Source: Caulobacteraceae bacterium (lineage in GTDB: Bacteria > Pseudomonadota > Alphaproteobacteria > Caulobacterales > Caulobacteraceae). From it: a stretch of 64,000 bases of DNA. This document shows positions 1 to 64,000 of this stretch, piece by piece (positions within the stretch are counted from its first letter, which is position 1; every line of letters begins with the position of its first letter). The notes below the pieces were generated by a model. That model made no database searches. It saw only the letters and a list, made by a program, of their open reading frames with translations, and was not told the DNA's origin. A program made the position numbers and the translations under genes. The stretch is taken from NCBI GenBank assembly GCA_019695035.1, contig JAIBAU010000003.1, positions 124,001-188,000 on the forward strand, written 5' to 3'.

Positions 1-2129
<2,129 letters not shown>

Positions 2130-2133
2130 GGGC

Positions 2134-3132
<999 letters not shown>

Positions 3133-3167
3133 GGGGAGGTCTCGCAAAGGGCGAAGGAGAGGACGCG

Positions 3168-3821
3168 CTACTTGGAAGCCGGGCGCCAGGACCGGTCTAC
3201 GGGCCAGGCGATGCCGGTGACGAACAGGAACAGGATCAGTCCGCTGACGCCGGTGAAGATCGCATTCTCCGGCGGTGGCGCGGGCAGGGCGAACAGGATG
3301 GCGAGCGCGACCAGGAAGGCGAGATAGAGGATCGCCGGCCAGGAGGTCTGGCGGAAATCCTCGCGGCGGGCCACCCAGATGCCGCCGCCGACGGCCAGCA
3401 GACCCACCTCGAGCGCCATCTCTGGAACGGGCAGGTTCCAGAACCCCAGGCCGAGGACCGGATCCCCGCCGGGATAGAAGGCGAGGTCTGGGCGGTGCGA
3501 TATGAAGTCCAGGATCCAGTGAGAGAACACGACCGCGCCCACGACCAGCGCGACCTTCAGGGGCATGCGGAAGGCCCGCGCGAGTCCGGTCGCGACCGCC
3601 GACCAGACCAGGGCCATCAGCAGGCTGTGGGTCCAGGGAATGTTCAGGACGAATGGGTTGCCGGGGAGGCTGGAGTCGACCCGATAGCTCTCGGCCCCGG
3701 TCATGATCAGGGTCGAAAAGCCGAGGTCGAGGAACTGCGAGGCGCCGACGAGGGTCCAGAGCGGCGCGCGGGGCGCGATCGACTTGGCCGCGAGCCCGAC
3801 GGCGTAGTGACCGATGAACAT
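3168..3821 (-). CDS. membrane protein, metal-dependent hydrolase-like (DUF457/YdjM type)
   Basis: A 217-residue integral membrane protein with about five hydrophobic segments. The N-terminus [13 protein letters not shown] and the internal motif WTHSLLMAL, followed by [14 protein letters not shown], give the His/Asp pattern of the YdjM-like 'LexA-regulated membrane-bound metal-dependent hydrolase' family; the activity of that family is poorly established. A good ribosome site (GGAGGGAAG) lies before the ATG. It sits 35 bases upstream of the aldo/keto reductase on the same strand and may be cotranscribed with it. Confidence 0.75.
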
Positions 3822-3844
3822 GGGCGCTTCCCTCCGGCAGGACC

Positions 3845-5659
3845 TCAGATTGGCTTGCAGACCTCTTCGAGCCAGGCCCGGGTCGGGCCGTCGACCTGCG
3901 GGCCGACCACCGCGACGACCTTCGCATGATAATCGTCGAGCCAGTTCCGCTCGTCGGCGTCCAGCAGGTTGCGGTCGATGAGCTGGCGGTCGATGGGGGC
4001 CAGCGTCAGGCTCTCGAAGCCGAGCATCGGACGCTCGCCGCCGGGAATGTCCTCGGCCGGGGTCACCACCTGCAGGTTCTCGATGCGGATGCCATAGCCG
4101 CCGACCTGATAGTAGCCCGGCTCGTTGGACACGATCATGCCGGGCTGAAGGGCGATCGAATTGGGCGCCTTGGAGATGCGGTGCGGCCCCTCGTGCACGC
4201 CGAGATAACTCCCCACGCCGTGACCGGTGCCGTGGTCGTAGTCGAGGCCGGCCGCCCACATCGGAACCCGCGCCAGGGCGTCGAGGGCATGGCCGGTGGT
4301 GCCGGCCGGGAAGCGCACGCGCGACAGCGCGATGTGGCCCTTCAGCACGAGGGTGAACATGCGGATCATCTCGGCGGAGGGCGCGCCCACCGCCATGGTG
4401 CGTGTCACGTCCGTTGTGCCGTCCAGATACTGGCCGCCGGAGTCGACGAGCAGCAGGTTGCCCTTCTCGATGCGCCGGTTGGTGCGATGCGTCGGGTGAT
4501 AGTGCGGATAGGCCCCGTTCGGACCGGCCGCGGCGATGGAGTCGAAGGACAGGTCCTTCAGTGCGCCCGTCTGTTCACGCAGGCCCTCAAGCTTGGCGGC
4601 GATTTCGATCTCGTCTGGCAGGGTCTCCTGCGCTTCGGTGGCGACCCAGTGCAGGAAGCGAGTCAGCGCCGCCCCGTCGCGAGCGTGCGCGTTACGCGCG
4701 CCCTGCACCTCGATCGTGTTCTTGGTCGCGCGCGGCAGGGTGCAGGGATCCATGCCCCGGATCACCTCGGCGCCGGCGCCCTGCAGGCGATCGAAATACC
4801 AGGCCGAAGACTGGGCAGGATCGACCAGCACCTTCCGCCCCTTCATGGCGTCCAGCGCGTTCGGCAGATTTTCGGTCGGCTCGAGCGAGACGCTGTTTCC
4901 GAGCCATTGCGCCAGTTCCGGGGTCCACTTGGCCTCGTCCAGGAAGAGGCGCGCCGAGCCGTCCTTGTTCAGGATGGCCTGACCGATCGGAAGCGGCGTG
5001 CGGATGACGTCGCCGCCGCGCACATTGAACAGCCAGGCGATGGACGCCGGCGCCGTCAGCACGGTTGCGTCGGCCCCCAGTTCAGCGATGGCCTCGCCGA
5101 GGCGATGGCGCTTCGAGGCGGACTCCTCGCCGGTGTATTCGGTCGGATGCGGCACGACCTTGGCCGCCGGCTGCGCCGGTCGCTCGGACGCCCAGGCCTC
5201 GTCGAGCGGATTGCTCGTCACCGCCTTCAATCTGGCGCCGCGCCGCTCGGCCGCCTCGCGCAGCCAGTGGAGCGCGTCCGGAGAGTGCAGCCGCGGGTCG
5301 TAGCCGATCACCGCGCCGGGCTGAGGCGCGCTTTCGAGGTAGGCCGGCACGCCGCCTTCGACCAGATCACGAATCTCGAACAGCGACTTGTCGACCTGCA
5401 CCTGAACCTGGGCGGTGTATCGCCCGTCCACGAAGACGGCGGCCTTGTCCTTGAGCACCACCGCGGCGCCGGCTGAACCGGTGAAGCCGGTGAGCCAGGC
5501 CAACCGGTCATTGGCGGCAGGCAGGTATTCGTTCTGGTGCTCGTCCTCGTGCGGCACGAGGAATCCGTCGAGCCCCTGGGCGGCCATCGCCTGTCGCATG
5601 CGGGGCAGGTGTTTGGAGCCGAAGGAAGGATCGGTATGTTCGTCGAAGGTCTGGCGCAT
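3845..5659 (-). CDS. aminopeptidase P family protein (Xaa-Pro aminopeptidase, M24)
   Basis: Cytosolic metallopeptidase predicted to remove an N-terminal residue preceding proline, 604 residues, the long three-domain form. Two creatinase-type N-terminal domains (roughly 1-300) precede the pita-bread catalytic domain. The metal ligands of the M24 fold are all present: Asp in [19 protein letters not shown] (two Asp), His in HGTGHGVG, Glu in SNEPGYY and Glu in GIRIENL. The ATG giving MRQTFDEH was chosen; a TTG two codons upstream is possible. It is 23 bases upstream of the DUF457-like gene on the same strand. Confidence 0.95.
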
Positions 5660-5734
5660 GGCCAAGACTTAGCGCCGAGACGCGCGCCGCGCCACCGTCG
5701 ATGCTGCTATGGTGGCCGGACCAGGGAGGCGAAC

Positions 5735-5941
5735 ATGAACGACGAAATTCTCGAAACCCTGAAACGCATCGAGCGCGCCAGCACAGCGACGACCGCGAAG
5801 ATCGGCTCGGCCTTCTGGGGCGCGGGCGTGCTGCTGGCGACCGGCATGAACTATGGCCGCGACGGTTGGGACCACATCCTGTGGGCTCTGCTGAGCTGGG
5901 CCAACGTGGGATACCTGCTCACCCACGGCGTCGGCGTCTAA
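5735..5941 (+). CDS. small membrane protein of unknown function
   Basis: A 68-residue protein with a charged amphipathic start ([16 protein letters not shown]) and two hydrophobic stretches ([14 protein letters not shown] and [17 protein letters not shown]), suggesting two membrane spans. The ATG is preceded by AGGGAGGC, a strong ribosome site, which decides the start. The stop overlaps the stop of convergent prmA by four bases. No family was recognised. Confidence 0.75.
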
Positions 5942-6807
5942 CCCGCTCGCTGCAGCACCAGAGTGCACCACGCGTCGCGGTGGATGCGCGACTTCACGCG
6001 AAAGCCCTTCGACAGGTACGCCGCCTTCACGCGCCGCTCCTGGGTTCGCAGGAGTCCCGACAGGATGGCGACGCCGCGGGGCTTCAACGCGTCGTGGATG
6101 TTGCGCGAGAGAGCGACCAGGGGCGGCGCCAGGATGTTGGCGAACACCAGGTCGTACGGCCCGTGTCTCGCCACCTCGCGGTTGTTCAGACCCGAGGCGT
6201 GAACGAAGCGGGCGTGCGTCCCGTTGAGCGCTGCGTTCTCGTTCGAGATGCGCACCGAGGGCGCGTCGATGTCGGTGCCGACGGCGATGCGCGATCCGGT
6301 CTTGGCGGCGGCGATGGCCAGCACGCCGGTGCCCGCGCCGACGTCGAGCACGCGCTCGAAGCGACGTGACTTGAGCAGTCGGTCGTAGGCGTACAGGCAG
6401 CCCGCGGTGGTGCCGTGATGGCCGGTGCCAAACGCCGCGCCGGCGTCGATCTTCAGGGCCACCTTGTTGAGCGGCCGCCGACCTTCGTCATGGGCGCCGT
6501 AGACAAAGAAGCGGCCTTCCCGCACCGGCGGCAGACCCGAGAGCGACATGGCGAGCCAGTCGGCGTCGGCGAGCTTCTCGCGCGTGACGGTGAGAACATC
6601 GAAACTGCGCAGCGCGCCTTCCACGCCGTCGGCCTCATCGCCGTCGTTGGGAAATGCATCGATGCGCCACACGCCGCGGTCCTCGTCTTCTTCGAGGATC
6701 GAGTAGGTGGCGCCCTCCAGCAGGGGGTCGGAATCGATCACGGCGGCCGCGGCTTCGCAGGCGTCGCGTGGACCGCGGGCAACAATTTGAACGGCGGGTT
6801 CGGACAT
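5938..6807 (-). CDS. prmA: ribosomal protein L11 methyltransferase
   Basis: SAM-dependent methyltransferase that trimethylates ribosomal protein L11. It has 289 residues, the usual length. The N-terminal L11-recognition domain is followed by the catalytic domain with [13 protein letters not shown] motif [16 protein letters not shown] near residue 150, and the NIL-APPL motif ([14 protein letters not shown]) that holds the target amine in this family. It is transcribed away from the histone-like gene across a short divergent gap (6808-6888). Confidence 0.94.
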
Positions 6808-6888
6808 TTCGATCTTGTTGGTTATCCTCCTGAGTCGGGACTAGCGCGGATGGCGTCTCGACGCACCGCTAAATCGGGGTTCGGATAC

Positions 6889-7482
6889 ATGGCGAAAGCT
6901 CCAGTGAAGAGTGCGGCGAAACCCAAGGCGGCGGCCAAACCCGCTGCTGCGAAGAAGCCGGCGGCGGCGAAGAAGCCCGCTGCGAAGAAGCCCGCGGCGA
7001 AACCCGCCGCTGCGAAAAAGCCGGCAGCGAAGAAGGCTGCTCCGGCCAAGAAGCCGGCGGCCGCGAAGAAGCCCGCCGCTGCGAAGAAGCCGGCGGTTAA
7101 GAAGGCGGCTCCGGCCAAGAAGCCGGCCGCCGCCGCCAAGAAGCCCGCGGCTGCGAAGAAGCCTGCGGCCAAGAAGCCCGCTGTGAAGAAGCCGGCTGCG
7201 AAGCCGGCTGCTGCGAAGAAGGCGCCGGCCGCCAAGAAGCCCGCCGCCAAGAAGCCTGCCGCGAAAAAGCCTGCGGCGAAGAAGCCCGCGAAGCCTCGGC
7301 CTAGCGAGGCGCCGAAACCGGCGGCGGCCTCCACTGCTCCCGTGAGCAGCGCGCCGACTTCGGCGCCAGCTTCCACGCCGGTCGGCGAGTCCAAGCCGCT
7401 GTCGACCCACGCCAGCACGCCGGCGAAGAAAAAGCCGAAGGGCTTCTTCGCCACGCTCTTCGGCATTTTCGACAAGGACTGA
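6889..7482 (+). CDS. histone H1-like Lys/Ala/Pro-rich DNA-binding protein
   Basis: A 197-residue, strongly basic, low-complexity protein. Residues 10-140 are almost wholly AAKKP/AAKKPAAKK repeats, resembling the C-terminal tail of eukaryotic histone H1 and the Hc1/AlgR3-like bacterial proteins; a Ser/Thr/Ala/Pro linker and the distinct end PKGFFATLFGIFDKD follow. The family is thought to bind DNA non-specifically. The ATG giving MAKAPVKS is preferred; an in-frame ATG at 6850 would add 13 residues. The conserved Phe-rich C-terminus argues that the frame is genuine and not a GC-rich artefact. Confidence 0.85.
   Translation: MAKAPVKSAAKPKAAAKPAAAKKPAAAKKPAAKKPAAKPAAAKKPAAKKAAPAKKPAAAKKPAAAKKPAVKKAAPAKKPAAAAKKPAAAKKPAAKKPAVKKPAAKPAAAKKAPAAKKPAAKKPAAKKPAAKKPAKPRPSEAPKPAAASTAPVSSAPTSAPASTPVGESKPLSTHASTPAKKKPKGFFATLFGIFDKD
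6919..7300 (+). repeat. AAKKP codon-repeat tract inside the histone-like gene
   Basis: Imperfect tandem repeats of about 12-24 bases built on GCG-AAG-AAG-CCG encode the Lys/Ala/Pro array. Such tracts expand and contract by slippage and recombination, so repeat number should vary between strains; this last point is inference. Confidence 0.8.
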
Positions 7483-7503
7483 TAGCGGCCCTCGCTGGAG
7501 GAA

Positions 7504-8127
7504 CTATTCCTTCGGCTTCATCGCTTCAGCGACGAGACGGTCTCGAGGGTCTGGCGACACCGCCAGACCCTCGATGACTCCGAGGCGGTCGCTGGCCGGC
7601 TTGTTCTGGCCCAGCTTGCGCTTGGCTTCGATGCGCGTGACGGAAAGCGCCACACCCACGATGCCGTTGAGGAGGCGCGCCACGTAGTCGGCGGGGGCGT
7701 CGGCGACCTTCCATGGGCGGGCGCGTCCGCGCTCGTGCTGGTCGGAGAGGCGCGTGACCACCTCCAGCAGGCGATCGGCGTCGTCGAACCAGCTCAGCGT
7801 TCCGTAGAGGTGAACCGCCTCGTAGTTCCAGGTGGGCACCTGCCGTCCGTCGAGCGCCTTCGACGGGTACCAGTTGGGGGAGACATAGGCCTCGACCCCC
7901 TGAAGGATGGCAAGCGCCTCGCCTTCTCCCGCCAGCGATCGGTGGGGGTTTGCGCGGGCGACGTGGCCGATGAGTTTCGCCGGCTCTCCCGGCTCCCACA
8001 GGAACGGAAGGTGAGTGGCGAAGAGCCCGTCGGCGCCGTGGGTGACCAGGACGCCGAGACGCGCGTCCCGGATCATGGCGTCTACGACCGCTGGGTCATC
8101 CTCGGCGAAGGCGGCAGGGCTCCACAT
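7504..8127 (-). CDS. PaiB-type FMN-binding negative transcriptional regulator family protein
   Basis: A 207-residue protein of the PaiB family, a split-barrel flavin-binding fold related to pyridoxamine-phosphate oxidases. Diagnostic segments are THLPFLWEP, GHVARANPH, VSPNWYPSK and VPTWNYEAVHLYGTL. PaiB of Bacillus was described as a repressor of sporulation and protease genes; whether this protein binds DNA or acts as a flavin or heme protein is open. It stands alone, 46 bases upstream of the O-antigen-ligase-like gene on the same strand. Confidence 0.9.
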   Translation of the reverse strand: MWSPAAFAEDDPAVVDAMIRDARLGVLVTHGADGLFATHLPFLWEPGEPAKLIGHVARANPHRSLAGEGEALAILQGVEAYVSPNWYPSKALDGRQVPTWNYEAVHLYGTLSWFDDADRLLEVVTRLSDQHERGRARPWKVADAPADYVARLLNGIVGVALSVTRIEAKRKLGQNKPASDRLGVIEGLAVSPDPRDRLVAEAMKPKE

Positions 8128-8173
8128 CAGGGAAGCTCTAGACGGCGGCCGACAGATGTCGCGTCAAATTGCG

Positions 8174-9520
8174 CTACGCACCGTTTCGCACCGGCAGCAC
8201 GCTACGGAAAACCAGGGCCGGCGACTGCATCGGGAAGGGCTGTGCGCGGCGGTTCAGTTCGACCATGCGCGGTGCGCCGACGGGCGCGAAGCGGGAGGCG
8301 AAGATCGCCATGAACAGGGCCCAGGAGAAGTTGTGATGCAGCATCATCACGCTCTCGGACAAGGTCAGCATGATAAAGGCCGCCAGAAAGGCGAGGCCGA
8401 AGTAGCCTTCGTACACGCCCTGGCTCGGCAGCCGCACGATGCCGAGGAGAAGCGCGGTCAGGACTGTCGCCGCCACCATCCCCAGCCCGACGTAGCCGAG
8501 TTGGATGAGCACCTCCAGCCAGCCCTGGTGGGCGGAGGGAACGGCCCATTCGGTCTCCAGGCGCACCCAGTTCGCCGGCATCGACTCCTTCCCCCAGAAA
8601 GCGGCGTAACCGTAGCCCTGCCATGGACGCTCGGCGGCGCGATGCAGCAGCGAAGCCCAGATATCGGTGCGGCCCGTAAAGGACGCGTCCTTGCCGAGCA
8701 GTTGGAAGAAGGTCTCGGGGTTCAGCAGGAAGAAGGCGCCGACGCCGACCACGACCACGACGCCGAGCCAGACCATCACCACACCCATCGCCGGCCCGGC
8801 CTTGCGAAGCAGATGACAGCCGAGGATCACCCCGGCGCCGATGAAGGTGCAGAGAAGGGACGTCTTGGACTGCGAGCCGAGCAGCACGATGGCCGCGAAG
8901 ACGATGGTCGCGATCGCCAGCCAGCGCGCGCGGGCGCCGGAGATCAAAAGGGCGAGGCCCGCCAGAATGGCGGTGAACATCATCATCCCGGTCTGGTTCT
9001 TTTCCGTCCAGACGCCGCGCCAGGTTCCGGCGTTGACCGCTTGCGACACGCCCATCTCAGGCCAGGCGAAGACCAGCACCAGGGAGCAGATGCTCATGAA
9101 CAGGAAGGCGATGCAGAGCATCCTCAGGAGCTGGGGCCCACGCCATGCGGCGGCGAGGTAGAGCGCGAACAGCATGCTCATGCCGAGTGCGATCGAGCGG
9201 CGCACTGTGGTGTCCGGCTCCAGAGACCAGCGGCTTGAGACGAAGGCGAGGCCTACCAGCGCGAGGGTGGCCAGGACGGCCGGCCAAATCTCGAAGATCG
9301 CGGCCGCGCGGCGGCCCACGAGACCGAGAATGACAGCGTAGACCGGCAACCAGATCAGCCTGAGCTCCGGCGTCTCGACCCCTGGTTCCGGCGAGAAGAT
9401 CGGCATGATGAAGGCGCCCGTCATCATGGTCACGACGGCGATGCAGGCGATCCATTCCCACAGGGCGGGGGAAGGTTCGGCGACACTGGAATGTGGGGCG
9501 TACAGGCGGGCGTGCGTCAT
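8174..9520 (-). CDS. O-antigen ligase family / polysaccharide polymerase membrane protein
   Basis: A 448-residue protein with about ten to twelve membrane spans and a large central loop. The segment GVWTEKNQTGMMM matches the 'EKN' signature of the ExoQ/WaaL/Wzy-like ligase family (PF04932), and SRSSTPELP-like sequence upstream is excluded by the chosen start. The ATG giving MTHARLYAPHSS has a ribosome site AGAGG. The role would be joining or polymerising undecaprenyl-linked glycans in the periplasm. No glycosyltransferase or flippase genes are nearby, so the polysaccharide is unknown. Confidence 0.85.
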   Translation of the reverse strand: MTHARLYAPHSSVAEPSPALWEWIACIAVVTMMTGAFIMPIFSPEPGVETPELRLIWLPVYAVILGLVGRRAAAIFEIWPAVLATLALVGLAFVSSRWSLEPDTTVRRSIALGMSMLFALYLAAAWRGPQLLRMLCIAFLFMSICSLVLVFAWPEMGVSQAVNAGTWRGVWTEKNQTGMMMFTAILAGLALLISGARARWLAIATIVFAAIVLLGSQSKTSLLCTFIGAGVILGCHLLRKAGPAMGVVMVWLGVVVVVGVGAFFLLNPETFFQLLGKDASFTGRTDIWASLLHRAAERPWQGYGYAAFWGKESMPANWVRLETEWAVPSAHQGWLEVLIQLGYVGLGMVAATVLTALLLGIVRLPSQGVYEGYFGLAFLAAFIMLTLSESVMMLHHNFSWALFMAIFASRFAPVGAPRMVELNRRAQPFPMQSPALVFRSVLPVRNGA

Positions 9521-9590
9521 GTCGCCAGCCTCTGATTTTATGGTTAACGCCGCGTTGAATCGGGCCGCGGCCGATGGAAGCTCGGGCGTG

Positions 9591-10241
9591 CTACTGCGGC
9601 TCGGGAGGATCGAAGTCGCCGACGCGTTCCAGCCACCCGTCGGAGGGCTTCCGAACGGCCTCGCGCGCCATGCCAATGAGTGTCCCGCGATCGTTCACGG
9701 CGCAGTAGGTCGTGATGAAGATTTCGATTGTCGGACCGCGGCGGACCGACCACCGCGGACAGTCGGCGGCAAGGATGCGGTAGCGCTCGACGTCGGCCCC
9801 GGCGGCGGGCTGGGCCGCCGCGAGGAGCATATAATAGCTGGAGTGCAGGCCGACTTGCAGGGCGTAAAGCTGTTCCGCGCCCTCGGGCCCGCGGCCTTCT
9901 CCCAGCCCGACCAGAAACGCCAGCTCGGCGTCGGCGCCGCGCAGGCTCGTGCGTTCATAAGCCTGACTGACCCGCGCGGCGCAGTGCATGACGCCGTAGT
10001 TGGAAATGCGCATCCAGTCGAACGGGCCGCCCGGATTGTCGTCCGCCTGGCGGAAGCGCCAGTCGCCGAACTTCAGTTCGGAGACGCAGCCGAAGCCGTA
10101 TTCGTCCTGAAAGTGCTGGGGCCAGACCGGCTGACGGCTCGGGCTTCCACCCCAGAGCGGCAGATCGGAGCGGATCTCCATCGCCGCGGCCGGCGAGGAG
10201 AGGGCGGTAAGCGCCAACACAAGGGTCAGGGCGCGCCTCAT
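9591..10241 (-). CDS. secreted protein of unknown function
   Basis: A 216-residue protein with a clear Sec signal peptide (MRRALTLVLALTALSSPAAA, cleavage near residue 20) and a soluble remainder with several cysteines (FGCVSEL, MHCAARV, DCPRWSV, TYCAVND) that could form disulfides in the periplasm. No recognised domain. It starts 10 bases downstream of the uvrD stop and is probably transcribed with it. Confidence 0.8.
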   Translation of the reverse strand: MRRALTLVLALTALSSPAAAMEIRSDLPLWGGSPSRQPVWPQHFQDEYGFGCVSELKFGDWRFRQADDNPGGPFDWMRISNYGVMHCAARVSQAYERTSLRGADAELAFLVGLGEGRGPEGAEQLYALQVGLHSSYYMLLAAAQPAAGADVERYRILAADCPRWSVRRGPTIEIFITTYCAVNDRGTLIGMAREAVRKPSDGWLERVGDFDPPEPQ

Positions 10242-10251
10242 GGCGCAATAG

Positions 10252-12567
10252 TCACGCTTTTTCGACGAAAGAGTCGATGACCTTCTTCTCGCCGGCCTTG
10301 TCGAAGGCGACGGTGAGCTTGTTGCCTTCGATGGACTTCACCGCGCCATAGCCGAACTTCTGGTGGAAGACGCGCTCGCCGCGGGCGTAGGCGGAAGTGC
10401 TGGACCCGGACTGCACCACCAGCCGTCCGTCGCCTTCGATCACCGGCTGGCGGTGACCGCCGCCGGCGAAGGCGGAGCCGCGCGACTGGGCGCGCTTCCA
10501 GCCCGGCGAGTTGTAGCCCGAGCCGAAGGAGGGCGCGTCATCCCAGCGCGACTTCACCTCGGCCATCCCGGGCCCGCCGCCGTAGTAGCCGGTGTCGGAG
10601 GCGGCATCGACGTGGTCGATGGGCAGTTCGTCGACGAAGCGGGACGGGAGCTGGATGGTCCAGCGACCGTAGACCTGGCGGTTGGCCGCGAAGGAAATGC
10701 GCGCTTCTTCGCGAGCGCGGGTGACGCCCACGTAGGCGAGACGACGTTCCTCCTCGAGGCCCTTCTCGCCCTTTTCGTCGATGGATCTTTGCGAGGGGAA
10801 AACGCCTTCCTCCCAACCCGGCAGGAAGACGAGCGGGAACTCCAGGCCCTTGGCCCCGTGCAGGGTCATCACCTGGACAGCGTCCTCGCCCGCGCCACGG
10901 TCGAGATCGAGCACCAGGGAGACGTGTTCGAGGTAGTCCTGCAGGGTCTCGAAGGCCTGCATGGACTGGACCAGCTCCTTGAGGTTGTCGAGGCGGGTCT
11001 GGCCAGTGGCGCGGTCGGCGCGCTGCATGTCGGTGTAGCCCGACTCTTCCAGCACGGTCTCCGTCAGCTCGTAATGCTTCACCGTCGTCGCCAGGTGACG
11101 CCAGCGGTCGACGTCGCGGATGAAATTGGCGAGGGCGGTGCGCGTGCGCGCCGGCAGCTCGTCGGCGCCGATCAGGTCGCGCGCCGCGCGCATGGCGGAC
11201 ACTCCGCTGAGGCGCGCCAGGGTGAGCAGCTTCTGCACGCTGGTGTCGCCGATGCCGCGCTTGGGCGTGTTGACGATCCGCTCGAAAGCGAGGTCGTCAT
11301 CCTCGGACTGGATCAGTCGCAGGTAGGCGTGGGCGTCGCGGATCTCGGCCCGTTCGAAGAAGCGGGGGCCCCCGATCACGGCGTAGGGAACCTGGAGCAG
11401 CACGAAGCGCTCTTCGAAGGCGCGCATCTGGAAGGAGGCGCGGACCAGTACGGCGACGTCCTTGTAGCGGCCGCCCTTGCGCCGCCAGTCCTCGATCTCG
11501 TCGGCGATCAGGCGGCTCTCGGCCTCGCCGTCCCACACGCCACGCACGCGCACCTTCTCGCCGCCCTCGGCCTCAGTCCACAGCGTCTTGCCGAGCCGGC
11601 CCTTGTTGGCTGCGATCAGGCCTGATGCGGCGCCGAGGATGTGGCTGGTCGAGCGGTAGTTCCGCTCCAGCCTGACGATCTTCGCGCCGGGAAAATCGCG
11701 CTCGAAGCGCAGGATGTTGTCCACCTCGGCGCCGCGCCATCCGTAGATCGACTGGTCGTCGTCGCCGACGCAGCAGACGTTGCCGGAGCCGGCCAGCAAC
11801 CGCAGCCACAGGTACTGGGCGACGTTGGTGTCCTGGTATTCGTCGACGAGGATGTAGCGGAAGCGCCGGTGGTAGTCCGCCTGCACGTCGGGATGCCGGG
11901 AGAAGATGGTCAGGTTGTGCAGCAGGAGGTCGCCGAAGTCGCAGGCATTCAGGACCTTCAGCCGCTCCTGGTAGGTTGCGTAGAGCTTCTGGGCCTTGCC
12001 GTTGGCGAAGTCTTCCGAGGGCGGCAGCCTGTCCGGCGTCCAGCCTCGATTCTTCCAGTGATCGACCAGACCGGCCAGGGAGCGTGGCGTCCAGCGCTTG
12101 GTGTCGAGGTTCTCGGCCTCCAGCACCTGCTTGAGCAGCCTCTCCTGGTCATCGGTGTCGAGGATGGTGAAGTTCGAGCGCAGCCCCACCAACTCGGCAT
12201 GCCGACGAAGGATCTGGGCGGCGATCGAGTGGAATGTGCCGAGCCAGCGGAGCCCCTCGGCGGAGGGGCCGATCAGGTGGGTGATGCGCTCGCGCATCTC
12301 GCGAGCGGCCTTGTTGGTGAAGGTTACGGCCAGCAGCTCCCACGGCCGCGCCCGGCCGGTGGCGAGGATGTGCGCAAGCCGCGTAGTCAGCACCCGCGTC
12401 TTACCAGTGCCTGCTCCTGCCAGCACCAGCACGGGTCCGTCGGTCGCCAGCACCGCCTCGGTCTGTTCAGGATTCAGGCCGTGCAGATAGTCCGCGCCGG
12501 CGCCCCCCGCGGGGGGCTGCGGACGGGCGAGGTCGGAGATGCGGGCGGGCGGTGAAGCGTCGGTCAT
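10252..12567 (-). CDS. uvrD: ATP-dependent DNA helicase UvrD/PcrA
   Basis: SF1A 3'-5' helicase for nucleotide-excision and mismatch repair and for removal of RecA filaments, 771 residues. Motifs appear in order: Q-motif LNPEQTEAV, Walker A GAGTGKT at 51-57, Ia VTFTNKAAREM, II DEYQDTN, III GDDDQSIYGWRGAE, IV RLERNYRS, V VMTLHGAKGLEF and VI VGVTRAREE. The C-terminus (GERVFHQKFGYGAVKSIEG) is the Tudor-like RNA-polymerase-binding domain of UvrD/PcrA. A possible LexA site lies at 12576-12590. Confidence 0.96.
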   Translation of the reverse strand: MTDASPPARISDLARPQPPAGGAGADYLHGLNPEQTEAVLATDGPVLVLAGAGTGKTRVLTTRLAHILATGRARPWELLAVTFTNKAAREMRERITHLIGPSAEGLRWLGTFHSIAAQILRRHAELVGLRSNFTILDTDDQERLLKQVLEAENLDTKRWTPRSLAGLVDHWKNRGWTPDRLPPSEDFANGKAQKLYATYQERLKVLNACDFGDLLLHNLTIFSRHPDVQADYHRRFRYILVDEYQDTNVAQYLWLRLLAGSGNVCCVGDDDQSIYGWRGAEVDNILRFERDFPGAKIVRLERNYRSTSHILGAASGLIAANKGRLGKTLWTEAEGGEKVRVRGVWDGEAESRLIADEIEDWRRKGGRYKDVAVLVRASFQMRAFEERFVLLQVPYAVIGGPRFFERAEIRDAHAYLRLIQSEDDDLAFERIVNTPKRGIGDTSVQKLLTLARLSGVSAMRAARDLIGADELPARTRTALANFIRDVDRWRHLATTVKHYELTETVLEESGYTDMQRADRATGQTRLDNLKELVQSMQAFETLQDYLEHVSLVLDLDRGAGEDAVQVMTLHGAKGLEFPLVFLPGWEEGVFPSQRSIDEKGEKGLEEERRLAYVGVTRAREEARISFAANRQVYGRWTIQLPSRFVDELPIDHVDAASDTGYYGGGPGMAEVKSRWDDAPSFGSGYNSPGWKRAQSRGSAFAGGGHRQPVIEGDGRLVVQSGSSTSAYARGERVFHQKFGYGAVKSIEGNKLTVAFDKAGEKKVIDSFVEKA

Positions 12568-12575
12568 GGATTCGA

Positions 12576-12590
12576 GAACATATGTAGCAC
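12576..12590 (-). promoter_or_regulatory. possible LexA (SOS) box upstream of uvrD
   Basis: On the plus strand the site reads GAAC-N7-GCAC, seven of eight matches to the alphaproteobacterial LexA site GAAC-N7-GAAC (equivalently GTTC-N7-GTTC). It lies 8 bases before the uvrD ATG, where a bound repressor would block transcription or initiation. One mismatch and the short motif make this tentative. Confidence 0.35.
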
Positions 12591-12674
12591 GCGCACGTCC
12601 GGCGCCACCCAGGTCAGGAACCGCCGGGGCGACTTGCCGTTCTGTCCCCGTCGGGATCGAAGGGAGTAGAGATC

Positions 12675-12920
12675 ATGGCTGAACAGCCCACCGTCGCCGC
12701 CAGTTCGACCACCACCACCGAGAAGTCCGGGGGCGCGCCCTGGCTGGCCTTCCTGGTCGGCGGCCTGCTGGTCGTCGTCGCCATTATCGCCTGGTACATG
12801 ATGTCCGGCGGCCAGGTCGAACAGCCTGCGGTCCAGGTTCCGGACAGCGTGGACGTCAACATCAACGCTCCGGAAGCGCCGGCCCTGCCGGACGCCCCCA
12901 GCCCGGCGCCTCAGAACTAG
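12675..12920 (+). CDS. small single-span membrane protein
   Basis: An 81-residue protein: a Thr/Ser-rich cytoplasmic N-terminus, one membrane span (APWLAFLVGGLLVVVAIIAW) and a Pro/Ala-rich acidic tail (VPDSVDVNINAPEAPALP). The ribosome site AGGGAG precedes the ATG. Similar short proteins are common in Caulobacterales; no function is known. It is convergent with the ribbon-helix-helix gene. Confidence 0.75.
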   Translation: MAEQPTVAASSTTTTEKSGGAPWLAFLVGGLLVVVAIIAWYMMSGGQVEQPAVQVPDSVDVNINAPEAPALPDAPSPAPQN

Positions 12921-12923
12921 AGC

Positions 12924-13145
12924 TCAGGTCGCGGCGTGTCGGGCGGTTCGCTCGAGCGCCGCGACCCGGCAGGCCGACGCCAGCGGACGGCGGCCGCGCC
13001 CGGCGTCCAGCTTCTGCATCAAACCCGCGAGACTGAGGCCCTCCGTCTTCGCCCAGCTGTCGAGCACCGCCCAGAACTCGGGTTCAAGCGCCACGGACGT
13101 GGCGTGTCCTGCGAGCAGGATGGATCGCTTGCGGAGGGTAGACAC
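12924..13145 (-). CDS. ribbon-helix-helix domain protein (RHH_4 type)
   Basis: A 73-residue protein. KRSILLAGHATSVALEPEFWAVLDSWA ... GLSLAGLMQKLD ... RPLASACRVAALE (given here in pieces) follows the RHH_4 family (PF13467), whose 'SVxLEPEFW' and 'LSxALRVFVLE' blocks are characteristic in alphaproteobacteria; DNA binding is presumed. Its GTG start shares one base with the TAG stop of the upstream gene, so it is translationally coupled to it. Confidence 0.85.
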   Translation of the reverse strand: MSTLRKRSILLAGHATSVALEPEFWAVLDSWAKTEGLSLAGLMQKLDAGRGRRPLASACRVAALERTARHAAT

Positions 13146-13453
13146 TAGCGCGGCCTCGGAGGTGGAACGTCGATCGATCCCGCCCGCCCGGGGTCGAAAG
13201 GGTCATGCAGGAAAGGCGGCCGGCGCAATCCGGGGCGGGCCCGGGCGGGCGTCCTGACGGGCTCGGCGCCCAGGAGCGGCTCGGGCGTGTCCCGACTGTC
13301 CGCGTCCTCGGGGAGGGCCGCCTCGGCGGCTGCAGCCTGCAGGTCCATCGTCAGGCGCGGTTCACCCGCACGGATGTCCGCGTCGGACGGGCCGGCCTGA
13401 ACCGGCCCGCCGAGCCCGAACAGAAGCAGAATGACGAAGAACAGCTGACGCAT
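13145..13453 (-). CDS. small secreted protein of unknown function
   Basis: A 102-residue protein with a signal peptide (MRQLFFVILLLFGLGGPVQA) followed by a mostly disordered, Pro/Arg/Asp-rich mature part ending PPRPR. No domain recognised. Directly followed by, and overlapping, the ribbon-helix-helix gene. Confidence 0.7.
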   Translation of the reverse strand: MRQLFFVILLLFGLGGPVQAGPSDADIRAGEPRLTMDLQAAAAEAALPEDADSRDTPEPLLGAEPVRTPARARPGLRRPPFLHDPFDPGRAGSIDVPPPRPR

Positions 13454-13464
13454 TGGCCGCCAGA

Positions 13465-13983
13465 CTAGGGCGCTCCCCGACGCTCCGCCAGCACCTGTTG
13501 TTCGATACGGATGCGGTGGCGCAGCATGAACAGGTTCAGGACGGTGAAGACGGCGGCGACCCAGAAGTTGCCGAACGCCAGGGGCAATACCGCGATCTCG
13601 GCGGTGACCACGAGGTAGTTGGGGTGACGCACGAAGCGGAACGGGCCGCTGCTGACGAGGGGGGCGTCGTCCACCGTGATCACGCGGGTGGTCCAGTAGG
13701 GTCCCAGTGTCGCGATCACCCAGATTCTGAGGAACTGCAGGACCAGATAGATTCCCAGCAGCACCCCGTTGGGTTGGCTCTCAACCGGTGTCGTGAAGAC
13801 GATGGCCGCCAGCCAGGCGGCGTGCAGCGCCACCATCACCGGGTAGTGGCCCGCCCCGACCTCGCGGCCGCCCTGGGCCAGCAGCCGCCGCGTATTGTGT
13901 TGCGCCAGCGCCAGCTCGGCCAGTCGCTGCAACACCACCAGGCTCATGACCCAGACGAGGGGCGGCGGCGGCCAGAGGCTCAT
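13465..13983 (-). CDS. isoprenylcysteine carboxyl methyltransferase-like membrane protein
   Basis: A 172-residue protein with four to five membrane spans. The C-terminal block GPFRFVRHPNYLVVTAEI is the SAM-binding signature of the ICMT/phosphatidylethanolamine N-methyltransferase superfamily (RHPNY). Its start overlaps the stop of the type III polyketide synthase (ATGA). The same pairing exists in Bacillus (bpsA-bpsB) and Streptomyces (srsA-srsB), where the methyltransferase acts on the alkylpyrone or resorcinol product. A role in O-methylating the polyketide is inferred from that precedent. Confidence 0.88.
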   Translation of the reverse strand: MSLWPPPPLVWVMSLVVLQRLAELALAQHNTRRLLAQGGREVGAGHYPVMVALHAAWLAAIVFTTPVESQPNGVLLGIYLVLQFLRIWVIATLGPYWTTRVITVDDAPLVSSGPFRFVRHPNYLVVTAEIAVLPLAFGNFWVAAVFTVLNLFMLRHRIRIEQQVLAERRGAP

Positions 13984-15050
13984 GGCGTGACAACGCCGAG
14001 GGCGGCGGTGAAGCCGGGTCCCAGGGTGGTCATGAGATGTGGGCCCCGGACGCCGCGCTGAAGCATCCGCCGCAGGATGAACAGGACCGTGACCGAGCTC
14101 ATGTTGCCATGCTCCCGCAGCACGGCGCGCGCGTCTTCGAGACTGCGTGGCGCAAGGCCGAACACCTCCTCGAGCGCGTCCAGGACCTTGGCGCCGCCCG
14201 GGTGGTTCACGTAGCCCGCGAGATCGTCCTGGCTCAGTCCTTCCCGCTCGAGGAAGGCGTCGACGACGGCCGGAAAGTCATTGCGCACCAGGGCGGGGAT
14301 GTCGCGGGAGAACAGCACCTTCAAGCCGTCTTCGGCCACGTCCCAACCCATGACGTCGAGGCTGTCCGACCAGGTGTGTTCGCCGAAGGGACCGAGCGCC
14401 GGTTCGCCGGCGTATTCATCCCGGCAGCTGATCACCGCCGCCGCTGCTCCGTCGCCGAAGAGCGCGGTGGCGATCAGGTTCGACTTGGTGCGGTCGGCAT
14501 GGCGGAAGGTGAGGGCGCAGAGCTCGACCACCAACAACAGGATACGCGCCCGCGGTTCAGCTTTGGCCATGGCGGCGGCGCGCGCCAGACCGAGCACGCC
14601 GCCGGCGCAGCCGAGTCCGAAGATTGGCAGGCGCTGGACCGTCCGGCGGAAAGGCATCACCTCCATCAGCCGGGCGTCGAGCGCCGGGGTCGCGACACCG
14701 GTGGAGCAGACCGTGACCAGGCAGTCGATATCCTGCGCCTCCAGCCCGGCGCTCTCCAGCGCAGCAGCGACGGCCTCCGCCAGCAGCCGGGTGGCGTTCT
14801 CCAGGAACAGGTCGTTGCGTTCGGGGAAGCTGTGGGCCTGCTCGTACCAGTCGATCGGAACGCAGGACTGGCGGGTCTCGATCTCGGCGTTCCGGTAGAT
14901 GGGAGACAGCCGGTCGTAGCCGCTGGGGCCCGGTGCAAACATGGCGATGGCGCGCCGGGCCACATCGTCCTGTTCGAGGATGTGCGGCGGAGAAGCCACC
15001 TCCAGGGCGACCAGACGCGGTACCGGACCGTCGATGTGGGCAGTGGACAT
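13980..15050 (-). CDS. type III polyketide synthase (chalcone/stilbene synthase family)
   Basis: A 356-residue cytosolic homodimeric-type ketosynthase that would extend an acyl-CoA with malonyl-CoA to an alkylpyrone or alkylresorcinol. The Cys-His-Asn triad is intact: Cys148 (FGLGCAGG), His283 (YVNHPGGAK) and Asn316 (EHGNMSS), with the family's GFGPG-like end (LGPGFTAA). The ATG giving MSTAHIDGPVP was chosen; the open frame upstream is high-GC read-through. It is translationally coupled to the ICMT-like gene, and a DMT exporter is divergent across 233 bases. Confidence 0.95.
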   Translation of the reverse strand: MSTAHIDGPVPRLVALEVASPPHILEQDDVARRAIAMFAPGPSGYDRLSPIYRNAEIETRQSCVPIDWYEQAHSFPERNDLFLENATRLLAEAVAAALESAGLEAQDIDCLVTVCSTGVATPALDARLMEVMPFRRTVQRLPIFGLGCAGGVLGLARAAAMAKAEPRARILLLVVELCALTFRHADRTKSNLIATALFGDGAAAAVISCRDEYAGEPALGPFGEHTWSDSLDVMGWDVAEDGLKVLFSRDIPALVRNDFPAVVDAFLEREGLSQDDLAGYVNHPGGAKVLDALEEVFGLAPRSLEDARAVLREHGNMSSVTVLFILRRMLQRGVRGPHLMTTLGPGFTAALGVVTP

Positions 15051-15283
15051 TGGCTCTCTGGGGCTCGTTCGCCGGCGCGGCACGATGGCCCCTTGAACGC
15101 CGGCGGGCAATCGCCGTTTCTCGGGACGCCTGACCAACCCGCGGTCAGGGGAAACGCTCCGCGCGGACGCGGCATATCCGCAGCAAGTTTGCGGACGAAG
15201 TGAGGGGACAGACCTGCTAGAGGCAATTTGAAGGCGCGTTCCGGCGTCGCCCGGACCTGTTCCTCCCGCCTGCGAGCCGCGCC

Positions 15284-16225
15284 GTGTCGATTGCCGAAGA
15301 CGAGACAAACATCGCCGCCGCCGCAGCGCCGCCCCGACAAGGGTTCGCAGGCGCGGATCTGTTCGCCCTGGCGTCCTGCAGCCTGATCTGGTCGACTACT
15401 TGGTACGCCATCAAGCACCAGTTGGGCGTGGTCCCGCCGCTGATTTCGGTGATCTACCGGTTCGGCCTAGCGGCGGCGGTGCTGTTCGCCTGGTGTCTCG
15501 TCACGCGAAAGTCGCTGCGCCTGACGCCGCGCCAGCACCTCATCGTCGCCGCTCAGGGGGTGTTCGTCTTCTCGCTGGACTACAGCTTCGTCTACCTCGC
15601 GGAGGTCCACGTGGTGTCGGCGGTGGTGGCGGTGATCTTCGCCTCCCTGTCCTTCGTGAACCTGATCCTGTTCCGACTTGTGCTCAAGCTGAAGGCGGCC
15701 CCGCTAGCCTGGGCCGGCTCGGCGGTGGGGATCGTAGGCGTGGCCGTGCTGTCCTGGGGGGAAGCGGCCCGGGCCCACATGGATCCGGAGACCCTGCTCG
15801 GTATCGGGTTCGGTCTGGCCGGGGTCTTGACCGCCGCCATCGGCAACCTGTTCGCAGCGAAGACCCAGGCGGAGGAAATTCCGATCGCCCCCGCCACCGC
15901 CTGGGCGATGTTCTACGGGACCGCGGGACTGGCTCTCTATGCGATCGCGACCGGCGAACCGTTCCTGTTCACCCCGACGGTCGAGTATGTGGGCTCGCTG
16001 ATCTATCTGGCCGTTTTCGGCTCCGTCGCCGCTTTCCTGCTCTACTATGCGCTGGCGCGCCGAACGGGTTACAGCTTCGCTTCCTATATCTCGGCCCTTA
16101 CGCCGCCCCTCGCGATGGGCATCTCGGCGATGTTCGAAGGCGCGCGATGGGGTTGGGAGGCGCTTGCGGGACTGGTGCTGGTGGTCATCGGCCAGTACCT
16201 GCTCATCCGGGCGCCCAAGGTCTGA
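15284..16225 (+). CDS. DMT superfamily (EamA) transporter
   Basis: A 313-residue inner-membrane transporter with ten predicted spans in two EamA repeats. LASCSLIWSTTWYAIK opens repeat 1 and ISALTPPLAMGISAMFEGARWGWEALAG (in pieces) is the usual end of repeat 2. The start is the GTG giving MSIAEDETN. It is divergent from the polyketide synthase gene, so export of that product is conceivable but not shown. Confidence 0.9.
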   Translation: MSIAEDETNIAAAAAPPRQGFAGADLFALASCSLIWSTTWYAIKHQLGVVPPLISVIYRFGLAAAVLFAWCLVTRKSLRLTPRQHLIVAAQGVFVFSLDYSFVYLAEVHVVSAVVAVIFASLSFVNLILFRLVLKLKAAPLAWAGSAVGIVGVAVLSWGEAARAHMDPETLLGIGFGLAGVLTAAIGNLFAAKTQAEEIPIAPATAWAMFYGTAGLALYAIATGEPFLFTPTVEYVGSLIYLAVFGSVAAFLLYYALARRTGYSFASYISALTPPLAMGISAMFEGARWGWEALAGLVLVVIGQYLLIRAPKV

Positions 16226-16228
16226 GGC

Positions 16229-16426
16229 CTAGGCGGGCTCGGGGTCGTCGTCCCGCTCGATGCGGTGGGCGTCCAGCTTGTCTTTCATCTGCTCGGCCTG
16301 AGCGTCGCTGAGCGAGGTCTGGGCCTTGCTGCGTCCGTGCTTCTGCCGATTGGTCGCCGCACGCGCCTTCTTCTCGGCGGCGGCCCGCTCCTTTCGAGCC
16401 CGGTTCAGGTTGATGATCTCGGCCAT
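16229..16426 (-). CDS. DUF4169 family protein
   Basis: A 65-residue, highly charged helical protein. The opening MAEIINLNRARKERA, the middle ANRQKHGRSKAQ and the end LDAHRIERDD match the DUF4169 pattern of alphaproteobacteria; function unknown. The internal ATG giving MAEIINLN is chosen over an upstream one because the family begins there. It is divergent from the DUF2171 gene across 65 bases. Confidence 0.88.
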   Translation of the reverse strand: MAEIINLNRARKERAAAEKKARAATNRQKHGRSKAQTSLSDAQAEQMKDKLDAHRIERDDDPEPA

Positions 16427-16491
16427 GAGAACCCGGAACGAAGCGCAGCTGCAGCCCGTTTTGTCTCCCACACATCCACGGGAGACTGACG

Positions 16492-16728
16492 ATGCAGCAA
16501 GACACTGGCGCCATCCGCGAACACATGGAAGTCCTCGGCTCCGACGGCGGCCATGTCGGCAAGGTCGACCACGTCCACGGCGATGAGATCGAACTGGCCA
16601 AGCTGGACCTGGGCGCGGGCCTTAAACACCACCTGATCCCGACCAGCTGGATCGAGCGCGTCGACGAGCACGTCCACCTCAACCTGACCAAGGACGAGGC
16701 GAAGGCCCGCTGGACCGAGAAGCACTAG
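16492..16728 (+). CDS. DUF2171 domain protein
   Basis: A 78-residue PRC-barrel-like protein. IREHMEVLGSDGGHVGKVD and HHLIPTSWIERVDEHVHL are the two DUF2171 blocks, found in short stress-associated proteins of unknown function. The stop codon overlaps a 14-base palindrome (AGCTTTCGAAAGCT). Confidence 0.88.
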   Translation: MQQDTGAIREHMEVLGSDGGHVGKVDHVHGDEIELAKLDLGAGLKHHLIPTSWIERVDEHVHLNLTKDEAKARWTEKH

Positions 16729-16821
16729 CTTTCGAAAGCTTAATCCGCCCGGCCCTTTTGGCAGGTGGACCAGAGGTCTAGATACTCCGCGTCGGCGCAC
16801 CCGCCGGCGCGGGGTTCTTCG

Positions 16822-17214
16822 ATGACCTTCATCCTCAACGTATTGTGGTTCATCTTCGGGGGGCTGCTGTCCGCGATCCTCTGGACCTTCGCCGGTGTCC
16901 TGCTCGCCGTCACGATTGTCGGCCTGCCCTACGCCGGGGCGGCGTTCCGGATCGCCGGCTTCGTCATCTGGCCTTTCGGCAAGGAGATCGTGTCGCGCGA
17001 GGAGCTCGGCCGTCCGGACATCGGCACGGGGCCGCTGGGGTTCCTCATGAACGTGCTCTGGTTCGTGCTGGCGGGCTGGTACCTGGCGCTGCACCACGTA
17101 ATCATCGCGGTTCTGGAGGCCATCACCATCTTTGGGTTGCCCTTCGCCTTCAAGGATTTGCAGCTGGCCGGCTTCGCCCTTGCCCCGATCGGCAAGACGG
17201 TGATCGACCGATAG
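16822..17214 (+). CDS. YccF domain inner-membrane protein
   Basis: A 130-residue protein made of two YccF (DUF307) repeats. Each starts with NVLWFIFGG or NVLWFVLAG, contains a membrane span and an IVGLPYAGAAFRI or IFGLPFAFKDLQL motif, and ends in PFGKEIV or PIGKTVI. The ATG giving MTFILNVLW is the family start. Function unknown. Convergent with the oxygenase gene. Confidence 0.9.
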   Translation: MTFILNVLWFIFGGLLSAILWTFAGVLLAVTIVGLPYAGAAFRIAGFVIWPFGKEIVSREELGRPDIGTGPLGFLMNVLWFVLAGWYLALHHVIIAVLEAITIFGLPFAFKDLQLAGFALAPIGKTVIDR

Positions 17215-17221
17215 GCGGCGG

Positions 17222-18247
17222 CTAGATCTGAAGCTGGGGCTTGCTTCGAATCCACTGGGACAGCAGCCACTTTGCGCCAGCGGTCGGCGGCAGGCCTGCA
17301 TGCCAGGTCCGCGGGTCGGGCCTGCCGGCGGCGTCCACATTGCGGAAATAGAGGGCGTCGCCCTTGGAGCCCTTGAAGGTCCGCTTGAGCACCGGGAAAT
17401 CGGTGTCTCCGCCCTCGTAGCCGTCGTTCAGATAGATCAGGAACGTGCCGACGCGCTGGCCGCGCTGGGCGACGTCGGCGGCAAGGCCGGGCGTGGCGGG
17501 GTCGATGAAATCGAAATGCGGACTGAACTTCTGACCGACTGCGTAATGCAGGACGTTGATGGTCTCGAATGCGTCCAGCGGGTGGCCGATGGCCGCTCCG
17601 ATGCGGGCCCGCACCAGGGCGAAGACCACATCCAGATCTAGCAGGGAGTAGCCGGTGCCCGAATTGGTCCGCGCCTCGTTGGCCTCGCTGGTCCCGCCGG
17701 GATTGTAGACCTGCGCCGGCCGCAGGAAATCGCGGGACTGGCCGATGACCCAGTCGCAGACCCGGGAGGGAATGAAGCCCTTGAACCCGAGCAGAAGCGG
17801 CTCGGCAGAGATTTGCTCTGGTTCGGGCGGCGTCAGCCATTCGGCGAGGCTCAGCAGCCGGGCGACCGGCAGCGCCTGCTGGGAGCGGACGTGTCCCCTG
17901 GCCGCGGCCATGGCGAGGCCCGCCATCGCATCGTCCCAGTCCTGCGGCCGTCCGATGCCCATGGCCGCGAGCACTGAGGCGTAGGCCGCGGCGTCCGCCT
18001 GGCCCTTGCTCGCTGCGCGATGGATGAACTCGGCGCCTCGAGCCGGATCGTGCGGCGCCCCCCGGGCGCCCACCAGCCTCGCGCCCAGCACGGTGCAGGC
18101 CAGCAGGTGGCCGCTGTTGGCGGCCTTTGCGAGCCACTGCACGGCTTCGTCATATTTTCCCTCGCGGTCGAGCAGGCGCGACAGCATGACGGCGGCGTCG
18201 CCGTCGCCGCCCTGGGCGCGCTGCAGGAGGTCCGCGGTCGTGGTCAT
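17222..18247 (-). CDS. Sel1-repeat / 2-oxoglutarate Fe(II) oxygenase fusion (prolyl 4-hydroxylase type)
   Basis: A 341-residue two-part protein. Residues 1-135 are Sel1-like alpha-helical repeats (YDEAVQWLAKAANSGHLLA; GAEFIHRAASKGQADA). Residues 150-341 form a P4Hc-type dioxygenase domain with the iron triad His244/Asp246 (HFDFIDP) and His316 (TWHAGLPP), and Lys326 for 2-oxoglutarate. It probably hydroxylates a protein side chain; the Sel1 part may recognise the target. Its ATG shares one base with the fumC stop (TGATG), giving translational coupling. Confidence 0.9.
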   Translation of the reverse strand: MTTTADLLQRAQGGDGDAAVMLSRLLDREGKYDEAVQWLAKAANSGHLLACTVLGARLVGARGAPHDPARGAEFIHRAASKGQADAAAYASVLAAMGIGRPQDWDDAMAGLAMAAARGHVRSQQALPVARLLSLAEWLTPPEPEQISAEPLLLGFKGFIPSRVCDWVIGQSRDFLRPAQVYNPGGTSEANEARTNSGTGYSLLDLDVVFALVRARIGAAIGHPLDAFETINVLHYAVGQKFSPHFDFIDPATPGLAADVAQRGQRVGTFLIYLNDGYEGGDTDFPVLKRTFKGSKGDALYFRNVDAAGRPDPRTWHAGLPPTAGAKWLLSQWIRSKPQLQI

Positions 18248-19638
18248 CAGCCGGGAGCGATCATCTTTTCCGGCCGCACGATCTCGTCGAACTCGGCGTC
18301 GGTGACATAGCCCCCGCCCACGGCTTCCTCGCGCAGGGTGGTGCCGTTCTTGTGGGCGGTCTTGGCGATCTTGGCCGCGGCGTCGTAGCCGATCCTGGGC
18401 GCCAGCGCCGTCACGAGCATCAGCGAACGGTCCAGCGCCGCCTTGATGTTGTCCTCGCGGGCTTCCATGCCGACTACGAGGTTGTCGGTGAAGCTGATGG
18501 CCGCGTCGGCCATCAGGCGGACGGACTGCAGGAAGTTGTAGGCCATTACCGGGTTGTAGACGTTCAGCTCGAAGTGGCCTTGGCTGCCGGCGAAACTGAT
18601 CGCGGCGTTGTTGCCGAACACCTGGATGCAGACCTGGGTTAGGGCCTCGCACTGGGTCGGGTTGACCTTGCCGGGCATGATAGACGACCCGGGCTCATTC
18701 TCCGGTAGCGACAGTTCGCCGAGACCCGAGCGGGGTCCCGAGCCGAGGAAGCGGATGTCGTTGGCGATCTTGAAGAGGCTCGCCGCCACGGTGTTGATGG
18801 CGCCGTGGGTAAAGACCATGGCGTCATGCGCCGCGAGGGCCTCGAACTTGTTGGGCGCCGTGGTGAAGGGCAGGTGGGTGATGTCGGCGATGCGTCCGGC
18901 CACCTGTTCGGCGAAGCCGACCGGCGCGTTCAGTCCCGTGCCGACCGCAGTGCCCCCCTGCGCCAACTCCATGAGCGCCGGCAGCGTCATCTCGATGCGC
19001 TTGATCCCGTTGGCGACCTGGGCGGCATAGCCCGAGAACTCCTGCCCCAGGGTCAGCGGCGTGGCGTCCTGGGTGTGGGTGCGGCCGATCTTGATGATCG
19101 ATTTCCAGGCCTGGGCCTTGTCGTTCAGCGCTCCGTGCAGGGTGCGCAGCGCCGGCAGCAGGCGGTGCACGGTCTCTTCCGCGCAGGCGATGTGCATGGC
19201 CGTCGGGTAGGTGTCGTTGGACGACTGGCTCATGTTGACGTGGTCGTTGGGGTGGACCGGCTTCTTGGAGCCCATTTCGCCGCCCAGCATCTCGATCGCC
19301 CGGTTCGAGATCACCTCGTTCGCGTTCATGTTCGACTGGGTGCCCGAGCCGGTCTGCCAGACGACCAACGGGAAGTGGTCGTTCAGCTTGCCGTCGATCA
19401 CTTCCTGAGCGGCCTTGACGATGGTCTCCCCGATGGTCGGGTCGAGCCGGCCGAGGGCCATGTTCGTTTCAGCCGCGGCGCGCTTGACGATTCCCAGGGC
19501 CCGCACGATTGGGGCGGGCTGCTTCTCCCAGCCGATCCTGAAGTTGCCGAGTGAGCGCTGCGCCTGGGCTCCCCAGTAGCGGTCCGAGGCGACTTCGATG
19601 GGGCCGAAGGTGTCGGTCTCGGTGCGCGTCGCGGTCAT
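18247..19638 (-). CDS. fumC: class II fumarate hydratase
   Basis: Iron-independent fumarase interconverting fumarate and malate in the TCA cycle, 463 residues, homotetrameric family. Diagnostic blocks: [14 protein letters not shown], the catalytic His region [25 protein letters not shown] and the signature [13 protein letters not shown]. The ATG giving [16 protein letters not shown] is the usual start. It is cotranslated with the downstream Sel1/oxygenase gene, an unusual partner that also involves a TCA-cycle metabolite (2-oxoglutarate). Confidence 0.97.
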
Positions 19639-19752
19639 GGGAATCCCCGAATTTGGAAGGCGCGCGCGGTTTAGCACGCGCATCCCGGGGATCAAGAATC
19701 AGGACCGGGTCAGGTCCACGGTCGCCAAGGGACCGCGAAGAGCGTTCGCGAC

Positions 19753-20619
19753 CTAGCGCTGCACTTCCCAAGGCTTGTTCGCTTCACAGCGATTGGCCTT
19801 CCAGTCATCGTAGTCGCACCAGGCGATCCGATAGCTGGCATTTCCCCGAGGCGAGCTGCTGACGTTTTCCGAACGCCCCGGACCGAGCGGGCCAAAGCCG
19901 CCCTTCTGATGAGTGCTGCAGGAGAAGTAGCCGTCGTCGTCGTAGCACCACGCCCCGATCGCCGTGTACGAACAACTGTTGACGACCCGCCAGCCGGATC
20001 CACCTGTTCCCCTGTTGTCCATCGTGACGCAGGTATCGTCGAAGTCGGCTGCGCTGCGCGTAGGCGGCGGCGGCGTAGAAGGCGCTGGAGTGGAAGACCC
20101 CGCGAAACTCGAAGGGCCCCCCGGTAGCGGGAAATAGGCGGGCGACACTGGGGGTATAGTGACCAGGTTCGAAACCGCCCCCGCCTGACACTCTTCATAG
20201 GAGCAGCCCATCCGGAAGGATTCCGTGCTCACCGACGCGGGCGAGCCAGAGGGCGGGAAGGGACCGCCGCCAAGGAAGTAGACGGCCACCTGCGTTGGCC
20301 CATCGTTGAAACCGTTCACGATGCGGCCTGTGTAGGCCATGATGAATCCGCTGCGGTCCTGAAGGTAGAACGTCCCTTCGCCGTTGATCGGCTGCCCGGG
20401 CGTGCAGGGGCCAGTCCAGACGAAGCCGTGTCCGGAGGTGGTGGTCGTACTGTCGACCATCGAGGCCATAAGCCGATAACACCCCTTGTCGGTGGTTTCT
20501 TTGACCCAACCGGGTTCGCCTTCCCCGTCGGCTCGGGCCCGATCGGCGACGCCGCCGAGGCTGATGAGACCGGCGGCGGCCAGGAGGGCGGCGCAGGCGG
20601 CGGCGTTGGAGCGTTGCAT
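19753..20619 (-). CDS. secreted Cys-rich protein of unknown function
   Basis: A 288-residue protein with a signal peptide (start MQRSNAAACAALLAAAGL), a Gly/Pro-rich middle (PAPSTPPPPTRS) and a C-terminal region rich in Cys, Trp and Gly (SGWRVVNSCSYTAIGAWCYDDDGYFSC). Two internal 'YRLM'/'YRIAWCDYDDW' segments look like small beta repeats. No recognised domain. It is divergent from the winged-helix regulator across 167 bases, so the regulator may control it; that is inference. Confidence 0.75.
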   Translation of the reverse strand: MQRSNAAACAALLAAAGLISLGGVADRARADGEGEPGWVKETTDKGCYRLMASMVDSTTTTSGHGFVWTGPCTPGQPINGEGTFYLQDRSGFIMAYTGRIVNGFNDGPTQVAVYFLGGGPFPPSGSPASVSTESFRMGCSYEECQAGAVSNLVTIPPVSPAYFPLPGGPSSFAGSSTPAPSTPPPPTRSAADFDDTCVTMDNRGTGGSGWRVVNSCSYTAIGAWCYDDDGYFSCSTHQKGGFGPLGPGRSENVSSSPRGNASYRIAWCDYDDWKANRCEANKPWEVQR

Positions 20620-20786
20620 GGATATCCCCGGCGCAGCGTGTTGACGGTTCACCTGATGCGCAAAGCATGCTCAGGTGTAAGGAGACGCGACTACATCGGC
20701 GGTAGTGGGGAGGCTGAGCCGTTGCTTCGCTCGACTTTCCTTCGGCGGCCGGACGACTTTTTTCCGACCTTTGACCGACTTCGCCC

Positions 20787-21644
20787 ATGACCGACGCGTC
20801 CCTCAGCCGCCGCCTGTCGGAAGAACCGGATTTCGAACTGGGCCAGCTTCGCGTGTCGCCCTCGACCGTGCGGGTTTTCCTCGGCGCGGCGGAATTCCGC
20901 GTCGAAGCCCTGACCATGGCGGTCCTGGTGACGCTGGCGCGGGCGCAGGGGGCGACGGTAAGCCGTGACGCCCTTGTCGAGTCGTGCTGGCAGGGCCGCA
21001 TCGTCAGCGACGACGCCGTCTCACGCGCGATCGCCAAGGTGCGCGCCATTGAGCGCGCCGCCGATCCGCCTGCTTTCACCATCGAGACTGTGCCCAAGAT
21101 CGGCTATCGGCTCTTGGCCGCCGGCGCCGGCCAGGCGGTCCGGACCCAGCCCGCGGTCCGCCCGCCCAGCCCCCGCTGGTGGGTCGCCGCGGCCGCGTCG
21201 GCGGTCCTGCTGCTGATCGCCGCACCGTTCCTTTGGACGCAGGCGGCGGCGGGCAAGCCGGCAGACCCGGCCCGCTCGCCCCAATTCGAGGATTCCGGCG
21301 TTCTCCCGCCGCTGCGCGCCGCGGACTTTTCGGATGCGCTGCTGGTGCTCGACGAACAGCGGCTGCGGCTCTACCTGCGCCGGGGCTGGAACCCGAACTG
21401 GAAACTCGACAGCGAGGGTAACGCAGCCCTGCACAATCTGATGATGGTGTGCGAGCGCAACCGCCACCACGACCGCGACGGCGTGACGCGCGTGGCGCGC
21501 CTACTGGTCGAATCGGGCGCCGATCCGACCGCGCGCAACAAATGGAACGATACGCCCCTGATCATCGCCCAGACGCCGCGTTACTGCGGTCCGAACCACC
21601 CGGTGGTGGCCTACCTGAAGGCGACGATCGCGCGGCCAGGCTAG
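20787..21644 (+). CDS. membrane-anchored winged-helix regulator with ankyrin-like sensor region
   Basis: A 285-residue ToxR/CadC-style one-component regulator. Residues 16-110 form an OmpR-type winged helix (FRVEALTMAVLVTLA ... VSDDAVSRAIAKVR ... TVPKIGYRLLA). One membrane span lies at 131-150. The C-terminal part has two ankyrin-like repeats (NAALHNLMMVC ... LLVESGADPTARNKWNDTPLIIA), which by topology would be periplasmic. Signal and target genes are unknown; the divergent secreted-protein gene is a candidate target. Confidence 0.82.
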   Translation: MTDASLSRRLSEEPDFELGQLRVSPSTVRVFLGAAEFRVEALTMAVLVTLARAQGATVSRDALVESCWQGRIVSDDAVSRAIAKVRAIERAADPPAFTIETVPKIGYRLLAAGAGQAVRTQPAVRPPSPRWWVAAAASAVLLLIAAPFLWTQAAAGKPADPARSPQFEDSGVLPPLRAADFSDALLVLDEQRLRLYLRRGWNPNWKLDSEGNAALHNLMMVCERNRHHDRDGVTRVARLLVESGADPTARNKWNDTPLIIAQTPRYCGPNHPVVAYLKATIARPG

Positions 21645-21646
21645 GC

Positions 21647-22012
21647 CTACTGCAGCCAGACCGAGGTCAGGCGACGGCAATCGGCGACCAGGCAGCCGGC
21701 CGGGTTGGCCTGGGGCTGGCCTTCGTAGGTGATGTTCAGGGTCCGGTTGCTGATCAGCGCCTGGGCGGCGAGGGCGACGGCCTTGTCAGCGATCGGATTG
21801 TTCAACTCGACGGCGAAGAAGATCGGCGGCGCGGTCAGCCCGCCGCCGGCGGTGGCGTTGCAGCGGATGTGGATGCGGTTGTTCAGGACCGCGACGTTGA
21901 CGACCTTGCACTCGCGGGAGATTTCGGCGGCGGCGGCCGGCGCGGGCAAGGTGACGGTGTTGGCGGTCATGGCGCTCGCCAGGGCCAAGGCCGTGATAAG
22001 GATGCGACGCAT
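21647..22012 (-). CDS. secreted protein of unknown function
   Basis: A 121-residue protein with a signal peptide (MRRILITALALASAMTANT ... APAAAAE) and a mature part of about 80 residues with four cysteines (RECKVVN, IRCNATA, AGCLVADCRR). Convergent with the regulator gene, their stops two bases apart. No family recognised. Confidence 0.72.
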   Translation of the reverse strand: MRRILITALALASAMTANTVTLPAPAAAAEISRECKVVNVAVLNNRIHIRCNATAGGGLTAPPIFFAVELNNPIADKAVALAAQALISNRTLNITYEGQPQANPAGCLVADCRRLTSVWLQ

Positions 22013-22074
22013 GGAATGTCCTCCCTCCAGGTCCGCACAGCCAATCATGCCGAACGCAGTTATGGCAACGCTTC

Positions 22075-22467
22075 ATGGTTGACGCGGGTAAGGGGGATGG
22101 CTGGACCGCCTCGGGCAAGGTGCGAGCGCGAGAGGTCGGCGGCGCGATCGACATCCAGATCGACGGCCTGACCACGCAGGCGCGCTACTACAAGCCGCTG
22201 ATCTACGAGTTCTTCCGCAAGCAGTGGCGCGGCGCCCGCCCGGCGTACGGCGACTTCTCGGTCGAGATCGTCATGGAGCATGTCGGGGATCCGCCGTGGA
22301 TGGACCTCGACAACCTGGCCAAGGCGCTGCTGGACGGGATCAAGGGATATGTCTTCCACGACGACGCCCAGGTGGCCCGCCTGCTGGTCGAGCGCCGCGA
22401 GGGCGAACGGGAGCGAATCCTGATCCGGGTAAGCCCGCGGGTGGGCTCAGGCGGCCCAGGGCTGTAG
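22075..22467 (+). CDS. RusA-like Holliday-junction resolvase family protein
   Basis: A 130-residue protein. PWMDLDNLAKALLDGIKG followed by VFHDDAQV is the RusA signature; Asp77, Asp79 and Asp96/97 correspond to the metal-binding aspartates of RusA. RusA genes are mostly phage-borne, yet no other phage gene is seen here, so this looks like a domesticated or core copy. Its last 21 bases overlap the convergent serine hydrolase gene. Confidence 0.85.
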   Translation: MVDAGKGDGWTASGKVRAREVGGAIDIQIDGLTTQARYYKPLIYEFFRKQWRGARPAYGDFSVEIVMEHVGDPPWMDLDNLAKALLDGIKGYVFHDDAQVARLLVERREGERERILIRVSPRVGSGGPGL

Positions 22468-24495
22468 CGCGCCCCAGACCGCAAGGACGCCGGCGAATAC
22501 CGCGAAACTGAACACGCCGAGGGTGTGGCGCAGCTTGCGCCAGATCGTCCACCCGCCGGCGGCGCCTCGAGCGGGCCTCCACGTCAGCGGCAGCAACACG
22601 ATCATGCCCAGCGTCATCAGCGCGCCCAGCAAGGCCAGCCAAGAGCCCCCGAGCACCAAGGGACCGGGCCAGTTGTAGAAGTAGCTGTTGTCGTAGCCCG
22701 AGGCGCTTTCGGCCCATTTGCCGAACAGAGCCGTGGCTCCCAGGAAGGCCGTGGCGGCGCCCAGCGACAGCAGGTTCGAGGACCGCTGCGCCGGCGAGGG
22801 TCGAACGTCCTGCCCGCGGCGGGTGAACGCTCCGAAGATAGTCAGGAACGCCGCGGACAGGCCCAGCAGCATCGCCAGGTTCAGCATGTCCGGGGATTTC
22901 AGGACGGGGGCTCGCTCGAAGGTCTGTGTTCCGGAGGCGCCCTCGAAGCTGACCGCCTTGCCGTTCTCGACCTTGAAGGTGACGCGGTTGCGCCCGTCCG
23001 TGGAAACGAATCCGTGCGGCCGCCCATCGGGTCGGTATTGGCGCGTGGCGTCGCCGGCGGTGACCAGCAGATATCCGGCCGGATCGACCTTCACCGTCGC
23101 GACCGAGAAGAACAGGTATACGAAGCCCTCGAGCCCGGTGTAGGAGCGCCGCGAGCCGAGGTAGCTGCCGTCATAGACCGCCGCGCGGGCGACCAGTCCG
23201 GGATCCGGCGTCAGCGGCACGTCCTGCACTGGCGCGTAGAAGCGGGCCACGATGTGGTTCGGCAGCCGGTCCACGAGCGGGCGACCGGTATTGGTATTGG
23301 TCGAAATGAAGACGCCGAGGTCCAGCTCGGGAACCACCAGCATGTTGGTGAAGTAATTCGAAAGAGCCCCGCCGTGCCCATAGGCGACGAAGCCTCCCGG
23401 CATTTCCAGTCGCTGGAAGCCGTGAGCCCAGCCGTTCACCCCCGGAGGAACGTCCATGACCGGCGTCCGGAACGCCTTCGCCGTGGCCGGGCCATAGACC
23501 GTGTTGCCGTCCAGGCTTCCGCCAGCCAGCTGCATGAGCATGTAGCGGGCCATGTCCGGTGCGGTCGTCGAGATGGAGCCGGCGGGGTCTATGGAGCCGA
23601 ACTCGAAGGGCGCGGGCGCGAACCCGGAGCCGGTCCAGGCGAATCCCTTGGACAGGCGGCGGGCCAGGTCCGCCGGCATGGGGGCGGGGATGCCCGCCCT
23701 CGCGGGGTAGGGCTGACGGTACGTGGTCGAGGTCATGCCCAACGGTTGGAACAGGTCGCGATCGGCCAGGGTGTCGAAGTCGGGCGCCCCTGCCGAGCGG
23801 GCCACGGCGTAGCCGACCAGGGCGACGCACCAGTTGCAGTAGGTCGAATAGGTTCCCGCCTCGCGGATGCGATTGGGGCGATGGCCCTTGAGGTATTCCC
23901 CCAGAGCGGTGACCCGACCGGGATCGGCGGCGAACAGGTGGCCCAGGGCGCTGTCCTCGAAGCCTCCGGCGTGACCCATGAGGTCGATCAGCCGGATCGG
24001 CTTGTGGAACCCCTGGTCGGGGATCTGCATGTCGGGGGGCAGATAGCGGTTGATCGGATCTTCCAGCTTCATGCGCCCCGCCTCGACCTCGCGCATCAGC
24101 AGGATCCAGGTGAAGGTCTTGGAGACGGAGGCGATGCGGAACAGGTCGCGGGCGGGGTCGACGGCCCGGTCCGGGGCCGCCATGCCGTAACCCTTGATGA
24201 GGATCGGCTTGCCGCCCTGCACCACAGCGACCGTTGCGCCCGAGACGTGGTCGGTCGCCATGGCGTCGCGAATGACGCCGTCAACAAAGGCCTCCAGCTC
24301 GGCAGGCGGAATCGGCTGGCCGGCCGCGAGCCGACCCGCGGGACGAGCGCCGACGGGACCTTCCGGGGCCGGGGCGACGCTTGCGACCGGAGCGGTCCGG
24401 GTCGGCGAGGGAACGGTCGCGGGGACCTGGGCAAGGGCCGGCGCGCACGCCAGCACGGACGCGGCGATCAGGGCCGGGAGCTTCGAGATCTTCAT
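22447..24495 (-). CDS. secreted serine hydrolase (beta-lactamase family) with C-terminal membrane domain
   Basis: A 682-residue protein with a signal peptide (MKISKLPALIAASVLACAPALA). The class C beta-lactamase-like domain spans about 65-430: SVSK at 123-126 (nucleophile Ser123, Lys126), a YCN motif in STYCNWCV for the second catalytic tyrosine, and GHGG for the third motif. A beta-rich region and four C-terminal membrane spans (for example LLGLSAAFLTIFGAF) follow. Likely a periplasmic-facing peptidase or esterase anchored in the inner membrane; beta-lactam hydrolysis is not implied. The C13 peptidase gene lies 23 bases upstream. Confidence 0.9.
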   Translation of the reverse strand: MKISKLPALIAASVLACAPALAQVPATVPSPTRTAPVASVAPAPEGPVGARPAGRLAAGQPIPPAELEAFVDGVIRDAMATDHVSGATVAVVQGGKPILIKGYGMAAPDRAVDPARDLFRIASVSKTFTWILLMREVEAGRMKLEDPINRYLPPDMQIPDQGFHKPIRLIDLMGHAGGFEDSALGHLFAADPGRVTALGEYLKGHRPNRIREAGTYSTYCNWCVALVGYAVARSAGAPDFDTLADRDLFQPLGMTSTTYRQPYPARAGIPAPMPADLARRLSKGFAWTGSGFAPAPFEFGSIDPAGSISTTAPDMARYMLMQLAGGSLDGNTVYGPATAKAFRTPVMDVPPGVNGWAHGFQRLEMPGGFVAYGHGGALSNYFTNMLVVPELDLGVFISTNTNTGRPLVDRLPNHIVARFYAPVQDVPLTPDPGLVARAAVYDGSYLGSRRSYTGLEGFVYLFFSVATVKVDPAGYLLVTAGDATRQYRPDGRPHGFVSTDGRNRVTFKVENGKAVSFEGASGTQTFERAPVLKSPDMLNLAMLLGLSAAFLTIFGAFTRRGQDVRPSPAQRSSNLLSLGAATAFLGATALFGKWAESASGYDNSYFYNWPGPLVLGGSWLALLGALMTLGMIVLLPLTWRPARGAAGGWTIWRKLRHTLGVFSFAVFAGVLAVWGALQPWAA

Positions 24496-24518
24496 GGTTC
24501 CCCCGTGTGCCGATCCCG

Positions 24519-25301
24519 TCAGGGACCGTGCTTGAAGTGCAGGCGCTGCATGGCTTCCGCGACACCGGAGCCGATCCGGACCTGGGGTTCGGATGGCGGA
24601 GCCATGCCCGTCTCGGTCTCCATCCGCGCCACGCAGGCCTGGGCCAGGGTGGCGAGCTCCGGGAAGGTGGCGGCCTTGGGCAGGCTCTCCAGAATGCAGG
24701 CGTCGAAGTAGGGATAGCGATTGCGCTCGCCGCAACCGAACGAGGTCCGGTCTGGTCGGGCCGCCGTGATGATCATGCGGTTGGGACGCATGGCCCCATT
24801 CACGAAGATGCCCGAGAAGCAGGCCGAGATGATCGCCACCGTGGGCCGCGGACCGCAGGCCCGCGTCAGGATCTGGTCCAGTTGGGCCGGGCTCAGCATG
24901 GTTTCCGGCCCGAACACCGCGCCGTCCGGGGCGCCGTGGGAGGTCAGGTAGAACAGGCAGCCGCCCTTTGCCTGGCGCGCCGCTTCGATCAGGCTTTCGG
25001 TGACCGCGGGCGGCTGGACCACGATGGACAGGTCGTCGCCGGCCTTGTCGGGTCGCAGGGAGAATTGGTGCAGATTGCGCCGGTCGAACCCGGCGCGGAT
25101 GAAGGCGGCGGAGACGTCCCGCCGCGCATTGTCGAAGGCCTGGGTGGTTCCCGTGTGACCACGCCAGTCGCCCGCCACGACAACGGCGGCCCAGTCCGAG
25201 AAGCCCGGGTCAGGTGCGTCGGCGCGCGCGCCCACGGCCCAGGTCAGCAGGGCCAGGCAGACCAGCAAGCTTTGGAGAAGACCCTTCGCGCCCCCCGGCA
25301 T
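24519..25301 (-). CDS. C13 family (legumain/caspase-like) peptidase, secreted
   Basis: A 260-residue protein with a signal peptide and a caspase-haemoglobinase fold. The catalytic dyad is visible: His122 in FYLTSHGAPDG and Cys161 in IISACFSGIF, with the typical preceding strand VAIISA. C13 members include legumain and GPI8. The ATG giving MPGGAKGLL was chosen; the start lies 4 bases after the sspB stop, and the serine hydrolase follows, so sspB, this gene and the hydrolase may form one transcript. Substrate unknown. Confidence 0.88.
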   Translation of the reverse strand: MPGGAKGLLQSLLVCLALLTWAVGARADAPDPGFSDWAAVVVAGDWRGHTGTTQAFDNARRDVSAAFIRAGFDRRNLHQFSLRPDKAGDDLSIVVQPPAVTESLIEAARQAKGGCLFYLTSHGAPDGAVFGPETMLSPAQLDQILTRACGPRPTVAIISACFSGIFVNGAMRPNRMIITAARPDRTSFGCGERNRYPYFDACILESLPKAATFPELATLAQACVARMETETGMAPPSEPQVRIGSGVAEAMQRLHFKHGP

Positions 25302-25305
25302 GGGT

Positions 25306-25797
25306 CTACTTCTTTCGGAACTTGTCCAGCGAGACGACCTTTGGCGCCTCGCCGTCTTCGCCGTCACCGGCGCCGGGACCGCCCGCGGGCTCGAGGGCGG
25401 CCGACAAGGGCTCCTCTTCGCCTTCCGGCGGTTCGAACTGCAACAGGAACTGGACGCTGGGATCGTAGAAGCGGGCGATGGCGGCGTAGGGAACGGACAG
25501 CTTCTTGGGTTGTCCGCCGAACTCCAGGGTGACGGAGAAGAAGGTTTCACCTGGCGCAAGATCCCAGAACCGGTGCTGCAGCACGATGGTCATCTCGTCA
25601 GGGTACTTGGAAGCCAGGTCCGTCGGGATCGACACGCCGGGCGCGCCGACCCGGAAGGTGATGTAGAAATGATGGGCCCCAGGCAGGCCGGCCGGTTCCG
25701 CCGCCCGCTTCAGCGCCGCTTTCACCACGCCGCGCAAGGCTTCCTGCGCCAGCGCCTCGTAGCGCATCTCATCGGTCGAAAAGGCGTCTTGCGTCAT
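25306..25797 (-). CDS. sspB: SspB-family ClpXP adaptor
   Basis: A 163-residue adaptor that binds the ssrA degradation tag and delivers tagged proteins to ClpXP. It shows the alphaproteobacterial SspB pattern: GAHHFYITFRVGAPGV, YPDEMTIVLQHRFWDL, GETFFSVTLEFGGQPKKLSVPYAAI in sequence (folded substrate-binding domain, about 1-120), then a flexible Gly/Glu-rich linker and a short conserved C-terminal ClpX-binding tail (VVSLDKFRKK). The tmRNA gene that encodes the tag is about 0.6 kb upstream on the same strand. Confidence 0.93.
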   Translation of the reverse strand: MTQDAFSTDEMRYEALAQEALRGVVKAALKRAAEPAGLPGAHHFYITFRVGAPGVSIPTDLASKYPDEMTIVLQHRFWDLAPGETFFSVTLEFGGQPKKLSVPYAAIARFYDPSVQFLLQFEPPEGEEEPLSAALEPAGGPGAGDGEDGEAPKVVSLDKFRKK

Positions 25798-25915
25798 TCA
25801 CTGCCTCACCCGCGCAAGCGGAAGCCCATCCAGCGCCAAACGGCGGCGGGCACCTTACACCAAGCCTTGGCGCGGCTGAACGGGCGCGAGCGATGAATCT
25901 GGCGCCGGGCGGCGG

Positions 25916-26248
25916 CTAGTCGCCCTTGCAGTTGGCGGCGCCGCCAGAGCAGACGCCGCGGTCCCGGACTTCCCGGAGGCCTTCCTGGGCCTCGCGAGCC
26001 TGGTCATCCCACTGGGCTCGCGTCTGACAGATTCTCTGACGGGTGCGCCCGCTGGTCACGCGTGTGCCTGTCGGGGGACGAACAGTGCGGCAGATGACCT
26101 TTTCAGGGTCCTGGTCGGCGCCGGTCGCATCCGCTGTCGTCGACGGATTGGTCATCGGCTCCGGCGGATTGGGCGCCGGGACTTCCGGCGCGGCCCAGGC
26201 GCTGGAAGCAAGTGTGAGCGCGCTGATCGTGAGCAGGGTGCGGATCAT
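25916..26248 (-). CDS. small secreted protein, paralogue of the gene at 26804-27124
   Basis: A 110-residue protein with a signal peptide (MIRTLLTISALTLASSAWA). The mature part holds PEPMTNPSTTAD, DPEKVICRTVRPPTGTR, RQRICQTRAQWDDQ and a Cys-containing end (DRGVCSGGAANC). The gene at 26804 has the same blocks in the same order. Such proteins are common in Caulobacterales and sphingomonads; function unknown. Confidence 0.82.
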   Translation of the reverse strand: MIRTLLTISALTLASSAWAAPEVPAPNPPEPMTNPSTTADATGADQDPEKVICRTVRPPTGTRVTSGRTRQRICQTRAQWDDQAREAQEGLREVRDRGVCSGGAANCKGD

Positions 26249-26370
26249 GACGCAGGCCTTTCGGACAGTTGCCGCGCAAGCCTAGTGAGCCGGGCGAGGC
26301 CTTGTCCCCCCATGCCTGCAGGGTTGAAGCAATTGCTGCGAGTTTTTGCTGGGCCCCGCGACCGCGGGCG

Positions 26371-26405
26371 GAAAAGTGAGGGGCTTCTGTTTCCAGGCGC
26401 CCCTC
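26371..26405 (-). terminator. Rho-independent terminator of the tmRNA gene
   Basis: On the minus strand GAGGGGC, a 14-base loop and GCCCCTC form a perfect 7-bp stem followed by ACTTTTCC. It lies just past the tmRNA coding piece, the right position to end its primary transcript. Confidence 0.65.
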
Positions 26406-26413
26406 GAGCCCAG

Positions 26414-26700
26414 CCCAGGGATCTGAACCCCTAGGACTTAATTTGAAAAGCGACTGACCGCATTACGCAGCCAGGCGAGCTTCTCCAGCGAAGTTATCGT
26501 TCGCAGTTAGTTTAATGACCCGGAACGGTGGGTCAGGCCGAGAGAAAGCAACACCTTTACACGTCCGTCGATGCTGATCGGCCCCAGGCTTCCCGCCGAT
26601 AACGCGGAGGAAGATTTTGGTGGAGCCGCCGGGAATCGCACCCGGGTCCGGTCCGCTTATTACGAGCGCGTTTATCTCCATAGTCGGGCCGAAGCCCGAC
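26414..26700 (-). ncRNA. ssrA: tmRNA, circularly permuted two-piece form
   Basis: Rescues stalled ribosomes and adds a degradation tag. The acceptor piece comes first (about 26700-26618): a hairpin GTCGGGC-TTCG-GCCCGAC, the T-arm CCGGG-TGCGATT-CCCGG, then CGGCTCC-A-CCA, so CCA is encoded at 26620-26618. A 32-base intervening segment (26617-26586) follows. The coding piece starts GGGGCCG at 26585, which pairs fully with CGGCTCC, continues with the D-loop-like GATCAGCATCGACGG, and carries the tag frame (resume GCG 26504; ANDNFAGEARLAA; TAA 26465-26463). A 7-bp hairpin at 26435-26414 closes it. The exact mature ends are estimates. Confidence 0.93.
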
Positions 26701-26706
26701 ACCCGC

Positions 26707-26735
26707 AATATAGGCGCGGGGCGGGTAAAATTGAA
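26707..26735 (-). promoter_or_regulatory. predicted tmRNA promoter
   Basis: Minus strand: TTCAAT (-35), a 17-base spacer, TATATT (-10). Transcription would begin about seven bases on, at 26700, exactly where the first hairpin of the acceptor piece starts. Confidence 0.65.
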
Positions 26736-26747
26736 GTTGCGGGCAGG

Positions 26748-26778
26748 AAAAAGGGCGCGGACCCTTCGGCCCGCGCCC
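26748..26778 (-). terminator. Rho-independent terminator upstream of the tmRNA promoter
   Basis: GGGCGCGG / CCGCGCCC stem (8 bp) followed on the minus strand by TTTTT. It ends the small secreted-protein gene at 26804-27124 and insulates the tmRNA promoter 13 bases downstream. Confidence 0.75.
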
Positions 26779-26803
26779 TCGGATTTCGCTGGGTCGACCG
26801 GAC

Positions 26804-27124
26804 CTAGCCGGAGCACTGACCCGGAGAGCAGGTGCCGCGGTCGCGGACCTTGAGGGCTTCCTGGGCCTCGCGCTCCTGCTGTTCCCACTGCTCGCGAGTC
26901 TGGCAGATGCGCTGGCGGTTGCGCGAGCTGCCCAGGCGGGTGCCCGTGGGCGGCCGCACGTTGCGGCAGATGACCTTGTTGGGGTCATGGTCCGAGCTGG
27001 TGTCGGCCGTGGTCGCCGGATTGGTCATCGGCTCCGGCGGGGCGGCGCCCTGGAGGCTCGGCTGGGCCGACGCCGCCGTGGCGAGGATGCCGGCCGCGCC
27101 GGCGATCATCAGCAGTCTAAGCAA
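26804..27124 (-). CDS. small secreted protein, paralogue of the gene at 25916-26248
   Basis: A 106-residue protein with a signal peptide (MLRLLMIAGAAGILATAASAQ). It shares PEPMTNPATTAD, DPNKVICRNVRPPTGTR, RQRICQTREQWEQQ and a Cys-containing end (DRGTCSPGQC) with the gene on the other side of the tmRNA. Probably a tandem duplication; both copies keep all four cysteines of the core, suggesting two disulfides. Function unknown. Confidence 0.82.
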   Translation of the reverse strand: MLRLLMIAGAAGILATAASAQPSLQGAAPPEPMTNPATTADTSSDHDPNKVICRNVRPPTGTRLGSSRNRQRICQTREQWEQQEREAQEALKVRDRGTCSPGQCSG

Positions 27125-27287
27125 GGAACTCCCCTTGTCTCTATGGCGTTCTTCGAGAGGCGTGCAGACACGCTAACGAATAACCTTCATCAATGCCAGC
27201 AATGGTCTGGAACGTCTCCACACGCGGCGCCAGCGGGTGCTCGTGCGTTCGTATACCATAGGTTGGATTGACGGCATAATCCTGAAC

Positions 27288-28166
27288 TCAGACCGGCAGG
27301 CGAGGCCAGTCCGGCGTCTGATTTCGGAACCATGTCAGCTGGCGTTTGGCGTAGCGACGGGTCTCCCGCTTCGCCGCCTCGAGGGCCGCCTCCAGCGCGC
27401 ACCGCCCGTCGACGACGGCCAGGAACTGCCGCAGACCGGTGGCCTTCATGGCCGGCAGGTTCGGGTCCAGATCACGCGCGGCCAAGGCCTCGACCTCGGC
27501 GAGGACGCCGGCGGCCAACATCTGGTCCAGGCGTGCATCACAACGCCGGTAAAGCACCTCTCGGTCCGGTTCGAGCACCACGCCCTCCCAGCGTCCGGGG
27601 TCCAGCACGGGGCGGGTGGCGGCCGCCCAGTCGCTCAGCGCCACGCCGGTGGCGGCATGGACGCTGAAGGCGCGCACCAGCCTCTGGCGGTCGCCGGGGG
27701 CGATCCGGGCCGCGGCGGCCGGATCGACCGCGGCGAGGGCGGCGCGGAAGGCGGCTTCTCCCTCGCTGTCCAGCTGGCGCGCGGCGTCGTCGCGGACCGA
27801 TTCCGGCACCGGAGGCACGTCGGCGAGCCCGCGCGTCAGGGCCCGGAAGTAGAGACCGGTTCCGCCCACAACGAAGGCCGGGCGCCCCTCATTCTCGAGC
27901 TCGGCCAGGAGGGCGGTCGCCGCGCGCAGCCAACGGCCCACCGACCAGCCGTCCGCCGCGTCGGCCACGCCGTAGAGCTGGTGTTCGGCAGCCGCTTCCT
28001 CGGCTTCCGAGGGGCGCGCGGTCAGCAACCTGAGGTCGCGGTACAGCTGCATGGAGTCGGCATTGATGATGACCCCCCCGGCGGCGCGTGCGCGGTCGAG
28101 CGCGTGCGCGGATTTGCCGCTGGCGGTCGGTCCCGCGATCAGGCGGACGGGCGGAGGAGACGGCAT
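27288..28166 (-). CDS. miaA: tRNA dimethylallyltransferase
   Basis: Transfers a dimethylallyl group to A37 of tRNAs reading UNN codons. It has 292 residues. P-loop GPTASGKS at 11-19, the substrate-binding [11 protein letters not shown] and LTARPS blocks, the [10 protein letters not shown] motif and the basic [14 protein letters not shown] segment are all typical. It is divergent from mrp across 68 bases. Confidence 0.96.
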
Positions 28167-28234
28167 CGAGCTTCAGGCTTGTGTCAGGGGCGGCGCGCGC
28201 GGATATGAAGCCCCGGCTACCGAGGGCGCAAGCG

Positions 28235-29356
28235 ATGTCCGACTTTCCTTCCCGCGACACGATCCTGACGGCGCTCGATCAGGTCCCCGACCCGAAGTCG
28301 GGCCAGGGTTTGCGCAAGGCCGGCATGGTGCGCGGCCTGGCCATCGGCCCGGGCCGGATCGGGTTCATGCTGGAGGTGGCGCCGGCCGATGCGGACCTCT
28401 ACGCGCCGGTGCGCGCGGCTGCGGAGGCGGCGTTGCGCGCCTTGCCGGGTGTTGAGGAGGCGCGGGTGGTACTGACGGCGGAAGCCGGTCCGGGCCCCGG
28501 GCCGTCTCCGCGCTCGACGCCGGCGGGCCGCAGCGCCGCCCTGTCGCCCCAGGCGACTGCTCCCGCCCGCCCGGCCCCGGTTCCGCAAGGTCGGCCGGAG
28601 CACGTGAAACGGGTTCTCGCCGTGGCCTCCGGCAAGGGTGGCGTGGGCAAATCCACGGTGGCGGTGAACCTGGCCTGCGCCTTCGCCAGGCTGGGTCTGC
28701 GCGCCGGATTGCTGGACGCCGACATCTACGGCCCGTCCGCGCCCCTAATGCTGGGGCTGCACGAGGCCCCGGTCTACGGTGAAGACCGGAAGATGCAGCC
28801 AGCCGAAGCCTTCGGCATCAAGGCGATGTCGATCGGCCTGCTGGTGGACGCCGACAAGGCCATGGTCTGGCGCGGTCCCATGGCCTCCCGCGCCCTGACC
28901 CAGATGCTGACCGGCACCCGGTGGGGAACCGAGACCGAACCGCTGGACGTGCTGGTGGTGGACCTGCCGCCCGGCACCGGCGACGTGCACCTGGAGCTGG
29001 CCCAGAAGACGCTGCTGGACGGAGCGGTGGTGGTCTCGACGCCCCAGGAGATGGCGCTTGTCGACGCACGCCGCGCGGTGGCCATGTTCGGCAAGCTGCA
29101 GACCCCCGCGCCGGTGCTCGGGATCATCGAAAACATGTCCGGCTTCATCGCGCCGGGGACCGACGAGCCCATCCCGATCTTCGGCCGTGGCGGAGCCAAG
29201 GCCGAGGCGGAGCGCCTGGGCGTGCCGTTCCTCGGCGAGATCCCCATCGACCTGTCCCTGCGCGAGGCCGGGGACGCTGGTCGTCCGCTGACGGCGACCC
29301 GCCCGGACAGCGGAACGGCGCAGGCCTTCCTCAAGATCGCCCGGGCGCTGGCCTAG
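28235..29356 (+). CDS. mrp: Mrp/NBP35 family ATP-binding protein (ApbC type)
   Basis: Putative iron-sulfur cluster carrier ATPase, 373 residues. An N-terminal DUF59/MIP18-like domain (1-80) is joined by a Pro/Ala-rich linker to a ParA/MinD-type ATPase with the deviant Walker A SGKGGVGKS (132-140), the DADIYGPS block and LPPGTGDVHL. The segment after ENMSGF, where classical Mrp proteins carry CxxC cysteines that hold the cluster, reads IAPGTDEPIPIFG here and has no cysteine. The stop overlaps the stop of the convergent lipoprotein gene (CTAG). Confidence 0.93.
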   Translation: MSDFPSRDTILTALDQVPDPKSGQGLRKAGMVRGLAIGPGRIGFMLEVAPADADLYAPVRAAAEAALRALPGVEEARVVLTAEAGPGPGPSPRSTPAGRSAALSPQATAPARPAPVPQGRPEHVKRVLAVASGKGGVGKSTVAVNLACAFARLGLRAGLLDADIYGPSAPLMLGLHEAPVYGEDRKMQPAEAFGIKAMSIGLLVDADKAMVWRGPMASRALTQMLTGTRWGTETEPLDVLVVDLPPGTGDVHLELAQKTLLDGAVVVSTPQEMALVDARRAVAMFGKLQTPAPVLGIIENMSGFIAPGTDEPIPIFGRGGAKAEAERLGVPFLGEIPIDLSLREAGDAGRPLTATRPDSGTAQAFLKIARALA

Positions 29357-29865
29357 GCGACCGGGGCGGCCCAGTCCACGTCGACCCAGCAACTCTTGCT
29401 GGACGCCGGCTCGCCGGGCGTCGGCGGAATGATGCTGACCTTGCCGTCGATGCGGACATGCGCCCCCTCGCCGGCCGTCGTCCCGCCGTCGAGGTGAACC
29501 TTGATGTCGGAGGCGCTGAAGTGGTCCGGGATGTCGTCCATGCGGCCCGGGGACTGGCCGATCTTGAGGGTCAGCCGGGCGTGGGCCGGTTCGGGCCCGG
29601 TTGGAGGGGGGGCCATGACGTTGAAGTCCGCCGGCGGCGTGGCGTCGGCGTAGAGCGCCATGTCGCAGTCGGTCGTCTGGCCGTTGGTCGCATGGCAGAA
29701 GCTGAGCAGGCCGCGGCGATATCGGATGTATCCCTCGAGCCGGACCCGCGAGCCGTCGGGCTGATCGCAGACCGCGGCCACGGTGGTCGGCTTGCCCGGC
29801 TCCGGCGCGGTGGCGGCGCAACTGGCCAGCAGGCCGGCGGCGACGGCGCAGACGATGAGGCGCAT
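29353..29865 (-). CDS. putative lipoprotein of unknown function
   Basis: A 170-residue protein with a lipobox near residue 16 (LLASC after a hydrophobic stretch), then a soluble domain containing DGSRVRLEGYIRY and FCHATNGQTTDC, an OB-fold-like beta pattern with paired cysteines. Downstream of folA on the same strand, 20 bases away, and possibly cotranscribed with it. Confidence 0.78.
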   Translation of the reverse strand: MRLIVCAVAAGLLASCAATAPEPGKPTTVAAVCDQPDGSRVRLEGYIRYRRGLLSFCHATNGQTTDCDMALYADATPPADFNVMAPPPTGPEPAHARLTLKIGQSPGRMDDIPDHFSASDIKVHLDGGTTAGEGAHVRIDGKVSIIPPTPGEPASSKSCWVDVDWAAPVA

Positions 29866-29885
29866 TGTTTTCCCTCCCCAGGACG

Positions 29886-30410
29886 TCAGAGCTTACGGCG
29901 CCGTTCCAGAACCCGGAAGGTGAACGGGTGATCGTCCTTCTCGCCGGCGGGGTGGCTCTCGCGGCGCACTTCCTGGAAGGCGGTCTCGTCGAAGGGCGGC
30001 ATGAGGGTGTCGCCCTCGGGTTCCGCCTCGACCTCGGTCAGGTAGATTCGGGTGGCGCGCGGCAGCACCTGCTCGAACAGGCGCGCGCCGCCGATCACCG
30101 CGACCTCTGACACGCCGTCCTCGATCGCCGTTTCGCGCGCGATCTCAATGGCTTCGTCGAGGCCGACGCAGACCAGAGCTCCCTTGGGGCGAAACTCCGG
30201 ATCGCGGGAAAGCACCACGTTCAGGCGGCCGGGAAGCGGGCGAAGAGGCAGGCTGTCCCAGGTGGCGCGACCCATGATGCAGGGCTTGCCGATGGTGTTG
30301 GCCTTGAACCACTGCAGGTCGGAACGGAGCCGCCAGGGCAGCCGGCCGTCGCGGCCGATCACTCCGTTGCGGGCGCGGGCGACGACGAGGGCGATGTCGG
30401 GAAGCGGCAT
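29886..30410 (-). CDS. folA: dihydrofolate reductase
   Basis: Reduces dihydrofolate to tetrahydrofolate with NADPH. It has 174 residues. Diagnostic blocks: ARNGVIGRDGRLPWRLRSDL (Trp and the catalytic acidic position), FKANTIGKPCIMGRATWDSLP, LPGRLNVVLSR and VIGGARLFEQVLP. Its functional partner thyA lies 3 kb away on the same strand, with accessory material between them. Confidence 0.96.
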   Translation of the reverse strand: MPLPDIALVVARARNGVIGRDGRLPWRLRSDLQWFKANTIGKPCIMGRATWDSLPLRPLPGRLNVVLSRDPEFRPKGALVCVGLDEAIEIARETAIEDGVSEVAVIGGARLFEQVLPRATRIYLTEVEAEPEGDTLMPPFDETAFQEVRRESHPAGEKDDHPFTFRVLERRRKL

Positions 30411-30667
30411 GGGCGGGGTGTGACGGCGACCGGAGCGGCTGGCAAGGGTGGTTTTCGAGAGGCGGGACCGAAAGTCTGCCCTGATCCGGACGCGGAGCGC
30501 AAAGTAATTGTTTTTATGGAAAAAAACTCGGCAAGACGACCCGAAAGCGCGGCCCGATCACTCGATTCTCCGGCGCCTTCGACACCTTCGTCGGCAAGAT
30601 CACCCTGCTTTCCGGTCAAAGGGCGAGCTTGAGGTTTCTGGCCGTCCCGCTCGTCTGCTATAGGCTC

Positions 30668-30686
30668 CGCCGAACGCGGTTCGGCG
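30668..30686. repeat. perfect inverted repeat before the DUF2846-like gene
   Basis: CGCCGAAC-GCG-GTTCGGCG lies between a TATAGG box (30659-30664) and the ribosome site of the gene at 30700. It could be an operator or a 5'-UTR hairpin. The rest of the 30411-30699 gap shows only an AT-rich patch near 30505-30525 and no convincing gene. Confidence 0.5.
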
Positions 30687-30699
30687 AAAGGAAGCGACC

Positions 30700-31284
30700 A
30701 TGAACAAGTACGTCTGGCCGGCGGTCTGGGGCGTCCTCGTCGCCTTCGTGCTGGGCTTCCTGATGAGCCTGGTCAGCGCCGCCGCGCAGGAGCCGATGGG
30801 TTTCGCCGGCTGGTTCCCGCCCACCTTCTTCGGCGCCCTGACGTTCTACCTGCTGGCCAACCTGGCCGGGAACCGCAAGGCGGCCAACGCCACGTCCGCC
30901 GAGCGGGACGCCGCGCTGGCGCTGCGGCCGCCGGCAGGGCAGGGGCAGATCCTGGTCTACCGGGAGGGCTTCGTCGGCAAGGCGGCCGGCCTGAACGTTT
31001 CGGTAGACGGGGCCGTGCGGGTGCAGCTGAAGAGCCCCCGCTTCGTCGTCCTGCCGGTGGCGCCGGGCAACCACACGGTGACCACCGCCTTCGGCGGCCT
31101 GGCGGGGGCGCAGAACAACGCCGGCGAGCAGACCGTCAGCGTCGCCGGCGGCGAGACGGTGGTGCTGCGCGCCACCCTGTCCATGGGGCTCCTGAAGAAT
31201 ACGGTGCGGCTGGAGCGGATGGACGACCACGACGCCGTTCGCCGCCGGCTGCGCGGCGTAACCATGGTGAAGCCGGAGGCCTGA
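30700..31284 (+). CDS. membrane protein with DUF2846-like C-terminal domain
   Basis: A 194-residue protein with two N-terminal membrane spans (VWGVLVAFVLGFLMSLV; FFGALTFYLLANLAG) and a C-terminal beta domain (GQILVYREGFVGKAAGLNV ... SPRFVVLPVAPGNHTVTT) of the DUF2846/PEGA-like kind seen in envelope proteins. Ribosome site GAAAGGAAG; a perfect stem-loop terminator follows at 31296. Function unknown. Confidence 0.8.
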   Translation: MNKYVWPAVWGVLVAFVLGFLMSLVSAAAQEPMGFAGWFPPTFFGALTFYLLANLAGNRKAANATSAERDAALALRPPAGQGQILVYREGFVGKAAGLNVSVDGAVRVQLKSPRFVVLPVAPGNHTVTTAFGGLAGAQNNAGEQTVSVAGGETVVLRATLSMGLLKNTVRLERMDDHDAVRRRLRGVTMVKPEA

Positions 31285-31295
31285 AGGGCGCGGCG

Positions 31296-31326
31296 AACCG
31301 CCCCCGATCTCGCGGGGGCGGTTATT
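31296..31326 (+). terminator. Rho-independent terminator
   Basis: AACCGCCCCCG, loop ATCTCG, CGGGGGCGGTT: an 11-bp perfect stem running into TTATT, 12 bases past the DUF2846-like gene. Confidence 0.75.
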
Positions 31327-31383
31327 GCTGTCGAACACATGCTGGCCGATTGGGACCGAGACGGCGACGAGACCTACGGCGAA

Positions 31384-31920
31384 CTAGCGCGCAAAATTGT
31401 TCGCCGGGTTACCGGGGTCGAGGAGATCAGCGACATCCCGCCCGTGTAGGCAGGCATCTTTGCCGAGCCTGTTTATGTCGGTCGAAAGTTTCATTAGGTC
31501 GCGGACGCTGTAAGCCTTCTCGCGAAGGCCAAGATCGGTCTCGTTGTAGATGAAGCGCTGAAGGGTCCGAATGCCCGGCGTGGCCTCATTGGCCGCGATG
31601 CCGTGGATCACATCGTGACGCAGCTCTTTGAGGGCCATGACGCGGTCGGCAAGCGCGTCGGCTTGCTGACTGAGCGGCGTAAGGATGGAGTGTCCGGCGT
31701 GCGCCTTTCTAAAGAACCTGACCTTCGTCTTGAGCGATGCGGGCATTCGGTTCTCGCCAGGAGGCGGCCCAACCGTTTTCATCACCATTTCATTGGTCAG
31801 ATCCAGCGCCATTTCTAGCAGCGCCCAGCCGATGGAAATCTTCCCGACGATTTCGTGGTAGATTTCTGGAGAGTGAGGATCGAGGCGTGATCGCCCCGTC
31901 AACAGGCCGATAATGTCCAC
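31384..31920 (-). CDS. HEPN-like accessory protein
   Basis: A 178-residue, all-helical, cytosolic protein with no signal or membrane segment. Two features recall HEPN-fold proteins: an early helix WALLEMALDLTNEM and, after a variable middle, LKELRHDVIHG, where Arg101-x4-His106 fits the Rx4-6H ribonuclease motif. The GTG start is preceded by GGAAGG. That start overlaps by eight bases the start of a tiny gene on the other strand, so one of the two starts may be wrong. Codon use looks less GC-biased than neighbouring genes, consistent with acquired DNA. Confidence 0.65.
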   Translation of the reverse strand: MDIIGLLTGRSRLDPHSPEIYHEIVGKISIGWALLEMALDLTNEMVMKTVGPPPGENRMPASLKTKVRFFRKAHAGHSILTPLSQQADALADRVMALKELRHDVIHGIAANEATPGIRTLQRFIYNETDLGLREKAYSVRDLMKLSTDINRLGKDACLHGRDVADLLDPGNPANNFAR

Positions 31921-32059
31921 AAATAAGCCTTCCGAAGAAAACGAGCGCGACGACGCCGAATTCAACCGTGTCCTCGGCAACATGTTGAAAGCGCCGCCCG
32001 CGCCGCACCCCAAGCCGAAGCTCGGAGCGAAGCGCGGACGGCCAATCAAAGCTGACTAG
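31913..32059 (+). CDS. small basic protein, 48 residues
   Basis: Reads MSTNKPSEENERDDAEF, then FNRVLGNMLKAPPAPH and ends PKPKLGAKRGRPIKAD. The acidic start, 'LxxMLxxPP-PHKP' centre and basic RGRP end resemble tiny hypothetical proteins common in alphaproteobacteria. The stop overlaps the stop of the convergent gene at 32056 as CTAG, an arrangement seen repeatedly in this genome. The ribosome site is weak, so coding status is uncertain. Confidence 0.5.
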   Translation: MSTNKPSEENERDDAEFNRVLGNMLKAPPAPHPKPKLGAKRGRPIKAD

Positions 32060-32259
32060 TTCTGAGTCCCGTAGGGGCTCTGGTTCGTCGGCTTGAGAGA
32101 GACGCCCAGCTCGCTCGCCTTGGCCTGAACGGCCTCGGGCGTGCGGCCAAGGTGAAGGCCGAGAACGCGCGTGGGCGTGTTCTCCTTGACCTCCTGCTTG
32201 AGCTGCTTGACGTCAGCGGGGGTCCACGGCTTGCCGTGGTTCTTCGGTGGCTTCGCCAT
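32056..32259 (-). CDS. small SANT/Myb-like helical protein
   Basis: A 67-residue protein, MAKPPKNHGKPWTPADV ... QEVKENTPTRVLGLHLGRTPEAV ... LKPTNQSPYG. The 'W-T-P-x-D/E-V' start and 'R-T-P-x-A-V-x-x-K-A' helix follow a small Myb/SANT-like helix-turn-helix family common in alphaproteobacteria; DNA binding is presumed. A textbook ribosome site AGGAGG lies six bases before the ATG and fixes the start. Confidence 0.8.
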   Translation of the reverse strand: MAKPPKNHGKPWTPADVKQLKQEVKENTPTRVLGLHLGRTPEAVQAKASELGVSLKPTNQSPYGTQN

Positions 32260-32673
32260 AATTGCCTCCTGGGCTGGCGAACAACCGGACTTGACAGGCG
32301 GAAGCTGGCGCGATTCAACCGCGCTTGTAGTCACTACCGACGTCCCCATAGTCCGGTCAGGATCATGATGGGGGCTTCGCCCTAGAGAGGCCCGTCCGAC
32401 GCCACATCGGACGGGTCTTTTCGATTCTAGGTTGAAGCGTCACGGAGGGACTCGTAAGGCGCCGAGCACGGAGAATTCAAGCCCCAAAACACCATACGTG
32501 GTGTGGGCGTGCAAAATCCTTCGAAAATCTTGTGGCCGGCGACCCTCGGACGCTTCGCTTGCCGGTTTCGGCTTACTGCTGCGATTCGGGTTTCAGCTTC
32601 AACCTTGCTCGCATCCACCAGATGCGCTTCGCCTTCTGCCTACGCGTGACAGGCTTCACCAATCCGCCGATAG
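32260..32673. other. gene-free stretch with a terminator and no supported gene
   Basis: Of about 414 bases, the first 60 are the leader of the SANT-like gene on the minus strand. A strong plus-strand terminator lies at 32391-32421. From 32422 to 32673 the sequence is visibly less GC-rich than its surroundings; short open frames there lack ribosome sites and protein-like composition. It looks like degraded acquired DNA. Confidence 0.5.
32391..32421 (+). terminator. strong Rho-independent terminator without an obvious upstream gene
   Basis: CCCGTCCGA, loop CGCCACA, TCGGACGGG, then TCTTTT. The T-run makes it plus-strand specific. The nearest plus-strand gene ends 330 bases upstream, so it may serve an unannotated short RNA. 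Confidence 0.75.
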
Positions 32674-33408
32674 GTGAGGCGCCCCCCGGTCCTCGAACTG
32701 CTCGTCTTCTACCTGCTTTACGTGGCGACCGGCGGGCTCAGCCAGAGTCTGGCCATCATCCCGCGCGTCTCGATCACCTTCTGGCCGCCGGCAGGCATCT
32801 TCCTGGCGACCCTCATCCTGAGCCCCCGGCTCCGCTGGCCCTGGTGGACGGCGGCCGGCTGTGCGGCCGAGCTGACCTGCAATCTTGTCTGGTTCCACAA
32901 TCCGCCTAGCCTCGCCTTTCGGCGAATGCACTGGAGGCCTGCACGGGCGCCTGGCTGCTTCAGCGACGGGGACCGCAGCCCTTTGGGTTCAACGAACTGG
33001 GGGATGTCGTCGCATTTCTCGGCCTGGCCGCCCTGGCGCCGATCGGTGCGGCCACGGTGATCGCCACGACCGACGCCCTGATTGGCAAGCACGAGTTCGC
33101 CTCGGCCTGGGGGCTGGTATGGTTGGGCGACGCAACAGGCCTCTTGATCTCTGGACCGCTCGCGCTCTCGGTGATGGGCGCCTGGCGGGTCCGCAAGTTG
33201 AGTCCCCTGCCCCGGCAGGGCGAAGCCGTGCTCACGGCCATCGTGCTGGTCGGGGTCACGGCGCTGGCGTTCGCGGGCGTGGACCCAGGTTCCGCCCGTA
33301 TTCAAGGACAGGCCCTATTTCTCGAAACCCGTGGATCAGGAGGCCCTGCTGCAGGAAATCCGGCGGGCCTTCGATGGGGCGTCCGGCCAGGCGGTCGGTC
33401 GCGGCTGA
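32674..33408 (+). pseudogene. remnant of a MASE1-domain hybrid sensor kinase
   Basis: Three coding remnants run in order. Frame 1 from 32674: ELLVFYLLYVATGGLSQ ... ITFWPPAGIFLATLIL, the start of a MASE1 membrane sensor domain. About 32905-32935 the reading shifts to another frame and MASE1 continues (EACTGAWLLQRRGPQPFGF ... IATTDALIGKHEFASAW ... GLLISGPLALSV). Near 33290 it returns to the first frame with PYFSKPVDQEALLQEIRRAF, the last helix of a receiver domain, ending at TGA 33406-33408. The histidine kinase core and most of the receiver are missing. Confidence 0.8.
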
Positions 33409-33435
33409 GGCGAGAAGCTCCCGGTCCCGGACCCG

Positions 33436-34302
33436 TCAGACCGCCACCGCCGCCTTGATGTGGGGGTGGGGGTCGTAGCCTTCGAGGGCGAAGTCCTCGT
33501 ATTCGAAGGCGAACAGGTCGTCGCGGTGCGCCACGTACATCACCGGCATCGGCCGGGGCTGGCGCGAGAGCTGCTCTTCGGCCTGCTCAAGGTGGTTCAG
33601 GTAGAGGTGGGCGTCGCCCAGGGTGTGAATGAATTCGCCCGGTTGCAGGCCCGCCACCCGCGCCAGCATGAGGGTCAGCAGGGCGTAGCTGGCGATGTTG
33701 AAGGGCACCCCCAGAAAGACGTCGGCCGAGCGCTGGTAGAGCTGGCAGCTCAGCTTGCCCTCGGCCACGAAGAACTGGAACAGGCAGTGGCAGGGCGGCA
33801 GGGCCATGTCCTCGACATCGGCCGGGTTCCAGGCCGAGACGATGTGGCGGCGACTGTGGGGATTGGTCTTCAGCCCGTGCACCAGCTTTTCGATCTGGTC
33901 GATGGACGAGCCGTCCGGGCTGGCCCACGAGCGCCACTGCTTGCCGTAGACGGGACCCAGCTCGCCGTCCGCGCCGGCCCACTCGTCCCAGATCTTGACC
34001 CCGCGCTCCTGCAGCCAGCGGACATTGGTGTCGCCCCGCAGGAACCAGAGCAATTCGTAGATGATCGACTTGAGATGAAGCTTCTTGGTGGTCAGCAGCG
34101 GGAAGCCGCGCTGCAGGTCGAAGCGCATCTGGCGGCCGAACACCCCGCGGGTGCCCGTGCCGGTGCGGTCGTCGCGGGTCGCGCCGTTGTCGAGGATGTC
34201 GCGCAGCAGCGTCAGGTACTGGAATTCCGGATGCGAGGGATCGACGGCGGGCTGGGCGCCGGTCGCCTCGCGGATCTGGGCCTGCAGGAGTTGCGCGTTC
34301 AT
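33436..34302 (-). CDS. thyA: thymidylate synthase
   Basis: Makes dTMP from dUMP using methylene-tetrahydrofolate, yielding the dihydrofolate that FolA recycles. It has 288 residues. Blocks: [31 protein letters not shown], the active-site Cys171 in [33 protein letters not shown] and [12 protein letters not shown]. The start MNAQLLQAQ gives an N-terminal extension of about 20 residues over the minimal enzyme. Confidence 0.97.
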
Positions 34303-34364
34303 GGGACCGACGCTGGGCCCGAATCACCCGGCCCGCCAAGTGCGGCGAAGCGCCCGGCCGGGGG

Positions 34365-34400
34365 AAAAGAAAACGCCCGCCGGGGATAACCCGGCGGGCG
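34365..34400 (-). terminator. Rho-independent terminator of the flagellin gene
   Basis: CGCCCGCCGGG, loop TTATC, CCCGGCGGGCG (11-bp perfect stem) followed on the minus strand by TTTTCTTTT. About 95 bases past the flagellin stop and upstream of thyA, separating the two transcripts. Confidence 0.88.
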
Positions 34401-34495
34401 GTACGCAAAGCAACGGAGACTAAAACGCTTACTGGCGGTGGCGGATAGGAGCCTATCCGCGAGCGGCAAACCCCTTTCACTCAAGGGGCGAACCC

Positions 34496-35329
34496 TTAGG
34501 AGCGGAACAGCGACAGGATCACCTGCGGCGCGGTGTTGGCGATGTTGAGGGCCTGGGCGCCCAGCTGCTGCTGCACCTGCAGGGCCTGCAGGCGCGCGCT
34601 CTCCTTGGCGAGGTCGGCGTCCACCAGGTTGCCGATGCCGCTCTGCAGCACGTCGGTCAGCTTGGAGACGAAGGTGTTGTGGTTCTCGATCTGCTTGGCC
34701 TGGGCGCCGATGTCGCCCATCGCCGTGTTCAGGTTGGTGATCGAGGTGTCGAGCTGGGCCAGCACCGCGGTGGCGTTGGTGGCGGTGTTGATCGAGGAGG
34801 TCGCCGCCATGGTCAGGATCGCCCCGCCCAGCGACAGGTTCTTCACGCCCAGGGTGACGTAGGCGTCGGCGTCGGCGTTGGCCAGGAACTGGATGGAAGC
34901 GGTCAGCGAGCCGTTCAGGATGTTGGCGCCGTCGAACTCGGCGTTGTCCACGATGGAGGCGATCTGGCGCAGCAGGGCCTTGTAGTCGGCGTTGAGGACG
35001 GTGCGCGATTCCGTGCTGATGGACGGGTCCATCGCCGCGACGACCTTCTCCTTGATCTGGGTGAGCAGGTCCGAGACCGATTCGCCGGCCGAGAGCGAGA
35101 CGTCGGCGATGGAGGTCGCCCGGTCCAGGCTCATCTTCACCGCCGAGAGGGCGCCGACGTCGGCGCGCTGGTTCTGGGCCACCGCCCAGATCGACGCATT
35201 GTCCTTGGCCCCGTTGACCTTGAAGCCGGAATTGATCCGGGTCTGGACGTCGGTCAGCTCCTGGTTCGTCTTGTTGAGCTGCTGCAACGCGATCATGGCG
35301 GACGTGTTGGTGTGAACGCTGACCGTCAT
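34496..35329 (-). CDS. flagellin
   Basis: Structural subunit of the flagellar filament, 277 residues, the short Caulobacter type lacking most of the D2/D3 domains. The N-terminal D0/D1 block (SAMIALQQLNKTNQELTDVQ, then AKDNASIWAVAQNQRAD) and the C-terminal one ([19 protein letters not shown], then ALNIAN) are conserved. Its start (MTVSVHTNTSAMIAL) and end (QVILSLFRS) differ from the other flagellin here. No canonical sigma54 site lies in the 154 bases upstream, unlike the paralogue. Confidence 0.95.
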   Translation of the reverse strand: MTVSVHTNTSAMIALQQLNKTNQELTDVQTRINSGFKVNGAKDNASIWAVAQNQRADVGALSAVKMSLDRATSIADVSLSAGESVSDLLTQIKEKVVAAMDPSISTESRTVLNADYKALLRQIASIVDNAEFDGANILNGSLTASIQFLANADADAYVTLGVKNLSLGGAILTMAATSSINTATNATAVLAQLDTSITNLNTAMGDIGAQAKQIENHNTFVSKLTDVLQSGIGNLVDADLAKESARLQALQVQQQLGAQALNIANTAPQVILSLFRS

Positions 35330-35483
35330 GGTCGTCTGTCTCCCGAGGGCGAAACTCAGGACATCACCCTAGGACCGCGTTGGTGTGCGTATGGTTAACG
35401 CCGCACAAACGCATTCTGCCGCGCGGCCGACGGCCTGCGCGGGAGGGAAGACGGTGGCGCCGCAGCGCCGCTGCAGTGGCTCG

Positions 35484-35777
35484 TCAGGCCTTCGTCACGA
35501 TCACCCGGCCCGCCTCGTAGGCGGGGTTGTCACGGAGCTTCAGCACCTCTTCGCGAGGGAACTGGGCGACCACTTCACCGGTCGTCCGGTCCAACGTCTT
35601 GTAGACGTAGCTGCCCGTGTGGGCGTCCTGCTCGATCACCAGGCGGTAGTCGTCGGCTGCGCGGTCGACGGGGGCCGGGGTCTTGCGGGAATTGGCGGAA
35701 GCAGCCGGAGACCCTTGCGGGCCGGACTGGCTCAGCGCCGTGGGAAGGGACGAGATCCTTTCGACATTTGTTGCCAT
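35484..35777 (-). CDS. flaG: FlaG family protein
   Basis: A 97-residue protein. The C-terminal half DYRLVIEQDAHTGSYVYKTLD, then RTTGEVVAQFPREEVLKL, is the FlaG fold; FlaG proteins influence filament length in other bacteria. The N-terminal 40 residues are Ser/Pro-rich and probably disordered. It lies between the two flagellin genes on the same strand, with GGAGAG just before the ATG. Confidence 0.88.
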   Translation of the reverse strand: MATNVERISSLPTALSQSGPQGSPAASANSRKTPAPVDRAADDYRLVIEQDAHTGSYVYKTLDRTTGEVVAQFPREEVLKLRDNPAYEAGRVIVTKA

Positions 35778-35839
35778 CTCTCCAAACGCGGCGTCACGAG
35801 GCCGCGTCTCCTAAAGTCGGGATGCCGGACGCGCCGGCT

Positions 35840-35865
35840 GGAGGCGGACCGCGAGGTCCGCCTCC
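35840..35865. repeat. perfect stem-loop between flagellin and flaG
   Basis: GGAGGCGGACC, loop GCGA, GGTCCGCCTCC: an 11-bp perfect hairpin starting 16 bases past the upstream flagellin stop. It has no T-run on either strand, so it fits an mRNA-stabilising or partial-termination element better than a classical terminator. Confidence 0.65.
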
Positions 35866-35880
35866 GTCCGTTCGGTCGCC

Positions 35881-36705
35881 TTAGCGGAACAGGCCGAGCA
35901 GGCTCGACGCCGACGAGTTGGCGATCGAGAGGGCCTGGATGCCCAGTTGCTGCTTGGTCTGCAGAGCCTGCAGGCGGGCGCTTTCCTTCGCCAGGTCGGC
36001 GTCGACGAGGTTGCCCACGCCGGCGTCGAGGCTGTCCTGCAGCTTCGTGATGAAGTTCAGGTGGGTCTCGAGCGACTTCGAGGCCGTGCCGAGGCGCGAC
36101 AGCGAAGCCGAGACGTTGGCGATCGAGGTGTCGACCGTACCCGCGAGGGTCAGGGCGATGGTGGCCGTGTTGAACGAGGCGGTCGCGGCCAGGGTGACGA
36201 CAGAGCCGCCCAGAGCCATGATTTCCGCCCGCACGGTCAGCTTCGAGGAACCGGCCGAGTTGGCCAGGGCCTCGACCGAGGTCGCGCCGGTGTTCAGGAG
36301 GTTCTTGCCGTTGAAGGTGGCGTTGGTGACGACCTTGGCCAGCTGGTCACGCAGGGCCTTGAAGTCTTCGTTGAGGGCCGAGCGGCTGGTGGAGCTCAGC
36401 GAGGTGTCGGCGGCGGCGAGAGCCTTTTCCTTCATCTGCACGAGCAGATCGGAAACAGTTTCACCGGCGGCGATCGAAACGTCAGCGACCGACTGGCCGC
36501 GCTGAAGGGAGTCCTTCACCGCGTTCAGGGCGCCGATTTCCGCGCGCTGCGACTGGGCGATGGCCCAGATGGCGCCGTTGTCCTTCGCGCTTCCCACCTT
36601 CTTGCCGGTGTTGATGCGGTCCTGGACTTGAGCGAGCTGGTTGTTGGTGACGTTGAGGTTTTGCAGCGCAACCATGGCGCCGATGTTCGTGTTCACAGAG
36701 TTCAT
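35881..36705 (-). CDS. flagellin
   Basis: Filament subunit, 274 residues. N-terminal D0/D1: [18 protein letters not shown], then [21 protein letters not shown]-terminal: [19 protein letters not shown], then [16 protein letters not shown]. The long conserved leader (about 60 bases) has the ribosome site AAGAAGGA. A near-perfect sigma54 promoter (36779-36793) and three upstream palindromes give this copy the regulatory setup of a late flagellar gene. Confidence 0.96.
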
Positions 36706-36778
36706 GTGAACGGGTCCTTCTTCTGGATGTCCGACGCCGTTTTGGCTGCCGGGGACATTTTGTCCGAGGCTGGAAGAA

Positions 36779-36793
36779 GCAATCCGGGGGCCA
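36779..36793 (-). promoter_or_regulatory. sigma54 promoter of the flagellin gene
   Basis: Minus strand TGGC-CCCCGGA-TTGC has the -24 GG and -12 GC elements at exact spacing (consensus TGGC-N7-TTGC). Transcription would start near 36767, leaving a leader of about 60 bases before the flagellin ATG. Confidence 0.8.
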
Positions 36794-36868
36794 CTCGGGC
36801 CAATCTGGATCGAACGGCTAATTCCTTGAAAAAACGCTGTTAGTTTGCCTTAACCATGGTCCGGCCCC

Positions 36869-36934
36869 GGCAGGATTTGCCGGGCGCGCGACCGGTACGG
36901 CAGAAGTTGCCGGGCGCCATGGGCAGGAACTGCC
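36869..36934. promoter_or_regulatory. three palindromic sites, candidate FlbD/ftr enhancer array
   Basis: Three copies of GGCAG-N3-(C/T)TGCC-like palindromes: GGCAGGATTTGCC (36869-36881), GGCAGAAGTTGCC (36899-36911) and GGCAGGAACTGCC (36922-36934); the first two also share the flank CGGGCGC. They lie about 100-165 bases upstream of the flagellin sigma54 start, the normal distance for a sigma54 activator, and resemble Caulobacter ftr elements (CGGC-AAAnn-GCCG class) bound by FlbD. Confidence 0.6.
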
Positions 36935-37085
36935 GCCGCGACGGCCGGCGCGCGTCGCGGGCGTTCCGAAGGTCGGAGCCGGGGCGGCGGGCCGTCCGGA
37001 GCGGCCTCCGCGGATGCGGCCCGAGGCCCTGTGCTGCAAGGGGTTTCACGCGCGCCCTCGCGCGGGCGCGCCGATTCACGGTCCG

Positions 37086-37101
37086 TGGCGGGGTTCCTGC
37101 A
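37086..37101 (+). promoter_or_regulatory. possible sigma54 promoter of the FlaEY-like gene
   Basis: TGGC-GGGGTTC-CTGCA keeps GG-N10-GC spacing with one deviation at -12. The predicted start falls at about 37112, on the GTG start codon, so it would produce a leaderless or nearly leaderless mRNA. Weak on its own; the shared enhancer array raises the odds. Confidence 0.35.
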
Positions 37102-37111
37102 TGGCCGGGGC

Positions 37112-39931
37112 GTGACCACGATCAACTCCAGCCTGCTCGGCCTGTACGGCGTGTCCTCCGACACGATCGCCTCGCTGACCGCGACTTCGGCGGCGGGGTC
37201 GGGCGGCGCGAAGGCGAAGAAGGACCCCACGCCGCCCTGGTCGACCTCGTCGCGGGCTCCCCAGTCGAGCGCCCTGGTGCAGGCGGCGCTGAGCGGACGC
37301 AAGCTGATCAACGAGAGCGCCGCCCTCCTGGACGTCAAGGGCGCCAGCCAGGACTACCGCAAGCTCTTCGCCCTCTATCAGGGGCTCAACGCCCTGCACG
37401 GCCTCGCCGAGCGGATGGACGCGCGCAACGTCTCGCAGCTCGAGCAGGCGCAGATCATGCGCCGTTTCAGCAGCGGCCTGAGCGAGGTTTCGAGCTACCT
37501 CGAGGGCCTCGACCTCGACCACCTCGACATCGCCCGCGGCGCCACCGCCTCGACCCTGAAGGCGGGTGTGGGAATGAAGCGCACCACCGCCGAATACGTG
37601 GGCGCGACGATCCACGAGGGGGCCTCGACCGAACCGGTGACCGCCTTCCAGGGCGCGGTGCGGTTCAACATCAACGTCCAGAAGTCCACGACCCTGTCGA
37701 CCGGCGAGGTGATCCAGGTGGGCGCCCCGATCAGCGTCGACATCGACCTGTCCGAGATGGGCGCGACGCCGCGCACCCTGTCCAGCGTGATGGAGTTCGT
37801 GAACGGCAAGCTGGCGGCTGCGAACGTGGGCACGCGCCTCGCCACCGAGCGGACTCCCGGCGAGGCCAAGACCGTCGAGGTCGGCGGCAAGACCATCAAG
37901 CTGTCGCCCACGGCCGATCGCTATGCGCTCAAGATCAAGGGCCTGACCGGCGAGACGGTGACCTTCTCCGCCCCCGACCGGGCCGATGCGGCCTATGTCG
38001 TCCAGCAAGCCAACTACGGCGCCGCGGCTCACGCCCAGCTGCTGAAGTTCCAGTCCGACGGTGCGGCCGCGGGCAGCCCCGACCCGGCCCAGGGCCGCGT
38101 GGGCGAGACCTACGGCGTGGACGGGCGGGTGTTCCAGGCCGAGCTGGGCGCGTCGGTGCGGGCGGCGCGGGCGACCGCCACAGGGCCCGACGGCTCGGTC
38201 TATGTGCTGGCCGACGTCGACGGCGCGGTGGCCGGCCAGACCCTGAAGGGGGCGCGGGACGTGGCCCTGCTGAAGTACGATCCGGCGGGGCGCCTCATCT
38301 ACGCGCGCACCCTGGGCGCGGCGGAGACCGCCAGCGGGTACGCCCTTTCGGTCAACGCGGACGGCAAGGTGGCGGTGGCCGGGTCGGTCACCGGGGCCCT
38401 GGACCGGGGCGACGACGGCCTCGACGGCAAGAAGACCGACAGCTTCGTCACCGTGTTCGACGCCGGCGGCGACGAATTGTGGACCCAGCGCCGCGGCTCG
38501 CGCGACGAGGACCAGGCGCTGGCCGTGACCTGGGGAGCCGACGGAAACGTCTATGTCGCGGGCCGGGCGCGTGCGGCGGTGGTCGGCGGCGTCGAGATCG
38601 GCGGCTACGACTCCTATCTGCAGGGCTTCGGCCCGCCGACGGTCTCGAGCCCCGGCGGCGTGGCCCTGTTCGGCGCCCAGTTCGGAACCACGGGCGAAGA
38701 CCGCGCCCAGGCCATGGCCATGGACGGCGGCTCGGTGCTGGTGGCGGGCGTCGAGGACGGCCACGCAGTGGTGCGGCGCTTCGACCTGCAGCCCTCCGGC
38801 CCGCCGGTGCTGGCGGCGACGCGAGACCTCGGCCCGATCAACGGTGGACGCATCACCGGCCTGGCGGTCGACGGGGGGCGGGTCATCGTCACCGGCGCGA
38901 CCGGCAATGCGGCGCTGGACGCCGGGACGGCCAACAACAGCCATTCCGGCGGGACGGACGCCTTCGTCGCGGCTCTGGAGACCAGTCTCGCGGCCTCGGC
39001 CAATGACCGCGTCAGCTATTTCGGCGGGGCCGGCGACGACAACGCCTCCGCGGCGACGGTCGTGAACGGCAAGGTGTGGATCGCGGGAACCGCGCCCTCG
39101 ACCCGTCCCGATCCCAACCCCTCGGTCGTTTCGCCGACCGGAACGGTGCGGAACACCGAGGGTTTCCTGGCCCGCATCGATCCCCTGACGGGGGCGGTGG
39201 AATACGAGAAGCGCTTCAACGCCGACGGCAATACCGCCGCCCCGAGCGCCATCGCGGTGGCGCAGGGCGGCGCGAGCGTGCTGGACCGCCTGGGCCTGCC
39301 CTCGGGGGCGCTCGACTGGGCCGACTCCGCCCGGGTCGTGGCCGGGACCTCGGTGCGCGCGGGCGACACCTTCTATGTGCAGGGCTCCGCAGGCCGGAAG
39401 AAGGTCACCATCGAGGCCAGCGACACCCTGGCCACCCTGGCGCGCAAGATCGAGCGCGCCTCCAACTTCGCCGCCAAGGTGACGGTCGCCAAGGACGTGG
39501 TCACGGCGGCCAAGGCGGGGGCCGACGAAAGCACCACCGTCTATGGGGCTCTGGAGCGGCTGAAGATCGAGCCCAAGGACGCGCGGTCCCGCGTCGAGAT
39601 CTCTGCGGGCACCGCCGGCATGGACGCGCTGGCGGGGCTGGGCATCGAAGACACCATCGTGCGCCCCTCGCCGCCGGTCGGGGACACAAGCGCGCCGCGG
39701 CTCTACGGCCTGGGCGTGCCGAAGGACCTGCGCCTGGACTCGAAGGAGGCGCTGAAGACCACCATGGACACCCTGTCCAAGGCGCTGACCACGGTGCGCA
39801 CCGCCTACCGCAACCTGGTCGATCAGCTGAACCCTCCGCCCGCCAGCGCGGCCGCGTCGGGAAAGGTCCCCGCCTACCTGACCAACCAGATCGCCAACTA
39901 CCAGGCCGCGCTCGACCGCCTCGGCGGTTAG
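37112..39931 (+). CDS. flaEY: FlaEY-like flagellar protein
   Basis: A 939-residue protein. The N-terminus MTTINSSLLGLYGVSSDTI recalls axial flagellar proteins. Residues about 60-330 are helical then beta-rich. About 340-720 hold SBBP-type beta-propeller repeats (GPDGSVYVLADVDG; GKVAVAGSVTG; ADGNVYVAGRA). About 740-840 resemble a hook/cap-protein domain (GDTFYVQGSAGRKKVTIEASD in parts), and a C-terminal helix follows. Size and position beside flagellins match my recollection of Caulobacter 'regulatory protein FlaEY', unverified by alignment. The GTG start fits the conserved N-terminus. Confidence 0.72.
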   Translation: MTTINSSLLGLYGVSSDTIASLTATSAAGSGGAKAKKDPTPPWSTSSRAPQSSALVQAALSGRKLINESAALLDVKGASQDYRKLFALYQGLNALHGLAERMDARNVSQLEQAQIMRRFSSGLSEVSSYLEGLDLDHLDIARGATASTLKAGVGMKRTTAEYVGATIHEGASTEPVTAFQGAVRFNINVQKSTTLSTGEVIQVGAPISVDIDLSEMGATPRTLSSVMEFVNGKLAAANVGTRLATERTPGEAKTVEVGGKTIKLSPTADRYALKIKGLTGETVTFSAPDRADAAYVVQQANYGAAAHAQLLKFQSDGAAAGSPDPAQGRVGETYGVDGRVFQAELGASVRAARATATGPDGSVYVLADVDGAVAGQTLKGARDVALLKYDPAGRLIYARTLGAAETASGYALSVNADGKVAVAGSVTGALDRGDDGLDGKKTDSFVTVFDAGGDELWTQRRGSRDEDQALAVTWGADGNVYVAGRARAAVVGGVEIGGYDSYLQGFGPPTVSSPGGVALFGAQFGTTGEDRAQAMAMDGGSVLVAGVEDGHAVVRRFDLQPSGPPVLAATRDLGPINGGRITGLAVDGGRVIVTGATGNAALDAGTANNSHSGGTDAFVAALETSLAASANDRVSYFGGAGDDNASAATVVNGKVWIAGTAPSTRPDPNPSVVSPTGTVRNTEGFLARIDPLTGAVEYEKRFNADGNTAAPSAIAVAQGGASVLDRLGLPSGALDWADSARVVAGTSVRAGDTFYVQGSAGRKKVTIEASDTLATLARKIERASNFAAKVTVAKDVVTAAKAGADESTTVYGALERLKIEPKDARSRVEISAGTAGMDALAGLGIEDTIVRPSPPVGDTSAPRLYGLGVPKDLRLDSKEALKTTMDTLSKALTTVRTAYRNLVDQLNPPPASAAASGKVPAYLTNQIANYQAALDRLGG

Positions 39932-40024
39932 CGCGGGCGGCGATACGCCTCGCCGGCGCCGGTTGACGTGGACAACCGCGAGCGCCTTATTGCGCTCAGC
40001 GGCGCAGCGCCGTAGGCGAGGGTC

Positions 40025-40714
40025 ATGGATTTCGGAAATCGCAATACGGTCCTCGCCATCGGCGCAGGCGTGGCGGTCCTGGCCGGCGTCATCCTGGCGG
40101 TGATGGTGTTCGGCAAGGACAAGGGCGACGCGGCCCCGCCCGCGGACAAGGGTTCGCTGAGCGTCTCGGTGGCCGAGGCCCCGACGCTGGATCCCACCCG
40201 CAAGCTGCGCTGCTACGTGAACGGCCAGTTCGTGGGCGAGACCAGCCTGGCCGATTGCGCCCGCAAGAACGGCGTCTCGGCCCAGTCGCTGGACGTCGGC
40301 TTGGACGAGAGCGGCGCCCTGGTGGCGGCCCAGACCGCCTCGCTGGCCCCGCCGCCGGTCCTGCCGCCCCCGACCGAGATGGAGACGGCGCCCGACGCCG
40401 ACACGCCGCCCGCCGAGGAACAGCGCCCCTCGACCGTGGCCGAGAACAACACCACCAGCGACTTCGACCTGGCGCCCACCCCGGCGTCGGGATCGGCGTG
40501 CCTGCGCTTCACCGGCTCTGACTGGCGCCAGCTGTCGCCGGGCACCTCGCTGGAGACCTGCAAGCGGCTGCTGTTCGAGGGCCAGTGCGTGCGCCCGGGC
40601 GAGGCCAACTACGGCCGCTGGGGCGACACCACCCTGCGACTGGTGCCCGGGCGGATCGAACAGTCCAGCGACAACCGCCGCTTCCGCACCGTGGAACGGA
40701 GACCTTCATGCTGA
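40025..40714 (+). CDS. single-span membrane protein of unknown function
   Basis: A 229-residue protein with an N-terminal span (TVLAIGAGVAVLAGVILAVMVFG), a small region LRCYVNGQFVGETSLADCARKN, a Pro/Glu-rich linker and a C-terminal region with three cysteines (GSACLRFTGSDWRQL; LETCKRLLFEGQCV). Its end overlaps the next gene by seven bases (ATGCTGA). Function unknown; the pair may act together in the envelope. Confidence 0.8.
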   Translation: MDFGNRNTVLAIGAGVAVLAGVILAVMVFGKDKGDAAPPADKGSLSVSVAEAPTLDPTRKLRCYVNGQFVGETSLADCARKNGVSAQSLDVGLDESGALVAAQTASLAPPPVLPPPTEMETAPDADTPPAEEQRPSTVAENNTTSDFDLAPTPASGSACLRFTGSDWRQLSPGTSLETCKRLLFEGQCVRPGEANYGRWGDTTLRLVPGRIEQSSDNRRFRTVERRPSC

Positions 40715-41148
40715 AGCCCCTGACCGTGATGGCCGCGCTGGGCGCGGTCCTGGCGCTGGGCGCCTGCGACACCACGCCGAAGGCTCCGACGGACAAGGGG
40801 ATCTGCTATTCGGTGGGCCTGCTGCGCGACGGCAAGGTCAAGTTCAACAAGGTGGCCGAGAACCAGCCCACGCTGGAGGCCTGCATCGCCCGGCTGGAGG
40901 AGCTGCGCATCAAGTTCCTGCGCATGGGCGGCTCGCACCGCGACCTGATCGGGGCCTACCAGGGCAAATACCTGTTCATCGACGCCTCGGGCGTGGCCAT
41001 CGCCGACGGGCTGAAGTCGGGGCGCTTCTACGCCTTCACCCGCTCCCCGACCGGCGAGCTGGCGCTGCCCAATGTGGTGAACCAGCCGGCCCCCGGCGCG
41101 GGACCGGGCGACACCGCCCCGCCGGCCGAAGGCCCGGAACAGAAGTAG
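40708..41148 (+). CDS. putative lipoprotein of unknown function
   Basis: A 146-residue protein with a lipobox (VLALGAC, Cys20), a domain containing DKGICYSVGLLRDGKVKFN, EACIARLEELRIKFL and GAYQGKYLFIDASG, and a Pro-rich tail. Coupled to the preceding gene by a seven-base overlap. No recognised family. Confidence 0.8.
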   Translation: MLKPLTVMAALGAVLALGACDTTPKAPTDKGICYSVGLLRDGKVKFNKVAENQPTLEACIARLEELRIKFLRMGGSHRDLIGAYQGKYLFIDASGVAIADGLKSGRFYAFTRSPTGELALPNVVNQPAPGAGPGDTAPPAEGPEQK

Positions 41149-41157
41149 AACATTTTC

Positions 41158-41187
41158 TTGCCGACCGCCGTTCTCGCGACGTAGAAT
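41158..41187 (+). promoter_or_regulatory. ssb promoter with an overlapping LexA-like box
   Basis: TTGCCG (41158-41163), an 18-base spacer and TAGAAT (41182-41187) fit a sigma70-type promoter. GTTC-TCGCGAC-GTAG (41170-41184), seven of eight matches to the GTTC-N7-GTTC SOS box, sits within the spacer, where LexA would block polymerase. Confidence 0.5.
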
Positions 41188-41226
41188 GGCGGCGGTGGAC
41201 GACATAACGAAAAAAGGACGGGTCCG

Positions 41227-41703
41227 ATGGCGGGCAGCGTGAACAAGGTCATTCTCATCGGCAATCTGGGCCGCGACCCGGAGATCCGCACCCTGGGCTC
41301 GGGCGACCGCGTCGCCAACCTGCGCATCGCCACCTCGGAGACCTGGCGCGACAAGGCGACGGGCGAGCGCAAGGAGAAGACCGAGTGGCACTCGGTGGTG
41401 ATCTTCAACGAGAACATCGTGAAGGTGGCCGAGAATTACCTGCGCAAGGGCTCGACGGTCTACGTCGAGGGCGCCCTGCAGACCCGCAAGTGGACCGACC
41501 AGAACGGGGTCGAGAAGTACTCGACCGAGATCGTGCTGCAGCGCTTCCGCGGCGAGCTGACCATGCTCGGCGGCCGCAACGACCGCGAGGGCGGCGGTCA
41601 GTTCCAGGGCGGCGACGACTACGGCTTCTCTGGCTCGTCGGCGCCCGCCAAGGCCTCCGGCCCCAAGGAAAGCTTCGAGCTGGACGACGAGATCCCGTTC
41701 TAG
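41227..41703 (+). CDS. ssb: single-stranded DNA-binding protein
   Basis: Homotetrameric SSB, 158 residues. The OB fold (about 1-110) shows [27 protein letters not shown] and [18 protein letters not shown]; a Gly-rich linker leads to the acidic partner-binding tip DDEIPF. It coats single-stranded DNA in replication and repair and recruits partners through the tip. Confidence 0.97.
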
Positions 41704-41759
41704 GATTCCGGTCCAGGGCCGCCCGGGACTGACGGCGGCCAGGCGGAGCGGCTCCACCC

Positions 41760-43448
41760 GTGAAGGTTCTCATCGTCGGCGGTTACGGCACCTTCGGCGC
41801 GCGGCTGGCGCGGCTGCTGGCGCGTGACGGGCGACTGACGCTGATCATCGCGGGCCGCTCGCTCAAGCGCGCCCAGGCCCTCTGCGACCGGCTGGACGGA
41901 GCCGCCGAGCGAATTCCCTGCGTGCTGGACCGTTCGGCGGACCTCTCCGCCTTCCTGATGAGGGAGCGCCCCCAGGTCGTGGTCGACGCGGCCGGCCCTT
42001 TCCAGACCTACGGCGACGACCCCTACCGCCTGGCCCGCGCGGCCCTTTCGGCGGGCGCCGACTACCTCGATCTCGCCGACGCGGCCGATTTCGTGGCCGG
42101 CGTCGCCGAACTGGATCCGCTCGCGCGGGAGAAGGGGCGCTGCGCGCTGTCGGGGCTCAGCACCTTTCCGGCCCTTTCGAGCGCGGTGGTCGCGGCCCTC
42201 GCCACCGGCCTGGACCGGATCACCGCCATCCGGGCGGGGGTCGCGCCGTCGCCGCGGGCCGGCGTGGGGGCCAATGTTGTGCGCGCCATCGCCTCCTATG
42301 CAGGAAAGCCGCTGCCGGTGCTGCGGGGCGGCGAGCGGGTCCAGCGGCCCGCCATCATCGACAGCCTGCGGCGCACCATCGCCGCGCCCGGCGGCCTGCC
42401 CCTGCAGAACACCCTCTTCACCCTGGCGGAGACGCCGGACCTCAAGCTGGCGCCGGGATGGGAGCGGACTGAGGACCTGCAGGACCTGTGGACGGGCGCC
42501 GGTCCGCGCCCGGAGCTGCTGCACCGGATGCTGAGCGGCCTGGCGTGGCTGCCCCGATGGCGACTGCTGCCCGACCTGATCCCGCTGGCCGAGGTGTTGC
42601 ACTGGGGGTCCCGCACCTTCACCTGGGGCGAGCACCGCGGCGGCATGTTCGTCGAGGTCGAGGGCGAAGGCCCCGCCGGTCCGGCGAGGCGGGCCTGGCA
42701 TCTGGTCGCCGAGGGCGACGACGGCCCCTTCATCCCCTCCATTGGCGCTGCGGTCGTGATCCGCGCCCTGGCCGACGGCCGCCGTCCGCAGCCCGGAGCC
42801 CGGTCGGCCGCCGGCGCCGTCAGTCTGGCGGACTACGAGGCGGCCTTCGCCCAGCTGCACATCCGCACCGGGGTGTGGGATGCGCCCGCCGCGGACTGGC
42901 CACTGTATCGCCGGGCGCTGGGCCCGGCCTGGGAGACCCTCCCCGAACCGGTCCGGCGCATGCATACGGTCCGGGGCGAGCGCCTGGTGCGCGGGCGCGC
43001 CGAGGTGGAACGCGGCGGGGGTCTGCTCTCACGCCTGATCGGAGCGATCATGGGCATGCCGCGCGCCGGGGCCGACGTGCCGGTCGAGGTGCGCTTCACG
43101 GAAGCCGACGGGATCGAGGTCTGGCGCCGCACCTTCGCGGACCAGTCGTTCTCCAGTCGCCAGAGCCTGGGGCGGGGTCGATCCGAGGGCCTGGTGGTCG
43201 AGCGCTTCGGAGCCATCGGCATCGCCATGGCGGTGACTGTCGAGGACGGCCGTCTCAACCTGCACATCCGGCGTGCGACCTTCCTGGGCGTTCCGCTGCC
43301 CGGCTTCCTCCGCCCCCGGCTCGAGACCTTCGAGACCGTGGACGCCCGGGGCCGTTTCGTCTTCGACGACCGCGTCAGCATGCCCCTGGCCGGGCTGATC
43401 GTGCACTACCGCGGCTGGCTGACGCCGGTCGAACCGGAGCCGGACTGA
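41760..43448 (+). CDS. saccharopine dehydrogenase-like NAD(P)-binding protein with DUF4166 domain
   Basis: A 562-residue protein. Residues 1-140 are a Rossmann domain (VLIVGGYGTFGARLARLLA; VVDAAGPFQTYG) of the saccharopine dehydrogenase-like group. The C-terminal 200 residues (YRRALGPAWETLPEPVRRMH ... GLLSRLIGAIMGMP ... RFVFDDRVSMPLAGLIVHYRGW, each separate) match DUF4166. The GTG start gives MKVLIVGGYG. Substrate unknown; related proteins occur near lipid or wax genes. Confidence 0.88.
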   Translation: MKVLIVGGYGTFGARLARLLARDGRLTLIIAGRSLKRAQALCDRLDGAAERIPCVLDRSADLSAFLMRERPQVVVDAAGPFQTYGDDPYRLARAALSAGADYLDLADAADFVAGVAELDPLAREKGRCALSGLSTFPALSSAVVAALATGLDRITAIRAGVAPSPRAGVGANVVRAIASYAGKPLPVLRGGERVQRPAIIDSLRRTIAAPGGLPLQNTLFTLAETPDLKLAPGWERTEDLQDLWTGAGPRPELLHRMLSGLAWLPRWRLLPDLIPLAEVLHWGSRTFTWGEHRGGMFVEVEGEGPAGPARRAWHLVAEGDDGPFIPSIGAAVVIRALADGRRPQPGARSAAGAVSLADYEAAFAQLHIRTGVWDAPAADWPLYRRALGPAWETLPEPVRRMHTVRGERLVRGRAEVERGGGLLSRLIGAIMGMPRAGADVPVEVRFTEADGIEVWRRTFADQSFSSRQSLGRGRSEGLVVERFGAIGIAMAVTVEDGRLNLHIRRATFLGVPLPGFLRPRLETFETVDARGRFVFDDRVSMPLAGLIVHYRGWLTPVEPEPD

Positions 43449-43519
43449 CACGGCGAAACCGAACGTGAGGGCGGCGCCCCTCGCAAGGCCGGCGCAACCG
43501 GTCTAGTCAGCCTCGTCCC

Positions 43520-44431
43520 ATGTCGCTGCCCGCCCGCCTGACCCTGCTGGAATACGCCGCCCTGGCCTTCATCGTGGTCGTTTGGGGGGTGAACAACGCC
43601 GCCGCCAAGCTGGCCACCGAATATCTGCCGCCCATGCTGATGGGGGCGCTGAGATTCGGGATGGCGGCGGTGGTGCTGGCGCCCTTCGTGCGGCCGCCGT
43701 TTCCCAACTGGAAAAGCCTGCTGATGCTGGCGCTGGTGGGCGGGCCGGTGCACTTCGGCCTGATCTACTGGGGCTTCTCCATGGCCGAGGACCTGACGCC
43801 TCTGGCGGTCAGCCTGCAGCTGTGGATCCCCTTCACCGCCATCTTCGCCTGGCTGGTGCTGGGCGAAAAACTGTCGGCGGCCATCGCCATCGGGCTGGTG
43901 GTGGCCTTCGCGGGCGTGGTGTTCATGACCGCCGATCCCCGGGCCTTCCGCGACTGGGACGCGATCGCGGTCTGCGCCGTGGCCAGCGCCGCCTGGGCGC
44001 TCGCCACCGTCATCGCGCGGCGCACCCAGGCGGTCGCCCCGATCAAGATGCAGGGGCTCATCGCCCTCGTCGCCTTCCCCGTGCTGGCGCTGGGCTCGGC
44101 CCTGTTCGAGCCGGACCCGATCGGCGCCATGCAACGCGCCACGCCCCTGGTCTGGGCCTGCGTGGTGTTCGCCGCCCTGGTCTCCACGGTGGTGGCCACC
44201 GGCCTGCTGTTCTGGCTGGTGCAGCGCCGGGAAGCCGGGCGGGTGACGGCTTACCTGCTGGTCACGCCGGTGGTTTCGGGACTCATCGGCGTCGTCTTCA
44301 TGGGCGATGTGGTCGACGCCCAGATCATCGTCGGCGCCATCGCCTGCATCAGCGGCGTGGGTCTGGTCGCCCTGGCCGAACGCTGGCCGCGCAAGACCGT
44401 GGCCATCGAGAGCGTCGGCGAGAGCAGCTAG
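43520..44431 (+). CDS. EamA family transporter
   Basis: A 303-residue DMT-superfamily transporter with ten spans in two repeats (ALAFIVVVWGVNNAAAK; VATGLLFWLVQRREAGRVTA followed by LLVTPVVSGLIGVVFMGD). Substrate unknown. Its stop overlaps that of the convergent gene (CTAG). Confidence 0.92.
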   Translation: MSLPARLTLLEYAALAFIVVVWGVNNAAAKLATEYLPPMLMGALRFGMAAVVLAPFVRPPFPNWKSLLMLALVGGPVHFGLIYWGFSMAEDLTPLAVSLQLWIPFTAIFAWLVLGEKLSAAIAIGLVVAFAGVVFMTADPRAFRDWDAIAVCAVASAAWALATVIARRTQAVAPIKMQGLIALVAFPVLALGSALFEPDPIGAMQRATPLVWACVVFAALVSTVVATGLLFWLVQRREAGRVTAYLLVTPVVSGLIGVVFMGDVVDAQIIVGAIACISGVGLVALAERWPRKTVAIESVGESS

Positions 44432-44724
44432 CCCCCGGCCACCAGCCGCCGGTGGTTCGCCCGGACCTTGCGGCGCACGTGCGCGAGCGAGGCGGCGGCC
44501 ATCCGATCGGGCGCCGGCCCGACCGCGCCGCGCAGCGCCAGCGCCTGCAGCTCCAGACCCGCCCCGATCTTCTCGCCGATCATGCGCCGCACCTCGGCCT
44601 CGCCCGCCGGGCCTCCGGCGGCGATCCTGAGAGTGCGCAGTCCGATGACCATCGACGCCTCCATCCCGAGCTGCAGCGTGTCGAAGCCGAGCTTCAACCA
44701 GGGATTAGAGGCGCGGCGGGACAT
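44428..44724 (-). CDS. helical protein of unknown function
   Basis: A 98-residue protein, predicted mostly helical: NPWLKLGFDTLQLGMEASMV, then LRTLRIAAGGPAGEAEVRRMIGEK in part. The amphipathic helix length and Ala/Glu/Lys content recall phasin-like or antitoxin-like helical bundles, but no family is assigned. Confidence 0.68.
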   Translation of the reverse strand: MSRRASNPWLKLGFDTLQLGMEASMVIGLRTLRIAAGGPAGEAEVRRMIGEKIGAGLELQALALRGAVGPAPDRMAAASLAHVRRKVRANHRRLVAGG

Positions 44725-44853
44725 GGGGAGCTCACTGGAACTGGAATCGGAGGACCACCATAGCGGTTTGCACGCTCGAAGGCGGGATCGATTCCTGCCA
44801 AGCTCGCATTATCGCAATGTGTGCAAGCCGACAGACCGGGTCAGGAGCCTTCC

Positions 44854-46137
44854 GTGAGCGATAGCGGCACGCCGGCGCCAGGGCGCAAGGGTCTCCTGAA
44901 TCGCCTCGGCCCGGGCCTCGTCACCGGCGCGGCCGACGACGACCCGTCCGGCATCGCCACCTATTCGCAGGCGGGCGCGCAGCACGGCCTGAACCTTCTG
45001 TGGACGGTGGTCTTCACCTATCCGCTGATGGTCGCCATCCAGCTCATCAGCGCGCGGATCGGCCGGGTGACCGGACGCGGCCTGGCGGCCAACCTGGCCA
45101 GCGTCTTCCCCCGGCCCCTGGTCCTGGGTCTGGTCGGGCTGCTGTTCGTGGCTAACACCATCAATATCGGGGCCGACGTGGCGGCCATGGGGGCGGCCGC
45201 CGGCCTGGTGCTGGGCTGGGGCGACAAGCTGTTCACCGTGGTCTTCGCCCTGGCTTCGCTGCTGCTGCAGCTCTACGTGCCCTACCACCGTTACGTCAGC
45301 TTCCTGAAATGGCTGACCCTGGCCCTGTTCGCCTATGTCGGGGTGGTGTTCACGGTGCAGATCGACTGGCCGGCGGTGCTGGACCACACCGTGCGGCCGC
45401 AATTCAGTTTCGACGCCGTCACCGTCACCACCATCGTGGCCATCTTCGGCACAACCATCAGTCCCTACCTGTTCTTCTGGCAGGCCTCGGAGGAGGTCGA
45501 GGACATGGAGGTCAACCGCGAGCCGGACCTGCTGCATGACCAGGCGCGCCACGCCCGGGAAGAGCTGCGGCGCATCCGTCTCGACACCTTCGTGGGGATG
45601 GGTTTCTCCAACCTGGTCGCCTTCTTCGTCATTCTGACCGCAGGGGTGACCCTGCACGCCCAGGGCGTGACCGACATCCAGACCTCGGCCGACGCGGCCC
45701 GCGCCTTGAAGCCCATCGCCGGACCCCTGGCGTTCGCCCTCTTCAGCCTCGGCATCATCGGCACCGGCTTCCTGGCCGCGCCTGTGCTGGCGGGCTCGGT
45801 CGGCTACGCCGTGGCGGAATTGCGCGGCTGGCCCTCGGGGCTGGAGTTGAAGCCGGGGCAGGCCAAGGGCTTCTACGCCGTGATCACGGCCGCCATGGTG
45901 CTGGCCCTGGCGGTGGTGTTCTCGCCGCTCGATCCCATCAAGACCCTGTTCTGGAGCGCCGTGCTGAACGGGGTGATCTCGGTGCCGATCATGGCCGCCA
46001 TGATGGTGGTGGGCTCGCGGCGTCACGAGATGGGTAGCTTCGTCGCCACCCTGCCGCAGCGGATTTTCGGCTGGGCCGCCACCCTGGTCATGGCCGCGGC
46101 CGTGGCGGCCATGATCTGGCTCAGCCTGGCCGGCTAG
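44854..46137 (+). CDS. Nramp-family divalent metal transporter, atypical metal-site motifs
   Basis: A 427-residue protein with 11 predicted spans and LeuT-like Nramp topology. In TM1 the canonical DPGN is replaced by DPSG (ADDDPSGIATYSQAG), losing the metal-ligand Asn. In TM6 the usual MPH is replaced by SPY (GTTISPYLFFWQASEEVE), losing the ligand Met. This places it with Nramp-related proteins of altered or unknown ion preference and not with MntH. The GTG start with AGGAG before it was chosen. Confidence 0.88.
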   Translation: MSDSGTPAPGRKGLLNRLGPGLVTGAADDDPSGIATYSQAGAQHGLNLLWTVVFTYPLMVAIQLISARIGRVTGRGLAANLASVFPRPLVLGLVGLLFVANTINIGADVAAMGAAAGLVLGWGDKLFTVVFALASLLLQLYVPYHRYVSFLKWLTLALFAYVGVVFTVQIDWPAVLDHTVRPQFSFDAVTVTTIVAIFGTTISPYLFFWQASEEVEDMEVNREPDLLHDQARHAREELRRIRLDTFVGMGFSNLVAFFVILTAGVTLHAQGVTDIQTSADAARALKPIAGPLAFALFSLGIIGTGFLAAPVLAGSVGYAVAELRGWPSGLELKPGQAKGFYAVITAAMVLALAVVFSPLDPIKTLFWSAVLNGVISVPIMAAMMVVGSRRHEMGSFVATLPQRIFGWAATLVMAAAVAAMIWLSLAG

Positions 46138-46139
46138 CC

Positions 46140-46409
46140 CTATTTCACGAAGGACACCGAACGCACCCCGCCGTCGTCGACGCCGATCCGGTGCAGCCGC
46201 CCCTGCCAGCTGACCGCCAGCACCTCGTCGCCCTGAAGGCTGAGGTCGATGAAGGGATCATCCGGCGTTCCCGCCACGCTCCACCGCACCGATCCCCACG
46301 GCGTCAGCCGCCGCACCACGCCGGGCGGATCGCCCGTCTCGTAATCCGTCAGTTCGAGGACGTCGCCGCCAACGAGGTCGAGGCGGGCGCGCGGGGGCAG
46401 GTCGGACAT
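46140..46409 (-). CDS. small beta-rich protein of unknown function
   Basis: An 89-residue acidic protein with alternating strands (ARLDLVGGDVLELTDYE; GSVRWSVAGTPDDPFIDL; DEVLAVSWQGRLHRIG). Three bases separate its stop from that of the Nramp gene. It lies 10 bases downstream of the toxin-like lipoprotein gene on the same strand, which makes an immunity partner thinkable, though nothing else supports that. Confidence 0.7.
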   Translation of the reverse strand: MSDLPPRARLDLVGGDVLELTDYETGDPPGVVRRLTPWGSVRWSVAGTPDDPFIDLSLQGDEVLAVSWQGRLHRIGVDDGGVRSVSFVK

Positions 46410-46419
46410 GTTTGCAGGC

Positions 46420-46953
46420 TTAGCCCGGATCGAGCGGCTCGGGCGCCTGGAAGCTGGAGGCCGGGATGATTTCCATGAGCTGAACCTGCTCGCCGCCTCC
46501 GGGCTGGCCGAAAGCGGGGGCGGCCGTGCCCCGGCGCATCAAGGTGCCGGCCGGCACATTGACCACGCTGACCAATTCGGCCGTGTTCTGGGGCGGCAGG
46601 GCCAGGTCGGCGCGGACCTGGGCCCGCGAGGTCGGCCGGTCGGGCGACAGCCAGGCCCCCAGTTGGCGCGCGTCGCCCCCGAACACCCGGTACATGGTCA
46701 TCGCCCGGTCCGTGCGGACTTCCTGCACCGGTCCGCTCCAGGCCTCCACCACCTGACCGGGCGGCGGCGCGGCCCGATAGGGCGAACTGATGTCGGTGGG
46801 GTGAGTCGGGGCGGCGGGCGCCGCCGCCCGGGGATGCGTCCAGCGCTCCACGGTGGCGCAGCCCGCCACGGCCATGGACAGCATCAGCATCGCCGCCAGG
46901 TTGAGGCCGGCCAGCCGATGACCCAGGCTCCGGGCCCTTCCGACGCGTGTCAT
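46420..46953 (-). CDS. lipoprotein with polymorphic-toxin-like C-terminal domain
   Basis: A 177-residue protein. The lipobox AVAGC follows a hydrophobic signal; the ATG giving MTRVGRARSLG was chosen. After a linker the C-terminal half reads MYRVFGGDARQLGAWLSP, RAQVRADLALPPQN, VNVPAGTLMRRGTAAPAFG and QPGGGEQVQLMEI. The order R-x-(F/Y/W)-GG, P-A-G-T and G-G-G-x-Q resembles C-terminal domains of polymorphic toxins of ADP-ribosyltransferase-like type. That likeness is from memory of such sequences, not from a search. Confidence 0.65.
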   Translation of the reverse strand: MTRVGRARSLGHRLAGLNLAAMLMLSMAVAGCATVERWTHPRAAAPAAPTHPTDISSPYRAAPPPGQVVEAWSGPVQEVRTDRAMTMYRVFGGDARQLGAWLSPDRPTSRAQVRADLALPPQNTAELVSVVNVPAGTLMRRGTAAPAFGQPGGGEQVQLMEIIPASSFQAPEPLDPG

Positions 46954-47015
46954 GTCCCGCCCCCCGGCGTGTCGATCCGACTCGAATTCTAACACGCCTG
47001 CAGGCAGGCGAGGTC

Positions 47016-47633
47016 CTAGCGGGCCGCGGGGGGAGCCGGCGCGTTGATCACCCCACAGACGACGCGCGCGCCCGAGCCGCCCGTCGGCTGGGTCGATTGA
47101 TCGTCCGGTCCGGCGTGGACGACCACGGCCGATCCATCGGCGTCGAGCAGCGCGGCGCGGCCGCCGGAACCCTTGGCCGAAATCAGGTCGGAAAACAGCG
47201 AGGTGCGGGCCACGCCGCTGGCGTCGGCAAAGAAGCTGGGCAGGTCGCCGGCTTCGGCGCCCTGGGCGTGCAACAGGCCGTGGCTCTTGCGGCCGGGGTT
47301 CAGGTGCGCGCCGGCGGAGGCGAAATCGGGGGCGGTGCAGACGCCCTTCTCGTGGATGTGCACGCCGTGCCAGCCGGGGGTGAGACCGCCTACCTCGATG
47401 CGCATCAGCATGCCCCGGGGCCCCTCGTAGAAGAAGGCTCGCCCCACCAGTTTGCCGGTCGCATCCTTGAGGTCCGCGACGGCGGCGGGGCTCAGCGATC
47501 CGGGCTGCGCGATGGACTGGGTGCGGGGCTGGGCGGGCGCCGGAGGCGGGGGCGACTGGGGCGCCGGATCGGCGGCGACGGCGGCCCCGGAAACGGCCAG
47601 GAGGGCGAGGGCGGCGGCGGCGGCGATTTTCAC
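47016..47633 (-). CDS. sodC: Cu/Zn superoxide dismutase, periplasmic
   Basis: Converts superoxide to hydrogen peroxide and oxygen in the periplasm. It has 205 residues with a signal peptide and a Pro-rich spacer. Metal-site blocks: GWHGVHIHEKGVC (copper His and disulfide Cys), SAGAHLNPGRKSHG (bridging and zinc His), an active-site Asp region DLPSFFADASG, and AVVVHAGPDD. The GTG start is supported by AGGGAG nine bases upstream. Confidence 0.95.
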   Translation of the reverse strand: MKIAAAAALALLAVSGAAVAADPAPQSPPPPAPAQPRTQSIAQPGSLSPAAVADLKDATGKLVGRAFFYEGPRGMLMRIEVGGLTPGWHGVHIHEKGVCTAPDFASAGAHLNPGRKSHGLLHAQGAEAGDLPSFFADASGVARTSLFSDLISAKGSGGRAALLDADGSAVVVHAGPDDQSTQPTGGSGARVVCGVINAPAPPAAR

Positions 47634-47733
47634 GTCAATACTCCCTGTTTCGGCCCGGGATTCTTTGCCCCCGCGCACCCCGAATGCTAACAGAGTCCGA
47701 ACGGCTTTTCGTTCCGATTCTTCATAGTTTCCC

Positions 47734-50529
<2,796 letters not shown>

Positions 50530-50549
50530 GGCCCGGAGGGAGGTTTGCC

Positions 50550-51038
50550 ATGCGGGTCGGGCTCTATCCCGGAACCTTCGATCCGATCACCAACGGCCAC
50601 CTGGACATCATCGGTCGGGCGGTGAAGCTGGTGGACAAGCTGGTGGTCGGCGTCGCCATCAACGCCGACAAGCACCCGCTGTTCTCGCTGGATGAACGGG
50701 TCGCCATGGTGACCGAGGAAGCCTCCAAGGTCACGGACGGCGCCCAGGTGGTGGTCAAGCCCTTCGACACCCTGCTGATGCGCTTCGCCGAGGAATGCGG
50801 CGCGGGCATCATCGTGCGCGGCCTGCGGGCCGTGGCCGATTTCGAATACGAGTTCCAGATGACGGCCATGAACCAGCAGCTCAATCGCGAGATCGAGACC
50901 GTGTTCCTGATGGCCGACCCACGGCATCAGGCCATCGCGTCGCGCCTGGTGAAGGAGATCGCCCGGCTGGAGGGCGACATCTCGGGATTCGTCCCGCCGA
51001 CCATCGAAGCTCGGGTCAAGGCCAAGTTCGGGCGATAG
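50550..51038 (+). CDS. coaD: phosphopantetheine adenylyltransferase
   Basis: Fourth step of coenzyme A synthesis, forming dephospho-CoA from phosphopantetheine and ATP. It has 162 residues. The nucleotidyltransferase motif YPGTFDPITNGH is at the N-terminus; GIIVRGLRAVADFEYEFQM and the ATP-binding end ASRLVKEIARLEGD follow. It lies 20 bases downstream of gyrA with the ribosome site GGAGGG. Confidence 0.97.
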   Translation: MRVGLYPGTFDPITNGHLDIIGRAVKLVDKLVVGVAINADKHPLFSLDERVAMVTEEASKVTDGAQVVVKPFDTLLMRFAEECGAGIIVRGLRAVADFEYEFQMTAMNQQLNREIETVFLMADPRHQAIASRLVKEIARLEGDISGFVPPTIEARVKAKFGR

Positions 51039-51132
51039 TGGCCGCGCCGATCGCCGCATTTCGGCGCGCCTGCTGGACAGCCGCGCCAGGATGGCCAAAG
51101 TCGGCGCGGAGATTCACGGGAAGAGGTCCTGG

Positions 51133-52086
51133 ATGAAACGCCTGCTGCTGTCCGCCGCCGCTCTGGCCCTCGCCGTCCCGGCCCTGGCCCAGACCGCGCC
51201 CGCGCCCGCCCAGACTCCGCCCGCGCCGCCGCCGCCGGCCCAGGCGCAGGTGGCGCGGCCGACCACGCCGCTCAATCCGACTCCGCCCGCCGCTCCGACG
51301 GCGCCCAACCAGGCGCCGATCCTGCCCGGCGCCGTCGGCGAGTGGCGCGTGCTCGACGCCGCCAACGCGCTGGTCATCGACACGACCAAGGGCCGGATCA
51401 TCGTCGAGATGCATCCCGAGGCGGCGCCCGAGCACGTGGCCCGCATCAAGATGTTGGCCCAGTCGGGCTTCTTCGACGGCCAGAAGTTCCACCGGGTGAT
51501 CGACTGGTTCATGAGCCAGACCGGCGATCCGCTGGGCACCGGCGAGGGCCAATCGCCCTATCCGGACCTGGAGGCCGAATTCACCTTCCAGCGCGACGCC
51601 GCGATGCCCTTCACCACCGCCGCCTCGCCCTCGGGCGCCCTGGTCGGCTTCATCGGCGCCCTGCCCGTGCAAACCCAGCCCGACAGCCTTATGGCGCTGA
51701 CCGGCACCGGCAAGGTGCGGGCCTGGGGGCTCTATTGCCCGGGCGTGGCCGGCATGGCGCGCGGCGAACCCGAGAACAGCGCCAACAGCCAGTTCTTCCT
51801 GATGCGGCAGCCCTATCCGTCGCTGGAGAAGCGCTACACTGTCTGGGGCCGCGTCGTGGTGGGGCTCGAGGTGGTGCGCGCCATGGCCGTGGGCGAACCG
51901 CCGGACAACCCCGACAAGATGCTGCGGGTGCGGGTGATGGCCGACATGCCGGCCCAGGACCAGCCGCATCTGCTGATCGCCGACACACGCTCGCCCGCTT
52001 TCCGGCAGAAGATCGAGGCGGCCCGCAAGGCCAAGGGCGCGGACTTCTCGGTCTGCGACATCGACATCCCGACCAAGCCGGCCTGA
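51133..52086 (+). CDS. secreted cyclophilin-type peptidyl-prolyl isomerase (first of three)
   Basis: A 317-residue protein with a signal peptide (MKRLLLSAAALALAVPALAQ) and a Pro/Ala-rich spacer to about residue 75. Cyclophilin core: VIDTTKGRIIVEMHPEAAPEHV, FHRVIDWFMSQTGDPLGTG and NSANSQFFLM in order. A conserved extension after the core ends with a Cys (SVCDIDIPTKPA). Likely a periplasmic foldase. Eight bases separate it from the second copy. Confidence 0.92.
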   Translation: MKRLLLSAAALALAVPALAQTAPAPAQTPPAPPPPAQAQVARPTTPLNPTPPAAPTAPNQAPILPGAVGEWRVLDAANALVIDTTKGRIIVEMHPEAAPEHVARIKMLAQSGFFDGQKFHRVIDWFMSQTGDPLGTGEGQSPYPDLEAEFTFQRDAAMPFTTAASPSGALVGFIGALPVQTQPDSLMALTGTGKVRAWGLYCPGVAGMARGEPENSANSQFFLMRQPYPSLEKRYTVWGRVVVGLEVVRAMAVGEPPDNPDKMLRVRVMADMPAQDQPHLLIADTRSPAFRQKIEAARKAKGADFSVCDIDIPTKPA

Positions 52087-52093
52087 GGACCGC

Positions 52094-52924
52094 ATGAAAC
52101 CGTACCTGACCGCGGCGGCGCTCGCCCTGACCCTGGCCGCCGCCGGCGGAGCCGCGCTGGCCCAGGCTGCGCCCGACTGGCGTCCGCTTGATCTCGAGAA
52201 CACCCTGGTCATCGACACCAGCAAGGGCCGGATCGTGGTGGAGCTTTCGCCAGCCACCGCGCCCCAGAACGTCGAGCGCATCAAGACCCTGACGCGCCAG
52301 CACTTCTACGACGGCATCGTCTTCCATCGGGTCATCGCCGACTTCATGGCCCAGACCGGGGACCCGCAGGGCACGGGCCAGGGCGGCTCGACCTTGCCGG
52401 ACGTGCCCGGCGAGTTCGCCTTCCGGCGCAACGGCGACATGGCCTATGGGGCGGTCACCGACTCCGGCGGCCAGTCCACGGGCTACCTCAACGCCCTTCC
52501 GGTGGTCACCTCGACCGACGACATGATGATGTTCACGGCCGACCAGGCCGTGCCGGGCTGGGGCGCGTTCTGCCCGGGCGTCATGGGCATGGCCCGGCAG
52601 GGCGAGCCGAACACGGCCAACAGCCAGTTCTACATCATGCGCGGCACGGAGCGGGCGCTGGACCATCTGTACACCCCGCTGGGCTACGTCGTTCAGGGCC
52701 TGGACGTCGTCTACAAGCTGAACCTGGGCGAGCCGCCGCGTCAGCCGGACAAGATGATCACGGTTCGCATCGCCGCCGACCTCCCGCCGGCCGAACAGCC
52801 CCGCCTGCAGGTCATGGATCCGCGCGGCGGCGCATTCCGCGCCATGGTCGACAAGCTGAAGAAGGATGAGGGTCCCGCCTTCGACATCTGCAGCGTGAAG
52901 CTGGCGGCGAGGGCGGCTCAGTGA
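52094..52924 (+). CDS. secreted cyclophilin-type peptidyl-prolyl isomerase (second of three)
   Basis: A 276-residue protein with a signal peptide (MKPYLTAAALALTLAAAGGAALA). Core motifs FHRVIADFMAQTGDPQGTGQGG (catalytic Arg in FHR, Gln in MAQ) and NTANSQFYIM are canonical. It has the same C-terminal extension as its neighbours, ending with DICSVKLAARAAQ. The TGA overlaps the GTG start of the third copy. Confidence 0.93.
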   Translation: MKPYLTAAALALTLAAAGGAALAQAAPDWRPLDLENTLVIDTSKGRIVVELSPATAPQNVERIKTLTRQHFYDGIVFHRVIADFMAQTGDPQGTGQGGSTLPDVPGEFAFRRNGDMAYGAVTDSGGQSTGYLNALPVVTSTDDMMMFTADQAVPGWGAFCPGVMGMARQGEPNTANSQFYIMRGTERALDHLYTPLGYVVQGLDVVYKLNLGEPPRQPDKMITVRIAADLPPAEQPRLQVMDPRGGAFRAMVDKLKKDEGPAFDICSVKLAARAAQ

Positions 52925-53694
52925 TCCGCCGCGCCGCCCTAACTGCGGCGGCCGTGCTGGCCTTGGCCCCGGCGGTCCGCGCGGCCCCGCCGCCGCCGGC
53001 TGTCTCCTGGATCACGATCGCGCCGCAGGATCTGCTGGTCATCGAGACCGGCCGCGGGCGCATCCTGATCGAGTTGCGACCGGACCTGGCGCCCCGGCAC
53101 GTGGCCCGGGTGCGCGAACTGGCGCGTGAGGGCTGGTACGACGGCTCCCAGTTCTACCGGGTCGTGGACCGCTTCATGGCGCAGGGTGGGGCGAAGTCGG
53201 TGGCGGGCCCGTTCGACTCCGACAAGCCCAACCTGAAGGGCGAGTTCACCGTCGCCGGCGTGCCGGCCACGACCGACTGGTTGGGGGCCTCGCCGCTGCG
53301 GCGGCTGTCGGATGGAACCACCTTCGCCCGCTTCTGCCCGGGCACGGCGTCCTTCGCCCACTACGACGATCCCGACACGGCCAACGCCCAGTTCTTCCTC
53401 ATGCGCGAGGCTGGGGATTCGCTGGAGAAGACCTTTACCGTCTGGGGACGGGTGGTCGCAGGTCTCGACATCGTGCGCGGGCTGGAGCCGGGCCAGCCCC
53501 CGGCCGCGCCGGTGGTCATCACCCGCGTCCGGGTCGCCGCGGACCTCGCGGAGGCGGAGCGGCCGACGGTCGAGATCGCGGACACCGCGAGCCCCGGCTT
53601 CCGCGCCATGGTGGAGGTCCGACGCAAGGCGGCCGAGAAGGCCTACCGCCCGTTCTCGCTCTGCGACGTCGAAATCGCGGCCCGGGTGCGCTGA
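52921..53694 (+). CDS. secreted cyclophilin-type peptidyl-prolyl isomerase (third of three)
   Basis: A 257-residue protein with a signal peptide. The FHR motif reads FYR (FYRVVDRFMAQGGAKSVAG), so the catalytic Arg stays while the usual His is Tyr, and the loop normally reading GDPxGTGxGG is altered to AKSVAGPF, which suggests changed substrate access. NTANAQFFLM is preserved as DTANAQFFLM. Translationally coupled to copy two by a GTGA overlap. Confidence 0.9.
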   Translation: MIRRAALTAAAVLALAPAVRAAPPPPAVSWITIAPQDLLVIETGRGRILIELRPDLAPRHVARVRELAREGWYDGSQFYRVVDRFMAQGGAKSVAGPFDSDKPNLKGEFTVAGVPATTDWLGASPLRRLSDGTTFARFCPGTASFAHYDDPDTANAQFFLMREAGDSLEKTFTVWGRVVAGLDIVRGLEPGQPPAAPVVITRVRVAADLAEAERPTVEIADTASPGFRAMVEVRRKAAEKAYRPFSLCDVEIAARVR

Positions 53695-53702
53695 CGGGCG
53701 GC

Positions 53703-54785
53703 CTAGTTGACGGCCGGCGCGCCACGTCCTCGCCGGCGGCGCCGGCGTCGCTTGGGGCGGTTTTCGCTTTCGCGCATCAACGCCAGCAGCATGCCTTCGC
53801 GCAGGCCGCGGTCGGCGACGCGCACGCGCTCGCAGGGCCAGAGTTGCTGGACCGCCTCCAGGATCGCGGCGCCGGCCAGCACCAGATCGGCCCGGTCGGG
53901 ACCGATGCAGGGCTCGGCCGCCCGTCCCTGGCGTCCCAGGACCCGCAGGCGTTGGGCCGCCTCATCGCAATCCGACCGCGTCATCCACAGTCCGTCGACC
54001 CGCGACCGGTCGTAGCGCCGCAGGCCCAGGTGCAGCCCGGCCAGGCTGGTGATGGCGCCGGAGGTGCCAATGAGGTGGGCGCGGCCCTCGAGGAAGTGGC
54101 TGCGCAGCGGGTCTGCGGCGCCAAAGGCGGCGATCTCGGTGCGCACCGCGCCGACCATGGCGTTCCACCAGCTGTCGGGCGCGTCCTCAGGTTCGGGGTA
54201 GCGTTCGGCCAGGGACACCACCCCTACCGGGATCGACAGCCAGGAAATCAGGCGCGGCCGCCGGTCGCCGCGTTCACCGGAGAAGGCCACCCAGCTCAAT
54301 TCGGTGGAGCCGCCGCCGACGTCCACCACCAGTGCGGCGTCCGCCTCGCGGTCCATCAGGTTGGAGCAGCCTGCCACGGACAGGCGGGCTTCCTCCTCGG
54401 GTTCGATGATGGTCAGGTCGAGGCCCGTCTCCTGCTTCACCCGGGCGATGAAGTCGGGGCCGTTCTCGGCCGAGCGGCAGGCCTGGGTGGCCACGGCGCG
54501 CAGCTTGACCACGCGGCGGCGGCCCACCTTTTCGGCGCAGATCCGCAGGGCGGCGATGGCCCGCTCCATGGCGGGCTCCTGCAATCGGCCCGTGTGGGTC
54601 AGGCCCTCACCCAGTCGGACGATGCGCGAAAACGCCTCGACAACACGGAAACCGGCGCCGGCGGGCGTGGCGATCAGCAGGCGGCAATTATTGGTGCCGA
54701 GGTCCAGGGCGCCGTAGCAGCGCGGACGTTCCATCTGACCCCGTTCCGCGGGCGCGCCGCGGTCGGGAGCGGGAGCCTGAGGCAT
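53703..54785 (-). CDS. Ppx/GppA family phosphatase
   Basis: A 360-residue member of the exopolyphosphatase/guanosine-pentaphosphatase family (ASKHA fold). ALDLGTNNCRLLIA is the phosphate-1 loop, EPEEEARLSVAG and VVDVGGGSTELSW the catalytic and phosphate-2 regions, and GTSGAITSLAGL the adenosine motif. It is the short form lacking the HD domain. The C-terminus is a run of arginines (KRRRRRRRGRG), possibly for RNA, DNA or polyphosphate contact. An alternative start at 54733 (MERPRCYG) would remove 17 residues. Confidence 0.92.
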   Translation of the reverse strand: MPQAPAPDRGAPAERGQMERPRCYGALDLGTNNCRLLIATPAGAGFRVVEAFSRIVRLGEGLTHTGRLQEPAMERAIAALRICAEKVGRRRVVKLRAVATQACRSAENGPDFIARVKQETGLDLTIIEPEEEARLSVAGCSNLMDREADAALVVDVGGGSTELSWVAFSGERGDRRPRLISWLSIPVGVVSLAERYPEPEDAPDSWWNAMVGAVRTEIAAFGAADPLRSHFLEGRAHLIGTSGAITSLAGLHLGLRRYDRSRVDGLWMTRSDCDEAAQRLRVLGRQGRAAEPCIGPDRADLVLAGAAILEAVQQLWPCERVRVADRGLREGMLLALMRESENRPKRRRRRRRGRGAPAVN

Positions 54786-54861
54786 GGCTCGACCTTTCCA
54801 CCGGGCGCGGATCCGTTCATCCGGCCCCTTTCAGGGGAACCCTAACAACCGGCGGGGGAGG

Positions 54862-54890
54862 GCGAAAGACCTCATGATCGAAACCCCATA
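54862..54890 (+). promoter_or_regulatory. possible sigma32 (heat-shock) promoter of hspQ
   Basis: CCCCATA (54884-54890) matches the heat-shock -10 box. The corresponding -35 region (GCGAAAG, 54862-54868) is only a partial match. A start near 54897 would leave about 30 bases of leader before the hspQ ATG. Confidence 0.35.
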
Positions 54891-54927
54891 GGCTCGTTCA
54901 GGTAAGAGTCAGGTGAGGGGCGCCAAC

Positions 54928-55266
54928 ATGACGGCCATGAACGCTCGAACCGCAAAATATGGCATCGGCGAAGTGGTCCGCCACAAGGCCTTCCCGTTCC
55001 GCGGCGTCGTGTTCGACGTCGACCCGGAGTTCTGTGAAACCGAGGAGTGGTGGCTGTCCATTCCCGAGGACGTCCGTCCCGCCAAGGACCAACCCTACTA
55101 CCACCTGCTGGCCGAGAGCGAGGAGGGCGCCTACGTCGCCTATGTCTCGGAGCAGAACCTGCAGCCCGACGACAGCGGCAAGCCGGTCGCACACCCCCAG
55201 ACCGACCTGGTGTTCTCGGGTTTCGACCAGGGTCGCTACCGGCCCAAGCCCCGCAAGGCCCACTAA
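54928..55266 (+). CDS. hspQ: heat shock protein HspQ
   Basis: A 112-residue YccV-family protein (hemimethylated-DNA-binding fold), known in enterobacteria as a heat-shock protein and Lon specificity factor. Motifs: KYGIGEVVRHKAFPFRGVV, FDVDPEFCETEEWW, QPYYHLLAE and YVSEQNLQPD. The ATG giving MTAMNARTAKYG follows GAGGGG; a GTG five codons earlier is less likely. Confidence 0.93.
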   Translation: MTAMNARTAKYGIGEVVRHKAFPFRGVVFDVDPEFCETEEWWLSIPEDVRPAKDQPYYHLLAESEEGAYVAYVSEQNLQPDDSGKPVAHPQTDLVFSGFDQGRYRPKPRKAH

Positions 55267-55344
55267 GGGATTCACCGGGAGAGACTTCGGCGGCGGCGCG
55301 CACTACATAAGGGTGCGCGCAACCCTTTCGCCGAGGCCCCAGCC

Positions 55345-56232
55345 ATGGCCGATTTCGAACACGTCTTCGATGCGCCCCCGCCGGGGGCCGCCGCCGACTG
55401 GACCATCCCGCAGGACTGGGCGGCCTATACGGCCGAGGAGCACCAGACGTGGGTGACCCTCTACGAGCGCCAGATGCAGGTGCTTCCCGGACGGGCCTGC
55501 GACCAGTTCATGAGGGGCCTGGACGCGCTCGACCTGCACGGCAGCGGCATTCCAGACTTCGAGCGCATGAGCGAGACCCTGCGCCGCCTCACCGGCTGGA
55601 CGGTGGTGGCCGTGCCTGGACTTGTGCCGGACGACGTCTTCTTCGATCACCTCGCCAACCGGCGCTTTCCGTCCGGCCAGTTCATCCGCAAGCCTGACCA
55701 GCTGGACTACATCCAGGAGCCCGACGTCTTCCATGACGTCTTCGGTCACGTGCCGATGCTGACCGACCCGGTCTTCGCCGACTACATGCAGGCTTACGGC
55801 AAGGGCGGCGGCCGCGCGCTGGGCCTGGGGCAGCTGCAGAACCTCGCGCGGCTCTACTGGTACACGGTCGAGTTCGGCCTGATGCGCACCCCCGAGGGCC
55901 TGCGCATCTACGGGGCGGGCATCGTGTCGTCCAAGACGGAAAGCGTCTTCTGCCTCGAAGACCCTTCGCCCAACCGGATCGGCTTCGAACTGGAGCGGGT
56001 GATGCGCACTCTCTACCGCATCGACGATTTCCAGCAGGTCTACTTCGTCATCGATTCCCTGGACCAGCTGCTGGCCGAGACCCAGAAGGACTTCGGGCCC
56101 ATCTACGCCCGTCTGAAGAGCCAGGAGGATCTGCCGATCGAGACGATCCTGCCGGCGGACGAGGTGATCACCCGCGGCACCCAAGCCTATGCCCGCGGGG
56201 GCGGCCGCTTCGCGCGCAAGGCGGTCGCCTAG
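55345..56232 (+). CDS. phhA: phenylalanine 4-monooxygenase
   Basis: Tetrahydrobiopterin-dependent hydroxylation of phenylalanine to tyrosine. It has 295 residues, the bacterial single-domain size. Iron ligands His130 and His135 (FHDVFGHVPML) and Glu176 (YTVEFGLM) are present, as is the pterin-site QFIRKPDQLDYIQEPD. It lies next to the arginine catabolic operon, with which it converges; no pterin-recycling gene (phhB) is in the window. Confidence 0.96.
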   Translation: MADFEHVFDAPPPGAAADWTIPQDWAAYTAEEHQTWVTLYERQMQVLPGRACDQFMRGLDALDLHGSGIPDFERMSETLRRLTGWTVVAVPGLVPDDVFFDHLANRRFPSGQFIRKPDQLDYIQEPDVFHDVFGHVPMLTDPVFADYMQAYGKGGGRALGLGQLQNLARLYWYTVEFGLMRTPEGLRIYGAGIVSSKTESVFCLEDPSPNRIGFELERVMRTLYRIDDFQQVYFVIDSLDQLLAETQKDFGPIYARLKSQEDLPIETILPADEVITRGTQAYARGGGRFARKAVA

Positions 56233-56236
56233 GCGT

Positions 56237-57592
56237 TCAGTCCCGCTGGAACGGATAGAAATCCGAGCCCAGCCGCAGCAGCGACGTCAGGTCGTCCAGG
56301 GCAGCTCGAGTCTCCTCGATGAGGCCTGGATCGGCCAGATCGGCAGGCGAGAGGCTTTCGCGATAATGGCGCCCGGCCCAATCCACCAGCAGGTCGTAGA
56401 CTGCATCGTTCATGCGCTGGAACGGGTTGGCCGCCGCGAGCTCGTCCTCATTCAGCACCACGCGCAGGCGCAGGCAGGCGGGGCCGCCTCCGTTGCGCAT
56501 GGACTGGCGCACATCGACGTACTCCACGCGACCGATCGGTCCATTGGACGTGACCAGGGCCTGGGCGGCGGCGTGGGCGCGCGGGTTCTCTTCGGTCTCG
56601 GTCGGCGCCAGCAGCACCAGCCGGTCCTCGCCCGGCAGCACCAGCAGCTGGGAATTGAAGAGATAGGACTTCACCGCATCTGCCAGCGGCAGGTCCGCTT
56701 CTGCGATCTCGACAAACTCCGGCCGGAACAGGCCAGCGGCGGCCGCCTCGATGGCCTGAAGCGTTCCCGCGCGGTCCTCGAACGAGCGTTCATGGAACAG
56801 CAGGGCGGTGCGGGTGCCGACGCAGACCACGTCGTTGTGGAAGACGCCTTCCATGATGGCGCTGCGAGCCTGTCGGGCGAACACCGGCCGCGCGGCGCCG
56901 TGGCGTCGCACGATGGCTTCGGACGCCTGCAGGGTCTGGCGGGCCGGGTATCGGGCGTCCTCGCCTTCCCACCAGCCTTCCCAGGCCTCGCGCCCGTAGA
57001 CCATCAGGTTGACGCCGGGCGCGCCATGTTCAGCGCAGAGCCGCACGTGGTTGGCGGCGCCCTCGTCGCCGAAATGCTCAACGCGCGGGAGGGGATCATG
57101 GACGGCGAACTTTTCCCGGTCCGGAAACAGGACCCGCAGCATGCGGGCCGATTGCTCCCCCTCGAGGCTGCGGTGAAGGTTGGTGACCAGATTGGCGGCC
57201 GAGAGGTGCACTCGACCGTCGGCCGAATCCGCGCTGGGGGTTACGGTGGCGGCGTTGGCGGCCCACATGGCGCTGGCCGAACAGGCCGCTGCGGCGATGG
57301 CGGGCTGCTGCGCCCAGGCCGCGGCCAGAACCTCGCCATCCGAGCCGGCGAAGCCCAATTGGCGTAGGAACGGGATGTCCGGGCGTTCCTGTGGAGGCAG
57401 CACGAACTGCGGCACGCCCAGGTCTGCCAGCCGCTTCATCTTGGCCAGGCCCTGCAACACCGCGGCGCGCGGGCTGGACGCTTCGCCCCGATTCCTCTCG
57501 CTGGCGATGTTGCCCGGCGACAGGCCGGCGTAGGAGTGGGTCGGGCCGACCAGGCCGTCGCAGTTGGCCTCGTGCGCGATCGGAGCGGTCAC
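56237..57592 (-). CDS. astB: N-succinylarginine dihydrolase
   Basis: Second step of the AST pathway: succinylarginine to succinylornithine, two ammonia and CO2. It has 451 residues. The start block EANCDGLVGPTHSYAGLS and the catalytic region GNGGGPACLRLRVVL near the C-terminus (nucleophilic Cys in PACLRL; here the block reads RNGGGPACLRLRVVL) are diagnostic. Its ATG overlaps the astD stop by four bases; it is the last gene of the operon. Confidence 0.95.
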   Translation of the reverse strand: MTAPIAHEANCDGLVGPTHSYAGLSPGNIASERNRGEASSPRAAVLQGLAKMKRLADLGVPQFVLPPQERPDIPFLRQLGFAGSDGEVLAAAWAQQPAIAAAACSASAMWAANAATVTPSADSADGRVHLSAANLVTNLHRSLEGEQSARMLRVLFPDREKFAVHDPLPRVEHFGDEGAANHVRLCAEHGAPGVNLMVYGREAWEGWWEGEDARYPARQTLQASEAIVRRHGAARPVFARQARSAIMEGVFHNDVVCVGTRTALLFHERSFEDRAGTLQAIEAAAAGLFRPEFVEIAEADLPLADAVKSYLFNSQLLVLPGEDRLVLLAPTETEENPRAHAAAQALVTSNGPIGRVEYVDVRQSMRNGGGPACLRLRVVLNEDELAAANPFQRMNDAVYDLLVDWAGRHYRESLSPADLADPGLIEETRAALDDLTSLLRLGSDFYPFQRD

Positions 57593-59049
57593 GCCCGCAG
57601 CCCTTTCATCTCACCCAGGATCGAACGCACTCCGTCGGCCTCGAAGCTGGCGACGGGGTAGGCGCAGTAGTCCGCCGCGTAGTAGGCGCTGGGGCGATGG
57701 TTCCCGGAGGCGCCCAGGCCGCCGAAGGGCATGTCGCCGGCCGCGCCGGTGGTCGGACGGTTCCAGTTCACCACACCAGCCTGGCTGCGGTCGAGGAAGG
57801 CCTCCCACAGGGCCGGATCATCGGAGATCAGTCCGGCCGAAAGGCCGAACCGGGTGTCATTGGCCCGCACGACGGCGTCGTCGAAGTCGGCGACGCGCCA
57901 GGCCTGGATCAGGGGCGCGAAGATCTCCTCGTCCGGGGTGTTCTCGACCAGGGTCATGTCGAACAGCCCGGGTCGGACCCAGGCCCCCGTCGGGCCTTCG
58001 ATAGGCTCGAACGGACGGATGACGCGGGCGCCGCGCGCGTGCACGGTGGCCTGGTTCAGCGCGCGCTCGGCGGCGACCGACGACACCAGCGGACCCATGT
58101 AGGGCTCTGGGTCGGAGTCCCACTTGCCGATCAGCAGTCGGTCGGACAGCGCCGCAACGGCCTCGAGAATGGCGTCGCCGTCCGGACCATCGCGCACGAT
58201 CAGGCGGCGCGCGCACGAGCATCGCTGCCCCGTCGTCACGTAGGAGGACTGGACCACCAGGCTGGCGATGGCTTCGGGGTCGCCGTCCCACGCGATCAGC
58301 GGGTTGTTGCCCCCCAGCTCCAGCGCCAGGATCACGTGCGGGTCATCGGCGAACTTGCGGCGGAAATAGGCGCCGGCCCCGGCCGAACCGGTGAAAAGGA
58401 GGGCGTCGATTTTCTGGTCCAGCAGGGCCGCGCCCGTCGGCTGGGCTCCCTGCAGCAGGTTGACCACGCCGTGCGGCGCGCCGGCCTCTTCCAGGCACTC
58501 GACCAGCAGCTGACCGGCCATCGGCGTTTCTTCCGAGGGCTTGAAGACGATGGTGTCGCCGGCCAGCAGAGCCGGGACGATGTGCCCGTTGGGCAGGTGG
58601 CCAGGGAAGTTGTAGGGGCCGAGCACGGCGGCGACGCCGTGCGGCTTGTGGCGCAACACGGCGCGGCCGAAGCCGGTCGCAGCCTCCCGTTCGCCGGTGC
58701 GTTCGGCGTAGGCCCGGATCGAGATGTCGATCTTGCCCTGCATGGAGGCCAGCTCCTGCCGGGTCTCCCACAGCGCCTTGCCGGTCTCGCGGCTGATGGC
58801 GCGGGCGTAGTCGTCGGCGCGCGCGGACAGGGCCGCCTTGTAGCGGGTGACCACGTCGATGCGGTCCGCGCGCGGTCGCCGGGACCAGTCCTCGAACGCC
58901 CGGCGGGCCGCGGTCACGGCGTCGGCGGCGTCCTCCTCAGTGGCGGAGCGTCCCTCCCAGACCGCGTCTCCGGTGGCCGGGTCGATGGACTGGAACGTCT
59001 CACCGGCCCCGTCGCGCCAGCGTCCGTCGACAAAGATACGCCCGATCAC
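57589..59049 (-). CDS. astD: N-succinylglutamate 5-semialdehyde dehydrogenase
   Basis: AST-pathway aldehyde dehydrogenase, 486 residues. The NAD-site block GPYNFPGHLPNGHIVPAL, catalytic Glu in LELGGNNPL and nucleophilic Cys in TGQRCSCARR identify AstD. The GTG giving MIGRIFVDGRWRDG overlaps the astA stop (GTGA). The intact ATG-like frame upstream is shadow of astA. Confidence 0.95.
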   Translation of the reverse strand: MIGRIFVDGRWRDGAGETFQSIDPATGDAVWEGRSATEEDAADAVTAARRAFEDWSRRPRADRIDVVTRYKAALSARADDYARAISRETGKALWETRQELASMQGKIDISIRAYAERTGEREAATGFGRAVLRHKPHGVAAVLGPYNFPGHLPNGHIVPALLAGDTIVFKPSEETPMAGQLLVECLEEAGAPHGVVNLLQGAQPTGAALLDQKIDALLFTGSAGAGAYFRRKFADDPHVILALELGGNNPLIAWDGDPEAIASLVVQSSYVTTGQRCSCARRLIVRDGPDGDAILEAVAALSDRLLIGKWDSDPEPYMGPLVSSVAAERALNQATVHARGARVIRPFEPIEGPTGAWVRPGLFDMTLVENTPDEEIFAPLIQAWRVADFDDAVVRANDTRFGLSAGLISDDPALWEAFLDRSQAGVVNWNRPTTGAAGDMPFGGLGASGNHRPSAYYAADYCAYPVASFEADGVRSILGEMKGLRA

Positions 59050-60056
59050 GGCATCACCCTCACCATGTCGCCGTCCCTGACCTTCAGGGCGTCGGCGGTT
59101 TCGGCGCTGATGTAGGCGTGTTCGGCGGCCAGTTCGACCACCGCGCGGGTAGCCAGGAAGCCGTTGATGCGGTTGGCGGAGATGAGGGTGCTGTGCCCCT
59201 CCGGGTCGGTTTCGATGGAGACCGGGACGGCGCGGCTGTCCTTCACGGTGCGGATGGCGTCGCGGTGGCAGGCGACCGTCGGCCCGGCGTCGAAGACGTC
59301 GACCAGACCGATCTCGCGGAAGCCTTCCTTCTCCAGCAGCATCTTGGCCGGCACGGTCTCCTTCTGGACGTGGCCGATGACCTTGCGGGCGTCCTCGTGC
59401 AGCAGGTTCTCGTAGAGCGGATGGTGGGGGCAGAGGTCGAAGATGAACTGTCCGTCGGTCGATCCCGACAGCTCGTCGGCCCGCGCGAAGGTGAGCGGGA
59501 AGAACTTGGACGTCACGTGCTCCCAGAAGGGCGAATTGTTGTTGTCGTCGACTACGCCGCGCAGCTCGGCCAGGACCCACTCCGAGAATCGATGCGGTTC
59601 GGCGGCGATGAGCAGATAGCGCGAGCGGGCCAGCAGCGATCCCGCCCCGTCCGCGCGCTTGTGCGGCTTGAGGAACAGCGAGCCCACCTCGGACCAGCCG
59701 CGGCACTCGTTGACCCACAGCAGGGCGGGCTGGTCGACGCGTTCGGTCAGGACGTCGGAGACGTGGTAGTGCGAGAAGGTGACCCGGCGGAACGAGGCGA
59801 ACGGGCGCTTGACGCCCACCGCCGCCTTCACCCCGGCGATACCGTTGATCTCGCCGGTCTCGGTGTCCTCCATCATCAGGGTGTACCAGCAGTCCTGCGT
59901 CGGCAGGGTCCCGGCGAAGCTGCCTTCGGCGACCTCGAGGCGCTTGCGCAGGGTGGGCTCATCCTCGGGCAGGCTGGTGAAGCCGGGGCCGGACTCCTGC
60001 GCCAGGGTCATCAGGGCGTCGTAGTCGCCAGCCCTCGCAGGGCGCACTACCAGCAT
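59046..60056 (-). CDS. astA: arginine N-succinyltransferase
   Basis: First AST step, succinyl-CoA plus arginine to N2-succinylarginine. It has 336 residues, GNAT-like AstA fold. Typical blocks: MLVVRPARAGDYDALMTLA, WYTLMMEDTETGEINGIAG, NECRGWSEVGSLFL and FFPLTFARADELSG. The ATG giving MLVVRPA is chosen; only one base separates it from the stop of the M20 gene. A single copy is present, in contrast to the aruF/aruG pair of pseudomonads. Confidence 0.95.
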   Translation of the reverse strand: MLVVRPARAGDYDALMTLAQESGPGFTSLPEDEPTLRKRLEVAEGSFAGTLPTQDCWYTLMMEDTETGEINGIAGVKAAVGVKRPFASFRRVTFSHYHVSDVLTERVDQPALLWVNECRGWSEVGSLFLKPHKRADGAGSLLARSRYLLIAAEPHRFSEWVLAELRGVVDDNNNSPFWEHVTSKFFPLTFARADELSGSTDGQFIFDLCPHHPLYENLLHEDARKVIGHVQKETVPAKMLLEKEGFREIGLVDVFDAGPTVACHRDAIRTVKDSRAVPVSIETDPEGHSTLISANRINGFLATRAVVELAAEHAYISAETADALKVRDGDMVRVMP

Positions 60057-60057
60057 G

Positions 60058-61314
60058 TCAGGCTCCGGTCCGCAGTTGCTTGAGCGCGGGGCCGTCAATT
60101 TCCCCGCTGGCCAGCTTCATCAGGATCAGCGCCGACAGCTGTGCGCGCTCCACGAAGCTTTCGGGCCACGCATATTCGTTGTCGGAGTGGATGTCTCCCC
60201 CCCGTACGCCAAGGGTATCGATATTCGGCAACCCCGCGGCGTGAAGGTTGTTGCCCTCGCAGACGCCCCCGGAAGGCTGCCAGCGGATCGGCTGGCCCAG
60301 CAGGTCCCCGACTTCCTTGACCGCGGCGAAGAGCGCCTGTTGCGAGGCGTCCATCGGTTTGGGCGGACGGGTGAAGCCGCCGTGCAGCGACACCTCGAGT
60401 CCGTGCTGGCCGGTCAGGGGCTCGGCCACGACGATCTTCTCGATCTGGTTCTTGACCCAGTCGGCGCCGGCCCGGCTGGGAACGCGGACATTGAAGCGGA
60501 CCACGGCGTTATCCGGGACGACGTTCAGCGGCGAGCCGCCGGCGATGGCGGCGACGTTGACGGTGACTCCCTCGTACTGACCGTTCAGGGCGTGCAGGGC
60601 GCGGGCGATGTCCGCGGCGCCGACCACGGCGTTTCGGCCTGAGGCGAAGTCGCGCCCGGCATGGGCGGCCTTGCCCTTCACCAGCACATGGAAATTGCCG
60701 GATCCCTTGCGTTCGCCCGCCAGGGTGCCGTCGGACAGGGCGGGTTCGTAGGTCAGTCCGACATGGCCAAGCTTGCCCAGTTCCGCCAGCAGGGGCGCGG
60801 AGCCCTGGGACCCGATCTCCTCGTCAGGCGAGAGCAGGACCCGGTAGCCGACCTGATCCTTGCGGGGGTGGGCCTCGAAGGCCTCGAGGGCGGCCAGGAA
60901 GGCGGAAATGCCGCCCTTCATGTCGGCGATGCCGGGCCCATTGAGGGCGCCGTCGGCGCGGGTGACGACAGTCTGGAAGCTGTGGGACCTGGGAAAGACG
61001 GTGTCGTAGTGGCCGGTCAGGATGACCTGAACGGGAGCGTCCGGGCGAACCGTCAGCTGCAGGGCGTCGCCGTGCGGATCAATGCGGATATCGCCATTGT
61101 CGGCGACCGCCCGCGCCCCCTCGAGCGGAAGGCTCTCGACGACGCCGGGGAAGGCCTCCAGCACCGGCTCCAACACCGCGGCCATGGCCTTCAGGCCGTC
61201 GAGATTCCGGCTGCCGGAATTGATCGCGCACCAGGCCACGGCGCGATCCACGATGGCTGCGTCCCGGTCGGCGATGGCGTCGAGGACGGTCTGGTCTTCC
61301 GGCAGAATCCGCAT
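60058..61314 (-). CDS. M20 family metallohydrolase, first gene of the AST operon
   Basis: A 418-residue zinc hydrolase of the ArgE/DapE/carboxypeptidase G2 group. Metal-site motifs: GHYDTVFP (His, Asp), GPGIADMKGG (bridging Asp), SPDEEIGSQGS (catalytic Glu pair), a dimerisation domain with KGKAAHAGRDF, and a final His in GGDIHSDNEY. Position one base upstream of astA, with astD and astB following and no astE nearby, makes deacylation of N-succinylglutamate a reasonable hypothesis. It might instead cleave other N-acyl amino acids. Confidence 0.9.
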   Translation of the reverse strand: MRILPEDQTVLDAIADRDAAIVDRAVAWCAINSGSRNLDGLKAMAAVLEPVLEAFPGVVESLPLEGARAVADNGDIRIDPHGDALQLTVRPDAPVQVILTGHYDTVFPRSHSFQTVVTRADGALNGPGIADMKGGISAFLAALEAFEAHPRKDQVGYRVLLSPDEEIGSQGSAPLLAELGKLGHVGLTYEPALSDGTLAGERKGSGNFHVLVKGKAAHAGRDFASGRNAVVGAADIARALHALNGQYEGVTVNVAAIAGGSPLNVVPDNAVVRFNVRVPSRAGADWVKNQIEKIVVAEPLTGQHGLEVSLHGGFTRPPKPMDASQQALFAAVKEVGDLLGQPIRWQPSGGVCEGNNLHAAGLPNIDTLGVRGGDIHSDNEYAWPESFVERAQLSALILMKLASGEIDGPALKQLRTGA

Positions 61315-61360
61315 GCGGCGACCGTAGCCGGGCGGGCAGGGCGTCTCAAGGCGAGCAGCG

Positions 61361-61603
61361 CTATCCGGGCGAAACCGCGCGCAGGCCCACGACGACCACG
61401 GCGGCCAAGGCGACCGCCAGGATCACCGCCTCGAAGGCGACGTGTCCCCAGAAAGCGCCCGGCTGGTCCGCGCGGTGGTAGACCCGGTCCCCGCTGGCCT
61501 TGATCGATCCGCTGCGCCAGGCCTTCAACAGGGTGCGGGCCGATGCGGCCCCGAACAGGGCGGCGGCGGCCAGAAGGATGAGGTCGATCGCGGTCTGGTT
61601 CAT
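61361..61603 (-). CDS. small two-span membrane protein
   Basis: An 80-residue protein with spans TAIDLILLAAAALFGAAS and FEAVILAVALAAVVVVGL, and a polar loop containing GDRVYHRADQPGAFWGHV. It lies five bases downstream of the tamB stop and is probably cotranscribed with it. Function unknown; similar small proteins follow other genes in Caulobacterales. Confidence 0.72.
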   Translation of the reverse strand: MNQTAIDLILLAAAALFGAASARTLLKAWRSGSIKASGDRVYHRADQPGAFWGHVAFEAVILAVALAAVVVVGLRAVSPG

Positions 61604-61608
61604 CAAGC

Positions 61609-64000
61609 CTATCGCTTCTGGCGACCTTCGTTACGGCGGTCCCCGCGCCGATCGTCGCGGCGCTCCTCGCGCCGCCAGCGGATGGAGAGCTTGGCGTCGC
61701 CCTGGCCGCCGATGCGGCTGACCACCGCGAGATTGCGGCGCACCCGCCACTCCACCTGCACAGCCTGGCTCTCGCGACCGCCGCCGATGACCTCGAAGTA
61801 AATGTTATCATTGATGTACTTGCCTCCGGCCACGGTCATTCCGTACTGGTCCGAACCGAAGGCAAGGCGGTCGAGACCGGCCAACTGGCGGATATTGCCG
61901 ATGACGTCGAGGCCCCCGCCGCCGGCGAGGCTGGCTACCGAAGAGGCGAGCTGGGCCGCCTCGACGCCCGACAGTTGGGAGGCCGACCGGCCGAACAGGA
62001 TCTGGGCCAGGATCTCGTCCTGCGGCAGCACGGGCGAGGAGGTCAGCGACAGCACCGGCTTGGCCGCCGTTCCCGTGATGCGGATCACCGCGGTCAGGGC
62101 TGGGTCCTCGCGTATGGCGCGCAGGTCGAGGCGGATGTTCTCGGGCTTCGTCGACAAGGTGACATAGCCGCGCTCGTCGAAGGTGAAGCGCTTGCCTGCG
62201 AACTCGTAGGTGCCCCGGATGATGCGCGCCTCGCCGACAATCAGCGGATCGGCGGACGAGCCGGTCACCTGGGCGTTGAGGGAAAACTCCACGTCGAGGC
62301 CGCGGCCCTGCAGGATCACATTCCGGCGCGCCTTCAGCTTGACGTCCAGCAGGACGCCGGGGCCGCGGGTGACGCGGGGCTGGTCGATGTCGGCCTCACG
62401 GATGGGACGGTTGATCTCGGTGACCTCCATCCGGACCACGCCCGAGGGCGTGGGCGGATTGGGAGCGATCTCCGCGCGGGTGACGGTCAGGTCGCCGGTG
62501 ACGCGCAATTGCCCGTTGGAGGCGCGCTCCAGCTTGATGGGGCCCGAGGCGCGCGCGGTGGCCATGTCGTTGTCGACGACCTCGAAGCCCTTCAGCTGCA
62601 ATGTGAAGGACGAGGCCCCGCCAGAGCGGAATTCGATCCGGCCCTCGCCCGTGACCGTGCCCGGCTCGTCAGCGCGGCCGTCGTTGGCCGAGAAGCCCGA
62701 GATGATCGCCGCCTGGCGATCGAACACCATGTTGGCGGTGAGCCCGCGCAGTGTCAGTCCCGAAGCGACGTCGTCGAAGCGGCCCTCGGTGATCGCGCCC
62801 CGCCCGTTGATGAGGGGGTCCTTCAGCGTCCCCGCCAGGGTTCCCGAGGCGTCGACGTTGCCGCCCAGGGAACGGTCCCCGCCCAGCAGCAGGTCCCAGA
62901 CCGGCTTGACCTGGCCCTTGATGGAGAAGCTGCCGCTCATCGGCTCGGTGCGGTTGATGGCCAGGTGGAGCGGCGCCGCGGAGGCGACGACCGGCAGATC
63001 CAGATTGGTCTCGGCGCGCAGGCCGCCCTCGTCGAAGGCCGAGGCCTGCAGGCGCAGGCGGGAATCCGTAAGCTGGGCCTTGATCGCGCCGTCGACCGCG
63101 AGGTTGCGCGGGCCGTCGGTGGAGCGCGCGTCGTCAATGGTGGCGTCGAGGCTGCCGCCCAGGGTCGCGCCGCGGCCGTTGAGGATCAGCACCCCGTTGA
63201 TCTTGCCGCCCAGGTCTTCGCCGATGGCGGCCAGGTCGACCCCGGTCAGGTCCGCCCGGGCGTCGAAGCCGCCTCCCGTCTGATGCGCCGTGGCCAGCAA
63301 GCGTCCGTTGGCGAACCCGAGGTCCAGCCGCGCCAGACGATCGGGCCCGTTGAAGGTGAACTGCATGGGAGACAGGGTCCGGAAGTCCGCGCGCCGGACC
63401 CGGCCCTGGCCCTCCAGGGTGAAGCTCTGGGTCGCGCCGGTCCGCATGTAGACGCCTTCACCCTCGAACTTGATCGGCGGGGCCCCCGCTACGTCTGCGG
63501 ACACCAGGAAAGGCAGGCGGGCCAGTGTCCCCTTGCCCGACAGGCGCAGGGCGCGGAAGCGGTAGCCCGACCCCTTCAGGCGCAGGTTCTCGCCGGTGAC
63601 GTCGATGATGGCGGACGCGTCGGCGGGACCGTCGGTCAGCTTGATGCGACCGGCCGCGAAACCGCTCTCGATGAAGGCGCCGGGCTGGGCGCGGAACAGG
63701 ATGTCTGCGCTGGAGGGATTGCGCCCCCTCAGGGCCAGGGACCCCTGGGCGGTCAGACCGCCGGCGTTGACGAACATCTCGTCGAGGCGGACGCCGTCGC
63801 CGACGAACCGGAACGCGGCGCGACCTTCGGCGGGGCCGTAGTTCGAGCCCGCGGTGACGGCGATGCGGCCGTCGTAGGCCCTCGCCTCCTTGTGGAAGGC
63901 CAGGATGACGTCCGCGTTGGTGAGAACCATCTGGCCCAGGTCAATCTGGTCGAACCGCGCCTTGAGGTCTGCGCGCGGCTCCGAGAAAGTGCCGGTCAGG
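61609..64000 (-). CDS. tamB: translocation and assembly module protein TamB, 5' end beyond window
   Basis: About 797 C-terminal residues of a long beta-helical envelope-spanning AsmA-like protein that helps outer-membrane protein assembly or lipid transport. The frame is open to the window edge. Visible: repetitive beta segments (GSLDATIDDARSTDGPRN; SGTLAGTLKDPLINGRGAI), then the conserved DUF490 end (LDVKLKARRNVILQGRGLDV, GTYEFAGKRFTFDERGYV, SSPVLPQDEILAQILFGRS, EVIGGGRESQAVQVEWRVRRN in pieces) and a basic tail RREERRDDRRGDRR. TamA is not in the window. Confidence 0.93.
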   Translation of the reverse strand, partial: LTGTFSEPRADLKARFDQIDLGQMVLTNADVILAFHKEARAYDGRIAVTAGSNYGPAEGRAAFRFVGDGVRLDEMFVNAGGLTAQGSLALRGRNPSSADILFRAQPGAFIESGFAAGRIKLTDGPADASAIIDVTGENLRLKGSGYRFRALRLSGKGTLARLPFLVSADVAGAPPIKFEGEGVYMRTGATQSFTLEGQGRVRRADFRTLSPMQFTFNGPDRLARLDLGFANGRLLATAHQTGGGFDARADLTGVDLAAIGEDLGGKINGVLILNGRGATLGGSLDATIDDARSTDGPRNLAVDGAIKAQLTDSRLRLQASAFDEGGLRAETNLDLPVVASAAPLHLAINRTEPMSGSFSIKGQVKPVWDLLLGGDRSLGGNVDASGTLAGTLKDPLINGRGAITEGRFDDVASGLTLRGLTANMVFDRQAAIISGFSANDGRADEPGTVTGEGRIEFRSGGASSFTLQLKGFEVVDNDMATARASGPIKLERASNGQLRVTGDLTVTRAEIAPNPPTPSGVVRMEVTEINRPIREADIDQPRVTRGPGVLLDVKLKARRNVILQGRGLDVEFSLNAQVTGSSADPLIVGEARIIRGTYEFAGKRFTFDERGYVTLSTKPENIRLDLRAIREDPALTAVIRITGTAAKPVLSLTSSPVLPQDEILAQILFGRSASQLSGVEAAQLASSVASLAGGGGLDVIGNIRQLAGLDRLAFGSDQYGMTVAGGKYINDNIYFEVIGGGRESQAVQVEWRVRRNLAVVSRIGGQGDAKLSIRWRREERRDDRRGDRRNEGRQKR

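Follow-up and report, generated by a model that had tools for sequence, protein, structure and literature searches.

Two-gene loci that pair a type III polyketide synthase (PKS) with a methyltransferase have been published for Bacillus. The bpsA-bpsB operon of B. subtilis has been tied to alkylpyrones with a C15 chain in the wild type, and biofilm and sporulation effects have been connected with it as well (PMC5686519). In the Acetobacteraceae, clusters of a type III PKS, a methyltransferase and an FAD monooxygenase have been published, with a product that was then unknown (PMC8776678). The SrsA-SrsB-SrsC and PkqA-C systems likewise join a type III PKS, with a tryptophan at the cyclisation site, to a methyltransferase (PMC5916927, PMC9927152), and so do HidABC and the planctomycetal clusters, systems for hierridin and alkylresorcinols that have alkylresorcinol synthase activity (PMC10896814). 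Among single enzymes, PKS11 of Mycobacterium tuberculosis is a long-chain alkylpyrone synthase (PMC6274091). We describe here a PKS-methyltransferase pair of the Caulobacteraceae and compare it with these systems.

The pair lies in a 64,000-nucleotide stretch of a Caulobacteraceae genome (hereafter the window). A 356-aa PKS of the BpsA type is encoded on the minus strand at 13980..15050, with an ATG start at 15050; an alternative version of this open reading frame (ORF) extends to 15308 from an upstream TTG. It is followed on the same strand by a 172-aa integral-membrane methyltransferase (MT) of the ICMT family, BpsB-type, at 13465..13983. Upstream and on the plus strand, a 313-aa EamA/DMT transporter with a GTG start, probably a bystander, occupies 15284..16225, and the two divergent starts are separated by 233 bp (15051..15283, a region defined by its coordinates only). 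All three ORFs are where the sequence-only reading had placed them, and all score above the curated Pfam cut-offs: the PKS with PF00195 (82.8 bits) and PF02797 (63.8 bits), the MT with PF04140 (ICMT, 95.7 bits), and the DMT protein with PF00892 (EamA, 92.1 bits). The PKS stop and the MT start share the four bases ATGA. The two genes had been called translationally coupled, and while the overlap itself is in the sequence, the coupling is something that we only infer from it. The promoter of the pair is presumed to lie within 15051..15283. The genome holds one match to Chal_sti_synt_C, and another of its regions resembles the synthase weakly (27% identity, E 2e-5). Around the locus we also observed a 102-aa ORF on the minus strand (13145-13453), 11 bp 3' of the MT gene, with a start that looks like a signal peptide by eye; it gave no Pfam match and no tblastn match across 40 related regions. 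Close to the locus, a 2OG-Fe(II) oxygenase (PF13640) is encoded on the minus strand at 17222-18157, and homologues of it (30-45% identity) occur several kb from the pair, in a different setting, in L123, L124, L127 and L129.

The catalytic residues of the synthase are in place. Alignment to PKS18 confirmed the intact Cys-His-Asn triad claimed from the sequence, with Cys148, His283 and Asn316 matching Cys175, His313 and Asn346, and the triad is intact in all 97 aligned loci (see below). Mtb PKS11 was the best PDB sequence match among those listed (E 9.2e-61, 35.4% identity), and also the best fold match of the AlphaFold2 model (pLDDT 95.4; TMq 0.90-0.91); ArsC was absent among the 60 PDB matches listed for each of three queries. 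At the tunnel positions of PKS18, the window synthase carries the PKS11 residue rather than that of PKS18 at Thr181, Thr195, Trp236 and Ser318, and at Cys178 it has the residue that both enzymes share. Since PKS11-type residues stand at several of these positions, a long acyl starter is likely; our view of the tunnel comes from setting its residues against those of these two enzymes. Identity to PKS11 is low, and it is 35-40% to five Bacillota BpsA-type proteins (a set that does not include B. subtilis BpsA itself), so substrate and product could differ.

Trp236 aligns to the site of PKS11 Trp230 and ArsB Trp281. The PKS11 position has been equated with that of the tryptophan on which resorcinol formation by ArsB depends, and this ArsB-type residue is conserved in FtpA, SrsA, PKS10 and PKS11 (PMC5916927). 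We considered it as a discriminator between pyrone and resorcinol producers and rejected it: the equivalent tryptophan is common in loci with an MT partner (64 of 66) and in those that have none (27 of 31), so that Trp236 does not settle the ring type.

The MT model is also of high confidence (pLDDT 95.8). In a Foldseek search the eukaryotic ICMT 5v7p ranked second, with probability 1.00, a weak E value (0.069) and a TMq of 0.55; it was outranked by one chain from a chloroplast motor complex. A profile built from 63 MT partners matched ICMT 4a2n (E 1.2e-8), which we take to be the prokaryotic ICMT, across the conserved RHPxY and R...EE stretches. H120, P121, Y123, E129, R157 and E161 are among the residues invariant in the 63 partners. 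The window thus has an ICMT-family membrane protein directly 3' of the synthase and on its strand, as expected of a BpsB-type gene.

We then assessed how constant this arrangement is. The scan used patterns taken from the query and retained the 80 best of 137 loci, a procedure that favours the query's own kind. The final set of 98 synthase loci comprises the window, 77 of these best 80 and 20 fetched from family genomes; L002, L003 and L007 were left out because their contigs are those of L113, L114 and L118. Selection by hand, rather than random sampling, gave the 17 loci from L113 to L129 and the regions at class level, and neighbouring gene families were accepted if tblastn, Pfam or a profile confirmed them. 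An MT gene was found in 67 of the 98 loci, always on the same strand and in the same order (67/67), and within 100 bp in 66 of them. In 17 further, hand-chosen PKS loci at class level the MT is directly next in 16, and about 0.6 kb off in the remaining one (L173).

A phylogeny of the synthase had been proposed as a check on the sequence-only reading. Our tree, made by a quick method, holds 97 of the 98 PKS rows (L065 was dropped) and PKS11, PKS18 and THNS as PDB references. In this quick-method tree the window falls in a clade of 67 rows (SH-aLRT 99), 65 of which have an MT partner. The clade spans Alphaproteobacteria, Bacillota, Dadabacteria, Bacteroidota, Ignavibacteriota, Rubrobacter and others, and in its alphaproteobacterial part every synthase has the partner (39/39). 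PKS11, PKS18, THNS, L060, L033 and L047 sit on long branches of unsure placement. Within this set of locus synthases and three references, the window synthase groups with Bacillota BpsA-type synthases.

Distances within the two protein families also run in parallel. For 63 of the 67 paired loci (L125, L130, L013 and L065 were dropped as truncated or broken), PKS and MT distance matrices correlated with r 0.86, a value reached in none of 2000 permutations, although part of this correlation reflects shared descent. Four Brevundimonas-group genomes (L163-L166, that is G287, G170, G233 and G263) carry an identical joint relic, consisting of synthase residues 11-102 followed by MT residues 114-166, which indicates that both genes were decaying together. 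PKS and MT genes tend to be passed on, and to disappear, as a unit. The genome collection that we used holds no other genome of the window's genus. As side observations, the L163 relic adjoins a PepSY-type gene, the synthase part of the relic is listed twice in G263, and the G673 synthase has a single in-frame stop within an otherwise long match, either a sequencing error or decay.

These data argue for a BpsA-BpsB-type operon. The likeness to the B. subtilis pair lies in order, strand and membership of one supported clade with Bacillota BpsA-type synthases, and the MT of one Bacillota locus (L028, Bacillus mediterraneensis) belongs to PF04140 like that of the window. The order in L028 is phosphoribosyltransferase, xanthine/uracil-type permease, SDR gene, PKS, MT and dynamin, a setting that, the SDR gene apart, we take to be the xpt-pbuX-bpsAB-dynA setting of B. 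subtilis. The window pair differs from the Bacillota loci in its chromosomal setting, beside uvrD, and in the modest identity of the synthase given above. PKS11 shares Trp, Thr181, Cys178 and Ser318 at the cavity positions, yet it is only 35.4% identical and lies outside the MT-paired clade, on a long branch. Compared with SrsABC and PkqABC, a linked flavoprotein hydroxylase gene was not found: the family searched was FAD_binding_3, and none lies on the window's contig (C52). HidABC and the planctomycetal clusters differ in their reverse gene order and in having an oxidoreductase (PMC10896814), and in our 28-row planctomycetal and cyanobacterial clade the ICMT profile found a partner in none of 27 locus rows, some of them on short contigs. 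A linked type I fatty acid synthase, as in ArsABCD-type systems, was not found either: with the size of such a synthase as the yardstick, the longest ORF touching 9-21 kb of the window is a UvrD helicase of 771 aa. The bpsA-bpsB half of the earlier reading is thus backed by family models, phylogeny, gene order and fold, while its srsA-srsB half is weaker, with no flavoprotein hydroxylase gene found near the pair.

Our preferred reading, which we regard as probable from the sequence data, is that the two genes form a BpsA-BpsB-type operon of a methylated alkylpyrone or alkylresorcinol pathway. In such a pathway the synthase would load a medium or long fatty acyl-CoA onto Cys148 and extend it two or three times with malonyl (or methylmalonyl) units; the chain would be released as an alkyl-alpha-pyrone by lactonisation, as an alkylresorcinol by an aldol closure that Trp236 would favour, or as both. 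The ICMT-family enzyme, in the membrane, would use SAM to O-methylate the head group and give a methyl-ether lipid, which may stay in the membrane or exit by an unlinked route. Starter, ring type, methylation site and biological role are all inferred in this scheme; as to the role, one would first think of a lipid of the membrane or one used in signalling.

Other products have to be weighed against this one. The pair could feed a polyketide-quinone pathway like those of SrsABC and PkqABC, in which a resorcinol would be methylated and then hydroxylated by an unlinked flavoprotein to give a respiratory quinone. Trp236 is of the resorcinol type, a PKS does occur together with a methyltransferase and an FAD monooxygenase in alphaproteobacterial clusters of the Acetobacteraceae (PMC8776678), and FAD_binding_3 proteins are encoded elsewhere in the genome, making an unlinked hydroxylase possible. 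However, the genome's six FAD_binding_3 matches all fall outside the contig of the window, and no such hydroxylase was noted near some 20 related loci read by eye; we consider this route unlikely. A non-lipid product built by a DpgA- or THNS-like synthase from a short or aromatic starter seems more doubtful still. Its best argument is that DpgA gives the best NCBIfam match, but the score of 162 bits is far below the cut-off of 425, and we rejected the assignment. The nearest solved structure is PKS11, THNS is only 29.5% identical and has a Tyr at the Trp236 site, and a membrane methyltransferase is a partner that suits a lipid. Two related loci (L167 and L168) point the same way, adding a membrane gene of the fatty-acid-desaturase type (PF00487) between the MT gene and an MFS transporter gene.

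From the divergent layout of the window, one can easily suspect that the DMT transporter exports the product, and this had indeed been proposed. PKS and DMT genes are divergent neighbours 233 bp apart. Of 17 other family loci (with 62-68% synthase identity), five likewise have a DMT homologue that diverges from the PKS, the ORFs being 532-915 bp apart in four of the five. The distribution of the transporter, nonetheless, speaks against a joint biosynthesis-and-export locus. Of 19 hand-chosen DMT regions (20 pieces, one of them an extra flank), 15 have the DMT gene flanked by fumC and uvrD (identified by Pfam) and no synthase at that site; of the others, L145 has uvrD but not fumC within reach, and in L144, L146 and L149 neither was found. 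Of 299 family genomes, 80 have a DMT homologue (46-59% identity outside the window) and 18 a synthase match that is full-length and at least 62% identical (relic fragments left out). In G221 and G086 the transporter stays at its usual site and the synthase is elsewhere, while five loci (L113, L116, L118, L122 and L126) have the PKS-MT pair beside uvrD and no DMT gene. Synteny and distribution hence led us to reject the DMT protein as pathway exporter, and an integrated locus with DMT export appears very improbable, if anything the least credible of the alternatives. In relatives that lack the synthase at that site the transporter counts as a core gene of fixed position, another transporter family is linked to the pair in some relatives, and the exporter claim therefore falls. 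Because the occurrence and place of the DMT gene are independent of PKS-MT, its divergence from the PKS in the window is best explained by chance placement. The DMT protein is probably a core neighbour, an unrelated housekeeping gene, though the pathway may have co-opted it.

The other transporter family is an MFS pump of the DHA2/EmrB type (TIGR00711, 358.7 bits against a cut-off of 230.2). It occurs in 15 of the 299 family genomes (E <= 1e-150), and in 13 of these it lies beside the PKS-MT pair, divergent in 11 and directly after the MT gene on the same strand in two (G153 and G274). The exceptions are G060, in which the 10 kb fetched around the MFS gene hold no synthase (that of this genome lies on a different contig), and G043, in which the contig starts 1.1 kb away. 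A further copy, cut by the contig end and below the threshold, has the same divergent place in G069 (L127), and outside the family the pump is also linked in L006, L009 and L017. In a sample of 385 genomes from the class it was found in 10 (E <= 1e-130), all of which have the synthase too, against 72 synthase carriers overall. Pump and pair share a neighbourhood in seven of these ten: the order is PKS-MT-MFS in L169, L170, L171 and L172, a PF00487 protein gene lies between MT and MFS in L167 and L168, and in L173 a divergent MFS gene lies about 2 kb from the pair. In G354, G358 and G647 the two are on different contigs. The genomes that carry the pump are related, so these cases cannot be counted as independent. 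The pump is absent from most synthase carriers, and the window's genome gave no match to it at E 1e-150 or 1e-130. Single in-frame stops, from sequencing error or decay, were seen within otherwise long MFS matches in G358 and G536.

The longest gene row is that of L167 (2938-8715, all on one strand): LuxR-type (PF03472 and PF00196), LuxI-type (PF00765), PKS, MT, the PF00487 membrane protein and MFS. This membrane protein, presumably AlkB-like, and its counterparts in L168 and L154 show PF00487 as their only Pfam family, and no NCBIfam model matched it. The L154 homologue (4006-5007, 44% identity) was seen about 1.4 kb from an MFS gene, on a contig piece that has no synthase. With PKS, MT, PF00487 and MFS genes standing directly after LuxI- and LuxR-type genes, the L167 row suggests a density-controlled, chain-modified, secreted lipid, and judged by gene order it is possibly a quorum-controlled operon for one. 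More broadly, we put forward, as a tentative idea that we would not favour at present, that some Alphaproteobacteria share an unstudied PKS-ICMT lipid exported by a dedicated DHA2/EmrB-type MFS pump, the window's species having a reduced form of the system in which the pump was lost or replaced.

The locus had also been called probably uncharacterised. This holds for its clade in the literature that we searched, while the kind of locus is known; among the matches listed in that search, for which subscription papers were mostly outside the scope, neither the Caulobacteraceae pair nor its link to an MFS pump was described. Our analysis assigns a recurrent Caulobacteraceae locus to what is probably a known two-gene lipid pathway of wide distribution, and clears its neighbour of a misleading label as exporter. 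The MFS pump linked to the pair in some relatives offers a handle on whether the lipids of PKS-MT loci are secreted.

Follow-up and report, generated by a model that had tools for sequence, protein, structure and literature searches.

An FlbD/sigma54-type control region of an fljK-type flagellin, very probably placed head to head with flaEY by an inversion in a Caulobacteraceae genome

In the genome of a Caulobacteraceae bacterium, an fljK-type flagellin gene and a flaEY-like gene lie head to head, and the region between them raises the question of whether it controls both genes or only one. The first-pass annotation of this locus described a sigma54 element reading toward the flagellin, three palindromes resembling the Caulobacter ftr sites of FlbD and a weaker sigma54-like element reading toward flaEY, and proposed a divergent switch shared by the two genes. 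We analyzed a 64 kb stretch of DNA (hereafter, the window) from a 200 kb contig of this 2.9 Mb draft genome (64 contigs), together with the genomes of relatives from the same family; the set holds no other genome of the genus, and the closest named relatives at the locus belong to Phenylobacterium and Caulobacter. We conclude with high confidence that the region is a control region belonging to the fljK-type flagellin, that flaEY adjoins it through an inversion, and that it did not arise as a switch for both genes.

Three genes on the minus strand precede the region. The flagellin next to it (35881-36705, 274 aa) has the Pfam Flagellin_N/C domains, and was assigned to the fljK/fljL type of relatives by synteny and identity; its identity to the fljJ proteins of relatives is only 42-56%. 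The gene for a FlaG-like protein (35484-35777, 97 aa), which matches Pfam FlaG at the cut-off, is also found between fljK and fljJ in relatives. The third gene (34496-35329, 277 aa) encodes an fljJ-type (regulatory) flagellin with 57-76% identity to fljJ of relatives. Its upstream region contains neither a palindrome nor a sigma54 box, and retains, like the CtrA-type fljJ promoters of relatives, a CtrA-type half-site TTAACCAT (35391-35398, minus strand) that is present in many of them.

A pattern search for GGCAR-N3-YTGCC found exactly three palindromes between the flagellin and flaEY and no further one in the remainder of the 64 kb window, in agreement with the number and type originally described. 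Palindrome 1, GGCAGGATTTGCC (36869-36881), is closest to the flagellin promoter, palindrome 2, GGCAGAAGTTGCC (36899-36911), follows at a spacing of 30 bp, and palindrome 3, GGCAGGAACTGCC (36922-36934), at a further 23 bp. Scored with an ftr matrix trained on relatives only, they take ranks 1-3 in the window (20.8, 17.0, and 15.5, respectively). The expected number of three such sites within 66 bp is 6e-7 at the observed palindrome density and 2e-5 at the density of the reversed-pattern control. Their described position, 100-165 bases upstream of the flagellin start, holds for the predicted transcription start, from which the palindrome centres are 108-161 bp away, but not for the ATG at 36705, which the palindrome starts precede by 176-229 bp.

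Downstream of the palindromes, the sigma54 -24/-12 element TGGCCCCCGGATTGCT on the minus strand (36793-36778) is the best match in the window to a matrix for which 51 flagellin promoters of relatives served as the training set, with a score of 19.2 and a runner-up of 13.5, so that this part of the first-pass annotation stands. Relatives retain the element between about -87 and -102, counted from the ATG. The RpoN (sigma54) flagellar promoters of Caulobacter follow the motif GGCNC-N4-CTTGC (PMC4287350); the window's GGCCC-CCGG-ATTGC (36792-36779) fits every fixed base but one, the exception being the first base of the -12 half, which is A instead of C. In addition, the base after the -24 half is C rather than the G of the family consensus and of the usual RpoN flagellar element. 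From the position of the -12 half, transcription of the flagellin is predicted to start at 36767 (minus strand). Two further elements, both on the minus strand, lie between the palindromes and the sigma54 box. The TAA-rich block GTTAAGGCAAACTAAC (36839-36854), which is conserved in an alignment of 27 fljK promoters and includes a 6-spaced TTAA-type pair with one mismatch (36840-36853), separates the palindromes from an IHF-like site TTTCAAGGAATTA (36819-36831) with one mismatch to WATCAANNNNTTR. By sequence match, IHF-like sites are not above chance (5 seen, 4.2 expected); we regard this one as supported because its place, within a conserved A/T-rich stretch, is kept in relatives.

The same architecture recurs in relatives. 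Relative to the ATG of the flagellin at the fljK place, palindromes lie near -230, -207, and -177, and a TGGCCCG-N4-TTGCT-type box lies at a near-fixed distance, near -91; palindrome 1 is kept in the fljK alignment, palindromes 2 and 3 correspond to the sites at about -207 and -230, and palindrome 3 shows the weakest conservation of the three. Perfect GGCA-N5-TGCC sites average 1.96 in 26 nonredundant fljK promoters (0.007 in shuffled sequences) and 0.56 in fljL promoters, and are absent from 39 fljJ promoters; 30 bp is the commonest palindrome spacing at the fljK promoters of relatives. Of the 299 genomes of the family, 27 contain one copy each of the strict triple array, for which spacings of 23 and 30 were required with a tolerance of 2 either way. 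C. vibrioides OR37 (L048) has a site of the same type at its fljK promoter.

Analysis of the bacterium's own genome for this motif identified 13 GGCAR-N3-YTGCC palindromes at 11 places, and 45 matches to the reversed-pattern control. Flagellar promoters account for 6 of the 13 palindromes and 4 of the 11 places, and the remaining seven places lie within or next to genes not recognised as flagellar; the enrichment at flagellar promoters that the first-pass annotation proposed to look for is thus present, on few sites. Besides the fljK-type flagellin, a perfect palindrome was found at only three flagellar promoters, namely at flgI/fliX (C6:102939), between the fliP side and flgB-flgC (C19:6701), and just upstream of flgK (C38:60213); flgI, fliX, and flgK were named by NCBIfam, and the genes that we take to be fliP and flgC were recognised by their sequence alone. 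The C19:6701 palindrome (L002:1501) is a single FlbD-type site in the divergent region between the fliP side and flgB/flgC. The corresponding divergent region of C. crescentus, between fliP and flgB/flgC, has a shared CtrA site (PMC6180460). The matrix built from sites of relatives also detected a near-palindrome TAGGCAGGAATTTCCGG 55 bp before fliF, as named by Pfam (L070:11934 on contig C38). This near-palindrome matches the situation in C. crescentus, where fliF has ftr4, through which FlbD represses it (PMC3930126).

The genome encodes the regulators that such sites call for: FlbD (NF050807, 821 bits against a cut-off of 750), FliX (NF050808, 176.4 against a cut-off of 175), and RpoN (PF04552), together with an flbT gene. 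As in the ftr system of C. crescentus, the sites are upstream of the sigma54 promoter of a late flagellar gene, and both FlbD and FliX are encoded; whereas the C. crescentus ftr elements are bound by FlbD, the sites in the window are predicted ones, which we take as ftr/FlbD-type because of their motif type and conservation. The proposal of ftr/FlbD-type sites on a sigma54 flagellin promoter is supported by the concentration of the motif at flagellar promoters of the genome, the conserved register, and the regulator gene set, and FlbD/sigma54 control of the fljK-type flagellin is very likely.

Downstream of the predicted transcription start, the flagellin leader contains two hairpins with AAAAN loops that are conserved across the family: hairpin 1, GGAC-AAAAU-GUCC (36753-36765, minus strand, with a G-C/A-U covariation), and hairpin 2, CCGGC-A-GCC-AAAAC-GGC-GUCGG (36731-36752, minus strand, also with covariation). 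Both form in the minimum-energy fold of the window's leader (-18.8 kcal/mol, z -2.05). In 28 distinct leaders, 90.5% of the cells pair, with 22 double-change cells, a level reached in none of 500 shuffles; shared ancestry of the leaders can by itself raise values above those of shuffles, and the slid controls, in which 28-46% pair, are therefore relevant too. RNAalifold by itself predicts hairpin 1 only. A covariance model of the two hairpins has one strong match in the bacterium's own genome, the fljK leader, and 15 matches in 14 of 18 other family genomes (some of which may overlap the training set), all directly before a flagellin start; outside the family it gave one weak match with no flagellin beside it. 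No Rfam family matches the leader, the only hit being a chance one to mir-557, far below the cut-off. In Caulobacter, FlbT acts on the 5'UTRs of flagellins (PMC3930126, PMC4347634), and for this reason we read the hairpins as its probable target. Like the FlbT-controlled leaders, the window's leader belongs to a sigma54 flagellin and is about 60 bases long; it differs from them in its twin-hairpin AAAAN structure, which is deduced from covariation.

The arrangement of the neighboring genes sets this genome apart. In relatives, the order, with some variation, is flbT-flaF-fljL-fljK-flaG-fljJ-(GNAT-like gene)-flaEY, all in one direction, and at the inspected flaEY loci with a flagellin upstream this flagellin is co-oriented. 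In all 26 other genomes with the triple array, the array is located 2553-3300 bp upstream of flaEY in the same orientation as flaEY. In the studied genome fljK, flaG, and fljJ also precede flaEY, but all three are on the opposite strand, and here alone the array is reversed and only 178 bp from flaEY, owing to the inversion of the fljK-flaG-fljJ block. The flbT, flaF, and fljL genes remain together across contigs C16 and C40, with unrelated genes after fljL. The fljL gene is split between the start of C16 (L135:1-62) and C40 (G000:C40:75259-76149), the contig ends share its N-terminal stretch, and the two contigs probably join at this gene. Thus, as judged from gene order in one draft assembly, the fljK-flaG-fljJ block has very probably been moved and inverted, a change seen only here among the inspected genomes. 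Three old junctions are broken, which would require two inversions or one inverted transposition. Synteny and gene calls place the left breakpoint interval between fljJ and thyA (34303-34495); the right one (36935-37111) has a GC content of 80%. A 21-base inverted repeat (34459-34479/37035-37055, 81% identity with a 9-base exact core) was considered, and by a rough estimate for GC-rich DNA judged not above chance. It has one arm in each breakpoint interval, which may also be a coincidence.

Both the sites and the layout admit other explanations. The genome is GC-rich and promoters often hold palindromes, so the three sites could be chance inverted repeats, or else belong to another regulator; their density, register, and conservation argue against this, as does the reversed-pattern control, which yields no triple in any of the 299 genomes, and we consider such a reading extremely improbable. 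The inverted layout, in turn, could be an assembly error that conceals the ancestral order, given a draft of 64 contigs in which the sister flagellin fljL is itself split between C16 and C40. This too seems quite improbable, although slightly less so: both junctions are well within the 200 kb contig, and on C40 fljL is followed by unrelated genes and not by fljK, so the cluster is broken there as well.

On the other side of the region, the flaEY-like gene (37112-39931, plus strand, 939 aa) begins with a GTG homologous to the starts of relatives and has counterparts in 282 of the 299 family genomes. No Pfam or NCBIfam family recognises the protein above the cut-off; its residues 354-494 show a weak match to an SBBP beta-propeller. 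The frame is intact, with 55-57% identity to the nearest relatives, and for this reason the gene is presumably expressed. Of 73 relatives, 71 have a TTAA in the 120 bp that precede flaEY (10.4 expected; the relatives are not independent, so the count is descriptive), often as TTAA-N7-TTAC in a CtrA-type arrangement. Unlike these CtrA-type promoters, the flaEY gene in the window has no TTAA in the 177 bp upstream (36935-37111), which is the right breakpoint interval.

What drives flaEY in its present setting bears directly on the shared switch. The element proposed to read toward it, TGGCGGGGTTCCTGCA (37086-37101, plus strand), retains GG and GC and matches 9 of 12 consensus positions; the palindromes are 158-211 bp away, a workable enhancer distance, and the two genes are indeed head to head. 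Moreover, the ancestral TTAA-type element has been lost at flaEY while the frame is intact, so that something presumably drives the gene, and FlbD sites activating both the flagellin and flaEY could be a recent gain after the inversion. Against this, the family-trained sigma54 matrix gives the element a score of -3.0 (rank 506 in the window), and 23 window matches reach at least 9 of 12 positions. The start predicted from it would coincide exactly with the GTG start codon of flaEY, and relatives have no consistent sigma54 box at the equivalent place. The first matrix, built on strict-pattern training sites, was biased against this element, and a looser rebuild led to the same verdict. We therefore reject it as a credible sigma54 promoter, and with it the weaker element of the first-pass annotation. 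The shared switch loses its support with it: on the flaEY side there is no credible sigma54 promoter, the array belongs to the flagellin, and the head-to-head layout is not ancestral, since in relatives flaEY lies 2.5-3.3 kb away and is co-oriented. A divergent switch acting through the 37086 element is accordingly unlikely. It is more probable than not that flaEY is driven by a promoter that our analysis did not recognise, for instance through the TTAA-type pair at 36840-36853 or by another sigma factor in the GC-rich stretch, with the FlbD array serving the flagellin only. The frequency of TTAA upstream of flaEY in relatives and the presence of this 6-spaced pair are in line with such a promoter, and CtrA can use 6-spaced sites (PMC6180460); on the other hand, the pair is about 260 bp upstream of flaEY within a block conserved in fljK promoters, and no sigma70-type match was found in 36700-37200. 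An unrecognised promoter of this kind concerns the flaEY side and is compatible with the preferred explanation, a flagellin control region brought next to flaEY by inversion.

Under this explanation, FlbD, gated by FliX upon basal-body assembly, would bind the three palindromes, and a bend at the IHF-like site would bring it to the RNA polymerase-sigma54 at 36793-36778. The flagellin mRNA would start near 36767 with the two-hairpin leader, which FlbT, by analogy with Caulobacter, would probably use to hold translation. The inversion of fljK-flaG-fljJ would then have left the array abutting flaEY.

The missing TTAA-type element raises the question of the expression of flaEY and its timing in the flagellar programme after the inversion. 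Altered control of flaEY would be of some consequence, because FlaE and FlaY are reported, in work cited in PMC8921679, to modulate flagellin expression in C. crescentus. We consider it doubtful that the inversion took flaEY out of CtrA-type early control and into the FlbD/sigma54 late class; if it did, a modulator of flagellin expression would be switched on together with the flagellin, and the rearrangement would have rewired regulation in the flagellar hierarchy. What appears from one genome as a divergent switch is best understood as a by-product of rearrangement. The region adds one more, well-conserved case to a known kind of control region, here in a rearranged, lineage-specific setting. 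Across the family, this flagellin control region combines three in-register enhancer sites with an IHF-like site, the sigma54 box, and a leader whose two hairpins covary.
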